A DNA stretch of 64,000 nt from Myceligenerans salitolerans (GTDB lineage Bacteria > Actinomycetota > Actinomycetes > Actinomycetales > Cellulomonadaceae). Within the stretch, counting starts at the first letter, position 1, and every line of letters begins with the position of its first letter. Where the stretch lies: the NCBI RefSeq assembly GCF_017349295.1, contig NZ_JAFMPK010000020.1, positions 62,001 to 126,000 of the forward strand. Reading direction: 5' to 3'. Made by a program: the position numbers and the translations under genes. Below, piece after piece: positions 1 through 64,000 of this stretch. Under the pieces are notes generated by a model that saw only the letters and a program-made list of their open reading frames with translations, was not told the DNA's origin and searched no databases.

Positions 1-201
1 GTCGAGAATCGTGAGCGAGTGCCACGGCGGCTGCTTCATGTAGGCCGGACCGGGGATCGCGAGCGAGACCAGGAACAGCACGGACCCGCCGACGCCGAGC
101 AGCCAGGTCAGGGCATCGGGAACCCAGGCGATGATCAGGAAGGTCAGGCTGACGGCGCCCGCGCCCAGCAGGGCGCAGAGGATGCGGTTCTTGGTGGTCA
201 T
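1..201 (-). CDS. Small membrane protein, 3' end outside window
   Basis: An ATG-initiated frame on the minus strand (67 codons seen) runs off the left edge of the window. Two hydrophobic stretches at about residues 7-26 and 32-48 look like membrane helices, joined by a short Pro-containing loop. The segment after them is hydrophilic (KQPPWHS). TAGGAT lies 9 nt upstream of the ATG, so the message would have almost no leader. It is divergent from recO. I do not recognise the family; it resembles the many short two-helix membrane proteins of actinobacteria. Codon third positions are nearly all G or C, which supports coding. Confidence 0.6.
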
Positions 202-336
202 GGTGCTTCGATCCTACCGAAATCGGTCACGCCGAGACGAAAATCACGCGAGACCGTTCGTGCGGCCGAGCAGAAGAGGCCGCGACCGGCCACGGGTCCG
301 TCGCTCGCTGTCAGCCACACCTGGGACACTGGTCCC

Positions 337-1068
337 GTGCCCCTGTACCGAGACGACGCGATCGTGCTGCGCACCCAGAAGCTGGGCGAGGCGGACCGGA
401 TCGTCACGTTCCTGACCCGGGAGCGCGGCAAGGTACGCGCCGTCGGGCGGGGCGTGCGCCGGACGTCGTCGCGGTTCGGGGCGAGACTCGAGCCGTTCAT
501 GGCCGTGGACGTGCAGTTCCATACGGGCCGCACGCTCGACACGGTCACACAGGTGGAGACCGTCGGCGCCTACGCGCGGCGGATCTGCGAGGACTACGAG
601 CTGTACACGGCCGGCACCGCGATGCTGGAGGCGGCCGACAGGCTGGTCGACCAGGAGCACGAGCCGGCGCTGCAGCAGTACTGGCTGCTGGCGGGCGGGC
701 TCAGGGCGCTCGCCGAGCGCCAGCACGCGGCCGGGCTGGTACTGGACTCCTACCTGCTGCGAGCCCTGGCCGTGGGCGGCTGGGCGCTGTCCGCGGTCGA
801 CTGCGCGCGGTGCGGCGAGAGCGGGCCCCACACCGCGTTCAACGTGGCCCAGGGCGGCGCGGTGTGCCCGCGCTGCCGTCCGCCGGGGTCGCCGTCGCCC
901 GCACCCCAGACGTTCGCGCTGCTGGCCGCGCTGCTGTCGGGCGACTGGGACACCGCCGAGGCCTCCACGACGCGGCACCGCAACGAGGCGAGCGGCCTCG
1001 TGGCCGCCTACGGCCAGTACTACCTGGAGAGGACACTGAGATCGTTGAGGATGGTCGAGCGCTCATGA
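337..1068 (+). CDS. recO: DNA repair protein RecO
   Basis: RecO is the recombination mediator that, with RecR, loads RecA on SSB-coated single-stranded DNA and anneals strands. The 243-residue product has the N-terminal OB fold ([20 protein letters not shown]) and a C-terminal zinc site with Cys156, Cys159, Cys177 and Cys180. The open frame extends about 100 codons upstream, but the GTG at 337 gives the family's standard beginning and length. GACACT lies 6 nt upstream, so initiation may be leaderless. A palindrome, GGGAC-N4-GTCCC, covers 323-336 directly before the start. The stop overlaps the uppS start (ATGA), implying translational coupling, and recO-uppS order is common in actinobacteria. 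Confidence 0.95.
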
Positions 1069-1871
1069 CCGACGTGCAGTCGAGCCCGCGGGGCTCGTAC
1101 GCGGAGCCCTACCCGCATCCGTCGGGAGCGCGGGCACCGCAGATCCCGCGGCAGTTCCTGCCCCGGCACGTGGCCGTGGTGATGGACGGGAACGGCCGCT
1201 GGGCGAACGCGCGCGGGCTGCCGCGCACGGAGGGGCACAAGGCGGGCGAGAGGTCGCTGCTCGACGTCGTGGCCGGTGCCGTCGAACTCGGTGTCGAGCA
1301 CGTCTCGGCGTACGCGTTCTCGACGGAGAACTGGAAGCGCTCACCGGACGAGGTCGCCTTCATCATGCGGTTCACCAAGGAGGTGATGGAGCGCCAGCTG
1401 GAGACGATGGCGTCGTGGGGCGTGCGGATCCGCTGGTCAGGACGGCGGCCCCGGCTCTGGAACTCGGTCATCAAGGTGCTGGAGCGGTGCGAGGAGGCGA
1501 CGCGCGACAACGACCGCTGCACCCTGACCATGTGCATGAACTACGGCGGGCGCGCCGAGCTGGCCGACGCCGCGGCCGCGATCGCGCGCGAGGTGGCGGC
1601 GGGACGGCTGGACCCCCGCAGGATCACGGAGAAGACGGTGCAGCGGCACCTGTACGTGCCCGACGCGCCCGACGTCGACCTGTTCCTGCGATCCGGCGGC
1701 GAACAGCGGACCAGCAACTTCATGATCTGGCAGGCGGCCTACGCCGAGATGGTCTACCTGCCGGAGGCCTGGCCGGACGTCGACCGCCTGCACCTGTGGC
1801 GCGCCGTCGAGGAGTTCGCGCGGCGCGATCGACGCTACGGCGGAGCGATCGACGCGGTGAAGCCCGCGTAA
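1065..1871 (+). CDS. uppS: Isoprenyl transferase (undecaprenyl/decaprenyl diphosphate synthase)
   Basis: This cis-prenyltransferase condenses isopentenyl diphosphate units to make the long polyprenyl diphosphate used as lipid carrier for peptidoglycan and other envelope glycans. The 268-residue protein has the signature [13 protein letters not shown], whose Asp at about residue 41 binds magnesium. Later come an [13 protein letters not shown] region and, near the C terminus, the substrate region [18 protein letters not shown]. The ATG at 1065 is chosen because it overlaps the recO stop by four bases and keeps the whole catalytic region after a short proline-rich head. Sequence alone does not show whether the product is C50 or C55; actinobacterial orthologues beside recO are often the decaprenyl enzyme. 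Confidence 0.95.
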
Positions 1872-1886
1872 CGCCGCCCGGCGCTC

Positions 1887-2465
1887 CTAGCGGCCGCGGT
1901 CCCGCCGGTCCACGTCCTGCCCACCGCCCAGGTCGGTGCAGTCGACGACGGTGGCGGCGTGCGCGCGGAGGTAGTCGGCCGCGCCCTTGTCACCCGTGAC
2001 CGCGGCGGCGATGGCCTCCCAGTGCCGCCGCCCGACCACGACGGGGTGTCCGGGCCGGCCGTCGTGCACCGCGCGACGCAGGGTACCGGCGCCCAGGACG
2101 CCGCCGTCGGGTCCGAGCATGCGCCGGACCGCCGCCGACGGCAGGTCCGGGAGGTCGACGAGCGTGATCACGGCGACGTCGGCACTGGTCCCGGCGGCGG
2201 CCGCGAGGCCGGCCCGGAGCGAGGCGGACGCGCCGTCGACCCAGTCGGGCACGACGGCGGTACCGGCCCAGCCCGGCACGAGGGGCCCGGCCTCGTCCGC
2301 TCCCGCGCCGAGCGTCACGACGACGTCCTGACATCCGCCGTCGAGCAGCGTGCGGCAGGCGATCTCGACCCAGGGCGTCCCGTCCTCGGCCCGCGCGAGC
2401 GCCTTCGGACCGCCGAACCGGGACCCTGCCCCGGCGGCCAGCACGATTCCCACGGCACGCACCAT
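1887..2465 (-). CDS. MobA-like nucleotidyltransferase
   Basis: A 192-residue NTP-transferase of the MobA/MocA type. Residues 6-21 carry the nucleotide-binding loop (GIVLAAGAGSRFGGPK), followed by a VTLVDLPD segment near residue 100 where the metal-binding Asp is expected. In the family such proteins attach CMP or GMP to molybdopterin, or act as maturation factors for molybdenum hydroxylases; others activate sugars or alcohol phosphates. No other molybdenum-cofactor gene lies nearby, so the substrate cannot be assigned. It is convergent with uppS, with only 15 bp between the stops. Confidence 0.8.
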   Translation of the reverse strand: MVRAVGIVLAAGAGSRFGGPKALARAEDGTPWVEIACRTLLDGGCQDVVVTLGAGADEAGPLVPGWAGTAVVPDWVDGASASLRAGLAAAAGTSADVAVITLVDLPDLPSAAVRRMLGPDGGVLGAGTLRRAVHDGRPGHPVVVGRRHWEAIAAAVTGDKGAADYLRAHAATVVDCTDLGGGQDVDRRDRGR

Positions 2466-2517
2466 GCGGCCACGCTACTGCGTCGCCGCCGACGATCTCG
2501 TGGGTCCTTCGCGGGTC

Positions 2518-3015
2518 TCAGTACGGCGTGCGGTGGTCGGCCGCCCGCCAGGCCGCGAACGGGTCCCCCGCCGTCGCGATCCGGCGGGCGATCACCGGAC
2601 TCGGCCACGTGTCGCGCTCGCGGCCGAGCAGGTCGTAGAACTCCCGGTCGTCGAACCCGGCACCGGCGGCGTCGTCCCGGTCGGCGGCGAACACGACGCG
2701 GTCGACGCGGGCCCAGAGGGCGGCCGTCAGGCAGAGGGGACACGGCTCGCAGGACGAGTACAGCACCGTCCCGGCCAACGAGAACGATGTCAGCACCCGG
2801 CAGGCGGCGCGGATCGCCACCACCTCGGCGTGCGCGGTCGGGTCGAGATCCCGGGTCACGCGGTTGACTCCGGTGGCGATCTCCGCGCCTTCGCGGACCA
2901 CCACCGCGCCGAACGGCCCGCCGCCGTCCCTGACGTTCTCGGTGGCGAGCGTGACGGCGCGGGCCAGCCTGCGGTCGTCGTCGGAGCCGGGTACGTCGAT
3001 GGCGTCGTCGTGCAT
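2518..3015 (-). CDS. Nucleoside/guanine deaminase-like (CDA fold)
   Basis: A 165-residue zinc-dependent deaminase of the cytidine-deaminase fold. The catalytic HAE motif is at His62-Glu64 and the second half of the zinc site is PCPLC (Cys92, Cys95), preceded by SSCEPC. Length and the C-terminal D(R)EFY-like segment fit the GuaD group, which converts guanine to xanthine. The substrate is inferred, since tRNA-adenosine and cytosine deaminases share the same motifs. It lies between the MobA-like gene and the L7/L12-domain membrane protein on the same strand, with 9 bp to its upstream neighbour's stop, so the three may be co-transcribed. Confidence 0.85.
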   Translation of the reverse strand: MHDDAIDVPGSDDDRRLARAVTLATENVRDGGGPFGAVVVREGAEIATGVNRVTRDLDPTAHAEVVAIRAACRVLTSFSLAGTVLYSSCEPCPLCLTAALWARVDRVVFAADRDDAAGAGFDDREFYDLLGRERDTWPSPVIARRIATAGDPFAAWRAADHRTPY

Positions 3016-3024
3016 GAACCGACG

Positions 3025-3876
3025 CTACCTGCCCACGACCTCCACGGTGGCACCCGCCCGTTCGAGCGCGGTGCGGTAGCGGTCGGCCTCGGCGGCGGTG
3101 ACGCGTTCCACGACGGTGGCGGGGATCGTGCGGAACAGCGAGCGCGCGTCGTCCATCCCGAGGGCCGTGACCCGGCGCAGCGCGCTGATGAGCTCCATCG
3201 CGTCGCGCTCGAGCGTCGCGTCCACACCGACGAGCCGAACGGTGAAGGGCCCGTCGACCGAGAAGGCAGGGTCCGCGGCGGCCCGCCGCGGCACCAGCAC
3301 GTCGATCATCAGGTAGGCGACGAAGACCAGCACCGCCCAGCCCGCCACGGCGCTGACCGGGCCGATGACGGGCATCAGCTCCAGCCCTGCGGCCGCCGTG
3401 ACGACCACCGGTGCGCTGAGCACGGGAGCGGCGTGCAGGAGCAGCCGGTGCGCGACGGCGCGCGGATCCAGCTCCCGCACGGCGCGGATGCCCCGCACCG
3501 CGAGATGTGCCACGGCCTGCTCGGCCCGGACGCGGGTGAGTCCGTATGCCACGATCCATCCCTCCGCCTCGACGCGCCGACCGGGACGGGGCACGCCGGG
3601 TGGACGCCGCCGCTCGGCGCCGTCGAGGGGTTCGAGTCCGAGGATCGTGCGCACCCTCCCCCGGGACGAGCCACCGGTGTCGAGGACGCGCACCACGGAG
3701 TCCCTGGGGTCGGCGACGTCGTGGGCGGGGTGCCGTACCGCGAGGACCAGCAGGACGGCCGCCACCGCCCACAGGACAGCGTCGAACCACCCGGCGAGCG
3801 CCTCCCGCGCCTCGACCGAGGCCGTGTAGATCAGCGCACCCACCAGGAACAAGGCGACCCGTGTGCCGTGCTTCAC
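3025..3876 (-). CDS. Membrane protein with C-terminal ribosomal L7/L12-like domain
   Basis: The product (283 residues from the GTG at 3876) has two hydrophobic segments near the N terminus, a basic cytoplasmic middle and another pair of helices at about 120-190. The last ~70 residues align without gaps to the C-terminal domain of ribosomal protein bL12: FTVRL, then an ALRRVTALGMDDARSL helix matching VRGATGLGLKEAKDL, then PATVVERV and ALERAGATVEVV matching the EEAGAEVEV end. In bL12 this domain contacts translation factors; here it is presumably a cytoplasmic protein-binding module on a membrane anchor. Upstream in-frame starts exist (for example at 3957), and no clear ribosome-binding site settles the choice. 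Function unknown. Confidence 0.75.
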   Translation of the reverse strand: MKHGTRVALFLVGALIYTASVEAREALAGWFDAVLWAVAAVLLVLAVRHPAHDVADPRDSVVRVLDTGGSSRGRVRTILGLEPLDGAERRRPPGVPRPGRRVEAEGWIVAYGLTRVRAEQAVAHLAVRGIRAVRELDPRAVAHRLLLHAAPVLSAPVVVTAAAGLELMPVIGPVSAVAGWAVLVFVAYLMIDVLVPRRAAADPAFSVDGPFTVRLVGVDATLERDAMELISALRRVTALGMDDARSLFRTIPATVVERVTAAEADRYRTALERAGATVEVVGR

Positions 3877-4038
3877 AGGTGGCAGTGTGCCAGAGATCGC
3901 AGGGCCCTCCTGACGAGATTCGGACCATTTCACCCGGGAGAAACAGAGTGCTTGCACGCACCCGGGAGGACAACGCTGTCAGCCGCCCGCGGCGGACCGG
4001 GCGGGTGGCGCGTGACCGCGCCGCCCGCCCGGCAGCCG

Positions 4039-5993
<1,955 letters not shown>

Positions 5994-6012
<19 letters not shown>

Positions 6013-6044
6013 CACCGAAGGAGGAGGCTCTTCGCCGGGTGCAC
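5994..6044 (-). CDS. leuL: leuA leader peptide with three tandem Leu codons
   Basis: A 17-codon frame, GTG to TAA, encodes VHPAKSLLLRCRGEAP. Codons 7-9 are CTC CTC CTT, three leucines in a row, and codons 11-15 form the 5' arm of the downstream hairpin. This is the layout of a leucine attenuator; leader peptides before leuA are known from other actinobacteria. TACAGT (6056-6051) lies six bases before the GTG, which suggests the transcript begins at the start codon. A GGAGGT 11 nt upstream is the alternative, ribosome-bound reading. Confidence 0.75.
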
Positions 6045-6050
6045 GCTGTC

Positions 6051-6056
6051 ACTGTA
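6051..6056 (-). promoter_or_regulatory. Putative -10 box of the leuA transcript
   Basis: TACAGT fits the actinobacterial -10 consensus TANNNT. It is six bases upstream of the leader-peptide GTG, the usual distance to a transcription start. No good -35 hexamer is seen at 17-18 bp. The region 6057-6167 back to the alaT stop holds no other gene. Confidence 0.4.
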
Positions 6057-6167
6057 CCTCCGCGTGTTGCCCCCACCACACCTGTCCAGCATGTGACGCG
6101 CGGTTGGCCACCGCCGACAACGCGCACGACGACGGTGTGACGGTCCCCGACAACCGCGCCGGACGCG

Positions 6168-7406
6168 TCAGACCCGCTTCGTCTCCAGGAAGTCCGCGAT
6201 GCGCCCGATCGCGTCCTCCAGGACGTCCACCCGCGGCAGCATGACCAGGCGGAAGTGGTCCGTGACGGGCCAGTTGAAGCCGGTCCCGTGGGTCACCAGG
6301 ATGTGCTTCTCGCGGAGCAGTTCGAGCACCAGCTTCTCGTCGTCCTCCACCGCGTAGACCTCGGGGTCCAGGCGGGGGAAGCAGTAGAGCGCGCCCTGCG
6401 GGGCGACCGTGCGTACCCCGGGGATCTCGTTGAGCAGGCGGACCGCCGTGTCGCGCTGTTCGAGCAGCCGGCCGCCGGGCAGGAGGAGCTCGTCCACGAC
6501 GGCCGGGTCGCCGCCGAGCGCCGCGGGGATCGCGTACTGCGCCGGGACGTTGGCGCACATGCGCATGTTCGCCAGCAGGGTCAGTCCTTCGAGGAAGTCC
6601 GTGGCGAGCTGCCTCGGGCCGGTGACGGCCACCCAGCCGGAGCGGAAGCCGGCCACACGGTAGGCCTTGGACAGCCCCGAGAAGGTCAGGCACAGCACGT
6701 CGTCGCCCGCGAACGTGGCGGTGTGGTGGTGCGTCGCGCCGTCGAACAGGATCTTCTCGTAGATCTCGTCGCTCAGGAGCACCAGCCCGTGCCGCCGCGC
6801 GACGTCGGCCAGCGCCCGCACCGTCTCCGCCGGGTAGACGGCGCCGGTGGGGTTGTTCGGATTGATCACCACGAGCGCCTTGGTGCGCGGCGTGATCCTG
6901 GACTCGAGATCGGCCAGGTCCGGCGACCAGTCGGCGGACTCGTCGCACGCGTAGTGCACGGGCGTGCCGCCGGTGAGTGTCACCGCGCCGGTCCACAGGG
7001 GGTAGTCGGGCGCGGGGATCAGGACCTCGTCGCCGTCGTCCACGAGCGCCTGCAGCACGAGCGAGATCATCTCGGAGACCCCGCTGCCGATGAACACGTC
7101 GACGGGGCCGAGGTCCAGTCCGTGACTCGTGTAGTAGGCGGCCACGGCCTCGCGTGCGGGCAGGATGCCCCGTGAGTCGGAGTAGCCCTCGGCCTCGCGC
7201 AGGTGCTGGCGCAGCCCGTCGACCACCACGTCCGGCGCCTCGAACCCGAACGGCGCGGGGTTGCCGATGTTCAGCTTGAGGACCTTGTTGCCCTCGGCCT
7301 CGAGACGCTCGGCCTCGACCAGGATGGGCCCGCGCACGTCGTAACGGACGTCGCGGAGCTTGTTCGACTGTGTGATGGGGCGCACAGAAGGCATTCTCAC
7401 ACTCAT
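6168..7406 (-). CDS. alaT: Alanine/aspartate-type PLP aminotransferase (AlaT-like)
   Basis: A 412-residue class I/II aminotransferase. The N-terminal SNKLRDVRYDVRGPI and the LKLNIGNPAPFGFEAP region are typical of AlaT, which interconverts alanine and 2-oxoglutarate with pyruvate and glutamate. Further on are NPNNPTG (substrate and PLP contacts), DEIYEKI and the PLP lysine in SGLSKAYRVAG near residue 245, followed by FRSGW. The ATG at 7406 is chosen because it overlaps the stop of the upstream gene (ATGA); an in-frame ATG at 7394 is the alternative. The pairing with the membrane/LRV protein suggests one transcript starting near 9526. Confidence 0.92.
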   Translation of the reverse strand: MSVRMPSVRPITQSNKLRDVRYDVRGPILVEAERLEAEGNKVLKLNIGNPAPFGFEAPDVVVDGLRQHLREAEGYSDSRGILPAREAVAAYYTSHGLDLGPVDVFIGSGVSEMISLVLQALVDDGDEVLIPAPDYPLWTGAVTLTGGTPVHYACDESADWSPDLADLESRITPRTKALVVINPNNPTGAVYPAETVRALADVARRHGLVLLSDEIYEKILFDGATHHHTATFAGDDVLCLTFSGLSKAYRVAGFRSGWVAVTGPRQLATDFLEGLTLLANMRMCANVPAQYAIPAALGGDPAVVDELLLPGGRLLEQRDTAVRLLNEIPGVRTVAPQGALYCFPRLDPEVYAVEDDEKLVLELLREKHILVTHGTGFNWPVTDHFRLVMLPRVDVLEDAIGRIADFLETKRV

Positions 7407-9526
7407 CGGCGCGAACGGAGCGCCGCGTCCACGTCCGGATCGCCGAGCGCGCCCAGCCAGTCGAGCAGCGCCGGGTACGTGGCGGGGTTGCGTGCCACGT
7501 GAGGGCGCAGGTGAGGGGCCTCCTGCACGATGACCGCGAGGTCGGCGAGCGGGGTACGAGGATCGAGAGCGGCCTCCGGCGTCCAGCCGCTCCGGGGCTG
7601 CGCGGCCGGCTGTCCGCCCTGGCCCGGGTACGTTCCCCGCGAACCGGCCTGCACCGGCTGCATGACGGCGGTCTCGCGCGCGGCGTCCCGGTCGGCCACC
7701 CTCCGCATCTCGCGCGCGGTCGGCTCCTTCGCCACCTGCGACACCGACGGCTGCTCGCCCGACGTGACGCGGTGCTCCTGGCCGGCGTAGGTGCGCACCG
7801 CACCGGTCGAGGAGACCCGCTTGCGGGGGCGGTCCGGCGTCGCCGGACCGGGCTGGTCCGGGGCACCGGCCGGACCGCCGCCGGCCGAGGGCGCACCGGC
7901 GGGCGGGGCCGTCTCGATGCCACCGGAGGCGGGGCGCAGGATCGCGGTGACGTCCCGCGTCGGCTGGGGTTCGTCGCGCGGGTCCGTCACCGCGCCGCCC
8001 GAGGCACCGGCGTCCGGCACCGCCCCGGCGGGGGCACCGGTACCGGCCGGGGCGGGCTCGGCGGTGCCCTGGACGACGGGCGACGCACCGGACGGGGTGA
8101 GGACCTCCGTCTCGGGCGGTGCGCCGGCGGCGACGCGCGTCCCGCCCGTGGGGATCTGTTCCCGCTCCCGTGCGGGCTTCTCCGGCAGCGTCGCCGGCCG
8201 CGCCTCCGCCGCCGGGGCCCAGATCCAGGCCGGGCTGTGGTCGACGCTCCCGTCGCCGGCGATACCGGAGGTCTGGAAGTGCTCGCGGACCGCCTTGGGC
8301 ACCATGAGCGCGGACGCGGCGATACCCGGCAGTCCGAGCGCCATGACGAGGTCCACGATCCGTACGCCGGCCCCGGCGCCGGAGGTCGCGACGACCACCA
8401 CGAGGCCCAGCACGCCCGTGACACAGGCGGCGCCGACGGCGGGCACGTGCCCGGAGGACGTGTCTCGCTTCAGGGAACGCTGCCCGAACCAGGCGACCCC
8501 GGCGATCACGAGGCTGAGGATCAGCCGGAGCAGCGGTGCCACGTCGAACCCGTCGGCGACGAGGCTGACGAGCCCGCCACCCGCACTGCACAGCGACAGC
8601 AGCAGGAGTACCTGGAAGGCGCGGGTCGCGGCGCGCACCCACACGTCGACGGCGCCCGGGACGGGCGACGCGCCACGGGACTCCCACACCGGCGAACGCC
8701 GCACGGCCGGGGCGGCCGCCAGCGCGGCGAGGGCGGGCAGCAGGACGAGGCCGAACCGCTGACCGTGCGTGGACTCCACGCCGGGCAGGTCGCCACCGGC
8801 GGTGAACACCGCCAGGACGATCAGCACGACGCCGAGAGCGAGCAGGACCAGCCGTGCCGCGCGGTCCCGACGCCACGTCGCCACCACGAGGAGCAGGAGA
8901 AGACCACCGACCATGGCGAACCCGAGGGGGGCGCGCAGCATGGGGCCGAGCTCACGGTCCGTGACGTAGGTCTGGACGAGCGAGACCGTGGCACCGACGG
9001 CAACGAGACCTGCCGCGGCGGCGAACACGGCACGCCACCGGTCGTGGACCCGGCCGTCGAGCTCGGCCGGGCCGAGTTCGCTGTCGCGGGGCGTGGCCGC
9101 GAGGAACGCTCCCGCGAGGCTCAGACCGACCCCCGTGCCCACTCCCGACCCGTTCGCCAGGTCGAGACCGACGACCACCAGCGCGACGACAGCGGCCGGC
9201 ACGTTGCCCCAGACGCGCCACCTGCGCGTCGACTGCACCGTCCACGACGCGGGCAGTGCGCCGAACCGTGCCAGGTACGGCAGAGCGAGCGTGGCGAGCG
9301 AGACCGTCGTGGCGAGCACGACCTCGACCCGGTCGGCACCGCGGTCCGCGGCGCTCCACGGCAGGGCGAGCGCGAGCAGGAGGACGAGCGCGGCGACGAC
9401 GTCGCGCACGTAGTCCCCCGGCCGGTAGGTGGCGAAGGGAGAGGCGGCGTCCAGACCCGTCCGAGGGTCGTCGCCGGTTCCGGCGCTCCGGTGCTCCGCA
9501 CGCTCTGGGGCGTGGATATCCGTCAT
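7403..9526 (-). CDS. Polytopic membrane protein with C-terminal variant leucine-rich repeat
   Basis: A 707-residue protein in three parts. Residues ~40-400 contain about ten hydrophobic helices. Residues ~430-620 form a long Pro/Ala/Gly/Thr-rich, probably disordered linker. The last ~60 residues (TPEAALDPRTPLADLA, then LRPHVARNPATYPALLDWL) match the variant leucine-rich (LRV) repeat seen in many Micrococcales proteins, where the NPATYPALL core recurs. AGGAG lies 7 nt before the ATG. Translation is coupled to alaT by an ATGA overlap. The function is unknown; such LRV modules are presumed protein-binding. Confidence 0.8.
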   Translation of the reverse strand: MTDIHAPERAEHRSAGTGDDPRTGLDAASPFATYRPGDYVRDVVAALVLLLALALPWSAADRGADRVEVVLATTVSLATLALPYLARFGALPASWTVQSTRRWRVWGNVPAAVVALVVVGLDLANGSGVGTGVGLSLAGAFLAATPRDSELGPAELDGRVHDRWRAVFAAAAGLVAVGATVSLVQTYVTDRELGPMLRAPLGFAMVGGLLLLLVVATWRRDRAARLVLLALGVVLIVLAVFTAGGDLPGVESTHGQRFGLVLLPALAALAAAPAVRRSPVWESRGASPVPGAVDVWVRAATRAFQVLLLLSLCSAGGGLVSLVADGFDVAPLLRLILSLVIAGVAWFGQRSLKRDTSSGHVPAVGAACVTGVLGLVVVVATSGAGAGVRIVDLVMALGLPGIAASALMVPKAVREHFQTSGIAGDGSVDHSPAWIWAPAAEARPATLPEKPAREREQIPTGGTRVAAGAPPETEVLTPSGASPVVQGTAEPAPAGTGAPAGAVPDAGASGGAVTDPRDEPQPTRDVTAILRPASGGIETAPPAGAPSAGGGPAGAPDQPGPATPDRPRKRVSSTGAVRTYAGQEHRVTSGEQPSVSQVAKEPTAREMRRVADRDAARETAVMQPVQAGSRGTYPGQGGQPAAQPRSGWTPEAALDPRTPLADLAVIVQEAPHLRPHVARNPATYPALLDWLGALGDPDVDAALRSRR

Positions 9527-9738
9527 TCACAACTCCTGAGGTGACGCCACGAGCCCGCCGGTGGCGGGCAGGCGGCATGAATGTCCGCCACCGTTTCTAC
9601 CCGGTCAAGCCGGAACATGCCGTTGCGAATCGCGGCGACACACGTCACATCGTGGGATCTCCGCACCTCCCTCACATCCGCTCCGCCATCGGCGGCCACG
9701 GACGCCGGAGCCGCGACGGGGCCGGCCGGCCCGTCGAC
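9527..9738. other. Intergenic region with short GC hairpin
   Basis: These 212 bp separate two minus-strand genes. A perfect hairpin GCCCGCC-ggt-GGCGGGC at 9553-9569 lies just upstream of the membrane/LRV gene. It could end the hydrolase transcript, but no T-run follows it. I see no open frame with convincing codon use on either strand. Confidence 0.35.
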
Positions 9739-11346
9739 TCAGACGCCGAGCTGGTAGACGCCCCAGTGCGCCAGCACCAGGCCCAGGGCGACCGTGCCGG
9801 CCGCGACGGCCCAGAAGCCCACCGTGACGACCCGGGCACCGCGCCGGCGGCCGCCACCGGATCCGTCCGTGTCGGACACGCCGCCAGAGGCGACACGCCA
9901 CCCCACGGCACGACAGCGCAGCAGCAGGACCGCCGCCGCCACCACCGCGGCGATGCCGAGCACCCGGACCACGACCCAGCCGCCCTGGACCACCAGGGCG
10001 TTCTGCTCGTAGTCCAGTGCCAGCCGGGCGACGGCCAGCAGGTAGGCCACGAGACCCACCGCGGTCGCGACGGCCGTACCGGCCATCACCCCCAGCGGTA
10101 CGGCCATCCCGGGGGCGAGGCCGTGCCGGGTACGACCGGCCAGGCGGTTCGCCAGGAGGGCCGCACCGCCGCCGAGCAGCAGCGCGGCGGAACCGATCAC
10201 GATGCCCAGCACGACGACGCCGTCGGCGTACCAGTGCGGCTCCGGCACGGGCGCCGCCAGGTAGAGCTGTCGCGGCGGAGCGCCCGCGATCCGCGGCGCG
10301 GCGGTCGCCGTCTCCGGCAGGCCCTGCACCCAGGCCGCCGCGTCGCGTGCGTAGCCGGCGTGCAGGTGCAGGTCGTCACCGTGGGGCACGATGTCGTCCC
10401 CGAGCGGCTCGTCCGACACGTTGATCCCGTGGTTCGCCCCGTCGTAGAACCGTACGGTGACCGGCGCCCCGCCGCCGGTGGCCGTGTCCGCCAGGACCTG
10501 CCGCACGCCCTGCTCCATCGGCATCGAGGGGTCCGTCGCGCCGTACGCCATGAGGAGGGGATCCGTCTGCCGGCCCAGCCACGGACGGACGTCGAAGTCC
10601 GCGTACTCGAACCCTCCGCCCGGCAGGCGCATGCCGACCGCCCGGGGGATCGCCCGGAACACACCCTGGGGTACCCCGGTGTTGCGCAGATAGCTGTCCA
10701 TCGCGAACGCCGCCTGCTGCCGAGGCGGCACGACGGGCGCGGACACCCAGATCTGGAACGCCAGACGCGGGTCCTGCGCCATCATGACCGGTGCCACCCA
10801 GCAGCCCTCGGACTCCGCGTACAGTCCCACCCGGTCCGGGTCGACGCCGGGCACCTCCCGCAGGAACTCCACCGAGTGCTGGTAGTCACCCGCCATCCCG
10901 CCGTAGTCGCGGTGCCGCGTCGAGTAGTGGGCGAGGTACTTGTCGGGCACGAGAGTGACGATGCCCGCGCTCGCCAGGGCCGTGGCGGCCTCCGTGAACG
11001 CCTCGCTCGCCTTCCCCGTCCCGGCGCCGTGCACGAAGACGACGCCCGGCGCACTCTCGCGGCCGGGCTCCCGGCCCGCTCCGGTCACCGGCTCGCGCAA
11101 CAACCCGTCGACCGACGCGCCGTCGTCCAGATCGATCGTCACGGCGGTCTCACGCACCTCGTAGCGCCCGGGCTCCGAGAACCCGTCGAGCCCTCCGGCT
11201 TCGCCCGCGCCGATCGTCGTGTCCGCCGAGGCGGGCCTGATGTGCTCGGTGACCGGGACAGGATTCCATCCCGGCCCGGCCAGAGCACCTGCCGCCGCCA
11301 GCCCGAGCAGGATCGCGGCACTGGTCACGGCTGTGCGGAAGAGCAT
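9739..11346 (-). CDS. Secreted/membrane-anchored alpha/beta hydrolase
   Basis: A 535-residue protein with an N-terminal signal or anchor (residues 5-24), an alpha/beta-hydrolase domain (about 60-330) and a C-terminal block of about four helices with a basic loop. The hydrolase has the oxyanion-loop HGAGTG (106-111), a nucleophile elbow AESEG (Ser179), an acid in YGATDPSMP and a histidine in GANHGIN, so the triad is complete. This is the dienelactone-hydrolase/prolyl-oligopeptidase-like group, and the substrate is unknown. TAACCT lies six bases before the ATG, suggesting a leaderless message. Fusion of the hydrolase to several C-terminal helices is unusual. Confidence 0.8.
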   Translation of the reverse strand: MLFRTAVTSAAILLGLAAAGALAGPGWNPVPVTEHIRPASADTTIGAGEAGGLDGFSEPGRYEVRETAVTIDLDDGASVDGLLREPVTGAGREPGRESAPGVVFVHGAGTGKASEAFTEAATALASAGIVTLVPDKYLAHYSTRHRDYGGMAGDYQHSVEFLREVPGVDPDRVGLYAESEGCWVAPVMMAQDPRLAFQIWVSAPVVPPRQQAAFAMDSYLRNTGVPQGVFRAIPRAVGMRLPGGGFEYADFDVRPWLGRQTDPLLMAYGATDPSMPMEQGVRQVLADTATGGGAPVTVRFYDGANHGINVSDEPLGDDIVPHGDDLHLHAGYARDAAAWVQGLPETATAAPRIAGAPPRQLYLAAPVPEPHWYADGVVVLGIVIGSAALLLGGGAALLANRLAGRTRHGLAPGMAVPLGVMAGTAVATAVGLVAYLLAVARLALDYEQNALVVQGGWVVVRVLGIAAVVAAAVLLLRCRAVGWRVASGGVSDTDGSGGGRRRGARVVTVGFWAVAAGTVALGLVLAHWGVYQLGV

Positions 11347-11374
11347 CTTCCGAGGTTACCCGCCGATCCGGGAG

Positions 11375-12343
11375 TCAGAAGCCCAGGCGCCGCAGTTGCT
11401 TCGGGTCACGCTGCCAGTCCTTGGCGACCTTCACGTGGAGGTCGAGATACACCCGGCTGCCGAGCAGCGCCTCGATGCCCCGGCGCGCCTCCGTACCGAC
11501 GGAACGCAGCCGGGAACCGCCCCGGCCGATGACGATCGCCTTCTGCGAGTCGCGCTCCACGAACAGGTTGACGCGGACGTCGAGCAGCGGCGGGCGCCCC
11601 TTCGCCTCGTCGCCCGAGCCCTCCCGCTCGACGATCTCCTCGACCACCACGGCCAGCGAGTGCGGCAGCTCGTCCCGCACGCCCTCCAGCGCCGCCTCGC
11701 GCACGAGCTCCGCGACCATGACCGCCTCGGGCTCGTCGGTGAGCTCGCCACCGGGATAGAGCTCGGGGCCCTCGGGCAGGTGCCCGACCAGGACGTCGGA
11801 CAGCTCGCCGACCTGGAACCCGTCCTTGGCGGAGACCGGCACGATGTCGGCCCACTCGCGGTCCACGGACGCCGCGAGCTCCTGCACGGCGAGCAGGTGG
11901 TCGACCATCGCGGAGCGGTCCACGGTGTCGGCCTTGGTCACCACCGCCACGACCGGCACCTTGAAGGACCCGGTCCTGCGTGTCGAGACCGTCTCCGCGA
12001 GCTGCTGCGCGATGTACCGGTCACCCGGCCCGATCTTCTGGTCCGCCGGCAGGCAGAACGCGATGACGTCGACCTCGCTCAACGTGTCCCGTACCAGGTC
12101 GTTGAGCCGCTCGCCGAGCAGCGTGCGCGGCCGGTGGAGGCCCGGCGTGTCCACGAGGACCAGCTGCGCGTCGGGCCGGTGCACGATGCCGCGGATGGTG
12201 TGCCGCGTGGTCTGCGGCCGCGCGGACATGATCGCGACCTTCTCCCCCACCAGCGCGTTCGTCAGCGTGGACTTGCCCACGTTGGGCCGGCCGACCAGGC
12301 AGGCGAAGCCGGACCGGTGGACCGGAGAGGTGTCGTCGTTCAC
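11375..12343 (-). CDS. era: GTPase Era
   Basis: Era binds GTP and the 3' end of 16S rRNA and helps mature the 30S subunit. The 322-residue product has the G1 loop GRPNVGKST (18-26), a switch region with TTRHTIRG, G3 DTPG (65-68), G4 TKAD near 136 and a C-terminal KH domain with VIGRGGSRL near 280. The basic C-terminal tail (DPKQLRRLGF) is typical of the family. The start overlaps the stop of the CorC-like gene (ATGA). The phoH-ybeY-corC-era order is a conserved ribosome/RNA-maturation operon of actinobacteria. Confidence 0.97.
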   Translation of the reverse strand: MNDDTSPVHRSGFACLVGRPNVGKSTLTNALVGEKVAIMSARPQTTRHTIRGIVHRPDAQLVLVDTPGLHRPRTLLGERLNDLVRDTLSEVDVIAFCLPADQKIGPGDRYIAQQLAETVSTRRTGSFKVPVVAVVTKADTVDRSAMVDHLLAVQELAASVDREWADIVPVSAKDGFQVGELSDVLVGHLPEGPELYPGGELTDEPEAVMVAELVREAALEGVRDELPHSLAVVVEEIVEREGSGDEAKGRPPLLDVRVNLFVERDSQKAIVIGRGGSRLRSVGTEARRGIEALLGSRVYLDLHVKVAKDWQRDPKQLRRLGF

Positions 12344-13767
12344 GCGTGTGCTTCCTTCTCGTACTTCGGCGGTCGCCCGGGCTTCGGCGGATGCGCGGCG
12401 TCCACCGGCTGCCCGGCGTCCGGGGGCGGGCCGACGACACCGGACGGCGCGGGCTCGTCCCCATTGTCGCCGTCCGCCGGGGTGACCCTGCGTACGACGA
12501 TGGTCGCGAGCTGCTTGCGACGTCCCTCGACCCGTTCCGCCGTCAGGTGGAGGCCCGAGACCTCGGCCGCCGAACCCGCGAGCGGCACCTTGCCGAGCGC
12601 CTTGGCGAGCAGCCCACCCGTGGTGTCGACGTCGTCGTCGTCCAGGCGCAGGTCGAAGAGCTCACCGAGCTCGTCGACCGGCATCCGGGCCGGCACGCGG
12701 TAGGCGCCGTCGGACAGTTCCTCCGGCTCCTGGACGGGGACCGTGTCGTGCTCGTCGGTCAGCTCGCCGACGAGTTCCTCGAGCAGGTCCTCGATCGTCA
12801 CGAGGCCGGCGATCCCGCCGTACTCGTCCACCACGAGCGCGATGTGTGACGCCGAGGCCTGCATCTCGCGCAGCAAGGCATCGACCGGCTTGGACTCCGG
12901 CACGAACACCGCCTCGCGCGCGACCTCCGCGGCCGGCTGCGCACCGGCGCCCTCGCCCTCGTCGACGGGCCAGTGCACGGCGGCGACGACATCCTTGAGG
13001 TACGCCACGCCGACGACGTCGTCCACGGACTCCCCGATCACCGGCACGCGGGAGAAGCCCGAGCGCAGGAGCAGCCGCAGCACCTTGGTGAGCGGGGTGT
13101 CGGCGGCGACGGTGATCATGTCGGTGCGGGGCACCATCACCTCGCGGACGATCGTGTCGGCCAGCTCGATCGCGGAGCGCAGCAGCTCCCGGTCCTCCTC
13201 CTCCAGATCCTCGGACTCGCCGACGCGGTAGGCGACGTCGCGCCGGTCCTCCTCGACGGCCGACGGGGCCCGCGGGACCGAGAGCCGCGTGAGCCGTGCC
13301 ACGCCCCGCGACACCACGGTCAGCATCGGTGCGAGGGCGAGCAGCACGTGGACCGGCCGCCGGAAACCGAGGGCGCGCGGCGAGACCCGCACGAACAGCA
13401 CGCCGACCCCCAGGCCGGCGGCCAGGGCGACGAGCATGACGAGCAGTTCCGGAACGGGGTCGCCCGACGGCGGGTCCGGGATCGCCTGCTGGACCAGGAG
13501 GGTCGCGGCGGCGATCGCCACCACCTCGGCGGTCACGCGCACCAGCGCGAACGAGGCCACCGTCGCGGTCGGCTCCACGACGAGGGCCAGCGCGGAACGG
13601 GCCCGGGCGGCGCGGGCCGGATCGGGCTCGGGTCCGTGCTCGGCGTCCGCGAGACACTCCGCGAGCCCCGACCGGGTGACGCGCAGGAGCGCGGCCTCAC
13701 CGGCCGAGAGCACGCTCGCCAGGGCGAAGCCCACGAGAGCGGCCAGGGCGAGAAGACTTGCCGTCAC
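12340..13767 (-). CDS. CNNM/CorC-HlyC family membrane protein (DUF21 and CBS domains)
   Basis: A 475-residue integral membrane protein. Residues 1-165 hold a DUF21 transmembrane domain with about four helices. They are followed by paired CBS domains (EVMVPRTDMITV near 220, then VVDEYGGIAGLVTIEDLLEELVG near 310) and a C-terminal CorC/HlyC domain. Relatives act in magnesium or cobalt export, despite the old name hemolysin. CBS pairs usually sense adenine nucleotides. The GTG start lies 10 bp after the ybeY stop, and its end overlaps era, placing it inside the phoH-era operon. Confidence 0.92.
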   Translation of the reverse strand: MTASLLALAALVGFALASVLSAGEAALLRVTRSGLAECLADAEHGPEPDPARAARARSALALVVEPTATVASFALVRVTAEVVAIAAATLLVQQAIPDPPSGDPVPELLVMLVALAAGLGVGVLFVRVSPRALGFRRPVHVLLALAPMLTVVSRGVARLTRLSVPRAPSAVEEDRRDVAYRVGESEDLEEEDRELLRSAIELADTIVREVMVPRTDMITVAADTPLTKVLRLLLRSGFSRVPVIGESVDDVVGVAYLKDVVAAVHWPVDEGEGAGAQPAAEVAREAVFVPESKPVDALLREMQASASHIALVVDEYGGIAGLVTIEDLLEELVGELTDEHDTVPVQEPEELSDGAYRVPARMPVDELGELFDLRLDDDDVDTTGGLLAKALGKVPLAGSAAEVSGLHLTAERVEGRRKQLATIVVRRVTPADGDNGDEPAPSGVVGPPPDAGQPVDAAHPPKPGRPPKYEKEAHA

Positions 13768-13777
13768 GACGGGTTCC

Positions 13778-14230
13778 TCAGCGGTTGGCCAGGAAGGTCA
13801 GGAGAAGCCGGCGCTGCAGCGCGAACATCTCCTTCTCCTCCTCCGGCTCGGCGTGGTCGTAGCCGAGGAGGTGCAGAATGCCGTGCACGGTCAGCAGGAG
13901 AAGTTCCTCGGCGGTGGAGTGCCCCGCCGTCCGCGCCTGCTTGGCGGCCACCTCGGGGCACAGCACGATGTCGCCGAGCGTGCCGGGGGCCAGCTCCTCA
14001 CCCTCCCGTCCGGGGCGCAGCTCGTCCATCGGAAAGGACAGCACGTCCGTGGGGCCGGGCTCGTCCATCCACTGCACGTGCAGGTCGCTCATCGTCGTGG
14101 CGTCCACGAACAGGACCGACAGCTCCGACTGCGGGTGAACGTGCATGGCATCCAGCACGTACCGGCCCAGGGCGGCGAACTCCGCCTCGTCGACCTCGTG
14201 TCCGGACTCGTTGTTGACCTCGATGCTCAC
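13778..14230 (-). CDS. ybeY: Endoribonuclease YbeY (rRNA maturation factor)
   Basis: YbeY is a zinc-dependent endoribonuclease needed for 16S rRNA 3'-end processing and ribosome quality control. The 150-residue protein ends with the metal motif [11 protein letters not shown] (H-x3-H-x5-H). The frame stays open upstream, but the GTG at 14230 has AGGAG six bases before it and gives the family's usual N terminus ([10 protein letters not shown]). That GTG is only 8 bp from the phoH stop, so the two genes are co-translated in order. Confidence 0.95.
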
Positions 14231-14238
14231 CCGTGCTC

Positions 14239-15312
14239 CTAGCGCCGGCGCCGCTGCGGCGGCCGGTGGTCCTGGGGCTGGCGCCCCGGACGCTGCCCGT
14301 TCGTCACGACGTCCCACCGGGCGTACGCGTCGATGATGTCGCTCACGAGCCGGTGGCGTACGACGTCGGCCGAACCCAGACGGCAGAACTCGACGTCGTC
14401 GACGCCTGCCAGGACGTCCTCCACCGCACGAAGACCCGAGGTCTGGTTACCGGGCAGGTCGACCTGCGTGGCGTCACCCGTGATGACCATCCGGGAGCCG
14501 AACCCGAGGCGGGTGAGGAACATCTTCATCTGCTCCGTCGAGGTGTTCTGCGCCTCGTCCAGGATGATGAACGCGTCGTTCAGCGACCGGCCGCGCATGA
14601 AGGCCAGCGGCGCGACCTCGATGGTCCCGTTCTCCACGAGCTTCGGGACCTGCTCCGGGTCGATCATGTCGTGCAGGGCGTCGTACAGGGGCCGCAGGTA
14701 GGGGTCGATCTTCTCGGTGAGGGAACCGGGCAGATAGCCCAGTCGCTCGCCCGCCTCGACGGCCGGGCGGGTCAGGATGATGCGGTTGACCTGCTTGGCC
14801 TGGAGGGCCTGCACGGCCTTGGCCATCGCGAGATACGTCTTGCCCGTACCGGCCGGGCCGAGCCCGAACGTGATCGTGTTCGCGTCGATCGCCTCGACGT
14901 AGTGCTTCTGCCCGGGTGTCTTGGGCCGGATGGTGCGGCCGCGGTTCGACAGGATGTCGAAGGTCAGGACGTCGGCAGGGCGCTGGGCCGACGCCGCCGT
15001 GAGCATCCTGATCGAGCGGGTGACCACCTCGGGTGTCAGCTGCGTGCCGGCCTCGACGACCTGGATCAGCTCGTCGAGGAGCCGTGCGACGAGCTCGACG
15101 TCTCCGGGAGGACCCGACACGGCGATCTCGTTGCCGCGGGCATGGACGTCGACCTGGGCGAACCCGTCCTCGATGGCACGGAGCACGGCATCCTGGCTGC
15201 CGAGCAGAGCGACCATCGGGACATGGGCCGGGACGACGACGCGATGTTCGGTGCCGCGCTGCGGCCTGCGGTCCGTCTGCTGGGCGGGTGCGTGCGATGC
15301 GGAAGTTGTCAT
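14239..15312 (-). CDS. phoH: PhoH-like ATPase
   Basis: A 357-residue ATPase of the PhoH/YbeZ family, which works with YbeY and Era in RNA processing. The Walker A is GPAGTGKT (152-159) and the Walker B is IILDEAQN near 247; MVITGD and [10 protein letters not shown] follow as sensor and arginine-finger regions. The N-terminal ~100 residues resemble an RNA-binding KH-like module. The C-terminal tail is rich in Gln, Pro and Arg. Minus-strand TAGGAT at 15369-15364 is a likely -10 box, placing the operon promoter in the 190-bp gap upstream. Confidence 0.95.
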
Positions 15313-15502
15313 GGGCCGGCTGATGCCGATGCGCTCCTCGATCCGGGTCTGGATGACCCTCTCATCCTATCGACCCGGACCCGGTCCGCGCCGCCCCATT
15401 TCCGTACCAGTTCGGAGCCCGGTGCCGGAAGTTCCTCACGGCCCGCCCGGGGTACGCGGCTCGGCGTCCGACCGTCGCTCCTCGCCGCGGTTCGTCGCCG
15501 GC

Positions 15503-15862
15503 TCAGAAGCCCGCGAGCTGCGTTCCCGCCAGCACGTGGGCGTGGGCGTGGAAGACGGTCTGACCGGCCTTGGGGCCGACGTTGCAGATCAGACGGTACT
15601 GACCGTCCGCCAGGTCGGAGGCGACCTGGTCGGCCAGGCCGACGACGTCGGCCAGGACCTCGGGGCTCGCGCCCGCCAGCGCCCCCACGTCGGCATGATG
15701 CCTGCGGGGCACCACCAGCACGTGGACGGGCGCCTTGGGGTCGATGTCCTTGAACGCGACCGCCGAGTCCGACTGCCCCACCACCTCGGCCGGGACCTCG
15801 CCCGCGACGATCTTGCAGAACAGGCAGTCGTCGCTCTTCTCCCCGGCCTTCTCCGTACTCAT
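15503..15862 (-). CDS. Histidine-triad (HIT) nucleotide-binding protein
   Basis: A 119-residue HINT-type protein that hydrolyses nucleotide phosphoramidates. It has the zinc-type CLFC near the N terminus, the central VLVVPRRHH strand and the triad HAHAH near the C terminus. The ATG at 15862 is preferred over the one at 15880 because GAGGAG lies 7 nt before it. HIT genes commonly sit just upstream of phoH in actinobacteria, as here. Confidence 0.93.
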   Translation of the reverse strand: MSTEKAGEKSDDCLFCKIVAGEVPAEVVGQSDSAVAFKDIDPKAPVHVLVVPRRHHADVGALAGASPEVLADVVGLADQVASDLADGQYRLICNVGPKAGQTVFHAHAHVLAGTQLAGF

Positions 15863-16202
15863 CTGCGTGCTCCTCACCATGGCCGCAGATTACCGGGCAC
15901 GGACCACCGGCGCCCGCACTGGGCCGCTCGCCCGCACGGGGCCGCTCCACGAGGCGCTGCCCGCACCGGACGAGGTGGCCGGACGGCGGCGGGCACCGGC
16001 CCGATCTCCCGGGCGGGACCCGACGCCACGGGCGTCCGGCCCCTACTCGAAATTGTTATCTCGTCCGAAGTGCCAGACTTCGCCAACTGTGGTTGAGTCT
16101 GCCCGTTCGACGGGTGGCGCCCCAGACCCCCGCAGATCGGACACGTTCTCGCCGATGCCGCCGCCCTGACCGGCGGTTGTCCGTACACCCAGGAGGTTCA
16201 GC
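15863..16202. other. Divergent promoter region, no gene
   Basis: About 340 bp between the HIT gene and the HhH/OmpA operon. The first part is GC-rich without a convincing frame. The stretch around 16044-16100 is unusually AT-rich for this genome and contains TTGTTATC and a perfect inverted repeat CGAAGT-gccag-ACTTCG (16066-16082), so it probably carries the promoter and perhaps an operator for the plus-strand operon. AGGAGG lies six bases before the 16203 start. Confidence 0.45.
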
Positions 16203-17657
16203 GTGGGTTGGTTCATCACCCAGTCGCTCCTATTCATCATCATCACCGCGATCATCTTCTTCCTGATCGGCCTGTGGGTCGGCTGGATCCTATGGGCCCG
16301 CCGGAACAAGACCACCGGCAAGCACACCGCCGAGACGGTCGAGAGGAAGTCGCCGGCGAGCACGTCAGCCAAGAACTCGGTGGAGAAGGCCGGCGCCACC
16401 ACCTCGGGCACCGCGACGACGGCCGCGGACTCGCACGAGACCACCACGCCGCTCGCCGCCACCGCCGGTGAGACCGGCAGCGACGGTGAGACCCGCAGCG
16501 ACGGTGAGGCCGGCAGCACCGGTGAGGCCGAGGACACGCCGGACCCGGCCGCCGCGGCCGGCGAGGCGGACGGCTCCGGCGGGGCGAGCACGGAGCCGTC
16601 GGACATCGAGGACGAGAACCTCGCTGTCTACGCAGGCGTCGAGGCGCAGGTCGTCGCCGAGGCGGAGGCCGCCACCCGGGAGGCCGCGGTCGACGAACCG
16701 GAGGCCGGGACCCAGGACGACCTCACGCGCATCGAGGGTGTCGGACCGAAGATCGCCGCCGCGTTGCGGGCCGCGGGCTACGGCTCCTACGCCAAGGTCG
16801 CCGAGGCCTCGGAGGACGACCTCCGCCAGGCACTCGCCGCCTCCGGGATCAAGTTCGCCCCGGCCGCGATGTCCTTCGCCGCGCAGGCGCAGTACCTGGT
16901 CGAGGGTGACGAGGAAGGGCTGGAGGAGTACCAGGACTACCTGATCGCCGGGCGCGAGCGGCGCAGCGCCGACTTCGTCGAGGAGGTCGACTACACCGAC
17001 GTCGACGAGATCGAGGGCCGGGACGCCAAGGAGGCTGCGCTTGCCGCCGACGCGGCGAAGGCGGCCGAGGCGACGGGCGAGGACGTCGACACCGAGGCGG
17101 TGGCCGACGACGCGACGACGGCCGGGAGCGACGCCAGGACGGCGGGAGACGACGCGACCCCGGCGGGAAGCGACGCCGGGACGGCGGGAGACGACGCGAC
17201 CGCGGCCCGAAGCGACGCCGGGACGGCGGGAGACACCGCCGCCGCGGCGGGTGCGGCCGCCGCACCGGACCAGCCGGCCGATGACGACCTCAAGGTGATC
17301 GAGGGCATCGGCCCGAAGATCGAGAAGGCCCTGAAGGCCGCCGGGATCACGGCGTACGCACAGGTCGCCGCTGCGTCCGAGGCGGAGCTGCGCGAGTCGA
17401 TCGGCAAGAGCGGCATCAAGTTCGCCCCGTCCGTCAAGACCTGGGCCCAGCAGGCGCAGTACCTGGTGGAAGGCGACGGCGAGGGCCTCGACGAGTACCA
17501 GGACTACCTCATCGGCGGTCAGGAACGCGGCACGACGACGTTCGTCGAGGACGTCGACTACACCGACGTCGACGAGGTCGAGGGTGAGGCCGCCAAGGCG
17601 GCCGCGCTCGCGGCGGACGCGAAGAAGGTCGCGGAGGCAGAGGGCGGGAAGGCATGA
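16203..17657 (+). CDS. Membrane-anchored protein with two helix-hairpin-helix modules
   Basis: The 484-residue product has one N-terminal membrane helix (about 5-30) and a Thr/Ser/Gly-rich low-complexity stalk. Two copies of an ~95-residue module follow, at about 173-275 and 360-470. Each begins with a helix-hairpin-helix core (RIEGVGPKIAAALRAAGY; VIEGIGPKIEKALKAAGI), continues with IKFAP and AQAQYLVEGD, and ends in EEYQDYLI and a VDYTDVDE acidic tail. The hairpin matches the predicted flap-endonuclease-like (COG3743/DUF4332) helix-hairpin-helix group. No nuclease residues are evident. It overlaps the OmpA-like gene by ATGA. The role is unknown; I infer a DNA-, RNA- or protein-binding scaffold at the membrane. 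Confidence 0.8.
   Translation: MGWFITQSLLFIIITAIIFFLIGLWVGWILWARRNKTTGKHTAETVERKSPASTSAKNSVEKAGATTSGTATTAADSHETTTPLAATAGETGSDGETRSDGEAGSTGEAEDTPDPAAAAGEADGSGGASTEPSDIEDENLAVYAGVEAQVVAEAEAATREAAVDEPEAGTQDDLTRIEGVGPKIAAALRAAGYGSYAKVAEASEDDLRQALAASGIKFAPAAMSFAAQAQYLVEGDEEGLEEYQDYLIAGRERRSADFVEEVDYTDVDEIEGRDAKEAALAADAAKAAEATGEDVDTEAVADDATTAGSDARTAGDDATPAGSDAGTAGDDATAARSDAGTAGDTAAAAGAAAAPDQPADDDLKVIEGIGPKIEKALKAAGITAYAQVAAASEAELRESIGKSGIKFAPSVKTWAQQAQYLVEGDGEGLDEYQDYLIGGQERGTTTFVEDVDYTDVDEVEGEAAKAAALAADAKKVAEAEGGKA
17106..17231 (+). repeat. Three tandem 42-bp units within the HhH-protein linker
   Basis: Three in-frame 42-bp units encode variants of DDATxAxSDAxTAG (14 residues). They lie in the acidic linker between the two helix-hairpin-helix modules and probably change linker length by slippage. 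Confidence 0.85.
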
Positions 17658-18571
17658 GCTCGCTGAAGCCCCTGCTCGCCCCGGTGACCGTGGCGGTGCT
17701 GGTCCTGGCCGGGCTGTCGGGCTGGCAGGACACCGTCTTCCGCGAGCAGATCGAGGAGAAGCTCACCGCGAGCTCCCGAGAGGCGCTCTCCGGCGTCGGT
17801 CTCGACGCGGCCGAGGTCGCCTTCACCGGTCGCGACGCGATCGTGGAGGCGGACACCGCCGGGGCCGCGGCCACGGCGGGCGCCGTGGTCCGGGACGTCA
17901 CCGGCGTGCGGGCCGTGCAGGCCATGGGCCCGGAGGGCGAGGTCGAGCCCAGCTCCGCCGCGCAGACGACGCCGGCCGACGACGGCGTGGACGACGACGG
18001 TGCCGGAGGCGGAACCGAGGACGACGAGGCGACCGACGACGTCGCTTCCGACGGCGCCGATCAGGAGGAGGAAGCCGACGTCGCGGACGATACGGAGGGC
18101 TCGGACGACTCCGGTTCCGACAGCGACGACGCGCAGGACACCGACTCCGACGCGGACGCCACGGATGCGGACACCGACTCCTCCGACTCGGACCGCGAGC
18201 CCACGAAGAAGGAACGCGACAGGGCGCAGGAGGACCTGGTCGAGATCCCGAACATCACCTTCGTCACGAACAGCGCCCGGCTGACCAAGGACGGCAGGAA
18301 GGTGGTCCGGCAGGCGGCCGACGTGCTGGAGGAACACCCGGACATACGCGTCCGGATCGAGGGCCACACGGACTCCCGGGGTGACGAGGACGACAACCTG
18401 AGACTGAGCGAGCGCCGTGCGCTCACGGTGCTGGACCGGCTCGTCGACCTCGGCGTGGACGAGGACCGGCTGGCCCACAAGGGCTTCGGCGAGTCCGATC
18501 CCCTGATCGCTCCGCGAACCTTCGCGGATCTGGAGAAGAACCGCCGCGTGGAGTTCGTGGTCCTGGACTGA
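17654..18571 (+). CDS. OmpA-family protein (ArfA/OmpATb-like)
   Basis: A 305-residue protein with an N-terminal membrane helix (8-24). A BON-like domain (about 27-98, with a hydrophobic AAEVAFTGRDAIVEAD strand pattern) is followed by an extremely acidic Asp/Ser/Thr linker (about 105-190) and a C-terminal OmpA peptidoglycan-binding domain containing IEGHTDSRGDEDDN, LRLSERRA and NRRVEFVV. This is the order seen in mycobacterial ArfA (OmpATb). The Asp-rich linker is likely disordered and outside the membrane. Its start overlaps the HhH protein by four bases, so the two are almost surely made together, suggesting a joint complex tethering membrane and cell wall. Confidence 0.88.
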   Translation: MSSLKPLLAPVTVAVLVLAGLSGWQDTVFREQIEEKLTASSREALSGVGLDAAEVAFTGRDAIVEADTAGAAATAGAVVRDVTGVRAVQAMGPEGEVEPSSAAQTTPADDGVDDDGAGGGTEDDEATDDVASDGADQEEEADVADDTEGSDDSGSDSDDAQDTDSDADATDADTDSSDSDREPTKKERDRAQEDLVEIPNITFVTNSARLTKDGRKVVRQAADVLEEHPDIRVRIEGHTDSRGDEDDNLRLSERRALTVLDRLVDLGVDEDRLAHKGFGESDPLIAPRTFADLEKNRRVEFVVLD

Positions 18572-18629
18572 CTCCGAGGACGGCCGTCACAGGCCTCCGT
18601 GCCCGGGCAGGTCCCGGACCGGCCGGATG

Positions 18630-19454
18630 TCAGGACCAGCGGCCCAGGCGCTCGTTCAGCATGGCCACCGCCACCGGGCCCGCCGTCGATGTGCGCATGA
18701 CGTGCGGGCCCAGGCGGGCGGTCACGGCACCGGCCGCGGTGAACGCGTCCAGCTCGGCGTCGGAGATCCCGCCCTCGGGGCCCACGACGACGAACAGCTC
18801 CGGCGCTCGTGAACCCTCCGCGCCGGACGACGACGGCACCCCGGGCGCGGACGGCACGCCACCCGCCGGCCCCTGCGGCAGGGCGACGTCGCGCAGCGGC
18901 GTCGTCGCCTCCTCGTGAAGCACGACCACCGCTCCCCCGGCGACGACCACGTCCCGCACCCGGGCGGCGAGCTGCCTGGTGGTGACCGGCTCCCCGACCC
19001 GCGGCATCCGCGCACGCCGTGCCTGCTTCGTCGCGGCGCGCACGGTGGCCACCCACTTCGCCTGCGACTTCGCCGCCCTGGGCCCGCGCCACACCACGAT
19101 CGACCGTTCGGCCTGCCACGGTAGGACGGCGTCCACCCCGGTCTCCGTCGCGGCCTCGATCGCCTGCTCGTCCCGGTCCCCCTTCGCGAGGGCCTGCACG
19201 AGGGTCAGGACGGGCGCGGGCGCCTCCTCGGCCACCACGCCACGCACCCGCAGACGGACGTGGCCGTCGTCGACCGACTCGACGACACCTTCCAGCCGCA
19301 GCCCGGCACCGTCCACGACGTCGATCCGTTCACCCGGCCCACGCCGCTGCACGACACCTGCGTGCCGCCCTTCGGCGCCGTCGAGCACGAACACCGAGTC
19401 GACGCCGTATCCGGCCAGTGGCGTGCCCTCGGCGAGGAAGACCGGTGCGCTCAT
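18630..19454 (-). CDS. rsmE: 16S rRNA (uracil-1498-N3)-methyltransferase RsmE
   Basis: RsmE methylates U1498 of 16S rRNA using S-adenosylmethionine. The 274-residue protein has the N-terminal PUA-like RNA-binding part and a C-terminal SPOUT knot with VVVGPEGGISDAELDAF, LGPHVMRTSTAGPVAV and a terminal Trp-Ser. A ~27-residue Gly/Pro/Ser-rich insertion precedes the knot. The ATG at 19454 gives the family's normal start (MSAPVFL) and follows the dnaJ stop by 17 bp; an upstream in-frame ATG at 19493 would overlap dnaJ. The dnaJ-rsmE arrangement after hrcA is common. Confidence 0.95.
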   Translation of the reverse strand: MSAPVFLAEGTPLAGYGVDSVFVLDGAEGRHAGVVQRRGPGERIDVVDGAGLRLEGVVESVDDGHVRLRVRGVVAEEAPAPVLTLVQALAKGDRDEQAIEAATETGVDAVLPWQAERSIVVWRGPRAAKSQAKWVATVRAATKQARRARMPRVGEPVTTRQLAARVRDVVVAGGAVVVLHEEATTPLRDVALPQGPAGGVPSAPGVPSSSGAEGSRAPELFVVVGPEGGISDAELDAFTAAGAVTARLGPHVMRTSTAGPVAVAMLNERLGRWS

Positions 19455-19470
19455 CGCGGGGGCACCGGCC

Positions 19471-20592
19471 TCAGCGTCCGGACAGCTTGTCACGCAGCCG
19501 GGAGAAGACTCCCGGGTGCGCGGCGGCGAGGCGCGGCTCGGGACGTTCCTCGCCGCGCAGTGCCGAGAGCTTCCGCAGCAGCTCGGTCTGCTCGTCGGTG
19601 AGACCCGTCGGCACCTGGACCTCGATGTGCACGTTCAGGTCGCCGCGTCCCGCGCCGTGCAGGTGCCCCACGCCCAGGTTCTTGAGCGTGACGATCTGTC
19701 CGGGCTGCGTGCCCGGCCGGATGTCGATCTCCTGCGGTCCGTCGAGGGTGTCGAGCGAGAGCGTCGTGCCGAGGGCCGCGGCGGTCATCGGGACGGGCAG
19801 CGTGCAGTGCAGGTCGTCGCCCCGGCGCACGAACGTGTCGTGCGACCTCTCACGGATCTCGACGTACAGGTCACCGGCCGGGCCTCCGCCCGGACCGGTC
19901 TCGCCCTGCGCCGAGAGCTTGATCCGGGTCCCGGTGTCCACACCGGCCGGCACGTTCACCGTCACGGTGCGCCGCGAGCGCACGCGGCCCTCGCCGGAGC
20001 AGTCCGGGCAGGGCTCCGGAATGACCGTGCCGAACCCGCCGCACGCGGAGCACGGCGCGGTCGTCATGACCTGGCCGAGGAAGGACCGCGCCACACGCTG
20101 CACCGAACCGCGCCCGTGACAGACGTCGCAGGTGCGGGAGGTGGTGCCGGGGCGGGCACCGTCACCGGAACAGGTGGAGCACACCACGGCCGTGTCGACC
20201 TGCAGCTCACGCTTGACGCCGAACGCCGCCTCGGCCAGGTCGATGTCGAGGCGGACGAGGGAGTCGTTGCCGCGGCGGGCGCGCGGCACCGGGCCGCTCG
20301 GCTGACCGCCGCCGAAGAAGGTCTCGAAGATGTCCTGGAACCCGAACCCGTTCCCGAACCCGCCGCCGGCGCCGCCGCCCGGAGCGCTCGGGTCGACGCC
20401 CATGTCGTACTGCTGGCGCTTCTCCGGGTTGGAGAGCACCTCGTACGCGCGCGCGACGTCCTTGAACTTCTCCTCGCCGTCGCTGCCGGCGACGTCGGGG
20501 TGCAGGGTGCGGGCGAGCTTGCGGTATGCCTTCTTGATCTGCTCGGGCGAGGCGTCCCGCGGGACACCCAGGATCTCGTAGTAGTCGGTCAC
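19471..20592 (-). CDS. dnaJ: Molecular chaperone DnaJ (HrcA-associated paralogue)
   Basis: A full-length 373-residue type I DnaJ that stimulates DnaK ATPase and presents substrates. The J domain has HPD at residues 31-33. A Gly/Phe-rich region with [12 protein letters not shown] follows, then four CxxCxGxG zinc repeats ([32 protein letters not shown]) and the C-terminal substrate-binding domain. The GTG at 20592 is chosen because it gives the canonical start ([10 protein letters not shown]); the frame upstream is shadow coding. Actinobacteria typically carry two dnaJ genes, one with dnaK and one beside hrcA; this is the latter. Confidence 0.96.
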
Positions 20593-20704
20593 AGGTCTCT
20601 CTTCGCTCGCTCTGGGTCGGAAGGCAGCGGGGCCGGGCGGCCGTGAAGCACCCGGGTCTGCGGGTGCGTCCGGTCGTCGGGCGGGTCGACAGGGATCCGG
20701 GGCC

Positions 20705-21721
20705 TCACGTGGGCAGCACCCGGGAGAGGTAACGTGCCACGGCACGCACGGCGGCGATGGTGCCCGGATAGTCCATCCGGGTCGGTCCGATGGAGCTGAG
20801 GAGCGCGACCGTGTCGCCGTCGGAGCCGTAGCCGGTGCTCACCACGGAAGCACGAGAGAGCCCCGCGAGCTTGTTCTCGTGCCCGATGCTGACCGCGACG
20901 TTCTCGTCGGAGGTCATCTCCGTCAGCAGCCCGAGAAGCACGACCTGCTCCTCGAGAGCCTCCAGGAGCGGGCTCAGGCCCTGGTCGAACCCCATGCCCG
21001 CACGCGCCAGATTGGCCTGGCCCGCCACGACCAGACGTTCCTCCTGCTCCTCGTCCAGCGCGCTCGTGACGACCTCGCCGATCGCGGTGACGAGAGGCCG
21101 GTGCTCCGGCGCGACGACGGCTGCCACCTCGCCGAACGCCACGTCCATCTGGGTGAGGCGACGGCCGGCCGCCGCGGCGTTGAGCCGCGCGCGCAGCTCG
21201 CCGAGGGTCGCCTCGTCGACATCGGCCGGCACCTCGAGGAACCGCTGTTCGACCCGGCCGTTGTCGGTGATGACGACGACCAGCAGTCGGTTCTCGCCCG
21301 TGGGGACGAGCTCCAGGTGCCGCAGGCCGGAACGCCGCAGCGACGGGTACTGCACGACGGCGACCTGACCGGTGAGCTGCGCGATGAGCCGGCCGGCACG
21401 CCCGATGACGTCGTCCAGGTCGACCGCCTGGGACAGGAACTTCTCGATGGCCCGTTTCTGCGGCTGACTGAGCGGCCGTGCCTCGGAGAGCCGGTCCACG
21501 AACAGCCGGTAGCCCTTGTCCGTCGGGATGCGACCGGCGGAGGTATGGGGCTGTGCGATGTACCCGGCGTCCTCCAGGGCGGCCATGTCGTTGCGCACCG
21601 TGGCGGGCGAGACGCCGAGCTGGTGACGTTCCGTGAGCACACGCGAGCCGACGGGCTCCTGTGTGTGCACGTAGTCCTCCACGATGGCGCGCAGAACCTC
21701 GAGGCGGCGCTTGTCGCTCAT
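20705..21721 (-). CDS. hrcA: Heat-inducible transcription repressor HrcA
   Basis: HrcA binds CIRCE operators and represses chaperone genes until heat shock titrates GroE. The 338-residue protein has an N-terminal winged helix ([30 protein letters not shown]) and the C-terminal GAF-like HrcA domain ([23 protein letters not shown]). GGAGGT lies five bases before the ATG. A CIRCE sits immediately upstream, so hrcA and downstream dnaJ and rsmE are under autoregulation. Confidence 0.97.
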
Positions 21722-21734
21722 GAGTCACCTCCAC

Positions 21735-21761
21735 CCAGCACTCTCGCTCTACGAGTGCCAA
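21735..21761 (-). promoter_or_regulatory. CIRCE operator of hrcA-dnaJ
   Basis: TTGGCACTC-N9-GAGTGCTGG, read on the minus strand, matches the CIRCE consensus TTAGCACTC-N9-GAGTGCTAA except at the outer positions. It lies 14 bp before the hrcA start codon, the normal place for HrcA autoregulation. Confidence 0.9.
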
Positions 21762-21763
21762 TC

Positions 21764-22858
21764 CTACGCGGGGTGACGGACACCCGAAACGCGCCGCGCC
21801 AGGGCCGCCTCCGTGACGCGCGCCGCACGCGCCAGATGGCGCCGCGCGTTGCGGCTCGCACCCGTGGCGTTCGCGAAGGCGTGCACATGACCACTCACCA
21901 CCTGCACCGACGTCGGCACTCCCGCGCGACGCAGCCGCTCGGCGTAGGCCAGTCCCTCGTCACGCAGCACGTCGAAACCGGCGACGACGACGTGTGCGGG
22001 TGCCACGCCCGTCAGGTCCTCCGTGAGCATCGGCGACACCCGCGGATCCTTCGCCTGGCCCGGGTCGCTCAGGTAGCGGCCCAGGTACCAGTCCACGCGT
22101 CGTGCCGGAAGCCCGTACCCGTCGAACATTCTGCTCGACGGGTACCTGGTGGTCGCGTCCGTCGCCGGGTAGAGCATGAGCTGGAAGTCCGGCCCGCCCG
22201 TGCGAGCGCCGGTCGGACCGTCGTCGTCGCGGGCCAGGTTCGCGACGACGGCCGCGGCATTGCCGCCGGCACTGTCCCCGCCGACGGCCACCGGAAGCCG
22301 GTCCAGCGCCGGGCGCCAGCGCCGGGAGTTGGCGCGCACCCAGCGGAACGCGGCCAGGGCGTCGTCGATGCCCTCGGGGAACGGATGTTCGGGAGCGAGA
22401 CCGTAGCCGACGGACACGACCACGAGGTTCGAGCTCAGCGCCAGGAAGCGGCAGACCGGGTCGGCCGTGGACAGGCCGCCCACCACCCACCCGCCGCCGT
22501 GGTACCAGACCAGTACGCCCTCGGGCGGGACGTCGGGGTCCGCCTGGTACACCCGCAGCGAGAGACGTTCCCGGGGCCCGGGAATCGTGAGGTCCTCGAC
22601 ACGGTCCACGGCGGGCCGCGATCCCAGCAGCCGCGCCTGGCGTCTCACCCGGTCACGGGTCGCGTCGACGCCGGCGTCGGGCAGCGGCCGCAACGCGCCC
22701 AGACGTCGCGCGATCCGCACCTCCGGATAGAGGGACTGCCCGTCGACGACGTGGGGCGCTCCGGCGAGCCGGCGCAGCAGCGGCTCCGGCATGCGGCCGA
22801 TCCCCAGGGCCGCGGCGTGCGCGGCCCCGAGAGCGAGGTCCACCAGTAGACGTGCCAT
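21764..22858 (-). CDS. Alpha/beta hydrolase, hormone-sensitive lipase family
   Basis: A 364-residue esterase/lipase. It has the HGGGWVVGG oxyanion motif (His about 119), the nucleophile elbow GGDSAGG (Ser about 196), the acid in AGFDVLRDEG and a histidine in VSGHVHAF. These mark family IV (HSL-like) esterases. TAGCTT lies six bases before the ATG, indicating leaderless transcription. The stop is next to the CIRCE of hrcA, so it sits upstream of that operon but is likely a separate unit. The substrate is not predictable. Confidence 0.88.
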   Translation of the reverse strand: MARLLVDLALGAAHAAALGIGRMPEPLLRRLAGAPHVVDGQSLYPEVRIARRLGALRPLPDAGVDATRDRVRRQARLLGSRPAVDRVEDLTIPGPRERLSLRVYQADPDVPPEGVLVWYHGGGWVVGGLSTADPVCRFLALSSNLVVVSVGYGLAPEHPFPEGIDDALAAFRWVRANSRRWRPALDRLPVAVGGDSAGGNAAAVVANLARDDDGPTGARTGGPDFQLMLYPATDATTRYPSSRMFDGYGLPARRVDWYLGRYLSDPGQAKDPRVSPMLTEDLTGVAPAHVVVAGFDVLRDEGLAYAERLRRAGVPTSVQVVSGHVHAFANATGASRNARRHLARAARVTEAALARRVSGVRHPA

Positions 22859-23078
22859 GCTCAGAAGCTACCGGCGCAGCGCCGAACCCTCACGTCAGGC
22901 GCCCGTTCCACGCCTGGCGGCATAAGGCGGTGCCTGAGGCGGGCGGGGCTCGGCCACGCGACCGGACCGCCGAAGACCGGGCGACCGCCCGATCCGCCGG
23001 CGGTACCTCACCGGGAAGGCTGGAACCAGCGCCGACGAGAGGTCGGTGCCGGTCCACCAGAAGGTAGAGGGAGCAGAG

Positions 23079-23267
23079 ATGTTCGGGTTCACCGACTACT
23101 CCGAGTACCGCCGGAACGAGCAGGAGATCACCCGCCGGAACGAGCGGAAGCGCGCCGAACGAGAGATCCGGGAGACCCGGGGTACCCGGGAGGCGCGCGG
23201 CCGCCGTGACCGCCGGGCAGGCAGCGACCGTGCCGCAGCGCGGCCCGCCAGGGCCCGCTGGGCCTGA
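23079..23267 (+). CDS. Small highly charged hypothetical protein
   Basis: A 62-residue frame starting MFGFTDYSEYRRNEQE with a purine-rich GAGGGAG ribosome site 5-6 nt upstream. After the aromatic start it is almost wholly Arg/Glu, predicted as a long charged helix, then Ala/Arg-rich. Codons look native. I do not recognise a family. Confidence 0.5.
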   Translation: MFGFTDYSEYRRNEQEITRRNERKRAEREIRETRGTREARGRRDRRAGSDRAAARPARARWA

Positions 23268-23269
23268 CA

Positions 23270-23601
23270 TGACCGCCACGACGGTGCGCCCGCCGCACGA
23301 CCTGCTGCGGCACGCCGTCGCCGCCCGGGCGATCACGCGCCCGCGCGTGGCCGGCGAGACGGTGGGCGACGAGCCCCACCGTGCCGCGTCGGACGCGTGC
23401 TCCCACTGGCCGACGTATCCCGTGTGGGCGGCGCTGTTCGCGGCCGAGCCCGGCACGGGGCCGTGGTCGGCGGTCGCAGACCTTCCGCGGCCGGGCCGGC
23501 CGCGAGCACGCCGTCGGCGCACGGCGCGCCTTGCCGGGGCGGGCGGGTGGACGGCCCTACGATCGACGTCGTGCACGACCGATACGGAGCCGACGTCCTG
23601 A
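23270..23601 (+). CDS. Possible hypothetical protein, uncertain
   Basis: A 110-residue frame begins two bases after the previous stop. Its first ~75 codons end nearly always in G or C, as real genes here do. They encode HDLLRHAVAARAITRP and a Trp-containing YPVWAALFAAEPGTGPW stretch. The C-terminal third is Arg-rich with poor codon use and overlaps the DUF3097 promoter and start. It could be a real short gene, a decayed one or chance. No family recognised. Confidence 0.3.
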
Positions 23602-24443
23602 ACCCCGAGTTCCCCGGGGCGCACCGCGGGCGGCGCAAGCCCGAGACCAGGCCCGTCGCGGCGGAGCCCGGGCTCGTCGTGGAGGACGTGGAGACCGGCT
23701 GGGTCGGTGCGGTGGTGCGGGTCGAGAAGTCGGGCGGCATGCGGGTCGTCGTGCTGGAGGACCGGCGCGGGCGGACGCGGTCGTTCCCGCTGGGGCCGGG
23801 CTTCTGGGTCGAGGGGCGCCCGGTCGAGCTCACGGCGCCGGTCACGGCCGGCGCGTCACGGGCGCCATCGCGCACCGCCTCCGGGTCGGTGGCGGTGCCG
23901 CGCTCGCCCGCGCGCGTGGCGCGCGGCTCGCGCATCTGGGTCGAGGGCAGGCACGACGCCGAGCTGGTGGAGAAGGTCTGGGGTGACGACCTGCGCATCG
24001 AGGGTGTGGTGGTCGAGATGCTCGACGGTGTCGACAACCTCGCCGAGCGGCTCGCGGAGTTCGGGCCCGACGACGGCCGCCGGGTGGGGGTGCTCGTCGA
24101 CCACCTCGTTCCCGGGTCGAAGGAGCGGCGCCTCGCCGACGAGGCCCTCCGAGGGGTACGCCCGGGAAGCGTGCTCGTGCTGGGTCATCCGTACGTGGAC
24201 GTGTGGCAGGCGGTGCGGCCGGCGCGCGTCGGGCTGGAGCGCTGGCCGGTGGTCGAGCGAGGCGTCGAGTGGAAGCACGGGATCCTCCGGGAGCTGGGCT
24301 GGCCCGCCGGGTCGCAGGCGGACGTGGCACGGGCCTGGCAGCGGATCCTCGGCTCGGTGCGCGACTTCCGGGATCTCGATCCCGCGCTGCTGGGACGCGT
24401 CGAGGAGCTGATCGACTTCGTGACGGCGCCCGGTACGGCGTGA
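23571..24443 (+). CDS. DUF3097 family protein, possibly Toprim-like
   Basis: A 290-residue protein of the actinobacterial DUF3097 family. The N-terminal ~100 residues are a beta-rich domain (VVVLEDRRGRTRSFPLGPGFWVEG). The rest starts with IWVEGRHDAELVEKVWG, which resembles the first Toprim motif, and contains GVLVDHLVPGSKERRLADE, reminiscent of the RNase M5 Toprim loop but without the usual DxD. The GTG at 23571 has TACGAT seven bases upstream, a leaderless start. Function is unknown; a nucleic-acid enzyme role is inference. Confidence 0.8.
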   Translation: MHDRYGADVLNPEFPGAHRGRRKPETRPVAAEPGLVVEDVETGWVGAVVRVEKSGGMRVVVLEDRRGRTRSFPLGPGFWVEGRPVELTAPVTAGASRAPSRTASGSVAVPRSPARVARGSRIWVEGRHDAELVEKVWGDDLRIEGVVVEMLDGVDNLAERLAEFGPDDGRRVGVLVDHLVPGSKERRLADEALRGVRPGSVLVLGHPYVDVWQAVRPARVGLERWPVVERGVEWKHGILRELGWPAGSQADVARAWQRILGSVRDFRDLDPALLGRVEELIDFVTAPGTA

Positions 24444-24535
24444 CCGTGCCCGCCACCGCGGCCGGTCCGCATCGTTACGGCAACGGACCGCGCGATTCTC
24501 GACCACGACGGCGTGCGAAGCCCTAGGGTGGGCGT

Positions 24536-25120
24536 ATGTCCGAGACGCCCCAGACCCCGGGCGGCGAGCCGAGCCCGCAGCCGGAGTCCACGCCCCAGCC
24601 GAACCACGACGCCGCTCAGCAGCCCGCCGCCCAGCCGCCGGCCGGTGAGCCTTCCGCCGGTGCGCCCCAGCAGCCGTACGGCGCCCAGCCGGGTCAGCCG
24701 CCGCACGGCGCACCGCAGCCGGGTCAGCAGCCGTACGGCGCGCAGCCAGGGCAGCCGCCGTACCAGGGAGCCCCGGGCTACGCGCCGGTGCCGCTGCGTC
24801 CCGACGAGGAGCGCACCTGGGCGACGCTCGCCCACATCGGCGGCATCATCCTGAGCTTCATCGCGCCGCTGGTCGTATGGCTGGTGTTCAAGGACCGCAG
24901 CCGGTTCGTGGAGGCCGAGGCGAAGGAAGCGCTGAACTTCCAGATCACGCTCATCATCGCGGGAATCGCGATCTCCGTGATCACAGCGATCACCTTCGGG
25001 TTCGGCGTGATCCTCTACCTCGCGTTCATCGCAGCCCTGGTCTTCATGATCATGGCCGCCGTGGAGTCGTCGAAGGGGCGCCCGTACCGGTACCCGGTGA
25101 ACATCCGCATGATCAAGTGA
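24536..25120 (+). CDS. DUF4870 domain membrane protein
   Basis: A 194-residue protein. The first ~80 residues are a Pro/Gln/Gly repeat region with several QPYGAQPGQPP units. The C-terminal part is the DUF4870 domain with about three hydrophobic helices, containing EERTWATLAHIGGI and FVEAEAKEALNFQIT and ending in YRYPVNIRMIK. TAGGGT lies six bases before the ATG, so the mRNA is probably leaderless. Function is unknown; members are small inner-membrane proteins. A strong hairpin follows the stop. Confidence 0.9.
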   Translation: MSETPQTPGGEPSPQPESTPQPNHDAAQQPAAQPPAGEPSAGAPQQPYGAQPGQPPHGAPQPGQQPYGAQPGQPPYQGAPGYAPVPLRPDEERTWATLAHIGGIILSFIAPLVVWLVFKDRSRFVEAEAKEALNFQITLIIAGIAISVITAITFGFGVILYLAFIAALVFMIMAAVESSKGRPYRYPVNIRMIK

Positions 25121-25147
25121 TCGGCGCCGTCTGATCGCTTCACGTTC

Positions 25148-25179
25148 GAGGCGGTGGGTCCCGACGGGCCCACCGCCTC
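25148..25179 (+). terminator. Terminator hairpin after the DUF4870 gene
   Basis: A 14-bp stem (GAGGCGGTGGGTCC / GGGCCCACCGCCTC, one G-U pair) with a CGAC loop starts 27 bp after the stop. No T-run follows. It lies between convergent genes and could serve both. The remaining region up to 25310 holds nothing else I can support. Confidence 0.6.
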
Positions 25180-25310
25180 GACTCGTCCGGGCGGCCGGCC
25201 CCCGGCAGAGGCGGCCGTTCGCGGCACCGGCGCCCGGCCGGCGCCGCCATCGGGCCGGGCCGGTGCCCGGCATCGGGCCGGCCCGGCTCCGATGTCAGCG
25301 AACCTCCACG

Positions 25311-26270
25311 TCAGGCCATGACCGGGCCGCCCGTGAGGCGGCGATAGGCGAACGCCAGCGCGAGGTAGCTGAGCGGCATCGTGATCAGCCAGCCGAGCAG
25401 GCACGGGATCGCACCCAGGATGTTGATCCCCACGAGCGCCAGCTCGAGGAGGAACACCGCGCCGAAGTTCCGCCCTACCAGCCGGAAGCTCGCCATGAGC
25501 GCCTCCCAGGCGTTCTGGTTCCGGTCGATCACGCCCTGGTAGGTGAAGACGGCGAAGACGGCGACCACGAGCAGGCCGATCCCGCACACCAGGCTCCCGA
25601 CGAAGTAGGCCGCGATCAGCAGCAGCGCCGCCACGACGATCATGCCGAGATTCGGTGCCCGGAACAGCGACGCGAACGTCGGCTTCTGGCCCGAGACCTC
25701 GCGCAGAGCCGCATTGGTACCCAGTCCCTGGAGGATGCCGGCCAGGACCACACCGACCAGCCCGAGCAGCGACCCGCCGGTGTCGACCTCGGCCGACGCG
25801 CTCCCGGAGTTCCACACGCTCTGGAAACTCGTGAAGTTGCCGGAGTTGAACGCGAGGCCCACCACGATCAGCAGCAGCGCGAACAGGACCCACAACAGCG
25901 GGTTGCCGGTGAACCGGCCCCAGGCGTACCCCAGCGCCTCACCCACCCGGAAGCTGCCGACCGGAGCGGCTCCGCCGCCACCGGCCCCGGCGCCCGCTGC
26001 TCCACCGCCGCCGTAGGGAGGCGGTGTGCCGTGACCGCCCGGAGGCGACGCGCCGGGCCCTCCCGGAGGCTCGGCCGCGTACCCGCCGGGCGGGGGCGCC
26101 CCGTAGCCGCTGGACGGCAGGACGCCGTCCGGCCGTGGAGCGGGCGCCCCGGGCAGGTTCGTGCCGGACGGCGTGCCGGCGGCGCCGTGCGCCTCGGGCC
26201 CGCCCGGTCCGGACGCCTCGGGCTCCGGGCCGGGCCGGTCGGCGGGATCACGTGGCGTGTTCTCGGTCAT
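25311..26270 (-). CDS. Proline-rich polytopic membrane protein (paralogue A)
   Basis: A 319-residue protein. The N-terminal ~105 residues are Pro/Gly/Ala-rich with PPGGYAAEPPGGPGASPPGG-type repeats. Then comes a GEALGYAWGRFTGNP amphipathic start and six hydrophobic helices, ending in FAYRRLTGGPVMA. This layout recurs in the next gene and in many actinobacteria as uncharacterised integral membrane proteins (DUF975-like, by general resemblance only). AGGAAGG lies 6 nt before the ATG at 26270. Confidence 0.75.
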   Translation of the reverse strand: MTENTPRDPADRPGPEPEASGPGGPEAHGAAGTPSGTNLPGAPAPRPDGVLPSSGYGAPPPGGYAAEPPGGPGASPPGGHGTPPPYGGGGAAGAGAGGGGAAPVGSFRVGEALGYAWGRFTGNPLLWVLFALLLIVVGLAFNSGNFTSFQSVWNSGSASAEVDTGGSLLGLVGVVLAGILQGLGTNAALREVSGQKPTFASLFRAPNLGMIVVAALLLIAAYFVGSLVCGIGLLVVAVFAVFTYQGVIDRNQNAWEALMASFRLVGRNFGAVFLLELALVGINILGAIPCLLGWLITMPLSYLALAFAYRRLTGGPVMA

Positions 26271-26412
26271 CGTGCGCCTTCCTCTCACCAATTCTCCGGG
26301 CAACTCTCACCCGCGTGCTTACCTGGCGCGACCCGAACTCGTACTCACCGGTCGATAGCGGGCACCTCGACGCCACGTGCCACTCGCGGCGCACGTGCGC
26401 CCGGCAGCGTGA

Positions 26413-27408
26413 TCACGCCGGCAGCTGCTCCGCCTCGATCGGTTCTGCCTGCACCCTGCGGAAGAGGTGAGCGCCGAAGAGCACCGAGAACGGCCCGACC
26501 GCCAGGAACGCGAGACCACACGTGCACGCGGCCGCGAACGAGTACCCCACGACGACGAGATACGCGAGGACGACGATCCCCAGGTTCGCCGTGACGAGCT
26601 TGACGCTCGAGGTGATCGCCTCGATGGCGTTCATGTCCTTGGCCAGGACGAAGTAGGGTGCGGCGATCATGAGGACACCGGCGACGATCTGAAGCAGCCA
26701 TCCGAGGAGGGGAACGATCGAGACCACGCTGGTGACGACGACCATGAGGACCGCGAGCAGCAGGATGCCGCTCCAGTTGCGCAGGGCGAAGAAGTCACCG
26801 AAGCCGATGCGCTGCTTCCGCGTGGACGCCAGTGCGGCGGCGTAGAACGTCATGCCGAGCACCTGCATGATCACGCTGGAGAGAGAGCTCAGCACCACCG
26901 CCATGGGCTCCGCCGACGCGGCGGTGAACTCCGTCTGCCAGCGAGCGATCGCAGCCTGGTCGTTGCTCTCGGCCAGCCGTGGCAACTGACCGAGGGCCTG
27001 GGAGAACCAGGGGTTCATCACGAGGAAGACGACGATCGCCACGGCCGCGAACAGCAGAGCCATCACGATCCACACACCGGCGTTGCGGCCGAAGGACTGC
27101 CAGGCGTACCGGTGCGACTCCCCGATGGACGGCGGAGCCCAGGGCACCGAGTGCCCTGTCGGAACCGGTGTCTGCGCCTGGTACCCGGGTGGCGCGTACT
27201 GGCCGTACTGCGGCTGACCGTACCTCGGCGGACCGGACCGGTCCGTGCCGGGTTCGCGCGGACCGGACGGCGGCTGGGGCTGTCCTCCGCTCGCGTCCGG
27301 CGGGCCGTACGGGTTCTGCCGGCCTCCTTCAGGCTGCTGTCCGTACGGGTCCTGCGGGTTGTGGCCGTCCCGGCCGTCCTGGCCGGGCACGCCGCCGTCG
27401 TTGCTCAT
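26413..27408 (-). CDS. Proline-rich polytopic membrane protein (paralogue B)
   Basis: A 331-residue protein built like its downstream neighbour: a Pro/Gln/Gly/Tyr-rich head (~100 residues), a GESHRYAWQSFGRNAGVW transition and six hydrophobic helices. A CTCG motif-containing helix (AACTCGLAFLAVGPF) aligns with the CGIGLLVVAVFAVF helix of paralogue A, pointing to an old tandem duplication. GGGAG lies 8 nt before the ATG. Function unknown. Its Cys pair is not a known motif. Confidence 0.75.
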   Translation of the reverse strand: MSNDGGVPGQDGRDGHNPQDPYGQQPEGGRQNPYGPPDASGGQPQPPSGPREPGTDRSGPPRYGQPQYGQYAPPGYQAQTPVPTGHSVPWAPPSIGESHRYAWQSFGRNAGVWIVMALLFAAVAIVVFLVMNPWFSQALGQLPRLAESNDQAAIARWQTEFTAASAEPMAVVLSSLSSVIMQVLGMTFYAAALASTRKQRIGFGDFFALRNWSGILLLAVLMVVVTSVVSIVPLLGWLLQIVAGVLMIAAPYFVLAKDMNAIEAITSSVKLVTANLGIVVLAYLVVVGYSFAAACTCGLAFLAVGPFSVLFGAHLFRRVQAEPIEAEQLPA

Positions 27409-27500
27409 CGACTCATCTCCCGAGAGGTCTTGGTGGCCACAACCTAGCCGGAGTGGCTGACACCTCCCAAGCACCCGGCCTGCACCGACACCCGTTCGTG

Positions 27501-28778
27501 TCAGGCGGTCAGGTCTCGCACGACGGCGTCCGCGAGCAGCCGGCCCCGCCGCGTGAGCACGGCCCTCGCGGCCATGCCACCCGGCCCCAGCGCGGCGGTA
27601 CCGTCGAGCAGGCCGCGCGCGACCAGACCCGCCACCGCCTGGCGCCCGGACGGCCGCAGCACCCGCAGGTCGAGCCCTTCGGCCAGCCGGACGCCCAGCA
27701 TGACCCGCTCCAGGTACGCCTCGTCGGCCGTGAGCAGCTCCCGGCCCGCACCCGGCGATCTGCCCGCCTCCAGCGCGGCCGCGTACCGCCGCGGGTGCTT
27801 CACGTTCCACCAGCGCACACCCGCCCGGGCACCGCCGTCGTCCGCCTCGGCCGCCGCCACGTACGAGTGGGCCCCCGGCCCGATGCCCCACCAGTCGTGC
27901 CCGCGCCAGTAGGCCAGGTTGTGCCGGCACGCGTCCTCGGCGGTCCGCGCCCAGTTCGACACCTCGTACCAGCCGAGGCCCGCCGCGCTCAGCAGTTCGT
28001 CCGCCAGCTCGTACTTGGCGGCCTGGTCGTCCTCGTCGGGCAGGGTGAGCTGTCCCCGGCGCACCTGCGCCGCCATCTTCGTGCCGGGCTCCACCACCAG
28101 GGCGTAGGCCGAGACGTGGTCGACGCCGGTGGCGGTCGCCACGTCGAGGGACTCGCGCCAGTCCGCGAGCGTCTCGCCAGGGGTGCCGTAGATCAGGTCC
28201 AGGGAGACCCGCAGCCCCGCGTCGCGTGCCCACCGCACCACGTCGGGGATCCGGGCGGGATCGTGTGTCCGCTCCAGAGTCGCCAGGACGCGCGGCACGG
28301 CGGACTGCATGCCGAACGAGACCCGGGTGAACCCGGCCGCCGCCAGCTCCTCCAGGGACGACGGCGTCACGGAGTCCGGGTTCGCCTCGGTCGTCACCTC
28401 GGCCCCGGGCGCCAGCCCCCACGTGCCGCGGACGCGGTCCAGGATCCGCACGAGGTCGCCCGCGGGGAGCATCGTCGGCGTCCCTCCGCCGAAGAAGACG
28501 GTGGAGACGGCCCGCTCCGGCAGCCCTACGTCGGCCAGCACCTTCGCGGCCAGCTCGACCTCACGCAGCGCGGTGCCGGCGTACGCCGCCTGCGACGCGC
28601 CCCCGCCCAGCTCCGCGGCGGTGTAGGTGTTGAAGTCGCAGTAGCCGCACCGCACGGTGCAGAACGGGACGTGCACGTACACCCCGAACTCCCGCCCGCC
28701 GCCGGACCGCGGTGTCCCCACCCAGGGAGGCAGGGCGCCGTCGTCGGGCATCGGGACGCCGTCAGGAAGCGCGGGCAC
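27501..28778 (-). CDS. hemW: Heme chaperone HemW (radical SAM)
   Basis: A 425-residue radical-SAM protein. The cluster-binding motif is FCTVRCGYCDF with Cys40, Cys44 and Cys47, and GGGTPTML and RVSFGMQS follow as SAM contacts. The C-terminal HemW domain has RHNLAYWRGHDWWGIGPGAHSY. The VHVPFC run and that C terminus separate HemW, a heme chaperone, from coproporphyrinogen dehydrogenase HemN. It is 25 bp downstream of lepA, the common lepA-hemW pair. The start may be the GTG at 28778 or an ATG nine codons later. Confidence 0.95.
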   Translation of the reverse strand: MPALPDGVPMPDDGALPPWVGTPRSGGGREFGVYVHVPFCTVRCGYCDFNTYTAAELGGGASQAAYAGTALREVELAAKVLADVGLPERAVSTVFFGGGTPTMLPAGDLVRILDRVRGTWGLAPGAEVTTEANPDSVTPSSLEELAAAGFTRVSFGMQSAVPRVLATLERTHDPARIPDVVRWARDAGLRVSLDLIYGTPGETLADWRESLDVATATGVDHVSAYALVVEPGTKMAAQVRRGQLTLPDEDDQAAKYELADELLSAAGLGWYEVSNWARTAEDACRHNLAYWRGHDWWGIGPGAHSYVAAAEADDGGARAGVRWWNVKHPRRYAAALEAGRSPGAGRELLTADEAYLERVMLGVRLAEGLDLRVLRPSGRQAVAGLVARGLLDGTAALGPGGMAARAVLTRRGRLLADAVVRDLTA

Positions 28779-28802
28779 CGCAGGCCGTCCGGAGCGTGCG
28801 GG

Positions 28803-30686
28803 TCACTTCTTCTTGTCCTTGCCCGACGACGGGTCGCTGGACAGCGCGGCGATGAAGGCGTCCTTCGGAACCTCGACGGAGCCGATGTTCTTCATCCGCT
28901 TCTTGCCTTCCTTCTGCTTCTCCAGCAGCTTGCGCTTGCGGCTGATGTCACCGCCGTAGCACTTGGCCAGCACGTCCTTGCGCATCGCGCGGACCGTCTC
29001 GCGCGCGATCACGCGCGCGCCGATCGCGGCCTGGACCGGGACCTCGAACTGCTGCCTCGGGATGATCTCCTTGAGCTTCGCGGTCATCAGGACGCCGTAG
29101 TCGTACGCCTTGTCACGGTGCACGATCGCGCTGAACGCGTCGACCTGGTCGCCCTGCAGCAGGATGTCGACCTTCACGAGGTTGGCCGCCTGGTCGCCGG
29201 ACGGCTCGTAGTCGAGCGAGGCGTAGCCGCGGGTGCGGGACTTGAGCTGGTCGAAGAAGTCGAACACGATCTCCGCGAGCGGGAGCGTGTAACGCAGTTC
29301 GACACGGTCCTCGGACAGGTAGTCCATGCCCTGCATCTGCCCGCGGCGGTCGGTGCACAGCCCCATCACGGTGCCCACGAACTCGCTCGGCGTCAGCACC
29401 GTCGCCCGCACCACCGGCTCGCGCACCTCGCCGATCTTCCCGGTGGGGAACTCGGACGGGTTGGTGACCTTGACCTCCTCGCCGTCCTCCATCGTGACGT
29501 CGTAGACGACGTTCGGCGCGGTCGAGATCAGGTCGAGGTTGAACTCGCGTTCCAGGCGCTCCCGCACGATCTCCAGGTGGAGCAGGCCGAGGAAGCCCAC
29601 ACGGAACCCGAAGCCCAGTGCCACCGACGTCTCCGGCTCGTAGTTCAGCGCGGCGTCGTTGAGCTTGAGCTTGTCCAGCGCGTCGCGCAGCGCCGGATAG
29701 TCGGACCCGTCGATCGGGTACAGGCCGGAGAACACCATCGGCTTGGGGTCGCTGTAGCCGCCGAGCGCGTCGGTCGCGGGCTTCGCGGCGCTCGTGACGG
29801 TGTCACCCACCTTCGACTGCCGCACGTCCTTCACGCCGGTGATCAGATACCCGACCTCGCCGACGCCGAGCCCCTTGGTGGGGATCGCCTCCGGCGAGTG
29901 CACACCGATCTCCAGGAGCTCGTGCGTGGCGCGCGTCGACATCATCGCGATGCGCTCCCGCGGGTTCAGGTTGCCGTCCACGACGCGCACGTACGTGACG
30001 ACGCCGCGGTAGGTGTCGTAGACGGAGTCGAAGATCATCGCGCGCGCGGGCGCGTCGGCGTCGCCGGTCGGGGCGGGGACCGTCTCCACGATCTTGTCGA
30101 GCAGGGCCTCGACACCCTCGCCGGTCTTGCCGCTGACCTTCAGCACGTCCGCCGGGTCGCCGCCCACGAGGTGCGCCAGCTCCTCCGCGTACTTCTCGGG
30201 CTGCGCGGCAGGCAGGTCGATCTTGTTCAGGACCGGGATGATCTCGAGCTCGTTCTCCATGGCCAGGTACAGGTTGGCCAGGGTCTGTGCCTCGATGCCC
30301 TGGGCGGCGTCGACCAGGAGCACGGCGCCCTCGCAGGCGGCGAGGCTGCGCGAGACCTCGTACGTGAAGTCGACGTGGCCCGGCGTGTCGATCATGTGCA
30401 GCGCGTGCGGCGTCTCGGTCCCGTCCTCGCCGACCACGGCCCACGGCATGCGGACCGCCTGCGACTTGATCGTGATGCCGCGCTCGCGCTCGATGTCCAT
30501 GCGGTCCAGGTACTGCGCCCGCGCGTCCCGCGGCTGCACCACTCCGGTGAACTGCAGCATCCGGTCGGCGAGCGTGGACTTGCCGTGGTCGATGTGCGCG
30601 ATGATGCAGAAGTTGCGGATCAGCTCGGGCGGCGTGGCGTTGGGCTGGATGCGCGCGACGGCGGGCTCGGTGGGAATCGGGGGCAA
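28803..30686 (-). CDS. lepA: Elongation factor 4 (LepA)
   Basis: LepA/EF4 is a ribosome-associated GTPase that aids back-translocation and initiation. It has G1 AHIDHGKST (about 30-38), G2 RGITIK, G3 DTPGHVDF, G4 NKID and the LepA-specific C terminus with [16 protein letters not shown]. The start is uncertain. The TTG at 30686 has AGGAG nine bases upstream and gives 627 residues. A GTG at 30767 would add 27 residues of Arg/Pro-rich sequence not typical of the family. The end is a lysine run. Confidence 0.95.
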
Positions 30687-30862
30687 GGCGGGTTGCTCCT
30701 GGACTGTGGTGGGTGCTGGCGCGTGAGTCTGTGGACGACGGCGACGCGGCTGGGCTCGCCCGACCACGGACCGTCAGGGGAATTGTCCCACGGGAGCCCC
30801 TAGGCTTACGCGCGAGCGGCGGGACCGTGCCCCGCCCCCCGGCGAACGAGGAGCAACACACG

Positions 30863-31639
30863 ATGTCCGAGCGCGAGATCAAGTCCTGGCTCACCGACAT
30901 GGACGGCGTCCTGGTCCACGAGGGAACGGCACTGCCGGGCGCGGCGGACTTCGTCAAGCGCCTGCGTGACAAGGACGTGCCCTTCCTCATCCTGACGAAC
31001 AACTCCATCTTCACCGCACGCGACCTGCGTGCACGCCTGTCGTCCAGCGGCATCGAGGTGCCCGAGACGGCGATCTGGACCTCGGCGCTGGCCACGGCCC
31101 AGTTCCTGCACGAGCAGATCCCGGGTGGCAGTGCCTACGCCATCGGGGAGGCGGGTCTCACCACGGCCCTGTACCAGGCGGGCTACACGCTCACGGAGTC
31201 CGATCCGGACTACGTCGTGCTCGGCGAGACCCGCACCTACTCGTTCGAGGCGATCACCCGCGCGATCCGTCTGATCCAGGCAGGATCGCGGTTCATCGCG
31301 ACCAACCCCGACGTCACGGGCCCGTCGCAGGAGGGGCCGCTGCCCGCCACGGGCTCGGTGGCCGCCATGATCACCGCGGCCACGGGCCGCAAGCCGTACT
31401 TCGTGGGGAAGCCGAATCCCATCCTGTTCCGCTCCGCCCTGAACCGGATCGGCGCGCACTCCGAGACGACGGCCATGATCGGGGACCGGATGGACACCGA
31501 CGTGATGGGCGGCCTGGAGGCCGGTCTGCAGACGTTCCTCGTGCTCACCGGCTCCACGAGCCCGCACGAGGTCCAGAACCACCCGTTCCGCCCGAGCCGC
31601 GTCGTGGACTCGATCGCGGATCTGGTCGACCTGATCTGA
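30863..31639 (+). CDS. HAD-superfamily phosphatase (NagD-like)
   Basis: A 258-residue class IIA HAD hydrolase. The nucleophile motif is TDMDGVLV (Asp12, Asp14), LTNNS is motif II, and GKPNP and IGDRMDTDV give the lysine and the two acidic metal ligands. Such enzymes dephosphorylate nucleotides, sugar phosphates or p-nitrophenyl phosphate. GAGGAG lies about 10 nt before the ATG and TAGGCT at 30801-30806 is a likely -10. It is divergent from lepA. Confidence 0.92.
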   Translation: MSEREIKSWLTDMDGVLVHEGTALPGAADFVKRLRDKDVPFLILTNNSIFTARDLRARLSSSGIEVPETAIWTSALATAQFLHEQIPGGSAYAIGEAGLTTALYQAGYTLTESDPDYVVLGETRTYSFEAITRAIRLIQAGSRFIATNPDVTGPSQEGPLPATGSVAAMITAATGRKPYFVGKPNPILFRSALNRIGAHSETTAMIGDRMDTDVMGGLEAGLQTFLVLTGSTSPHEVQNHPFRPSRVVDSIADLVDLI

Positions 31640-31668
31640 GTGTCGGCGTGCGACGCTACCGTGAGCGC

Positions 31669-32457
31669 ATGACCACAGCCGGCATGCAGAACGGTCCCGC
31701 CACGCGCCGCGAGACCCTCGACCACCTGGCCGTGCTCGAACGGCTGCAGGATGCCTTCCACGCCGGGATCGACGGTGTGGACCCCACGGCCGCCGTACCG
31801 GCCTGCGGCGACTGGACCGTGCGAGATCTCGTGGAGCATCTCGCGCAGATCCACCACTGGGCCGCGGCGCAGGCCCGCGGCCAGGCCACGCCGCCACTGG
31901 GCGAGGGCCCGTTCGAGCTGGCGCCGCACTACGCCGCACGGGCCGCGGAACTGCGCGAGACGTTCCGTCTCCTCGCACCGGACGCCCCGGCCCGGGTGCT
32001 GTCGCACCCGGAGCCGCTCGGGCCCGGGCCGGTGTCGTTCTGGCACCGGCGCCAGGCGCACGAGACCCTCGTCCACCTGCACGACCTCCACGCGGCCACC
32101 GGTGGACACGCCCGTGAGGACCTGGTCGGGGACATCCCGCCCGAGGTGTGGGCCGATGCGGTCGACGAGGTGGTCACCGTGTTCCAGCCGCGGCAGGTGG
32201 GGCTCGGCCGGATGCGACCGCTGCACGTCCACGTCCTGCTCCAGGCCGACGACACGGCCGGCATCGGCACGTGGCTCCTGGGCTCGCCGACATCCGACCG
32301 CGCACGCGAGATCGTGCCCGACGTGACGGTCACGGGTTCGTCCCGCGCGCTCGCCCTGCTGCTCTGGCGCCGGCTCACCCCCGAGCAGGCCGGCCTCACG
32401 GTACGCGGTGCCCGCGAGGATCTGGACGCCGTCCTGGCGGAGCCGATCGTCCCCTGA
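31669..32457 (+). CDS. Maleylpyruvate-isomerase-like mycothiol-dependent (MDMPI/DinB) protein
   Basis: A 262-residue DinB-like protein. The N-terminal four-helix MDMPI domain has CGDWTVRDLVEHLAQIHHWA and a second histidine region, RRQAHETLVHLHD; these three His positions form the usual metal site. The C-terminal SCP2-like part contains DVTVTGSSRALALLLWRRL. The family uses mycothiol, the actinobacterial thiol, as cofactor, but the substrate is not predictable. TACCGT lies six bases before the ATG (leaderless). Confidence 0.88.
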   Translation: MTTAGMQNGPATRRETLDHLAVLERLQDAFHAGIDGVDPTAAVPACGDWTVRDLVEHLAQIHHWAAAQARGQATPPLGEGPFELAPHYAARAAELRETFRLLAPDAPARVLSHPEPLGPGPVSFWHRRQAHETLVHLHDLHAATGGHAREDLVGDIPPEVWADAVDEVVTVFQPRQVGLGRMRPLHVHVLLQADDTAGIGTWLLGSPTSDRAREIVPDVTVTGSSRALALLLWRRLTPEQAGLTVRGAREDLDAVLAEPIVP

Positions 32458-32531
32458 CCGGAGGGCGACGCTTTTAGCATCGGAAACAGGCTTCCGCCAC
32501 CCCAGTGAAGGTGAAATACTCCCAGGTAGGT

Positions 32532-32563
32532 GCCCATTTTGACCGGTTACCGGCAGGATGGGC
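32532..32563. promoter_or_regulatory. Dyad element upstream of the P450 gene
   Basis: GCCCAT (32532-32537) and ATGGGC (32558-32563) flank the inner dyad CCGGT-t-ACCGG (32543-32553). The region is AT-richer than its surroundings and contains TTGACC. It may be an operator or promoter for the P450 gene starting at 32618. Confidence 0.35.
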
Positions 32564-32617
32564 ACGGCCCGCGCCATGCCGGGCCCGCCCTTCTGTCCCG
32601 ACTGCCGGAGCACCGAC

Positions 32618-33907
32618 ATGCCGCAGCCCGTGAGGCTCACCGAGCTCACCGATCTCATGCCCATCACCCGGACCACCACGGCTCCCGACCCGCACGCGGT
32701 CTACCGAGGTCTCCGGGATCAGTGGGGGCCGGTCGCACCGGTCGAGCTGGAGCCCGGGGTCCCGGCCTGGCTCGTGCTCGAGCACGCCGACATCGTCCGG
32801 ATCGCCCGGGACGACAAGCTGTTCACGCGCCGGAGCGAGAACTGGAACGGCCACTCCCGCGGACTGCTGTCCACCGGCACCAGGCTGCTGCCGATGATCC
32901 CGCCCACCGAACGGTTCTCCTCCCACTTCCAGGACGGTGCCGAACGGGCACGGCTGCGCGCGCCGCTGGACGACGTCTTCAACGACCTCGACGAGCCCCT
33001 GCTCGGCGCGATGCTCCGGCGCACGTGCAACCAGCTCATCGACGAGTTCGCCGAGGACGGCAAGGCCGACGTCGTCTCCCAGTACTCCGCCGTGCTTCCC
33101 CTGCTGGCCGTCGGCCAGCTCTTCGGGTTCGACTTCCGCACCGGCCGCCGCGTCGCTCACCTGGCACGTGAGGTGATGAGTCCGGTGGCGAGCAACACCG
33201 ACGTGCTCCCCGAGCTCGAGGGCATCCTCACCGACCACATCCGCGCCCGGTATGCCGAGCCGACCGACGACCTCACGAGCAGGCTCATCGAGCACGGCGC
33301 CTTCACCGCGCCGGTGGAGGTGGCCCACTCCCTGATCACCGTCCTGGCCGGCGCCAACGGGCCGCTGGAGTCCTGGGTGTCGTCCACGCTGCTCAGCCTG
33401 CTGACGGACCGCCGCGCGCCCGGCATGGTCGGGAGCGGCTACTACGGTGTGGACCAGGCCATGGAGGAGACTCTGTGGGGAAACTCGCCGAGCGGCAACC
33501 TGCCGCCGCTCATCGCGACCAAGGACTTCCTGATGGGCGACAAGTACATCGAGCGCGGCGACGCGCTGGTCCTCGCCGTGAGTGCGGCCAGCCACGAGAT
33601 CGCCCGGCAGAGCCACGACGCCTGGGACCGCGCCGAGAACCGCAGCCAGCTCGCCTTCGGCAACGGACCGCACCGCTGCCCGGCTCCACGGCTCGCCCGA
33701 ATCGTCACCCGGAACGCGGTGGACACCCTGCTGAAGCGGCTCGACGTGCGCCTCGCCATCGACGTCGACCAGATCGAGTGGTTCCCCTCGCCCTGGGAAC
33801 GTCGTCCGATGCGCCTGCCGGTCACCTTCACGCCACCGATCGAGGTCCGGCCGCACTGGAGCGACGGGACGCTGGCGGTCGCCGCGGGTCATCCGCTGCG
33901 CACCTGA
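32618..33907 (+). CDS. Cytochrome P450, CYP157-like, without EXXR arginine
   Basis: A 429-residue P450. The heme loop is FGNGPHRCPAP with the thiolate Cys at about 354; the usual Gly two residues after Cys is Ala. The I-helix shows VLAGANGPLESW, lacking the acid-threonine pair. The K-helix reads MEETLWGNSPSG (about 282-293), so Trp stands where the Arg of EXXR should be. An EQxLW-type K-helix is known in the Streptomyces CYP157 family. The ATG at 32618 has CGGAG eight bases upstream; frames extend 20 codons further. No ferredoxin or conservon genes lie nearby. Confidence 0.88.
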   Translation: MPQPVRLTELTDLMPITRTTTAPDPHAVYRGLRDQWGPVAPVELEPGVPAWLVLEHADIVRIARDDKLFTRRSENWNGHSRGLLSTGTRLLPMIPPTERFSSHFQDGAERARLRAPLDDVFNDLDEPLLGAMLRRTCNQLIDEFAEDGKADVVSQYSAVLPLLAVGQLFGFDFRTGRRVAHLAREVMSPVASNTDVLPELEGILTDHIRARYAEPTDDLTSRLIEHGAFTAPVEVAHSLITVLAGANGPLESWVSSTLLSLLTDRRAPGMVGSGYYGVDQAMEETLWGNSPSGNLPPLIATKDFLMGDKYIERGDALVLAVSAASHEIARQSHDAWDRAENRSQLAFGNGPHRCPAPRLARIVTRNAVDTLLKRLDVRLAIDVDQIEWFPSPWERRPMRLPVTFTPPIEVRPHWSDGTLAVAAGHPLRT

Positions 33908-33930
33908 GCCGATCCGGTAGCGTCCGCTTC

Positions 33931-34362
33931 GTGACATTTTCAGCGGAGAATCCCTACCCTGGCGACTTCGAGGGCGAGGTCCGGCCCGTCTACAACCCGG
34001 AACTGGACGGCGAGCCCGACCCCGGCGAGGTCGTCTGGACATGGGTGCCCTACGAGGAGGACCACTCCCGCGGGAAGGACCGCCCGGTGCTGCTCGTCGG
34101 CCGGGACGGCCCGTACCTCCTGGGCCTGCAGCTCTCCAGCAAGGACCACGACCACGACGCCCTGCAGGAGGCGCGCGAGGGCCGTATCTGGATGGACATC
34201 GGTACGGGCGCCTGGGACCGGGACGGCCGCGACTCGGAGGTCCGCATCAACCGGGTCATCCGGATCGACCCCGACGACGTGCGCCGCGAGGGCGACATCC
34301 TCGACGAGGAGATCTTCGACGAGGTCGTGAAGTACATGGACCGCGCCCTCGAGCTCACCTGA
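33931..34362 (+). CDS. PemK/MazF-like protein, copy 1
   Basis: A 143-residue protein of the PemK/MazF-like fold: PGEVVWTWVPYEED as the first strand, RPVLLVGRDG as the second, and RINRVIRIDPDDVRREGDIL as the later conserved block. These are typical positions of MazF endoribonuclease strands, though the N-terminal GDIV motif is altered. No antitoxin-sized gene precedes it. TAGCGT lies seven bases before the GTG, a leaderless start. It is about 70% identical in the core to the next gene, by eye. Whether it cuts RNA is unknown. Confidence 0.8.
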   Translation: MTFSAENPYPGDFEGEVRPVYNPELDGEPDPGEVVWTWVPYEEDHSRGKDRPVLLVGRDGPYLLGLQLSSKDHDHDALQEAREGRIWMDIGTGAWDRDGRDSEVRINRVIRIDPDDVRREGDILDEEIFDEVVKYMDRALELT

Positions 34363-34412
34363 GCCCCACGTCCACCCGTCCTCACCGCCCGTTCGGCCGG
34401 TACCCTTCCGGC

Positions 34413-35000
34413 GTGAGCGACAACCGATGGGTCCGGCTGCTCGGCGAGATCGCCCGGGCAGTCCTCAAGGCATTGCTGTCCGACGGCGACCGGGACGGGC
34501 GGTCCGCGCGGTCGGCGCCGAGCACCGCGTCCTCGGGCACGCCGGCTCCCACGCCCCGACCGCCGGGCGGCGGCGGGCGGGGGACGCAGTCTCCCTCGAC
34601 CGGCAACGGCGCCTACCCCGGGGACTACCTCGGCACTCTCCGCCCCGTCTACTCCCCGAACCTGGACGGCGAGCCCGACCCGGGCGAGGTCGTGTGGACC
34701 TGGGTGCCCTACGAGGAGGACCACAGCCAGGGCAAGGACCGGCCCGTGCTGCTCGTCGGGCGCGACGGGAAGTGGCTCCTCGGCCTCCAGCTCACCAGCA
34801 AGGACCATGTGCGGCACGGCGAGCAGGACGGCCGCGGGGGGCGCCGCTGGATGGACATCGGTACCGGTCGCTGGGATCGCCAGGGCCGCCCCAGCGAGGT
34901 GCGGCTCAACCGTGTCATCCGCATCGCGCCCGACGCGGTCCGGCGCGAGGGGGACGTCCTCGACAAGGCGATCTTCGACAGGGTGGCCGCCGCGCTCTAG
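34413..35000 (+). CDS. PemK/MazF-like protein, copy 2 with extra N-terminal region
   Basis: A 195-residue paralogue of the previous gene. Residues 1-60 add an amphipathic helix (WVRLLGEIARAVLKALLSDG) and a Ser/Thr/Pro/Gly linker. The rest repeats the PemK/MazF-like core (GEVVWTWVPYEEDHSQGKDRPVLL, WMDIGTG, RLNRVIRIAPDAVRREGD). TACCCT lies six bases before the GTG, so it has its own leaderless promoter, 50 bp after copy 1. The extra helix may target it to a membrane or partner. Confidence 0.8.
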   Translation: MSDNRWVRLLGEIARAVLKALLSDGDRDGRSARSAPSTASSGTPAPTPRPPGGGGRGTQSPSTGNGAYPGDYLGTLRPVYSPNLDGEPDPGEVVWTWVPYEEDHSQGKDRPVLLVGRDGKWLLGLQLTSKDHVRHGEQDGRGGRRWMDIGTGRWDRQGRPSEVRLNRVIRIAPDAVRREGDVLDKAIFDRVAAAL

Positions 35001-35012
35001 CGAGGAGCCGTG

Positions 35013-35048
35013 GGCCGGCCGGAGCGAGGAGTCTCCGCTCGGCCGGCC
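35013..35048. terminator. Bidirectional terminator between PemK-like copy 2 and ChaA
   Basis: GGCCGGCC-G-GAGCG pairs with CGCTC-GGCCGGCC across an eight-base loop, a 13-bp stem with one bulge. It lies between two convergent stops. Confidence 0.55.
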
Positions 35049-35051
35049 ACG

Positions 35052-36173
35052 TCAGGGCTGTACGGAGACGACGACGAATGCCGCGAGCAGGACGAGATGC
35101 ACGACGCCCTGCAGTGTCTTCGCCCTGCCCTGCACGATGCTCAGGATCGCCACCACGACCGACACGGCGAACAGCACCACCTGCGTCTGGTTCAGCCCGA
35201 GCCAGAGCTCTCCCGGTAGCCAGATCATCGCGACCGCGATCGTCGGGATCGTGAGGCCGATGGAGGCCATCGCCGAGCCGTAGGCCAGATTGAGGCTGGT
35301 CTGCACGCGGTTCCGGGCGGCGTTGCGCACGGCAGCGATGGACTCGGGCGCCAGGACCAGGAGCGCGATCACCACACCGACCACCGTGTGGGGCAAGCCG
35401 GCCGAGGTGACGCCCTGCTCGATCGTGGGCGACAGCAGCTTCGCCAGCCCCACCACGGCCACGAGCGACGTGACGAGCAGGCCGAGGGAGAACAGCGCCT
35501 CCCGGCCCGACGGAGGGGACAGGAGTTCGGCGTCGTCCTTGTCGATCACCCCGATGACGCGGCCGTCGCCGTCGGACGTGACGGGCAGGAAGAAGGCACG
35601 GTGCCGCACGGTCTGGGTGAACACGAACGCCCCGTACAGCACCAGGGACGCCACCGCGGCGAAGCCGAGCTGGAACGGCGTGTACTCCCCGCCGGGCGCC
35701 GAGGACGTGTAGCTCGGCAGGATGAGCGTCACCGTGGCCAGGGCGACCACGGTGCCCAGAGCCGACCCCGTGCCGGAGGCGTTGAAGCTCACCAGGTGAT
35801 GCTTTGCCGCACCCACCAGCAGCGACAGGCCCACGATCCCGTTGAACGTGATCATCACCGCCGCGAACACGGTGTCGCGCGCATAGGTGCTCGCGCCATC
35901 GCCTCCGCTCGACATCAGCATGACGATCAGGCCGACCTCGATCACCGTCACCGCGACCGCGAGGATCAGTGAGCCGTACGGTTCGCCCACCTTGTGCGCC
36001 ACGACCTCGGCGTGGTGGACGGCCGCGAGCACCGATCCCGCCAGGACGGCGGCGATCGCGACGAGCACCGCCGGGTGTGCGTGGTGCGTCCAGGTCGCGG
36101 CGAGCAGGGTGACCGCGAGGACGGGGACCACCACGGCCCATTGCAGAGGTCCTCGTACACTCGCGCGGGTCAT
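35052..36173 (-). CDS. chaA: ChaA-type calcium/sodium:proton antiporter
   Basis: A 373-residue, roughly eleven-helix CaCA-superfamily exchanger. The first alpha-repeat is [23 protein letters not shown] and the second is [36 protein letters not shown], each with its acidic ion-binding residue. Length and motifs fit ChaA, which exports Ca2+ or Na+/K+ against protons. A hydrophilic loop ([19 protein letters not shown]) lies mid-protein on the cytoplasmic side. Confidence 0.92.
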
Positions 36174-36297
36174 GGCCCGATCCTAGGAGGCGGCGAGGCC
36201 GAGAGATGTTGCCGGGGGCACGCGCGGGCGTGAGATCGGCCACGGAGGGCCGTCAGGTCGACGATCTTTCCGGGAACCACAACGGCGCGCCGTCTGG

Positions 36298-36348
36298 TAC
36301 CGTTGAGGGCTGCGTGTCCGCCCAGGTCGGCGGGCACCGTCGCAGCCC
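36298..36348 (+). promoter_or_regulatory. rpsT promoter and 5' leader stem-loop
   Basis: TGGTACCGT (extended -10; TACCGT at 36298-36303) is followed at once by a hairpin with perfect 8-bp arms GGGCTGCG (36307-36314) and CGCAGCCC (36341-36348) and an inner CCGCC/GGCGG stem. It lies in an untranslated leader of ~130 nt. The rest of 36174-36442 has no gene. Confidence 0.5.
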
Positions 36349-36442
36349 CTCTCCACGGGTTCCCCACCCCAGTCCCGGGTCTGCGTCCGCTCTCTACGAC
36401 CTATCCGCTCGCCGTCAGGCGAACACACCAGGAAGTCCACCA

Positions 36443-36703
36443 GTGGCAAACATCAAGTCCCAGCTCAAGCGCATCAAGACGAACGAGAAGGCGCGCCAGC
36501 GCAACCGTGCCGTCAAGTCCGAGCTCAAGACGCACGTGCGCAAGGTGCGCGAGGCCGTCGCCGCAGGCGACAAGGAGGCCGCGTCCACCGCGCTGCAGAC
36601 GGCGGCCCGCAAGCTCGACAAGGCTGTCTCGAAGGGCGTCATCCACAAGAACCAGGCCGCGAACCGCAAGTCGGCCATCGCGAAGCAGGTCGACGCGCTC
36701 TGA
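36443..36703 (+). CDS. rpsT: 30S ribosomal protein S20
   Basis: S20 is an early-binding 16S rRNA protein. The 86-residue product is basic and wholly helical, starting [21 protein letters not shown] and ending [13 protein letters not shown], the family's hallmarks. GGAAG lies 8 nt before the GTG. A strong terminator follows, so rpsT is a single-gene unit. The long leader suggests post-transcriptional control, as known for S20 in other bacteria. Confidence 0.98.
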
Positions 36704-36727
36704 TCGAGCCTCCACGCTGATCGCTGC

Positions 36728-36765
36728 GAAAGGCGCCGTTGCCCTTTAGGGCAGCGGCGCCTTTC
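36728..36765 (+). terminator. Terminator of rpsT
   Basis: GAAAGGCGCCGTTGCCC pairs with GGGCAGCGGCGCCTTTC (17 bp, one G-U pair) around a TTTA loop, 25 bp after the rpsT stop. The A/T-rich outer ends (GAAAG/CTTTC) allow function in both directions. Confidence 0.85.
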
Positions 36766-36893
36766 GGTGTACCCGGAAACCGGCCGACGCGGCCGGGGTG
36801 AAATAGTCTTTTACGACCAAGCTATACCAAAGCACGGAAACCGGCTACGGTGGGTCGCCTCAGATCGGAGTCATACCAAAGGAGGTCACTCCG

Positions 36894-37514
36894 ATGCCCC
36901 AGATCCATCGAGTCATGGCCGCTGTGGTCTGCGCCGCGGCGATCACGACCGCGCTCGGCATGTCCGGGTGTGCCGCCCCCGGGCCGACGAGCGCCTTGTC
37001 CGGGCCCGCGGTGTCGCAGAGCCCGACGGCTTCGGAGAGCCCGGCGGCCACACCGAGTCCGACGGCGGAGCCCGAACCGGTCACGACGACCAAGAAGGTC
37101 ACCAAGAAGGAAGCGATCCCCTTCCAGAAGGTCACGAAGAACGACCCGAACCTCGACAAGGGAACGAAGAAGGTCACGACGAAGGGCGTCAAGGGCGTCC
37201 GCACCACGACGGTCCGCATCACCTACGTCGACGGCGAGGAGACGGACCGCGAGGTCATCAAGAAGGTGGTCACCAGGAAACCGGTCGACCAGGTCACGTC
37301 GATCGGCACCCGTACTCCTCCTCCGCCTCCTCCCGAGCCGGAGCCCTCGAACTGTGATCCCAACTACTCGGGCTGCGTGCCGATCGCCTCGGACGTCGAC
37401 TGTGCGGGCGGCAGCGGCAACGGCCCCGCGTACGTCAGCGGCCCGGTCCGGGTGACCGGATCGGACGTCTACGGGCTGGACAGCGACGGGGACGGAGTGG
37501 GCTGCGAACCGTGA
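36894..37514 (+). CDS. Lipoprotein with G5 and excalibur domains
   Basis: A 206-residue secreted protein. It has a signal peptide with lipobox GMSGC (Cys26), then a Ser/Thr/Pro linker and a G5 domain (about 64-138, with KKVTKKEAIPF and DGEETDREVIKKVVTRKP). A Pro run leads to a C-terminal excalibur domain with the calcium-binding DSDGDGVGCE. G5 binds glycans; excalibur sites bind Ca2+, often in nucleases, but no nuclease is present. A very strong ribosome site AAAGGAGGT precedes the ATG. Likely a cell-wall-associated lipoprotein. Confidence 0.85.
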   Translation: MPQIHRVMAAVVCAAAITTALGMSGCAAPGPTSALSGPAVSQSPTASESPAATPSPTAEPEPVTTTKKVTKKEAIPFQKVTKNDPNLDKGTKKVTTKGVKGVRTTTVRITYVDGEETDREVIKKVVTRKPVDQVTSIGTRTPPPPPPEPEPSNCDPNYSGCVPIASDVDCAGGSGNGPAYVSGPVRVTGSDVYGLDSDGDGVGCEP

Positions 37515-37522
37515 CGGAGAGA

Positions 37523-37572
37523 CGCGGCTCGCGGGACGGTCGTCATGAGACACCACCGTCCCGCGAGCCGCG
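37523..37572. terminator. Bidirectional terminator between lipoprotein gene and putP
   Basis: An 18-bp perfect inverted repeat (37523-37540 with 37555-37572, core GGCTCGCGGGACGGT) around a 14-nt loop sits between two convergent genes. Confidence 0.75.
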
Positions 37573-37629
37573 CGCCCCTTCCGGGGCGGCCCTACCTGGT
37601 CGGGGTGAGGGCCGGAGCCTGTGAGGCCC

Positions 37630-39129
37630 TCACGCCTGGACGGCGTCCTTCGCCGTCGCGCGGCGCGTCGCCTCGGCGAACTCCTCGCGGATCGACTCCG
37701 ACGGCGCCGGGGTGAGCAGGCTGACGACGATCGCGACGATCCCGCCCAGGAGGAAGCCCGGGACGATCTCGTAGAGCGTGTCGGCCAGCGGGGACCGGCC
37801 CCACACGAAGGCCACCGTGGCACCGACCACCATGCCCGCCAGCGCACCCCAGCGGGTGAGGCGGCGCCAGTACAGGCTCAGGATGACGATGGGACCGAAC
37901 GCCGCACCGAAGCCTGCCCAGGCGAATCCGACCAGATCCAGGATGGTGTCGGTGCGGTCGAACGCGATGAGCCCGGCGACCACGGCCACCACCAGCACGC
38001 CGAGGCGGCCCAGTGCCACCTGGGTGCGAGCGGTCATCTGCTTGCCCGTGATCTTGACGAGGTCCTCCACCAGCGCGGAGGAGGAGACGATCAGCTGCGA
38101 GGAGATCGTCGACATGATCGCCGCGAGAACGGCGGCCAGCACGAGACCCGCGACCAGGGGGTGGAACAGGACCTGCGAGAGGTAGAGGAACACCGTCTCC
38201 GGGTTGTCCAGCGTCGCGCCACGGACGTTCACGTAGGCAACGCCGATCAGACCGGTGACGATCGCACCGACGGTGCTCACGATCATCCAGCTGATACCGA
38301 TGCGCCGGCCCGCGACGGCGTCCCGCGGAGAGCGGATCGCCATGAAGCGCACGATGATGTGCGGTTGGCCGAAGTACCCCAGGCCCCACGCGGCGGCGGA
38401 GATCACTCCGGTGGCGGACGCGCCCGCCAGGAAGGACAGGTGGTTGACCGCCTCGCTCGTCTCCGCGGCGAGGATGCCCTCCCGGACCGGTCCCCAGCCG
38501 CCCAGATCGACGAAGGCCACGACCGGGACGGCCACGAGGGCGAGCAGCATCAGGCAGCCCTGCGCGACATCGGTCCACGTGGCGCCGAGGAACCCGCCGA
38601 ACAACGTGTAGGCGAGCGTCACCCCGCCGACGACCCAGATCCCGGTCGTGTAGTCGAACCCGAACGATCCCTCGAAGAAGGTGCCGCCGGCCACCATGCC
38701 CGAGGAGACGTAGAAGGTGAAGAACACCAGGATGATGGCGCCGGAGGCGACGCGCAGCAGGCGCGACGTGTCGTGGAGGCGGTTCTCGAAGTAGCTCGGG
38801 ATCGTGATCGAGTTGCGCGCGGTCTCCGTGTACGCGCGCAGACGGGGCGCGACGAACTTCCAGTTGAGCCACGCACCGATCGTCAGGCCGATCGCGATCC
38901 AGGACTCGACGAGCCCGCTCACGTAGATCGCGCCCGGCAGCCCCATCAGCAGCCAGCCCGACATGTCCGACGCCCCGGCGCTGAGCGCGGCGACGCCCGG
39001 GCTCAGCCGGCGGCCACCGAGCATGTAGTCGTCGAGATCATCGGTGCGGCGGAACGCCGCGTAGCCGATACCCAGCATCGCGGCGAGGTACCCGACGATC
39101 GCGATCGTCTTCCAGACTTCGGGGGTCAT
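37630..39129 (-). CDS. putP: Sodium/proline symporter PutP
   Basis: A 499-residue SSS-family transporter with about 13 helices and the LeuT fold. It has the DDYMLGGRRLSP loop after helix 1, GASDMSGWLLMGLPGA in helix 2 (sodium site), GYFGQPHIIVRFMAI and STISSQLIVSSSALVEDL (helix 8, second half of the sodium site); these are PutP features. The ATG at 39129 has GGAG eight bases upstream; an in-frame GTG-type extension of 17 codons is less likely. It imports proline with Na+. Confidence 0.93.
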   Translation of the reverse strand: MTPEVWKTIAIVGYLAAMLGIGYAAFRRTDDLDDYMLGGRRLSPGVAALSAGASDMSGWLLMGLPGAIYVSGLVESWIAIGLTIGAWLNWKFVAPRLRAYTETARNSITIPSYFENRLHDTSRLLRVASGAIILVFFTFYVSSGMVAGGTFFEGSFGFDYTTGIWVVGGVTLAYTLFGGFLGATWTDVAQGCLMLLALVAVPVVAFVDLGGWGPVREGILAAETSEAVNHLSFLAGASATGVISAAAWGLGYFGQPHIIVRFMAIRSPRDAVAGRRIGISWMIVSTVGAIVTGLIGVAYVNVRGATLDNPETVFLYLSQVLFHPLVAGLVLAAVLAAIMSTISSQLIVSSSALVEDLVKITGKQMTARTQVALGRLGVLVVAVVAGLIAFDRTDTILDLVGFAWAGFGAAFGPIVILSLYWRRLTRWGALAGMVVGATVAFVWGRSPLADTLYEIVPGFLLGGIVAIVVSLLTPAPSESIREEFAEATRRATAKDAVQA

Positions 39130-39204
39130 GGAGTTACTCCAGCTTCGTTGCGAAAAGTACTCCGCACGATCCTTCACCACCCGCCGGCAGGTGTCTTGTC
39201 CGGG

Positions 39205-40254
39205 CTACCCGCGACGGGCCTGCGTTATGGCCAAAACGGCCTTCTCGACCGCGTAGACCGGATCACGGGCCTCACCCTTGACGTCCGCGTCCGCCTGGGC
39301 GACCGCGCTGATCGCCGCGGCCAGCCCCTCCGGCGTCCAGCGACGCAGGTCCTTGGTGGCGCGATCCACCTGCCAGGGCGCCATGCCCAGATCGCGGGCC
39401 GTGATCCCGCCGCCACGCATCGCGGCGACCTTCGCCAGGTTCCGCAGCCGGACGGCGAGGGCGGCCACGATCGGCACCGGGTCGAGCCCGGTGGAGAGCG
39501 CATGCCGAAGAAGGGAGACGGCGGCACCCGGGTCTCCGGCGACCGCCGCGTCGGCCACGCGGAAGCCGGTCGCCTCGACCCGGCCTCCGTAGTACCGGTC
39601 GACGGTGGCCTCGGTGATCGTCCCGGTTGTGTCCGCGATGAGCTGGGAACAGGCAGAGGCGAGTTCACGCAGGTCGTTCCCGAGCCCGTCGACGAGCGCC
39701 CGCACGGCGTCCGCGTCCGCCCGACGGCGGGCCGCCTTGAACTCGTTCATGACGAACGACGCCTTCTCGCCGTCCCGCGTGATCGGATCGCAGACGAGCA
39801 CCGGCGCGCCCGACCTGATCACCGCGTCGAGCATCTTCTTCCCGCGCTGCCCACCGCCGTGCACCACGACGACCGTCGTCTCCTCGTCCGGCCGGGCGAC
39901 GTACGCGACGACGTCCTGGACGAGGTCCTCCGTGCCCGACTCCGCACCCCGTACGACGACGATCTTCGCCTCACCGAACAGGGACGGGCTCGCGGCGACG
40001 GTGAGCTGCCCCGCCGTGTAGGTCGCGCCCTCGAGTTCGACCTTCTCGACCTCGGGGTCGCGCTCCCGCGCGAGGCGGACGACGCCGTCGACCGCACGCT
40101 CGGTGAGCAGCGGCTCCGCACCGCGCACCAGGACGACCGGGGCGAGCGCGGGCTCGTCCCACGAGCGACCGGGAGTCTTGGCCGATGGGCGGGAACCGGT
40201 CCTGCGACGAGTAGCTGGAGGCACGAGGGAAACTGTAGTTCGGCTCTCCGACAT
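39205..40254 (-). CDS. holA: DNA polymerase III subunit delta
   Basis: Delta opens the sliding clamp as part of the clamp loader. The 349-residue protein has the weakly conserved AAA+ arrangement (APVVLVRGAEPLLTERAV, then an SPSLFGEAKIVVVRGAES stretch), the C-terminal collar helices (LRHALSTGLDPVPIVAALAVRLRNLAK) and AVEKAVLAI at the end. It lies 24 bp after comEC, the classical comEA-comEC-holA order. The first ~35 residues are Pro/Arg-rich and unusual; the true start may be later. Confidence 0.9.
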   Translation of the reverse strand: MSESRTTVSLVPPATRRRTGSRPSAKTPGRSWDEPALAPVVLVRGAEPLLTERAVDGVVRLARERDPEVEKVELEGATYTAGQLTVAASPSLFGEAKIVVVRGAESGTEDLVQDVVAYVARPDEETTVVVVHGGGQRGKKMLDAVIRSGAPVLVCDPITRDGEKASFVMNEFKAARRRADADAVRALVDGLGNDLRELASACSQLIADTTGTITEATVDRYYGGRVEATGFRVADAAVAGDPGAAVSLLRHALSTGLDPVPIVAALAVRLRNLAKVAAMRGGGITARDLGMAPWQVDRATKDLRRWTPEGLAAAISAVAQADADVKGEARDPVYAVEKAVLAITQARRG

Positions 40255-40278
40255 CCCGACGGGATCGTCTCCGGATCC

Positions 40279-42924
40279 TCAGCATCCGCCGACCGCCAGG
40301 GAACCGTCCCGGACGGTCAACACGAACGTGCCGCACTCATCGGTGCGCAGCACGGCCGCGCCCACCCCCGCGTACAGGTCGAGCGCCGCGTCGGTCGGGT
40401 GGCCGTACCCGTTGTCCTCGCCCGCGGAGATCAGCGCCACGGCTGGGCTCAACTGCTCCGCGAGCGCCGGCGACTGGGTCCGGGACCCGTGATGGGCCAC
40501 CTTGACCACGTCGACGTCCGCGACCCCGCGGCGTCGCGTCTCGGCGAACAGCGCAGTCTGGCCCGCGTCCTCCAGATCACCCAGGAGCACGATCTCGAGC
40601 TGCGACACGCGCAGGAGCAGGATCACGCTCGCGTCGTTCGCACCGACACCCGACGTGTGCGCCCCACCGGTCCCACGCCCCGGAGGCGTGCCGGGCGCGG
40701 TGCCGGACAGTCCGGCGAGCAGCACCTCCCAGGTTGCGGCCCCCACGGTTCCGCGGCTCCCGGCGACGGCACTCCTCACCGGGACACCGGCCGACGCCAG
40801 TTCGTCGAGAGTCCGGGCCGCGTTCGCTTCCGGCTCCGGCAAGGGCGACACCAGCGCCGAGTCGACCTGCCGTCCGGCGAGCACCGCGGTCAGGCCGCCC
40901 ACGTGGTCGGCGTGGAAGTGGCTGAGCACGAGCAGGTCCACCCTGGTGACGCCCAGCTCGTCGAGGCAGCGGCCGGCCGCGTCACCGTCGGGTCCCACGT
41001 CCACGACGACGGCGGATGCCTGGCCGGTCCGGACGACGAAGCCGTCCCCCTGTCCGACGTCGCAGGCGGCGACCACCCAGTCGTGCGGCACGGACGAGCG
41101 GGTGGCGACGCGCGGAACCACCACGGCGCCGAGCACGACACAGACGACCACGAGGCCGGTGAGCAGCGGCATGTGTCTCCCGCTGCCGGGCGGACGTCTT
41201 CCTCGTGCCCCGGGACCGCTCCCGGCCACAGCCCGGTAGGCCTGCCGGGCCCGGGAGCGGGCGCCTCGTCGCCACGCGTCCGGCCACCCGCGCGGGCGGC
41301 AGGCAAGGAGCAGCGCACATCCTGCCGCCGTCGCCACGGCCAGGAGGACGGCGCCTCCCGGTCCACCGGGCCAGGGCACCGCACGGCCCGGCACGGCCGA
41401 GGCGTGAAGCGCCACCTGGGCGATCCACCAGGTGGCGCCGCTCGCGACCCAGGCCACCAGCTGGGCGGCCCACGGCCACCACGGGGCGAGCACCGTGGCG
41501 CCGAGGCCGAGGACCGTCGCGGGGACCAGGGCCGGCGCGGCGAGGAGGTTGGCCGGCACCGACACGAGTGACACCTCCGGCTCGAGCAGGACGAGCACGG
41601 GCCCGCAGGCCGCCTGCGCGGCGAGCGGGACGGCTACCGCGAAGGCGACGGGTCTTCCCGTCCAGGGCGCGATTCGCGACACGAGCGGGGGCACGAGCAG
41701 CACCAGCCCGGCCGTGGCCGCCGCCGACAGCGCGAAGCCGAAGGAGCGTGCGAGCCATGGATCGGCGACCAGCAGCCCGATCACCGTTCCGGCGAGTGCG
41801 GGCACGGACTGGGCGGGCCGCCCGAGCACCGTCCCGACCAAGGCGAACCCTGCCATGACCGCGGCCCGCAGGACGCTCGGCTCGGGCCGGACCAGCGCGA
41901 CGAAGGCGGTGCCGGCGACGGCGAGGAGCACGACGCGGGCCCAGCGCGGCGCGCCGAGAGTGCCGGCGATACCCGTGAGCAGGGCGATCACGATCGCGAA
42001 GTGCCCGCCCGAGACGGCCGTGATGTGGGTCAAACCGCAGTTCTCCATCGCCTCGGCGAGCGGTCCGGGCAGGCGGGTGGTGTCGCCGATGGCCGCTCCG
42101 GGCACGAGGCCCCTGGCCTGTGGCGCGAGATCCTCGGTCACCGCCATCAGGGCGTCTCGGTGCCGTTCGAGCAGCCGCAACGCTGCCGGGGGCGACCGCT
42201 GCACGGTCAGGACGTCGGCGGCGAGGCGAGCGGACTCGGCCCGGCCCGGTTCGGCGGACCGCAGCGGGCCACGCGCGACGACCGTCGCGCCGAACCGCGG
42301 GCCGGCCACGGCCACGCCGTGCGTGCCGCCGGTTCCCACGGTGCCGTCCGCCTCGGTGCTCGGCGGCGTCCACGTGACCATCACCCGGGCGCGCGTCGCC
42401 TCGGTCACCCGCCGCGCCGTGACCTGGCGGACGTCCAGCATGAAGCGGACGGGCCCGGCCGCCTCCCGCTGCCCCGCGTTCCCGTCACCGCCGGCGGTGC
42501 CGTTCCCCGCACCCGATGCCGTCCCGGCCGGCGCCGGTCCGCCCCACGGGACGGGCTCTGGTTGCGAGATCACCGTTCCCACCAGCTCACCGGTGAACCC
42601 GCCGCTCGCCAGCCCCTCGATCGTGGCGGCCCGTGAGGTGGTCACCGTTGCCGTCGCGACGACCCCGAGCGAGCACGCGGCAGCGAGCGCCAGGTGCACG
42701 ACACCGCTGCCCCCTGCTCTGGCGATCCCCGCGCCGCCGGTCGCACGCCCGCCCCGCCGCGTCCCGCGCAACGCGGCGAGTGCGATCATGCCGCCGCCCG
42801 TGAGCGCCGCGAGCCATCCGCACGCGACTGCGAGCGCCGGAGCGGCGGTGTCCCCTGTCGCGGTCCAGGCGCCGATCCAGGCCAGCATCGCGGCGGGCAC
42901 CAGGCGCAGGTCGATGCTCTTCAT
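40279..42924 (-). CDS. comEC: ComEC/Rec2 competence channel protein
   Basis: An 881-residue polytopic protein of the DNA-uptake channel family. The N terminus has a DUF4131-type domain with two to three helices and a beta region. The central competence domain (about 320-590) holds ITAVSGGHFAIVIAL and several helices, and a C-terminal metallo-beta-lactamase domain has the metal motif LSHFHADHVGGL and HHGSRTQSP. The ATG at 42924 overlaps the comEA stop (ATGA); upstream frame is comEA in another phase. Natural transformation is unproven for this organism. Confidence 0.93.
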   Translation of the reverse strand: MKSIDLRLVPAAMLAWIGAWTATGDTAAPALAVACGWLAALTGGGMIALAALRGTRRGGRATGGAGIARAGGSGVVHLALAAACSLGVVATATVTTSRAATIEGLASGGFTGELVGTVISQPEPVPWGGPAPAGTASGAGNGTAGGDGNAGQREAAGPVRFMLDVRQVTARRVTEATRARVMVTWTPPSTEADGTVGTGGTHGVAVAGPRFGATVVARGPLRSAEPGRAESARLAADVLTVQRSPPAALRLLERHRDALMAVTEDLAPQARGLVPGAAIGDTTRLPGPLAEAMENCGLTHITAVSGGHFAIVIALLTGIAGTLGAPRWARVVLLAVAGTAFVALVRPEPSVLRAAVMAGFALVGTVLGRPAQSVPALAGTVIGLLVADPWLARSFGFALSAAATAGLVLLVPPLVSRIAPWTGRPVAFAVAVPLAAQAACGPVLVLLEPEVSLVSVPANLLAAPALVPATVLGLGATVLAPWWPWAAQLVAWVASGATWWIAQVALHASAVPGRAVPWPGGPGGAVLLAVATAAGCALLLACRPRGWPDAWRRGARSRARQAYRAVAGSGPGARGRRPPGSGRHMPLLTGLVVVCVVLGAVVVPRVATRSSVPHDWVVAACDVGQGDGFVVRTGQASAVVVDVGPDGDAAGRCLDELGVTRVDLLVLSHFHADHVGGLTAVLAGRQVDSALVSPLPEPEANAARTLDELASAGVPVRSAVAGSRGTVGAATWEVLLAGLSGTAPGTPPGRGTGGAHTSGVGANDASVILLLRVSQLEIVLLGDLEDAGQTALFAETRRRGVADVDVVKVAHHGSRTQSPALAEQLSPAVALISAGEDNGYGHPTDAALDLYAGVGAAVLRTDECGTFVLTVRDGSLAVGGC

Positions 42925-43844
42925 ACGCGTGCCACCGGACGGATCTGTTCCAGTACGGCCGGCCCGATCCCGGACACGTCGTCGAGCTCGTCGACCGCGG
43001 CGAAAGGGCCGTTGGCCGTGCGCCACTCGATGATCCGTTGCGCGAGCGCCGGTCCGATGCCGGGCAGGGTCTCGAGCGTGGTGGCGTCGGCGGTGTTGAG
43101 GTCGACCGCCTCGCCGTTTCCGCCGCCCGGGGAGCCGGCGGTTTCCTCCGGGCTCGTACCGTCGGACGCGGCGAGGGCCTCTCCGGGCCGCGGGACGTGG
43201 ATCTGTTCGCCGTCGTTGACGGGCCGGGCCAGGTTCACGCCCGACAGGTCGGCTTCGCTCGTCGGGCCGCCCGCGGCCTCGACGGCGTCCGCGACGCGTG
43301 CGCCGCCGGGTAGTTCCACGAGCCCTGGCTCCCGCACCGCGCCGACGACGTGTGCGACCACGCCCGTGCCCGTTCCGCTCTCGTTGTCGGAGCTCGTTCC
43401 GGTGCCGGTCCCGGCAACGCCGGACCGGTCCACGCCACCGCCTGGTCCGGCCGGTGCCTGCTCGCCGGCCCCTGTGACGATGCCCGCGCCGGTGCCGGGG
43501 TCCGTGCCGGACCCGTCGGTGGTGGTCCCGTCCGCCGTGCCGTCATTCGCCCCGGCGGCGGAGCCGACCGGCCGTACGCCTCCGGTACCGAAGGTGTCCC
43601 AGCCCAGTGCGACGACACCGGCCGCGCATGCGAGCAGCAGGACCGCGACGACCGCGACGACGCCTGGGCGTCGATCGAGGAACCAGCGTCGTGCCGTGCC
43701 GTCGTCGTCGGTCCCGACGGGGTGCCCGTGTGCCGCCGCGTAGGCGGTGGCGACCCTGCCCGCGGACCGCCGTTGCCGCAGTCGGTCCACGAGGTCGTCG
43801 GTGGTCTCGTGCGCCACCGGCATCACGTCCGTGTCTGCTCTCAT
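42921..43844 (-). CDS. comEA: ComEA-like DNA-binding protein (SLBB + helix-hairpin-helix)
   Basis: A 307-residue protein with a cytoplasmic N terminus, one membrane helix (about 60-80) and an extended Gly/Thr/Ser/Asp-rich extracellular stalk. A SLBB domain follows (VVAHVVGAVREPGLVELPGGARVADAV), then a C-terminal ComEA helix-hairpin-helix (VDLNTADATTLETLPGIGPALAQRIIEWR). In competent bacteria ComEA binds incoming double-stranded DNA. It is translationally coupled to comEC. Confidence 0.92.
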   Translation of the reverse strand: MRADTDVMPVAHETTDDLVDRLRQRRSAGRVATAYAAAHGHPVGTDDDGTARRWFLDRRPGVVAVVAVLLLACAAGVVALGWDTFGTGGVRPVGSAAGANDGTADGTTTDGSGTDPGTGAGIVTGAGEQAPAGPGGGVDRSGVAGTGTGTSSDNESGTGTGVVAHVVGAVREPGLVELPGGARVADAVEAAGGPTSEADLSGVNLARPVNDGEQIHVPRPGEALAASDGTSPEETAGSPGGGNGEAVDLNTADATTLETLPGIGPALAQRIIEWRTANGPFAAVDELDDVSGIGPAVLEQIRPVARV

Positions 43845-44139
43845 GCCCCGAAGCTAGGCGGGCGGGAAACACGTTCCCGGGGTACCCGGCACCCCCTGTG
43901 CACAGGTCGGGCGAGGCACAGCCCGCTGTCGGTGTCCTCTGCGCAGGGGCGCACGGGCACGGGATGCCCTCGAGCGGTGTTCACGATCGGGTCTCTCCGG
44001 GTCGAGCGCCGAGTGAGCGCCGGCGGCGGCCTCTCACCGAAATGGCTCCCGGCAGCACCGATGAGTTCCGTGCCGCACCGGCGTCAACCTCACGAAGCGG
44101 CGAACACGCCGTCGCCCCGCCCCAGAAGGAGACCTCGCG
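43845..44139. other. Divergent promoter region comEA / hydrolase
   Basis: These 295 bp hold no credible gene. A 12-bp palindrome CCTGTGCACAGG (about 43894-43905) lies ~50 bp upstream of comEA. The plus-strand hydrolase has AAGGAG before its ATG. Confidence 0.4.
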
Positions 44140-45012
44140 ATGTCCGAGAAGAAGTCACTGACCCTCGACGCCCCCGGCGCCGTCCTCACCTACGACGTGC
44201 GGGAGCCGGTGACGCCGTCCGGCGCCCCTCCGCTGGTCATGATCGGCCTTCCGATGGGTGCGCACGGCTTCGACAGCCTCGCCGAGCACTTCTCCGACCG
44301 GGTGGTCGTCACGTACGACCCACGAGGCGTGGAACGCAGCACCCGTGAACCGGGTAGCGGCACACAGGCCGCGGACCATGCCGGTGACGTCCTCCGGGTC
44401 ATCGAGGCCACCGCCGGCGGCACTCCGGTCGATCTCCTGGGATCGAGCGGAGGGGCGGTCGTCGCGCTCGAGCTGGCCGCCGGTCACCCGGACCTGCTGC
44501 GCACCGTCGTGGCCCACGAACCGCCGCTTGCCGACCTTCTACCGGACCGGGACGTCGTGGTGGCCGCCATGCGGGACGTTCACGACACCTACCTGGCCAA
44601 GGGGTCGGGTCACGCGACGGCGAAGTTCATCGCCCTCGTCATGGAGTCCGGTGAGCTGACCCCCGAGTACCTCGACCGGCCGGCTCCCGACCCGGCCGCG
44701 TTCGGGATCCCGGCCGAGGACGACGGGGCCCGGGACGACGTGATGTTCTCGTCCAGCATGGTGTGGATGCCGCGGCACCAGCCGGACTGGACGGCCCTGG
44801 CCCGTCCGGGGACGCGGGTCGTGATCGGTGTGGGGGCCGACACGGGCGACGAGATCACGGGTCGTGCCTCCCGCGGCGCGGCGCGGCAGCTCGGCCAGGA
44901 AGCCACCGTCTTCCCGGGCGGTCACAACGGTTTCATGGGAGGTGAGTACGGCCAGCCGGCGGGTGACCCGGCCGGCTTCGCGGCCACGCTCCGCACCGTC
45001 CTCGGCGAGTGA
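44140..45012 (+). CDS. Alpha/beta hydrolase
   Basis: A 290-residue alpha/beta-hydrolase-1 enzyme. It has the oxyanion region GLPMGAHGFDSLA, YDPRGVERS, the nucleophile elbow LLGSSGGAVVALELA (Ser near 104) and the final GGHNGFMGGEYG histidine. RBS AAGGAG lies about 8 bases before the ATG. Similar to general lipases or epoxide-hydrolase-like enzymes; substrate unknown. It is convergent with degV. Confidence 0.85.
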   Translation: MSEKKSLTLDAPGAVLTYDVREPVTPSGAPPLVMIGLPMGAHGFDSLAEHFSDRVVVTYDPRGVERSTREPGSGTQAADHAGDVLRVIEATAGGTPVDLLGSSGGAVVALELAAGHPDLLRTVVAHEPPLADLLPDRDVVVAAMRDVHDTYLAKGSGHATAKFIALVMESGELTPEYLDRPAPDPAAFGIPAEDDGARDDVMFSSSMVWMPRHQPDWTALARPGTRVVIGVGADTGDEITGRASRGAARQLGQEATVFPGGHNGFMGGEYGQPAGDPAGFAATLRTVLGE

Positions 45013-45053
45013 CACGGCGCGCCGGCGCCCGCCGGGCACCTCGCCGCGGTCGG

Positions 45054-46004
45054 TCAGTGCGCGTGGTCACCGAGGTCCGCGACGACGACGGCCAGCGTTC
45101 CGGGACCGACGTGCACCCCGATGACCGCGCTGATGTCCGAGACCTCCACCTCGGCCCGCGTGCGCGTGCGCACCCGTCCGGCCAGCGTGCCGGCGCGTTC
45201 CGGGGCTCCGAAGTGCTGCACGCCCACCACGGGTCTGGTGGCGGCCGCGATGGACTCGCCGGCCACATCGAGCAGGCGCTCCATCCCGGCCGCGCGGGTA
45301 CGTACCCGCTGGGCGAGCTCGATGCGGCCGTCGCGCATCGTGAGGATCGGCCGGACGCCGAGGACCGTTCCCAGCGCCGCGGCGGGGCCGGACAGGCGTC
45401 CGCCGCGGCGCAGATGCTCCAGCGTGTCGACCATGAACACCGAGGTCGAGGAGTCCGCCACGGCACGTGCTCGCGCCGCGACGTGTGCGGCGTCGCAGCC
45501 GGCCGCCGCGCACTCCGCGGCTGCCCGGGCGGCGAACCCGAGGCCGGGCCCGACGGTCCGGGAGTCGACGACCTGGACCGCGAGCGGCGAGCGCGCCGCC
45601 GCGGCGCCGGCCGCGCCGACCGTACCGGACAGTTCGCCCGACAGGTGCAGGGAGACGATCGCGTGTGCGCCCTCGTCCGCGAGGTCCCGGTACTGGGACG
45701 CGAAACGCTCCGGGGACGGCTGGGAGGTGGTGACGCGGGTGCCGGCGTCGAGCCAGCGCACGACGTCGGCAGCGGTGACGTCCACGGACTCGTCGTAGGA
45801 GTCCTGCTCGGTCACCACCCGCAGAGGAACGACGCGCGGGCCGGACCCCGGCGCGTCCAGGGGCAGTCCCGACGTGGAATCCGTGACCACCCGGACCGCC
45901 TGCTCCGCGCGCGGCCCCCGGTCTCCCGCGCGCGGCGGACGGTTCCTCGCTCGCGGCGGACGGTTCCTCGCTCGCGGCTCGGGGTGTCGACGGAAGAGTG
46001 GCAT
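45054..46004 (-). CDS. DegV family fatty-acid-binding protein
   Basis: DegV/FakB proteins bind a fatty acid and present it to the kinase FakA. The 316-residue product has VRVVTDSTSGLP as the first strand, TSQPSPERF and LSGELSGTVGAA, and the second-domain RRGGRLSGPAAALGTVLGVRPIL motif. An odd ~35-residue head (RARNRPPRARNRPPRAGDRGPRA) comes from imperfect 21-bp repeats at about 45920-45985. The real start may lie after it, as most family members begin near VRVVTDST. Confidence 0.88.
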   Translation of the reverse strand: MPLFRRHPEPRARNRPPRARNRPPRAGDRGPRAEQAVRVVTDSTSGLPLDAPGSGPRVVPLRVVTEQDSYDESVDVTAADVVRWLDAGTRVTTSQPSPERFASQYRDLADEGAHAIVSLHLSGELSGTVGAAGAAAARSPLAVQVVDSRTVGPGLGFAARAAAECAAAGCDAAHVAARARAVADSSTSVFMVDTLEHLRRGGRLSGPAAALGTVLGVRPILTMRDGRIELAQRVRTRAAGMERLLDVAGESIAAATRPVVGVQHFGAPERAGTLAGRVRTRTRAEVEVSDISAVIGVHVGPGTLAVVVADLGDHAH

Positions 46005-46123
46005 GGCCGAGCGATTCTATCGGCAGATCATCCTGCCGGGCGCGCGCCGGGACGGTGCGGGCTTCCCGCCGCGTCCGACGGCCGCCCTCGTGGCGGCCGG
46101 CCGTCCACAGACCGCACCCATCA

Positions 46124-46153
46124 TGAGAATGAATCTCAGAGTCGCGATACGAT
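46124..46153 (+). promoter_or_regulatory. Zur-like box and promoter of the ATP-grasp gene
   Basis: TGAGAATGAATCTCA (46124-46138) matches the actinobacterial Zur box pattern TGANAATNATTNTCA with few differences. It overlaps the -35 position of a promoter whose -10 is TACGAT (46148-46153). The box starts 24 bp upstream of the -10, exactly as at the CobW-like gene. Zinc-loaded Zur would block RNA polymerase here. Confidence 0.75.
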
Positions 46154-46195
46154 CCTGCGCGAATCGTTCCGACGAGCCAGGAAGGTCCTCCTCCC

Positions 46196-47494
46196 GTGCC
46201 CACCCTGCTGATGATCGAGAGCTGGCTGCAGTCCACCGGGCTGAGCCTCCCTCCGCTGCTACGTTCGCTCGGGCACGAATATGTGCTGGTCACGCGAGAT
46301 CCACGGGTCTACGCACTGCCGGACGGCGGCACGCATCCCGTGCTCGAACTCGCCGCGGAGGTCGTGGTCGCGGAGACCAACGACGACGACGCCACCGTCG
46401 AGGCCGCCCACCGGGTCGCCGCCCGCCACGACATCGGCGGGGTGCTGAGCACGTGCGACTACTACCTGCCGACGGTGGCGGTCGTGGCCGAGGCTCTCGG
46501 GCTGCCGGGCTCGCCGGCGGACGCGCTGCGCACCGCGACGAACAAGCACCGGGTCCGGGCGGCCATGGCGCGTGCCGGCATTCCCGACGTGCCCCACACC
46601 GTCGCGGCGACCTGGGACGAGGCGCGCGCCGCCGCGACCGCCCTCGGCTACCCGGTGGTGGTGAAGCCGGTGGACCTGAACTCCGGCACCGCGGTGCGGC
46701 GCGTCTCCGGCGAGACCGCCCTGGCCGACGCGTTCGCCGAGATCACCGCGCCCGAACGGAACACACGGGACCAGCCGCTGGCCCGTCTCGCACTGGTCGA
46801 GCAGGTGCTGGAGGGTCCGGAGTACAGCGTCGAGGCGGTCACCCGCGACGGCGTCACCACGGTACTGGGCGTGACCGCCAAATCGGTGACCGAGGTGAGC
46901 CGCCCGGTCACGGGCGGCACGCACGCCGTCGGCTACGTCGAGAGCGGTCACGACTTCCCCGCACCGCTGGACGCCGCCGAACGGGCCACGATCACGGGAC
47001 ACGTGACCCGGGTGCTCGACGCGGTCGGTTACTCCCACGGCATCAGCCACACCGAGGTGCGGCTCACCGCGCACGGACCTCGCCTGGTCGAGCTCAACCC
47101 GCGTCAGGGCGGCGGATACATCTTCGACCTGGTGCGGCTCGTGACAGGGTACGACCCGCTGCGAGTGCTGACCGAGCTGGCCCTGGGGCGCGAGCCGGCC
47201 GCGGCCCCGCCGGCGGCGGGCAGCGCCGCCGTCCGGTTCCTCCTGGCACCGGAAGACGGCTTCCTGGCCGGAGTGGCCGGTGCCGAGGCGCTGACCGGGG
47301 ACGCCCGTGTGCTCGCTCTCGATCTGCCCCATCCGGGTGCGGTACTGCGCGCGGCGGACAACAACGACCGGATCGGCCACGTCCTGGTCGCCGATCGTGA
47401 CGGCGACCGGGCGGCCCGCTGGGCCGACGAGATCGTGGCCGGCCTGCTCGTGGACGTACGGCACCACGCCCCCGTGCCCGCACACACCCTCTGA
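46196..47494 (+). CDS. ATP-grasp ligase under a Zur-like box
   Basis: A 432-residue ATP-grasp protein of the carboxylate-amine ligase type. The N-terminal pre-ATP domain has LSTCDYYLPTVAVVAEALGLPG. The ATP-grasp core shows TNKHRVRAAMARAGIP, YPVVVKPVDLNSGTAV (nucleotide-binding Lys) and EQVLEGPEYSVEAV. The metal ligands are in RLVELNPRQGGGYIFDL, and a C-terminal domain of about 110 residues follows. Relatives make dipeptides or peptide-like metabolites. The Zur-like box upstream points to a role under zinc shortage, perhaps synthesis of a metal-binding small molecule. That is inference; the substrate is unknown. AGGAAGG lies 11 nt before the GTG. Confidence 0.85.
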   Translation: MPTLLMIESWLQSTGLSLPPLLRSLGHEYVLVTRDPRVYALPDGGTHPVLELAAEVVVAETNDDDATVEAAHRVAARHDIGGVLSTCDYYLPTVAVVAEALGLPGSPADALRTATNKHRVRAAMARAGIPDVPHTVAATWDEARAAATALGYPVVVKPVDLNSGTAVRRVSGETALADAFAEITAPERNTRDQPLARLALVEQVLEGPEYSVEAVTRDGVTTVLGVTAKSVTEVSRPVTGGTHAVGYVESGHDFPAPLDAAERATITGHVTRVLDAVGYSHGISHTEVRLTAHGPRLVELNPRQGGGYIFDLVRLVTGYDPLRVLTELALGREPAAAPPAAGSAAVRFLLAPEDGFLAGVAGAEALTGDARVLALDLPHPGAVLRAADNNDRIGHVLVADRDGDRAARWADEIVAGLLVDVRHHAPVPAHTL

Positions 47495-47503
47495 GCACAC
47501 GGA

Positions 47504-47543
47504 CGCGGCCCGGTCCGGGACCCCCACCCCGGACCGGACCGCG
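47504..47543. terminator. Bidirectional terminator between ATP-grasp gene and rpmF
   Basis: Arms CGCGGCCCGGTCCGGG and CCCGGACCGGACCGCG pair with one mismatch (16 bp) around an eight-base loop. It starts 10 bp after the ATP-grasp stop and serves the convergent ribosomal-protein operon from the other side. Confidence 0.7.
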
Positions 47544-47557
47544 CGTTCAACGACCGG

Positions 47558-47719
47558 TCACAGCACCCCGCGGCGAGCCGCCCGGGCGAGACGCCGCGGC
47601 ACGCGCACCACGCTCCCGTCCGGCGTCGCGACCGGGACGAGTGCCGGCAGGCTCGTCGTCCACTGCGCACGGCGGGACCTCGTCCGGGACCGCGACATCT
47701 TTCGCTTCGGAACCGCCAT
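47558..47719 (-). CDS. rpmF: Ribosomal protein L32, zinc-independent (C-) form
   Basis: A 53-residue L32 starting [20 protein letters not shown]. The zinc-binding cysteines of the C+ form are absent; the protein contains no Cys. Start overlaps the L31 stop by one base (TGATG). It is the last gene of the Zur-controlled operon. C- paralogues replace zinc-containing versions when zinc is scarce. Confidence 0.93.
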
Positions 47720-48063
47720 CAGGCACGCTCCCTTCCGCTCGGGGCGCCGCCGGCCGCCGCCTGAGCACCGCCGGCCGCCCCACCTGCGCCACCGCGCGCC
47801 CCGTACCGCTGCCGGAACTTCTCCACGCGCCCGGCGGTGTCGACCACGCGCGAACCGCCCGTCCAGAACGGGTGGCTCGCGCTCGAGATGTCGACGTCGA
47901 CCAGCGGATAGGTGTTGCCGTCCTCCCACTCGATCGTGGCATCGGGACGGCCGGGTCCGGCCTGCGTGCGGCCTACCAGGGTGGATCGCGTCAGGAACGC
48001 GAAGCCCGCGCTGCGGTCCCGGAACACCACCGGCCCGTACTCGGGATGGATTCCCCGCTTCAT
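47719..48063 (-). CDS. rpmE2: Ribosomal protein L31 type B (zinc-independent)
   Basis: A 114-residue L31 of the type B/C- form. [20 protein letters not shown] and [25 protein letters not shown] are hallmarks, and the CxxC of zinc-binding L31 is missing. The last ~30 residues (Gly/Ala-rich) extend beyond the usual ~85-residue protein. It lies 3 bp downstream of the AztD-like gene and overlaps rpmF. Confidence 0.94.
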
Positions 48064-48066
48064 CCG

Positions 48067-49461
48067 TCAGCCCTCCTCGTGGTCCTCGTGACCCTCGCCC
48101 TCGTGAGCGTGCTCGCCGTCCTCATGGCCCTCGTCCTCATGGACGTGCTCGTCGCCCTCGTGGTCGTGCCCCTCGTGGGCGTCGTGATCGGGCATCTCGC
48201 CCAGCACTCCCGCGATCTCGTTCGGTGCGACGCCCAGCTCCGCGGACTTCCACACCTCGCCGGTCTGGACGTCCACGGCGTGAATGGCCCCGTCGGCCGG
48301 GTCGGTCACGTACACGGACCCGTCCAGCGCCAGGATCGACGGGCGCGGCTCCTGCCACTCCAACGGCTCCTCCCAGGCATCGATCACCTCGATCGAGTCG
48401 ACCACCTCGCCCTTCTCCGGGTCGATCACGTGCACCTGACCATCGGTGCCGAGCACGAGAGCCTCGCCGTCGTCACCGCGCGCCAGCGACCGGAACGTGT
48501 ACGACGACGGCAGGTCGACCAGCGTGAGCTCGCCCGACCGGGTGTCGATCAGGGAGACGCGCTCGGGACGCTCGAGCTCGGCGTCCGGGTCCACCTTGTA
48601 GTCGCCCAGCACCACCGGCGACTCCTCGGAGCCCGCCTGGTTCCCGATCCGCCCGTAGGAGTCGGGCGCGTCCACCTTGGTGATCTCGCCGTCGCGCACC
48701 AGGATCGCGCCGTCCTCGCAGCCGATCAGGACCGCCTCGTCGGCCGCCATGGCCTCACCGTGCACGCCGGGGCAGTCGTCGCTCGCGGCGAGCTCCTCGC
48801 CGTCGGCGTCCAGGACCCGGATACCGGTGCGCTCCTCCTCGGTCCCCTCGGAGACCACGAGCGTGTCGTCGGTCAGCTCGACCGCCACACCGTGATGCGG
48901 CGCCGGAAGGGTCTCGGACCGCGCCGGCTCGCCGTCGGCCACGTGTTCCGCGTCGAGGATCGAGACCTCCCCGGTCCCGTCGTCGAACAGCGCCGTCCGC
49001 CCCTCGTGGACGACGACGTGCCCGGGCTCGGTCGCCGGGTACACCGTGTCGGTCAGCACCGGGTCCGCCGTCCAGTAGTGCGCGTGGTCGCCGTGCGCCT
49101 GGGCCCACGTGCCCAGGTCCAGCACCTGGAACCCGCCGGTGGTGGAGACCATCAGATGCCGTTCGTCGCCGGCCGGGTTGAGCCGGTTGAAGCCGTCGAG
49201 CGGGATGTCGCCGACCTCCTCCAGACTGAGCGCGTCGAGTACCTTGATGCCGCCGTCGTACGTGACGGCGATGCGCGCGGTACGCGACTGCGCCTCGGTC
49301 GCCGCGTTGCTCTCGGAGGCGGACGGCGTCGCCTCGGCCTCCTCCGGGACGGCCGACGAGCCGGTCGAGGCGCAGGCACCGAGAAGCGCGAGCGGCAGCG
49401 CGGCGGCCACGGCCACGGCGGCCCGCCGGGTGCGACGGCGGGTGAAGGACGGGGTGTTCAT
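48067..49461 (-). CDS. aztD: AztD-like zinc-binding lipoprotein
   Basis: A 464-residue secreted lipoprotein: Arg-rich signal peptide, lipobox LLGAC (Cys30), then a beta-propeller-like body with repeated [15 protein letters not shown]-type blades, ending in an extreme His/Asp/Glu tail ([23 protein letters not shown]...). Paracoccus AztD is a periplasmic zinc chaperone that hands zinc to the AztC binding protein of an ABC transporter. That fits its place in a Zur-controlled operon. No aztABC genes occur in the window. Its start overlaps the rpmG stop (ATGA), so it is co-translated with ribosomal proteins. Confidence 0.85.
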
Positions 49462-49628
49462 CGGGACTCCTTGAATTCGACGTGGCGGCGAACGACCGGG
49501 TCGTACTTGCGCAGCACGAGCCGGTCCGGGTCGTTGCGCCGGTTCTTCCGGGTGACATAGGTGAAGCCGGTCCCCGCGGTGGAGACCATGCGGATGATCG
49601 GGCGCAGGTCGGCGCGCTTCGTGGCCAT
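49458..49628 (-). CDS. rpmG: Ribosomal protein L33, zinc-independent (C-) form
   Basis: A 56-residue L33 ([21 protein letters not shown], then [21 protein letters not shown]) with no Cys, unlike the zinc-ribbon form. Start overlaps the rpmJ stop by one base and its end overlaps the AztD-like gene start. Confidence 0.95.
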
Positions 49629-49750
49629 CAGCCCTGCCTCGCCTTCCACCGGGGATTGAGCTTGTTGATCACGAAGGTCCGGCCACGGCGGCGGACCACC
49701 TTCGCGCCGGGCTTGTCCTTCAGGGAGCGCAGGGAGGCGCGCACCTTCAT
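49628..49750 (-). CDS. rpmJ: Ribosomal protein L36, zinc-independent (C-) form
   Basis: A 40-residue L36 starting [19 protein letters not shown] and ending [12 protein letters not shown]. The C+ form carries a C-C-C-H zinc knot; here all cysteines are gone (KDKPG replaces CDKC). GAGAACCGAG and a run of AGAAGG precede the ATG. It is too short for common gene-length cut-offs and is easily missed. Confidence 0.93.
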
Positions 49751-49765
49751 CTCGGTTCTCCTTCT

Positions 49766-49838
49766 TCTCGCGGCACTTCTGGCGGTGTCTGGCGGTGTCT
49801 CGCCGTATCGCGCGGTATCCGGCGGTATCTCGCGGCCG
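49766..49838. repeat. Degenerate ~10-bp tandem repeats between rpmJ and rpsN
   Basis: About six units of the type GGCGGTATCT / GGCGGTGTCT (with CGCCGTATCG and CGCGGTATCC variants) fill the gap between the two genes. It looks like a replication-slippage tract and is the only non-overlapping gap in this operon apart from the short one before the AztD-like gene's downstream neighbour. Confidence 0.6.
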
Positions 49839-49841
49839 GGC

Positions 49842-50147
49842 CTACCAGCTCGACTTCGTCACGCCGGGCAGCTCGCCACGGTGCGCCATCTCGCGCAGCC
49901 GGATGCGGGACAGCCCGAACTTGCGCAGGTGGGCGCGCGGCCGGCCGTCGACGACGTCGCGGTTGCGCACGCGCGTGGCGCTCGCGTCGCGCGGCTGCCG
50001 CCGGAGCTCCGCGGCAGCTTCGACCTTCGCCCCCTCGGAGGCGGACGGGGACGCGATCACGCGCTTGAGTTCCGCGCGCCGCTCGGCGTACCTCGCGACG
50101 ACGGCGCGGCGGCGCTCGTCCGCGGCGATCTTCGACTTCTTGGCCAT
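49842..50147 (-). CDS. rpsN: Ribosomal protein S14, zinc-independent (C-) form
   Basis: A 101-residue long-type S14 ([24 protein letters not shown], then [21 protein letters not shown] and ending TKSSW) lacking the CxxC-x12-CxxC zinc finger of short S14. Long, Cys-free S14 is the typical Zur-controlled alternative. The start overlaps the rpmB stop by one base (TGATG). Confidence 0.96.
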
Positions 50148-50383
50148 CAGACCTTCTCCCCCCGCGCGAGGATCTCGGCCACGACGACGTCGATCCCCCG
50201 CCGGTCGATCGTCTTGATGCCCTTCGCACTCACGCGGAGCGTGACGTGCCGCCCGAGCGACGGCGCCCAGTAGCGCTTCTTCTGGATGTTCGGGTTCCAG
50301 CGGCGCCTGGTGCGCCGATGGGAGTGCGACACCGAGTTCCCGAACCCCGGTTTGGTGCCGAGCACCTGGCAGACGGCCGACAT
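50147..50383 (-). CDS. rpmB: Ribosomal protein L28, zinc-independent (C-) form
   Basis: A 78-residue L28 with [26 protein letters not shown]. The zinc form has two CxxC pairs; here only one Cys remains (SAVCQVLG; the second is Leu), so zinc cannot be held. GAGGAAG precedes the ATG. It is the first gene of the Zur-regulated operon rpmB-rpsN-rpmJ-rpmG-aztD-rpmE2-rpmF. Confidence 0.96.
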
Positions 50384-50402
50384 GGCTTCCTCTCCTCGCT
50401 CA

Positions 50403-50417
50403 TGACAATCGTTCTCA
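50403..50417. promoter_or_regulatory. Zur-like box 1 of the divergent promoter
   Basis: TGACAATCGTTCTCA matches the actinobacterial Zur box. Its first six bases (TGACAA) are the likely -35 of the plus-strand CobW-like gene, with an 18-bp spacer to TACAGT (50427-50432). Confidence 0.85.
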
Positions 50418-50423
50418 AACTCG

Positions 50424-50436
50424 GGGTACAGTACCC
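50424..50436. promoter_or_regulatory. Overlapping divergent -10 boxes in a palindrome
   Basis: The perfect palindrome GGGTAC-A-GTACCC contains TACAGT on the plus strand and TACTGT on the minus strand. Each is a -10 candidate: the plus one for the CobW-like gene, and the minus one for rpmB with -35 TTGATA (50456-50451) at 17 bp. The two polymerases would compete for the same site. Confidence 0.6.
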
Positions 50437-50440
50437 GCAT

Positions 50441-50455
50441 TGAGAATGGTTATCA
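50441..50455. promoter_or_regulatory. Zur-like box 2 of the divergent promoter
   Basis: TGAGAATGGTTATCA matches the Zur box and overlaps the -35 (TTGATA) of the minus-strand rpmB operon promoter. Confidence 0.85.
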
Positions 50456-50506
50456 AATGCGTGTGGCGGCCGCGGGCGGCCGCACGCCGACCCCGAGGAG
50501 GTCCGT

Positions 50507-51658
50507 ATGCCCCGTCACCGCCCTGCCGACCAGCGCGTCCCGATCAGCGTGCTCGCGTCGGTCGACCCCGTCCTGCGCGACTCCGCCGTGCTCGGCCTCG
50601 TCGTCGACTCACCGGGCACCGTGGCGCTGCGGCACGACATCCTCGCCGAGGAGGGCTTGATCAGGCGCGTGGTGGTCGACGCGTCCGGCGTCGTCGAACA
50701 GGTGCTGGTGCCGCTCGAGCACGCGTGCCTGTCGTGCGCCGTGCGGGAGGACGCGCTGCCCACGCTCGCCGCGCTCACCGAGGACGGGCGCTGGAGCGAC
50801 GTCATCATGGCGTTGCCCGTCAGCGCCGAGTCGCTGCCGGTGACGCGCGCCCTCACCGCGGAGACGCGACGCGGCGGCCTCCTGGACGGGGCCCGGATCG
50901 CGACGGCCGCGACCGTCGCCGACGTCGAGACGTTCGAGCACGACCTGCTCGCCGCCGACCTCCTCGCCGAGCGCGGCATCGCCCTGACCCCCGACGACGA
51001 GCGCTCCGTGGGCGAGGCCCTCGCCGCCCAGGTGGAGCACGCCGATCTCGTCGTGGCCGCCGGCGAGGCGGTGGCGGCGCCCACCGGGTCGGGACTCGTC
51101 GACCGGCTCCGGGCCGAGGACTCGGCACGGGTGGAGGGCCTCCACGGCGTGACGGCCGCCGACCTGGCCGCGGGCCGCCACGACCCGGTGCGCGGCGAAC
51201 GCCGCAGCAACCCGCTGGGGGCGCGCCGGGCGACGGGCGACGCACACGCCACGGGCGACCGGAGCTGGACCCTGGAACTGCGTTCCGACCGGCCCTTCCA
51301 CCCGGAACGCCTGCTGGACCGCATCGAGGACCTCGGCACCGGGCGCCTGCGGAGCCGCGGCGTGTTCCACGTCGTGGACCGCCCGCTGTCCGCCTGCCTG
51401 TGGGACGGTGCCGGCGGACAGCTCTTCCTCGGCGACCTCGGCACCTGGGACGAGGCCGCGGCGTCGGCCGAGCCGCACACGCGGATCGTCGTCGTCGGAT
51501 CCGCGGACGACGACGCGAGCACCGAACAGGACGTCCGTCACGACCTGGTCGACGCCTTCCACGACGCCCTCGTCCGGCCCGACGAGATCGCCGACGGCGG
51601 CCTGTCCTGGCTGGGCCGCCAGGACGTCCTGAGCCCCTGGCTCGGCTCGCGCTCCTGA
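50507..51658 (+). CDS. CobW/COG0523-like protein lacking the P-loop
   Basis: A 383-residue protein related to the G3E GTPases of zinc homeostasis (COG0523: CobW, ZNG1, YeiR). It keeps the metal-binding motif as CLSCAVRED (Cys74, Cys77; usually CxCC) and a complete C-terminal CobW_C domain (RLRSRGVFHVVDRPLSACLWD, then DLGTWDEAA). The Walker A (GxxGSGKT) expected at residues 12-30 is absent: VLASVDPVLRDSAVLGLVVD stands in its place. So it probably does not hydrolyse GTP. It may bind metal or act with another family member. GGAGG lies 6 nt before the ATG. Confidence 0.85.
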   Translation: MPRHRPADQRVPISVLASVDPVLRDSAVLGLVVDSPGTVALRHDILAEEGLIRRVVVDASGVVEQVLVPLEHACLSCAVREDALPTLAALTEDGRWSDVIMALPVSAESLPVTRALTAETRRGGLLDGARIATAATVADVETFEHDLLAADLLAERGIALTPDDERSVGEALAAQVEHADLVVAAGEAVAAPTGSGLVDRLRAEDSARVEGLHGVTAADLAAGRHDPVRGERRSNPLGARRATGDAHATGDRSWTLELRSDRPFHPERLLDRIEDLGTGRLRSRGVFHVVDRPLSACLWDGAGGQLFLGDLGTWDEAAASAEPHTRIVVVGSADDDASTEQDVRHDLVDAFHDALVRPDEIADGGLSWLGRQDVLSPWLGSRS

Positions 51659-51679
51659 TCCGCCGTGCCGCCGGATCAG
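51655..51679. terminator. Terminator overlapping two convergent stops
   Basis: CTGATCC (51655-51661) pairs with GGATCAG (51673-51679) over an 11-nt loop. The stop codons of the CobW-like gene and of the XRE regulator lie inside the two arms. Stem is short, so moderate support only. Confidence 0.45.
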
Positions 51680-52248
51680 CCGCCTTCCTCGTGCGGCGCG
51701 TCCGTGCGGGTGTGGATCCGGGCGCCGTCGTCGTTGAAGATGCTGATCACCTGGGCCGGCTTTCCTCCGGTGGCGCTCATGGCGTGCGGCGTGCGCGTGT
51801 CGAACTCGGCGGCCTCGCCACGGGTGAGCACCAGGTCCTGGGCACCGAGCCGCAGGCGCAGCCTGCCGCTGAGCACGTAGAACCACTCGTAGCCGTCGTG
51901 GACGCGCTGCTCGGGCAGGGTCGCGGCGGGCTGGTAGGTGATCTTGTAGGTGTGGATCGGCGAGTTCTCGGGCGCGAGCGGCGCGATGACCAGGCCGTCG
52001 CGGCGGACCACCGGCCGCCGCACGCGAGGATCGGTGTCCTCGGGCGGCAGGAGATCGTCGACGCGGATGCCGAGGCGGCGGGTCAGCGGCAGCAGGAGTT
52101 CCAGGCTCGCCTGCCGCTTGCCCGACTCCAGCCGGGAGAGGGTGCTGGCCGACATCCCCGCCCGGGAGGCCAGGTCGTCCAGGGTCCAGCCGCGGGCCCG
52201 GCGCGCGGCGCGCAGGCGCGGACCGATCTGTCTCAGGTCGTCGGACAC
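51676..52248 (-). CDS. XRE-family regulator with C-terminal cupin
   Basis: A 190-residue regulator: an N-terminal helix-turn-helix (RAARRARGWTLDDLASRAGMSASTLSRLESGKRQ, residues ~11-45) and a C-terminal cupin sensor (DGYEWFYVLSGRLRLRLG... and EFDTRTPHAM). Such regulators sense small ligands and control neighbouring enzymes. AAGGAGGT lies just before the GTG. A 16-bp inverted repeat upstream is its likely operator. It is divergent from the reductase and methyltransferase genes. Confidence 0.9.
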   Translation of the reverse strand: MSDDLRQIGPRLRAARRARGWTLDDLASRAGMSASTLSRLESGKRQASLELLLPLTRRLGIRVDDLLPPEDTDPRVRRPVVRRDGLVIAPLAPENSPIHTYKITYQPAATLPEQRVHDGYEWFYVLSGRLRLRLGAQDLVLTRGEAAEFDTRTPHAMSATGGKPAQVISIFNDDGARIHTRTDAPHEEGG

Positions 52249-52267
52249 GGAACCTCCTTGCCAATTC

Positions 52268-52283
52268 TGCAAGATCACTTGCA
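52268..52283. promoter_or_regulatory. Inverted repeat in the divergent regulator/reductase promoter
   Basis: TGCAAG-ATCA-CTTGCA lies 20 bp upstream of the XRE start and 32 bp upstream of the reductase ATG. It is a probable operator controlling both genes. Confidence 0.55.
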
Positions 52284-52314
52284 CCCAGCCTAGCTCGCCG
52301 GTGATGGTGGCCGC

Positions 52315-53250
52315 ATGAACGAGACATGGGATGTGATCGTCGTCGGCGGCGGTGCGGCGGGACTGTCGTCCGCGCTGATGCTGGGCCGGGCCCGGCGCCG
52401 GGTCCTCGTGGTGGACGCCGGGAGCCCGCGCAACCGGTTCGCCGCCCACATGCACGGAGTGCTGGGCAACGAAGGAACCGACCCCGCCGAGCTGCTGGCT
52501 CGCGGGCGCCGGGAGGCGGCCGGCTACGGCGTCGAGATCCGGGGCGGCAGGGTGGACCGCGTGGACGAGGCGGACGACGTCGTGACCGTCGCCCTCGACG
52601 ACGGGACGACGTCGTCGGCGCGGGCACTCGTCGTCGCGACCGGCATGACCGACCGGCTCCCGGAGCTGCCCGGGCTGGCCGAGCGCTGGGGCAGGACGGT
52701 GCTGCACTGCCCGTACTGCCACGGCTGGGAGGTGCGCGACCGGCGACTCGGTGTTCTCGCGACCTCACCGATGGACGTGCATCGCGCCCAGCTCGTGCGG
52801 CAGTGGAGCGACGACGTCGTGGTGTTCGCCGGGGGCGCCGGCGCGATCGAGCCCGAGGCCGAGACGCGGCTCCGGGCTCGCGGCATCGAGCTCGTCACCT
52901 CTGCCGTGACCGAGGTGCTCGGTGACGGCGAGACCATCACGGGAGTGCGCACGGAGGACGGTGCGACCGTCGCGGTGGACGCCATCTTCTCCGGCGGGCA
53001 GCCCGAGCCGCACGACACCTTCCTCGCCCACCTGGGGCTGTCCCGCACCGAGACTCCCCTGGGGAGCTTCGTCGAGGTGGACGAGACGGGCCGGACGAGC
53101 GCCGGGCGCATCTGGGCCGTCGGGAACGTGGTCAACCCCGCCGCGACGGTGCCGATGGCCGTCGGGGCGGGCGCCCTGACCGGCGGTGCCGTGAACATGG
53201 CCCTGGTCACCGAGGACTTCGACCGCGCCGTCGCGGAGCCCGCCCCATGA
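52315..53250 (+). CDS. Thioredoxin-reductase-like FAD/NAD(P) oxidoreductase
   Basis: A 311-residue flavoprotein. The FAD motif is DVIVVGGGAAGLSSALMLGRA, and a CPYCHGWE active-site region (residue ~144) replaces the CATC of thioredoxin reductase, as in the related ferredoxin/thiol-oxidase-type proteins. VGNVVNPAATVPMAVGAGA ends the FAD domain. It is followed by the methyltransferase gene with a four-base overlap (ATGA), so the two work as a unit. The electron acceptor is unknown; involvement in thiol or tellurite/organochalcogen stress is possible. Confidence 0.88.
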   Translation: MNETWDVIVVGGGAAGLSSALMLGRARRRVLVVDAGSPRNRFAAHMHGVLGNEGTDPAELLARGRREAAGYGVEIRGGRVDRVDEADDVVTVALDDGTTSSARALVVATGMTDRLPELPGLAERWGRTVLHCPYCHGWEVRDRRLGVLATSPMDVHRAQLVRQWSDDVVVFAGGAGAIEPEAETRLRARGIELVTSAVTEVLGDGETITGVRTEDGATVAVDAIFSGGQPEPHDTFLAHLGLSRTETPLGSFVEVDETGRTSAGRIWAVGNVVNPAATVPMAVGAGALTGGAVNMALVTEDFDRAVAEPAP

Positions 53251-53882
53251 GCGACACGACGACCCCCGCGCAGTTCTGGGAGGAACGGTACGCCGGAGCC
53301 GACAAGGTCTGGTCAGGGCGTGTCAACCAGGTGGTGGCCGACGTCGCCGCCGAGCTGCCCCCGGGCCGCGCGCTCGACCTGGGCTGCGGTGAGGGCGGCG
53401 ACGCCGTCTGGCTCGCCCGGCAGGGCTGGACGGTCACCGGCGTCGACCTGTCCCCCACCGCCGTCGCCCGCGGACGTGCCGCGGCGTCGGCCGCGTGCCT
53501 CGCGCCGGAGCGGCTCGAACTTCTCGCGGCCGATCTGGCCACCTGGACCACGGAACGAAGGTATGACCTGGTCACCGCTTCGTTCCTGCAGTCGTGGCCC
53601 GTGGAGATCCCGCGCGCCGACATCCTCCGGCGCGCCACCACGTTCGTCGCTCCCGGCGGCCGCCTGCTGGTCCTCGCCCATGCCGCGCCACCGTCCTGGG
53701 CTCCACCGGAGATGGTGCCCGACCATCCCTTCCCCGGCCCGGAGGGGGATCTCGCGGCCCTGACGCTCGACGACGGCTGGACCGTCCTCGCGGCGGAGAC
53801 CCGGGAGCGCGCGACCACGAGCCCCGACGGCGAGCCGGCGACGCTGCTCGACAGCGTGGTCCTGGTACGCCGCGACCGCTGA
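53247..53882 (+). CDS. Class I SAM methyltransferase (TehB/thiopurine-type)
   Basis: A 211-residue methyltransferase. FWEERYAG is a common start of this type; the SAM motif is ALDLGCGEGGDAVWLARQGW, then VDLSPTAV. Overlap with the reductase suggests coupled action. The TehB-like build suggests detoxification by methylation of metalloid or thiol substrates, but that is inference. Confidence 0.87.
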   Translation: MSDTTTPAQFWEERYAGADKVWSGRVNQVVADVAAELPPGRALDLGCGEGGDAVWLARQGWTVTGVDLSPTAVARGRAAASAACLAPERLELLAADLATWTTERRYDLVTASFLQSWPVEIPRADILRRATTFVAPGGRLLVLAHAAPPSWAPPEMVPDHPFPGPEGDLAALTLDDGWTVLAAETRERATTSPDGEPATLLDSVVLVRRDR

Positions 53883-53898
53883 ACCGGCGGTGGGGCGG

Positions 53899-55083
53899 TC
53901 AGACGGCTGATGCCGCGGCCGCCTCCCACGCCGCCTCCCGCGCCGGCCCCGGTACCGCCAGCGCGGCGATCGCCGTCGTGATCGGGATCGCCAGGACCAG
54001 CCCGATCGACCCCACGAGCGTCCGGACCACCTCCTCGGCGATCTCGCCGGACGTCAACGCCAGGACCGGCGACTGGTCCACCAGGGACACCATCATGAGC
54101 AGCGGCAGCGCCGCGCCCACATAGGCGAACGCGATCGTGTAGACCGTGGAGGCGATGTGGTCGCGCCCGATCCGCATGGCGCGGGCGAACAGCACGTGCC
54201 GTGGCGCGCCGGGCGCCACCTCCCGCAGTTCCCACACGGCCGACGCCTGCGTGATCGTCACGTCGTTGAGCACGCCCATGCCCGCGAGCACGAGGCCGCA
54301 CAGCGCCACGCCACGCAGATCCGTCAGGGGCGCCTCGGTCAGGAGGAACTGGGCGTCGTGGTCGGCCGCCCCGAGGTACGTGGCACCCGCCGCCCAGACC
54401 CCGATCCCCGCGGTCAGGCCGAGCCCGAGCAACGTGCCCAGCAGCGCCGCGGAGGTCCGCGCGCTGAGGCCGTGCGCCAGGTAGAGCGTCACGAACATCA
54501 CCAGCGACGACGTCACCAGCGCCACGCCCAGCGCGGACTCCCCCGTGAGAAGGGCCGGCATGGTGAAGCCGAGGAACACGGCGAACGCGATGCCGAGGCC
54601 GGCGAGCGCCGCGAGACCGCGCCACCGGGCCACGGCCAGGACGACGACGGCGTACGCGGCGGCGAGCCAGCCCACCGGCACCCGGCGCTGATGGTCCTTG
54701 AAGACCAGCGGGTCGGGTGACATCGGCGAGACGGCCGAGATGTCCACGGCGACGATCCGGTCACCGGGGAACAGCGGCACCGATGGTCCCGGGGATGCCA
54801 TCGTGGTCTCCTCGCCGCTCGCGAGACGCACCCGGACGCCGGCGCCGTCCGGTGGCGCCTCGACGACGGTGGCGTCGACCGTCGTCGCCCCTTCGACGAC
54901 GGCCGGGATCCGCTCGGGGACCGCTCCGTCGTCGGGCCACAGCAGGAACAGCCCGGCGAGCGTGGCGAGCATCGCCGGGACCAGGGCCGCGGCGAGGACC
55001 GTCCGGGTCCTGCGCGACGCCGGGGCGACCGGCCCGCCGTGCGCGTGCGAGGGGAAGGAGGTGTCGAGGACGGACTGCGCCAT
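53899..55083 (-). CDS. YibE/F family membrane protein
   Basis: A 394-residue integral protein of the YibE/YibF type. One N-terminal helix (about 29-48) is followed by a beta-rich extracytoplasmic domain (VDATVVEAPPDGAGVRVRLASGEETTMAS) and seven to eight C-terminal helices with GMGVLNDVTITQASAVWEL and GRDHIASTVYTIAFAYVGAALPLL, the family's signature. Function unknown in actinobacteria. The 17 bp between its stop and the methyltransferase stop leaves room for no other gene. Confidence 0.9.
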   Translation of the reverse strand: MAQSVLDTSFPSHAHGGPVAPASRRTRTVLAAALVPAMLATLAGLFLLWPDDGAVPERIPAVVEGATTVDATVVEAPPDGAGVRVRLASGEETTMASPGPSVPLFPGDRIVAVDISAVSPMSPDPLVFKDHQRRVPVGWLAAAYAVVVLAVARWRGLAALAGLGIAFAVFLGFTMPALLTGESALGVALVTSSLVMFVTLYLAHGLSARTSAALLGTLLGLGLTAGIGVWAAGATYLGAADHDAQFLLTEAPLTDLRGVALCGLVLAGMGVLNDVTITQASAVWELREVAPGAPRHVLFARAMRIGRDHIASTVYTIAFAYVGAALPLLMMVSLVDQSPVLALTSGEIAEEVVRTLVGSIGLVLAIPITTAIAALAVPGPAREAAWEAAAASAV

Positions 55084-55244
55084 GGCGGAATGCTGACACG
55101 TCCCGCGACCGCGAGCACGCAGACCCGGCGGCCGGGGGCGGCATGGTCCGCCCTGGGGCCGTGGCGCCGGACGGGATCTACCCGACCACGGTGATCGCCA
55201 CCGGGGCGGGTCCGCGTCGCGTCCGGCGACGCGGACCCGCGTTG

Positions 55245-58214
55245 TCAGGCCGGAACGATGTTGACCAGCTTGGGTGCGCGGACGATCACCTTCCGGACGC
55301 CGGCACCGTCCAGGAAGCGGACCACGTTCGGCTCCGCCAGTGCCGCCGCCTGCAGGTCCTCCTCGGAGATGTCCGGCGCGACCTCCATCTTGGCGCGCAC
55401 CTTGCCCTTGACCTGGACCACGCAGGTCACGGTCTCGGCCACCAGGTACGCCTCGTCCGCCTCCGGGAAGGGCTCGTGGGCCAGGGACTCGGTGTGCCCC
55501 AGCTTCTCCCACAGCTCCTCGGCGATGTGCGGCGCCACGGGCGCCGTCATCAGGACCAGCGGCTCCACGGCCGCGCGCGGCACGCCGTCCAGGCCGGTCA
55601 GGTGGTTGTTCAGCGTGATCAGCTTGGCGATCGCCGTGTTGGGGCGCATGCCCTCCATCTCGGTGCGCACGTCCGCGATGGTGCGGTGCAGCACGCGCAG
55701 GGTGGCGGCGTCGGGGGCGTCGTCGGTCACGGTGACCTCGCCGGTCTCCTCGGATACGACGTTGCGCCACAGCCGCTGCAGGAACCGCTGCGAGCCGACG
55801 ACGTCGCGGGTGTTCCACGGACGCGACTGGTCCAGCGGCCCCATCGACATCTCGTACAGGCGGAACGTGTCGGCGCCGTAGGCCTCGTACATGTCGTCCG
55901 GCGAGACGACGTTCTTCAGCGACTTGCCGATCTTCCCGTACTCGCGGTTGACGGGCTGCCCCTGCCAGAAGTAGGTGGTCTGCCCGTCCGGCGCCGTCTC
56001 CTCGGTGACCTCCTCGGCGGGCACGTACGCGCCGCGCGAGTCGGTGTACGCGTACGCCTGGATGTAGCCCTGGTTGAACAGCCTGCCGAACGGCTCCGAC
56101 GACGACACGTAGCCCAGGTCGAACAGGACCTTGTGCCAGAACCGCGCGTACAGCAGGTGCAGCACGGCGTGCTCCACGCCGCCGACGTACAGGTCGACGC
56201 CGCCCGCCGGGCCGGACGTCGCGTTGTGCCGCGGCCCCATCCAGTACTTCTCCAGCGCCGGGTCGACGGCGTGCTCCGTGTCGGTCGGGTCCAGGTAGCG
56301 CAGGTAGTACCAGCAGGAACCCGCCCAGTTGGGCATGGTGTTCGTGTCGCGGCGGTACCGCCGCGGGCCGTCCCCCAGGTCCAGGGTCACGTTCACCCAG
56401 TCCTCGTTGCGGCCCAGCGGCGCCTCCGGTTCGGAGTGGACGTCGTCGGGCTCGAAGGTGCGCGGCGCGTAGTCGGGCACGTCCGGCAGGTCGACCGGCA
56501 GCATGCTGTCCGGGATCGCGACCGGCCGGTCGTCCTCGTCCCACACGACCGGGAACGGCTCGCCCCAGTACCGCTGCCGCGAGAACAGCCAGTCGTTCAG
56601 ACGGTACGTGGTGGTGCCCTGCCCGACGCCGTTCTCGCTCAGCCAGGCGATGATCCTGGCCTTCGCCTCGTCGACGCCCAGCCCGTCCAGGCTCAGCGCG
56701 TCGTTGGACGAGTTGATCGCGACGCCCTCACCGGCGTAGGCCCCCTCGAAGCCGTCCGGCAGACCGCCGTCGGGAGCGACGGTGTGGACCACCGGCAGGT
56801 CGTACGCGCGCGCGAAGTCGTAGTCGCGCTCGTCACCGCCGGGGACGGCCATGATGGCGCCCGTGCCGTACCCCATCAGGACGTAGTCCGCCGTGAAGAC
56901 CGGGACGTGCGTGCCGGTCACCGGGTTGACGGCCAGGTGGCCGGTGAAGACACCGGTCTTCTTGCCCGCGTCGGCCTGGCGCTCGACCGCGCTCTTGCCC
57001 GACGCCTCCCTGCGGTACGCGGCCACGGCCGCGGCAGGGCTCTCGTGCCCGCCGGTCCAGACGCTCTTCGTGCCGTCGGGCCAGGCGGCCGGCACCTCGT
57101 CCAGCAGCGGGTGCTCGGGCGCGACGACCATGAAGGTCGCGCCGAACAGCGTGTCCGGTCGGGTGGTGAAGACCTCGATCGCCTCGCCCGCGCCGGCGGC
57201 GTCGTTGTCGGACGTGCCGACGACGTCGAAGCGCACGTGCGCGCCGTGCGAGCGGCCGATCCAGTTGCGCTGCATCGCCTTGACCTTGTCCGGCCAGTCG
57301 ATCAGCTCCAGGTCGTCCGTCAGGCGGTCCGCGTAGGCGGTGATGCGCATCTTCCACTGGCGCAGGTTCTTGGTGAACACCGGGAAGTTGCCACGCTCGG
57401 ACCGGCCCTCGCTCGTGACCTCCTCGTTCGCCAGAACCGTCCCCAGGCCCGGGCACCAGTTCACCGGTGAGGAGTCGACGTAGGCCAGGCGCTGTGCGTC
57501 GAGGACGTCGCGCCGTTCGCCCTCGCTCAGCGCGGCCCAGACCGCACCGCCGGTGTTGTCGCCGTCGTGGCCGGGTACGGGGCGCGTACCCGCGGCCAGT
57601 TCGTCGCGCAGCTCGGAGATCCGGCGGGCGCGGCCTCGTCGTCGGTCGGGATCGGTGCCGGCCGGCTCGGCGTCGGCGTCGTACCAGGAGTCGAAGATCT
57701 GCAGGAAGATCCACTGCGTCCAGCGCACGTACTCGGGATCGATCGTGGCGAACGAGCGGCGCTGGTCGTGCGCCAGGCCGGCCCGGCGCAGCTGGCGCCG
57801 GTAGGTGACCATGTTCCGTTCCGTCACCCCGCGGGGGTGTTCGCCCGTGGCCACCGCGTACTGCTCGGCGGGCAGACCGAAGGCGTCGAAGCCCATCGTG
57901 TGCAGCACGTTGTCGCCGCACATGCGCCGGAACCGGCCCACCACGTCGGTGGCGATGAAGCCCAGCGGATGCCCCACGTGCAGGCCCGCGCCCGAGGGGT
58001 ACGGGAACATGTCCATGATGAAGTACGGACTGCCCGAGGCGTTCGCGCCGTCGGGCCCCGTCAGGGCGCCCGACGGGTTCGCGGCGTGGAACGTGCCGCG
58101 CTCCTCCCACCGGTCCTGCCAGCGCAGCTCGATCTCCTGCGCGAGTGCCGGGGTGTAGCGGTAGCGGGGACCTTCGGGCGTACTCGTGGTGCGTTCAGCG
58201 GCGGGGGTCGTCAC
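55245..58214 (-). CDS. leuS: Leucyl-tRNA synthetase
   Basis: LeuRS charges tRNA-Leu. The product has [15 protein letters not shown] (HIGH motif), a tRNA-editing domain ([12 protein letters not shown] and [15 protein letters not shown]), the signature KIGKS (GKIGKSLKN, in place of KMSKS) and the C-terminal anticodon/LSD region. Start: the GTG at 58214 (989 residues) has TAGAAT seven bases upstream, a leaderless start, and gives the usual length. An in-frame ATG at 58358 (1037 residues, GGAG nine bases upstream) would add a Gly/Pro-rich head and lies directly after the candidate attenuator. Both could be used. Confidence 0.95.
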
Positions 58215-58400
58215 CCGCGGGATTCTACCGACCGAGCCGGGCTCGGCCCCGGGCCGGCCGGTGATCGGGCTCGTGACCGGTCCTGGGCCGGAGGGCGCCC
58301 GGCCGGTGACCGGGCTCGCCGGGCTCTCGGCGGCACCGGGGGACATCGTGTCGGTCATGGTCGCGGCTCCATCTGCGAGATCGGGTTCCGGGCACGAAGA

Positions 58401-58474
58401 AGCCCCCGCGCTCCGAGGAGCGCACGGGGGCTGCCGCACCGGGTGTGCCCGATCACGGGGCGGAACCGGTGCGG
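58401..58474 (-). promoter_or_regulatory. Candidate leuS attenuator structure
   Basis: Two hairpins follow the leader peptide on the minus strand. The first has perfect 9-bp arms CCGCACCGG (58474-58466) and CCGGTGCGG (58442-58434), starting on the base after the leader stop. The second is terminator-like: AGCCCCCGTGCGCTC (58432-58418) pairs with GAGCGCGGGGGCT (58413-58401) with a two-base bulge, followed by TCTTCGT. A ribosome stalled at the leader's Leu codons would cover the first arm. Pairing and function are inferred, and the U-run is weak. The gap 58215-58400 holds only the alternative leuS N terminus and promoter. Confidence 0.5.
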
Positions 58475-58504
58475 CTACATAAGCAGCGAGCGGATGGACC
58501 TCAC
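58475..58504 (-). CDS. Candidate leuS leader peptide (Leu-Leu codons)
   Basis: GTG to TAG encodes VRSIRSLLM, with adjacent leucine codons CTG CTT at positions 7-8. The stop codon directly abuts the first attenuator hairpin. CATCCT lies six bases before the GTG, a weak -10, so initiation would be leaderless. It is short, so chance cannot be excluded. Confidence 0.45.
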
Positions 58505-58539
58505 CCGCCCAGGATGCCAGGCGGCCCCGGACGGCGGCA

Positions 58540-58629
58540 AGCGGTCGGTCCGATGTCGCGAGCGGTCGGTCCGACGTCGAGCGGTCGGTCCCTCAGGCGA
58601 CCGACCGCACCGACATCGGACCGACCGCT
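58540..58629. repeat. Direct and inverted AGCGGTCGGTCC repeats
   Basis: AGCGGTCGGTCCGATGTCG (58540-58558) is exactly inverted at 58611-58629. Direct copies begin at 58561 (one mismatch over 19 bases) and 58580 (12 bases). The whole could fold as a long hairpin and may terminate the upstream VKOR transcript. It is also a likely site of slippage or recombination. Confidence 0.7.
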
Positions 58630-58656
58630 CGACGACCTGCCGACCGCTCGGCAGAG

Positions 58657-59352
58657 TCAGAAGGAGCGGACCAGGTCGCCGCCCACGGCCAGGAGCAGCC
58701 AGCCGACCGCGAGGACGTAGCCGATGACAAGGATGACCGTGCGGTTCGCGACCAGCGCGTCCCGGAGCCCGGCACCCATCGGCAGGTCGCCGGTCTGCGC
58801 CCCGCGCACGATCTGATACCACAGCAGCGGCCACATGATCGTCCACACGACCATGCAGTACGGGCACAGCGCGACGATGGCGTAGAAGCTCGTCCACATC
58901 AGGAAGAACACGAGCGCCTGCCCGAGCAGCGTGCCGACCAGCAGCGAGGTCCAGTACCACCGCGGCAGCCGTGCCCCGGTGAGCAGGACGACGCCCGTGG
59001 TGATCACCACGGGGAAGGCCGCGACGCCGAGGTAGGGGTTCGGGAAGCCGAGCAGCGCCCCCTGCCACGAGTCCATGGCCGCCGTGCAGGTCACGAACAG
59101 GTTCAGCGAACAGGACGCGGCACGGTCGGAATTGATGAACCCGAGGTACTTCTCCCAGGCGAGAGCGAACGACGCGACGAACCCGATCGCCCCCAGCCCC
59201 AGGAGAAGGAGCGCGATCGTCCGTTCGCCGAGTGGCTTCGGACGGGGCACGGCGGCGAGTTCGTCGGCGTCCAGGCCGTCCGGTGCATCGTTGTCCGACG
59301 ACGCCACGGCCGCCGCGGTCTTCTCGTTCACAAAATCAACATACTGCGCCAC
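58657..59352 (-). CDS. Vitamin K epoxide reductase (VKOR) family protein
   Basis: A 231-residue protein with about five helices. Loop cysteines Cys81 and Cys89 (ASCSLNLFVTC) and the active-site CPYC (Cys163, Cys166) in LCPYCMVVW are all present. In actinobacteria VKOR reoxidises the secreted disulfide oxidase DsbA. The start is a GTG at 59352; no better start is seen. Its N terminus (about 40 residues) is acidic and cytoplasmic. Confidence 0.92.
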   Translation of the reverse strand: MAQYVDFVNEKTAAAVASSDNDAPDGLDADELAAVPRPKPLGERTIALLLLGLGAIGFVASFALAWEKYLGFINSDRAASCSLNLFVTCTAAMDSWQGALLGFPNPYLGVAAFPVVITTGVVLLTGARLPRWYWTSLLVGTLLGQALVFFLMWTSFYAIVALCPYCMVVWTIMWPLLWYQIVRGAQTGDLPMGAGLRDALVANRTVILVIGYVLAVGWLLLAVGGDLVRSF

Positions 59353-59388
59353 CCTGAACCCTTGCTGAGAAAGAACCGGGCGACCGGC

Positions 59389-60120
59389 TCAGTCCCGGTC
59401 GACCCACACCCGGGACGCGGCCAGCAGGCCCAGGTCGGTCGCGCCGGTCACGGCCCCCGACCGCGTGCCGCCGCCGGGCTCCTCCCCCGGCGTCGTCCAC
59501 TCCACGTGCAGGGTCCCGGCGAACTCACGGCGGGTCGTCACCGACACCCGTGCGTCGAGCCCGAGACCGATCTCGTCGAGGTACCGCAGAGCTTCCGGGT
59601 CGGCGTCGGAGATCCGCACGACGACACCGGACTCCCCGGCCGCCATGTCCGACATCGGCGTCGCGTCCGGCCGCACGACGGTTCCGTCGGCAGTGGGGAT
59701 CGGATCGCCGTGCGGGTCACGACCGGGACGCCCGAGCCGCGCGTCCAGACGCTCCACCAGCAGGTCGCTGACGGCGTGCTCCAGCACCTCCGCCTCGTCG
59801 TGCACCTCGTCCCAGCCGTAGCCGAGCTCGCTGACCAGGAAGGTCTCGAGCAGCCGGTGGCGACGCACCATCTGCAGCGCGAGCCGGCGCCCCGACTCGG
59901 TCAGCTCCACCGCACCGTACGGTGCGTGATGGAGCAGACCCTGGTCACAGAGCCGGCGGACCGTCTCGGACACGGTCGAGGCGCCGACCCCGAGCCGGTC
60001 CGAGAGCTGCTTCGAGGTGACCTTCTTCGTCGACCACTCCTGCTCCGACCAGACCGCTTTCAGATAGTCCTGCGCCACGGGTGTCAGCTCGGCGGGCACG
60101 GTCGGGACGGAGGAGTTCAC
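59389..60120 (-). CDS. DtxR/MntR-family metal-dependent regulator
   Basis: A 243-residue regulator: N-terminal winged helix (VTSKQLSDRLGVGASTVSETVRRLCDQGLLHHAPYGAVELTESG), a dimerization/metal domain (LLETFLVSELGYGWDEVHDEAEVLEHAVSD) and a C-terminal SH3-like region. The His and Glu ligands of DtxR/MntR are visible in EVHDEAEVLEH. TAGGCT lies seven bases before the GTG (leaderless). It controls manganese or iron genes elsewhere; no target lies next to it. Confidence 0.9.
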   Translation of the reverse strand: MNSSVPTVPAELTPVAQDYLKAVWSEQEWSTKKVTSKQLSDRLGVGASTVSETVRRLCDQGLLHHAPYGAVELTESGRRLALQMVRRHRLLETFLVSELGYGWDEVHDEAEVLEHAVSDLLVERLDARLGRPGRDPHGDPIPTADGTVVRPDATPMSDMAAGESGVVVRISDADPEALRYLDEIGLGLDARVSVTTRREFAGTLHVEWTTPGEEPGGGTRSGAVTGATDLGLLAASRVWVDRD

Positions 60121-60155
60121 GCTTCCGAGCCTATCGGCCCGGCCGGACCCGCCGG

Positions 60156-61823
60156 TCAGTGGGGTTCGCCAGGCCGCGCCGGCTCCGTGCCCGGGAGAGG
60201 CCAGGAGGGCGGCATCGATTCCCAGTCACCCACCGTGACGGACTGGTCGGGATCCACGACGACCTCTCGCAGTTGCGTGAACGACCGCGAGACGGTGTCG
60301 AACCGTAGGACGGTCATCGAGGACGGGTACTGGAGCGGGCCGACCGACAGCTTGCCGAGGCTCGCGCCCCCGGTCGTGCTGTTCACGTACCGGAGGCCGT
60401 AGCCGATCGCGTCGGGGCCGATTCGCTTGTGCATGTGGCCACTGAGCTGGAACGGCACGCAACCCGAACGCAGGCCGGCGTCGCCGACGGCGGGAGTGTG
60501 CACGAGCAGGACGTCGATCCGCTCGCCGACGTCGCGCGCCTCGCACGCGACGTCCCGCAACCGCTCGCCCGCCTCGGCGGGTGTCTCCTCGCGGACGGCC
60601 GTGGTCCCGCCGCCGATCCGGGTCTCCAGCGGGTCCCGGTCCCCCAGGATGCGCAGGCCGCCCACCTCGACGACGTCGCCGTCGAGCACGATCTGCCCCT
60701 GGGAGCGCTCGGCCGCCGACGTCAGCACCGAGTCGTGGTTGCCGTCCGCGACGACGAACGGCACGTCGTCGGGCACGGCCGTCGCGAACGAGTCGACGCA
60801 CACGTTCTCGACGCCGGTCCCGTTGATCGTGGTGTCGCCCGCGTTGAGCATGATGTCCGCCCCGGACCGGGCGACGGCGGTGCGGAGCAGCGGCGTCATC
60901 CCGGTGTTGCAGTGCAGGTCGGAGACGAGCAGGACGGTCAGGGTGTCCGGCGGTGGCTCCGGGGGGCCGGTCGGCTCCGTGGCGTCCGGCTCCGTGGCGC
61001 CCCCGTCGCCGACGCCGGTCCCGGCCGCCGTCCCCGTCTCGACGGACGCCGCGCGTTCCCGGGCGTCGGCCTCGTCCCACGCGACCTCGAGGTTCTCCCG
61101 GGCGGTGGTGTAGTAGCCGGAGTTGTTCCGGTACAGGCCGACGAGCTGACCGGAGTACGTGTCGATCACACGAGCGAGGCGGCCGGTGAACGTCGCGCCC
61201 TCCAGCGCCGTCCCGGCGAACACCATCGAGGCCTCGGCGGGTTCGGTGGTCCGGCGCACCGGGACGCTGCCCGTGGACGTCGCCCACACGAAGACCACGA
61301 GCGTCGCCGTGCCGACGATCTGCCAGGTGCGTGGCGCGATCATCGCCGTGAGCTCGTCCCGCCGCCGCGCGCCGAGCGCCGCCCGGACGGCGAGACAGGC
61401 CAGTACGACGATCCCGAACGCCACCACGGTGCGGGTCGCCGCGTCCTCGACGAGCGCCCGGGACACCGTCTGGACCGTCTGGTCGGGCGTGTCGAAGAAC
61501 TGCAGGTAGGCGTCGAGGTCACGGCTCATCGCCTCGAGCGTCCGGGACGCGCCGACGGCGGTCAGATCGGCCGGGATCTCCTGCACGGTGACGGACACGC
61601 CGAGCCCGAGGGGCAGCGGCGAGGACGAGACGATCCGGCCCAGGGGCCCGAGATCGATCACGAGGTGCGAGTCACCCGTGACCTCGTAGAGCGCCTGGTG
61701 GGGACCGAGGCTGAGCTCGGCACGGGCGGTCGTCGCGCCGAAGGCGGCGCACACCAGCACGGTGGCCACCACGGCGACGGTCCACCGCGCCCAGCGGGAC
61801 GGCAGGTGGTTGTGAGCAGGCAT
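60156..61823 (-). CDS. Membrane-anchored metallophosphoesterase
   Basis: A 555-residue protein. It has a signal/anchor (13-33) and helices at about 120-145 and 165-182. The phosphoesterase domain carries VSDLHCN, LNAGDTTINGTG, ADGNHDSV, LLVHTP and SGHMHKR, a complete metal site. It lacks recognisable specificity. TAGGGT seven bases before the ATG suggests leaderless initiation. The N-terminal third has no match I recognise. Confidence 0.87.
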   Translation of the reverse strand: MPAHNHLPSRWARWTVAVVATVLVCAAFGATTARAELSLGPHQALYEVTGDSHLVIDLGPLGRIVSSSPLPLGLGVSVTVQEIPADLTAVGASRTLEAMSRDLDAYLQFFDTPDQTVQTVSRALVEDAATRTVVAFGIVVLACLAVRAALGARRRDELTAMIAPRTWQIVGTATLVVFVWATSTGSVPVRRTTEPAEASMVFAGTALEGATFTGRLARVIDTYSGQLVGLYRNNSGYYTTARENLEVAWDEADARERAASVETGTAAGTGVGDGGATEPDATEPTGPPEPPPDTLTVLLVSDLHCNTGMTPLLRTAVARSGADIMLNAGDTTINGTGVENVCVDSFATAVPDDVPFVVADGNHDSVLTSAAERSQGQIVLDGDVVEVGGLRILGDRDPLETRIGGGTTAVREETPAEAGERLRDVACEARDVGERIDVLLVHTPAVGDAGLRSGCVPFQLSGHMHKRIGPDAIGYGLRYVNSTTGGASLGKLSVGPLQYPSSMTVLRFDTVSRSFTQLREVVVDPDQSVTVGDWESMPPSWPLPGTEPARPGEPH

Positions 61824-61868
61824 CGCGACAACCCTATGCCGGGCGGACCCCCGCTCGTGCCACCCGTG

Positions 61869-62675
61869 TCAGCCCGTGCGGCGCTCCTTCTTGGCCTCGT
61901 CCACGCTGCGCTTGAGGGCCTCCATGAGGTCGATGACCTTGCCGCCCTCCTCCTGCTCGGCGTCGGACTCGCCGAACGTGGCCTCCGTGTCGATGACGTC
62001 GCCCTGCTCGATCTTGGCGTCGATGAGCGCGCGGAGCTGGGCCTGGTAGTCGTCGGTGTAGTCGTGCGGCGCGAAGTCCGACTCGAAGCTCGACACGAGC
62101 TGTGCCGACATCGCCAGTTCCTGGTCGGTCACGGCGGCCGGCTCGTCGAGGGAACCGAACGACGCCTCGCGGATCTCGTCGGCCCACAACAGGGTCTGCA
62201 GTACCAGCACCTCGTCCCGCACCCGCAGGGCGGCGAGCCGCGTACGCTGCCGCAGCGCGAACTTCACGACGGCCGTGCGGTCGGTCTCCTCGAGGGTGCG
62301 CCGCAGCAGCACGTACGCCTTCGTCGACTTGGAGTCGGGTTCGAGGTAGTACGTCTTGTCGAGCATGATCGGGTCGATCTGGTCGCTCGGGACGAACTCG
62401 ACGACGCCGATCTCGCGGTCCTTCTCGGCCGGCAGCTTCGCGAGGTCCTCGCGCGAGATGACCACCGTGTGCTCTCCGTCGTCATAGGCGCGGTCGATGT
62501 GCTCGTACGAGACCTCCTCGCCGTCGAGCTCGCAGACCCGGCGATACCGGATACGCCCGCCGTCGGCGTCGTGCACCTGGTGCAGGGGCACGTCGTGGTC
62601 CTCGGTCGCGCTGTAGAGCTTGACCGGGACGTTCACGAGCCCGAAGGTGACGGCGCCCTTCCAGATTGCGCGCAT
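61869..62675 (-). CDS. ku: Non-homologous end-joining protein Ku
   Basis: Bacterial Ku forms a homodimer ring on broken DNA ends and recruits LigD. The 268-residue protein begins RAIWKGAVTFGLVNVPVKLYSATE and has CELDGEEV, KTYYLEPD and KAYVLLRRTLEET, with a Lys/Glu-rich C-terminal tail. Divergent ligD lies 450 bp away, giving a complete NHEJ pair. Confidence 0.96.
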   Translation of the reverse strand: MRAIWKGAVTFGLVNVPVKLYSATEDHDVPLHQVHDADGGRIRYRRVCELDGEEVSYEHIDRAYDDGEHTVVISREDLAKLPAEKDREIGVVEFVPSDQIDPIMLDKTYYLEPDSKSTKAYVLLRRTLEETDRTAVVKFALRQRTRLAALRVRDEVLVLQTLLWADEIREASFGSLDEPAAVTDQELAMSAQLVSSFESDFAPHDYTDDYQAQLRALIDAKIEQGDVIDTEATFGESDAEQEEGGKVIDLMEALKRSVDEAKKERRTG

Positions 62676-62720
62676 ACCACGATGGTGCGCCCGATCGGCC
62701 GGGAACGCGAGAAGACGAGG

Positions 62721-63020
62721 TCAGAGGCCCCGGTGGTCCAGGTGTGCGGCGAGTTCCGCGTTGGTCGGCTCCACGAGGTGGGAACCGTCCGGGAAGACGA
62801 TCACGGGGATGGTCTTGCGACCGGAGATGTCCTCGGCCTCGCAGGCGCGGGTGGGGTCGCCCTCCAGGTCGACGTAGTCGAAATCGACGCGGCGGATGTC
62901 GAGCACGGCCTTGGACCGGCGGCAGTCCCGGCACCACTGGGCCCCGTACATCGTGAGGCGGTCCGGCCGACGGTGCGCGATGTCCGCGACGACAACGGCA
63001 TGGCGTTCTGACGAGTTCAC
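62721..63020 (-). CDS. Glutaredoxin-like protein
   Basis: A 99-residue thioredoxin-fold protein. TMYGAQWCRDCRRSKAVL holds the CxxC (Cys-Arg-Asp-Cys), TIPVIVFPDGSHL the cis-Pro strand. TAGGCT lies eight bases before the GTG at 63020. In mycothiol-using bacteria such proteins can be mycoredoxins; this CRDC type is distinct from the CGYC of mycoredoxin-1. It lies between ku and ligD. Confidence 0.85.
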   Translation of the reverse strand: MNSSERHAVVVADIAHRRPDRLTMYGAQWCRDCRRSKAVLDIRRVDFDYVDLEGDPTRACEAEDISGRKTIPVIVFPDGSHLVEPTNAELAAHLDHRGL

Positions 63021-63079
63021 GGGCGACGAGCCTAGACCCCGACACCCCACCAGAAGGTAAAGGTCAGGCAACGATCACG

Positions 63080-63107
63080 GTGCGTCGAGATGTGAATCTC
63101 GTCGCAC
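63080..63107. promoter_or_regulatory. Inverted repeat upstream of ligD
   Basis: GTGCGTCGAGAT-gtga-ATCTCGTCGCAC, 12-bp arms with one mismatch, lies 18 bp before the ligD ATG and 60 bp upstream of the glutaredoxin start. It is a candidate operator for the divergent pair. Confidence 0.5.
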
Positions 63108-63124
63108 GTGCCGACCATGAGGAC

Positions 63125-64000
63125 ATGGCCGGAATTTCCGCGTCGGAACCGCGACCCGGTGACACCACCGTCACCGTGGACGGCCGGCGCCTGCGACTGT
63201 CCAATCTCGACAAGGTCCTGTACCCGGCGACGGGCACCACGAAGGGCGAGATCCTGCACTATCTCGCCGAACTCGCCCCGGCCATGCTCCCGCACGTCAC
63301 ACGCCGCACCACCACGCGCAAGCGCTGGCCCGACGGCATCGACGGGGAGTCGTTCTTCCAGAAGAACGCGGGCCCGGGGACGCCCTCCTGGGTGGCGCTC
63401 CACGAGATCCGGCACAAGACCACGGTCAACGAGTACGTCCTGGTCGACGACGTCGCCACCCTGGTCTGGCTCGGCCAGACCGCCACGCTGGAGATCCACA
63501 CCCCGCAGTGGCGTGTCGGCCGCACCGGTACGAGGCTCCCGCCCGACCGCCTCGTCCTCGACCTCGACCCCGGGCCCGGCGCCGGGCTGGCCGAGTGCGC
63601 ACAGGTGGCCCGCTGGGCACGTGAGGTCCTCGTCGGGATGGACCTCGAACCGCTTCCCGTGACCAGCGGTTCGAAGGGCATCCATCTCTACGCGGCGCTC
63701 GAGCGCCACGGCCCGCCGGACGACGGCGGATCCGGGTCCGGAACCGCGCCGACGTCGGACCAGGTGACCGCCGTCGCCCGCGAGCTGGCCCGGCACCTCG
63801 AGGCCGAGCACCCCGACCTCGTCGTGAGCGACATGAAGAAGTCCCTACGCGCCGGAAAGGTCTTCGTCGACTGGTCGCAGAACAACGGTGCCAAGACGAC
63901 GATCGCGCCCTACTCCCCCCGCGGCCGTGAGCGCCCCTGGGTCGCCGCGCCCCGGACCTGGGCGGAGCTGGAGGATCCCGGGCTGCGGCAGCTCGACATC
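63125..64000 (+). CDS. ligD: LigD polymerase/primase domain (runs off the window)
   Basis: 292 residues are visible of an NHEJ DNA-ligase-D protein. The archaeo-eukaryotic-primase-like polymerase domain shows GRRLRLSNLDKVLYPATG, WPDGIDGESFFQKN, HTPQW, the catalytic LDLDPGPG (Asp146, Asp148), GSKGIHLYA and SDMKKSLRAGKVFVDWSQN. It adds nucleotides at breaks before sealing. The ATG at 63125 is the only start giving this frame. The ligase and nuclease modules, if present, lie beyond the window. Confidence 0.93.
   Translation, partial: MAGISASEPRPGDTTVTVDGRRLRLSNLDKVLYPATGTTKGEILHYLAELAPAMLPHVTRRTTTRKRWPDGIDGESFFQKNAGPGTPSWVALHEIRHKTTVNEYVLVDDVATLVWLGQTATLEIHTPQWRVGRTGTRLPPDRLVLDLDPGPGAGLAECAQVARWAREVLVGMDLEPLPVTSGSKGIHLYAALERHGPPDDGGSGSGTAPTSDQVTAVARELARHLEAEHPDLVVSDMKKSLRAGKVFVDWSQNNGAKTTIAPYSPRGRERPWVAAPRTWAELEDPGLRQLDI

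Follow-up and report, generated by a model that had tools for sequence, protein, structure and literature searches.

A probable leucine-codon attenuator before leuS in Myceligenerans salitolerans and its counterparts across the Actinomycetes

The window analyzed here, a 64,000-nucleotide stretch of the genome of the soil actinobacterium Myceligenerans salitolerans, carries on its minus strand a leucine--tRNA ligase gene (leuS, TIGR00396) that can be read in two forms. The long form (55245-58358) starts with an ATG at 58358 that is preceded by a Shine-Dalgarno-like GGAG (58367-58370) and lies in frame, 48 codons upstream of the GTG at 58214 with which the short form (55245-58214) begins. The nearest named LeuS genes found were those of M. 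pegani (97%) and M. indicum (94%). Farther upstream on the same strand lies a VKOR-family gene (PF07884; 58657-59352). The stretch between this gene and the leuS leader holds, at 58532-58650, a cluster of GAGCGGTCGGTCCGACGTC-type repeats, both direct and inverted, with arms of the inverted repeats of up to 33 nt that are 88% complementary.

Read on the minus strand from 58504 to 58475, the sequence GTG-AGG-TCC-ATC-CGC-TCG-CTG-CTT-ATG-TAG forms a leader ORF (GTG at 58504-58502, TAG at 58477-58475) for the peptide MRSIRSLLM, whose two adjacent Leu codons, CTG (58486-58484) and CTT (58483-58481), are the candidate sensing codons (58481-58486). The base directly 3' of the TAG opens a 9-bp helix, helix A, which was delimited by leader parsing and covariation. 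Its 5' arm CCGCACCGG (58466-58474) and 3' arm CCGGTGCGG (58434-58442) are 23 bases apart, and a single base separates the 3' arm from a predicted intrinsic terminator hairpin, AGCCCCCGTGC..GCGCGGGGGCT (58401-58432), identified by parsing, conservation, and covariation. The hairpin is followed by the U-rich tail TCTTCGTG (58393-58400), which is interrupted by a C and weaker than the TTTTTCGTG of three sister species, and by a post-terminator block, GTGCCCGGAACCCGATC (58379-58395), whose complement, GATCGGGCAC (58454-58445), is part of the helix A loop. The initial annotation had described a nine-codon GTG-TAG frame with two adjacent Leu codons that ends where a 9-bp hairpin begins and is followed by a terminator-like hairpin and the longer leuS start; the frame proved exact, helix A does begin at the base after the TAG, and the limits given, 58401-58504, agree with the hairpin and leader found upstream of the ATG at 58358.

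Several comparisons indicate that this arrangement is better than chance within the window. The 140-nt leader folds with a z-score of -3.88 against dinucleotide shuffles, none of 200 being as stable. A mechanical scan for tandem Leu codons, a nearby stop, a 9-bp perfect inverted repeat at the stop, a close hairpin, and a T-rich tail returned the leuS leader as its sole match on both strands of the window; 40 equally long windows drawn from a first-order Markov model, scanned on one strand each, gave no match. CTT itself is rare, accounting for 8 of 403 Leu codons in the ten window ORFs taken as genes. Furthermore, a covariance model built without the host family ranked the leuS leader as the best match in the window (43.6 bits, E 7.5e-9), with the leuA leader as the runner-up at 21.9 bits. 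In the whole-genome model search, the leuS leader was the only place listed among the 150 scored of 17,243 candidates; since that search missed the ilvB leader, which scores 25.2 bits locally, the listing is no evidence of uniqueness. T-boxes, which likewise sense tRNA charging upstream of aminoacyl-tRNA synthetase genes (those of Firmicutes, and the translational ileS T-boxes of Actinobacteria), differ from the window element: no Rfam family, T-box included, was matched at its gathering score anywhere in the window, and a T-box or other Rfam element was ruled out on this ground.

All four Myceligenerans genomes examined, as well as that of Antribacter soli, carry the element before leuS1, the usual leuS of the host family (Cellulomonadaceae). 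The leader peptide is identical in the window genome (G000) and in G001 and G002, and reads MRSIRSLLIQPHRLRP in G003 and MSRIRSLLIQPR in A. soli (G043). TGGCATCCTG is identical across the four Myceligenerans species. Both arms of helix A differ between A. soli (CCGCGCTG/CAGCGCGG) and the window and are still paired. Retention of the tandem Leu codons and both stems in these five genomes is the outcome by which the initial annotation had proposed to judge its reading. Among the other leuS1 genes scanned in the host family, no such leader with a terminator was found.

To cover a wider range, 46 leaders were assembled, 39 from scans of 119 class genomes and seven from 80 named loci. As they were chosen for a short ORF containing LL, their LL content and start-codon choice are not independent evidence. 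As last Leu codon, 42 of the 46 have CTT and four have CTC, one of the four (G034) being misparsed; in all 46 leaders as parsed, this codon stands two codons before CCG. Alignment A1 comprises 36 of these leaders, with G028 and G034 excluded for their parsing and eight similar f34/f35 leaders left aside. Within A1, 93.1% of helix A cells are paired, and five of its ten pairs show double-sided changes; for the terminator, the values are 95.6% of cells and four of seven pairs. Partner-slid controls reach 44-50% pairing. Four of five covariation measures lie above all 500 shuffles; on the fifth, further pair types, 25 of the 500 attained the observed value. RNAalifold, unaided, gives the same two helices. 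The proposal of a peptide-type, Leu-codon attenuator before leuS is thus strongly supported by conservation and covariation, together with the leave-family-out model match.

Searches with model R1, which includes five members of the host family (model R3 includes none), gave matches in at least 83 of 148 class genomes (E <= 0.01) and at least 16 of 198 phylum genomes (E <= 1e-4), counts that are lower bounds given that 22-29 candidates were scored per genome under strict filters. The best listed LeuS place was entered for 143 of the 148 class genomes, and the element lies 45-236 nt upstream of leuS in 62 of these 143; by identity, 36 of the 62 precede the large LeuS type (G280 counted here) and 26 the short type. 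Matches elsewhere in the class numbered 32; the 18 inspected comprise 11 before cimA, five before ilvB, one before leuS (G194), and one leuS-type leader without a remaining gene on its contig (G219). Ten inspected host-family matches divide into seven ilvB, two cimA, and one leuS remnant (G067), and four outside the class into one before leuS (G387), two before ilvB, and L294, which could not be assigned. Altogether, 31 of 32 inspected matches at other places precede leuS, ilvB, or cimA or carry such a leader; HMMs confirm 15 of the target genes, the remainder were read by eye, and the cimA assignment of L279 and the ilvB assignment of L266 were made from the leader only. The same architecture is found before two divergent leuS types, ilvB, and cimA.

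The cimA leaders (L262, L269, L271-L280, L300, and L306) carry Ile codons, with peptides such as MHYGLLIIGRRAG-stop or ...PAIIIR-stop, and have a helix and a terminator. No relevant report of Ile-codon leaders upstream of cimA came up in a literature search, mainly of openly licensed papers. The last branched-chain codon of the cimA leaders ends 5 nt from the helix in 12 of 14 cases, the other two having a later Val codon. The same 5-nt spacing holds for the leuS leaders when the G15-C74 pair is counted, and spacing in the ilvB leaders is more variable. In the window genome, the ilvB leader (MQTNLVVLIPERAD-stop; L305) and the cimA leader ORF, which ends PAIIIR-stop, each have a terminator and, close to the stop, a helix, and score 25.2 and 19.5 bits with R1, respectively. 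In this way, leuS, ilvB, and cimA of one genome stand under leaders of similar layout, and leuA stands under its own.

Within the host family, a second, divergent leuS (leuS2) occurs in 36 of 150 genomes (E <= 1e-60; for example, G158, G063, and G005), where it coexists with the usual leuS. Its product is 46-50% identical to the N-terminal stretch of the window LeuS in the three rows listed. The leader precedes leuS2 in 31 of the 36 genomes (E <= 0.01); four of the remaining five (G064, G111, G125, and G142) match weakly in a local search, at 24-25 bits, and the fifth, G024, has no local leader match before leuS2. Before leuS1, the leader was found in five of the 150 genomes, the four Myceligenerans and A. 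soli, and leuS2 at E <= 1e-60 is absent from all five. A. gilvus (G005), placed in the genus of A. soli, has leuS2 with the leader and gave no leader match upstream of its leuS1. In G067 (L261), the leader stands intact before a leuS2 remnant of which the start and the C-terminal part are left, matching profile positions 637-841 only. Compared by eye, the elements of Myceligenerans and of Promicromonospora leuS2 are closely alike over the whole stretch that begins with the Leu codons and ends with the post-terminator block, and the block is similar in the five leuS1 cassettes and the Promicromonospora leuS2 cassettes. The cassette seems to have moved between leuS2 and leuS1. On a poorly resolved tree, the leuS1 placement takes one or two changes, with one change in 26% of bootstraps. 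The LeuS1 of G066 (L049) is aberrant in that tree, with a very long branch that possibly reflects a frameshift or an assembly problem. Both GTGCCCGGAACCCGATC and GATCGGGCAC are kept in Myceligenerans, A. soli, and the Promicromonospora leuS2 cassettes, and their complementarity makes an alternative pairing in the read-through RNA possible.

This distribution also bears on a simpler account of the locus, in which the hairpin is a mere terminator of the upstream VKOR-family gene, which it follows on the same strand, and the small frame is due to chance. The class-wide link to leuS already contradicts this account: the element precedes leuS in many other families and leuS2 in the host family. As helix A covaries as well, we consider it highly improbable.

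A promoter-like hexamer is also conserved among the leaders. In 41 of the 46, TANNNT precedes the start codon by 6-8 nt, compared with 0.6% of random positions; the four Myceligenerans have CATCCT instead, and one of the 46 has neither hexamer. In the window, CATCCT (58511-58516, minus strand) is the candidate -10 of a promoter, P1, standing 6 nt before the leader GTG with a TG one base upstream; its spacing is right, and the first T of TANNNT is missing. The placement of these hexamers across the leaders fits leaderless ORFs of the kind described for S. lividans LeuL2 (PMC8079986), and P1 would imply the same for the window leader. A second candidate -10, the TAGAAT of P2 (58222-58227, minus strand), lies 7 nt before the GTG at 58214, whose transcript would likewise be leaderless. 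Of 52 host-family leuS1 genes examined, 48 have the motif TANNNT-N5-8-RTG no more than 75 nt upstream of the LeuS anchor. A transcript that begins nowhere but at 58214, an outcome that the initial annotation had named as refuting its reading, may thus occur. Judged by these motifs, the attenuator looks like an added upstream module, P2 probably gives basal leuS expression, and P2 may bypass the element. Should P2 be basal, the attenuator would add a regulated, N-terminally longer LeuS product.

The non-consensus CATCCT, the early TAG, the interrupted U-tract, and the conserved P2 motif could also mean that the leader is a relic decaying in Myceligenerans, with leuS transcribed essentially from P2 at 58214 alone. 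Nevertheless, the tandem Leu codons, helix A, and the terminator are retained in all four species, in which TGGCATCCTG does not vary, and helix A has changed on both sides relative to A. soli. Nor is the early TAG peculiar to the window, as it also stands directly before CCG in G034, G203, G209, L135, and the Promicromonospora leuS2 leaders. A relic is therefore unlikely in our view. The commoner form of the peptide ends in xxPR-stop, an ending that the window leader lacks, as do G034, G203, G209, and L135; this ending is frequent and does not define the type. Where the window has TAG, G003 and A. soli read CAG and the Promicromonospora leuS2 leaders read TAG; given these opposing readings, the idea that the early stop is derived in the window was dropped.

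The initial annotation had considered a Leu-codon leader unusual for leuS. This does not hold for Actinobacteria, as attenuators of leuS were predicted in two Streptomyces and contrasted with the T-boxes of Firmicutes (PMC1262725, in the sections available), and leuL2 was mapped in S. lividans with a leaderless start (PMC8079986, likewise in the sections available). According to these sections, Streptomyces leuL2 resembles the window element in having a short Leu-codon ORF, hairpins, and a terminator before leuS, and its peptide is MRAVRLLLSEPR. This peptide or a one-residue variant occurs in ten class genomes (family f34, by its sequences presumably Streptomyces), seven of which are in A1. 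Homology of the whole element with these Streptomyces-type leaders is supported by the model that contains f34 leaders and no host-family member, the source of the 43.6-bit match (E 7.5e-9). As far as leuL2 is described there, the window leader differs in its peptide MRSIRSLLM and early TAG, in having two rather than three Leu codons, in a different, still-paired helix A, and in the promoter-like P2 between the element and the leuS core. The leuS attenuator of Actinobacteria is thus already known, and the window element is a variant with an early stop. What is new is the occurrence of one architecture before two divergent leuS types, ilvB, and cimA. The prediction for two Streptomyces is extended to a class-wide element with strong covariation, and the covariance model could seed an Rfam family.

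The element is, with good probability, a ribosome-mediated transcription attenuator of leuS. The ORF, the two covarying helices, the fixed spacing, the class-wide link to leuS, and the conserved -10-like element are observed; from them, we infer translation of the leader ORF, regulated termination, and the direction of the switch. Transcription from P1 would begin at the leader GTG or close to it, and the nine codons would then be translated. With ample Leu-tRNA the ribosome would get to the TAG, and with scarce Leu-tRNA it would stall at CTG-CTT. Helix A lies 6 nt past CTT, so the position of the ribosome would decide whether the helix folds, and the state of helix A would in turn set the chance of RNA polymerase stopping at the adjoining terminator. 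Starvation for charged tRNA-Leu is thereby predicted to cause more read-through into leuS. This reading is also favored by a related leader, that of M. tuberculosis ilvB1, in which changing the LVVI codons to Ala abolished induction (PMC13236596, in the passages available).

Several observations speak against a classical version of this mechanism. Helix A and the terminator share no base or alignment column, and no mutually exclusive folding was seen in A1 or by RNAalifold; this abutting, non-overlapping geometry is a concrete mechanistic puzzle. Ribosome-state folding was modeled for 44 of the 46 leaders, excluding G028 and G034, in which the helix or the terminator is misparsed. The terminator was predicted at above 0.9 in all modeled ribosome states for most of the 44, the exceptions being, for a ribosome at the stop codon, G203 (0.44) and G304 (0.32) and, for the ribosome-free state, L136 (0.33) and G212 (0.68); a terminator value of 0.14 for G000 and G001 is an artefact of the base pair chosen and does not describe the hairpin. 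A candidate antiterminator, formed by the 3' arm of helix A with the 5' arm and loop of the terminator, was rejected, being not above shuffles (family-mean z of +0.68, 44 leaders). Additionally, the window -10 lacks its first T, and the U-tract is interrupted. Codon changes in the S. coelicolor ilvB and leuA leaders gave non-classical behavior, as reported in the accessible portion of PMC1262725, and these mutants count against simple codon sensing. Hence, the element probably works like an attenuator, and strict membership in the classical trp/leu type is not claimed.

Two polarities can be envisaged for helix A. In the first, helix A counters termination: it would form when the ribosome stalls upstream and be masked by a ribosome at the stop. 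When the A site holds the next-to-last Leu codon, helix A is predicted at 0.93 or above in 43 of 44 leaders (the exception being G240). A ribosome at the stop hides the 5' arm of the helix, which follows from the way the mask was constructed; stop and arm adjoin without a gap in the window genome and overlap in most other leaders. When the A site holds the last Leu codon, however, predictions for helix A range from 0 to 1, and the lack of overlap between helix A and the terminator leaves unexplained how termination would be prevented. The same logic has been proposed for M. tuberculosis ilvB1 (PMC13236596, in the passages available). As described in these passages, ilvB1 shares with the window element branched-chain codons in a uORF, a ribosome at the stop, and a Rho-independent terminator. 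It differs in the amino acids sensed, the gene controlled, and a mutually exclusive antiterminator, a feature not visible in the leuS leaders. We give this polarity slightly less than an even chance of being correct.

Alternatively, helix A could protect termination in the manner of the trpL 1:2 hairpin. A ribosome on CTT would cover the start of helix A, the helix would fail to form, and its 3' arm would mispair with the terminator region, resulting in read-through. Because the last Leu codon precedes CCG by two codons in all parsed leaders, the footprint of a ribosome stalled there should extend over the first few nt of helix A. In nascent folds, the terminator 5' arm is free at 0.84, 0.69, and 0.64 for a ribosome on the next-to-last Leu codon, the last Leu codon, and the stop, respectively. 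The higher value in the state in which helix A folds, as compared with a ribosome on the last Leu codon, favors this polarity; that it also exceeds the value for the stop, where helix A cannot fold, is the reverse of what an antiterminator would give. Nonetheless, the difference is small, the mispairing in nascent RNA does not exceed shuffles, and the published ilvB1 model, as far as its available text goes, has the opposite logic (PMC13236596). A protective helix is accordingly a real possibility that we hold to be less than probable.

On a broader scale, leuS, ilvB, and cimA of Actinomycetes might share a portable attenuator design, consisting of a leaderless ORF whose last sensing codon lies about 5-6 nt before a helix that abuts, and does not overlap, the terminator. 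The genes under it would form a charged-tRNA regulon for the branched-chain amino acids, the helix would act through its position and stacking and not through competition for base pairs, and the cassette would be able to move between divergent synthetase genes, as it seems to have done with leuS2 and leuS1 in Myceligenerans and A. soli. We offer this unifying reading tentatively, as one that is rather unlikely to hold as a whole.

The initial annotation had also expected the leuS leader to pair with a leuA leader in the same window. A leuA leader, MHPAKSLLLRCRGEAP-stop, is present at 6044-5994 on the minus strand; however, it looks like the known LeuL1 / LEU element type, and its match to the leuS model is the weak one of 21.9 bits. 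In the sections available of PMC1262725 and PMC8079986, the LEU element before leuA is described as having a pseudoknot, a stem to the leuA Shine-Dalgarno sequence, and no typical terminator. It shares with the leuS element a leader peptide containing a run of Leu codons, whereas the leuS element has a terminator and shows weak similarity to it by model. The region of the window leuA leader, taken as 6044-5950 on the minus strand, combines the MHPAKSLLLRCRGEAP ORF with a long CCGCGGCGAGG/CCTCGCCGCGG stem.
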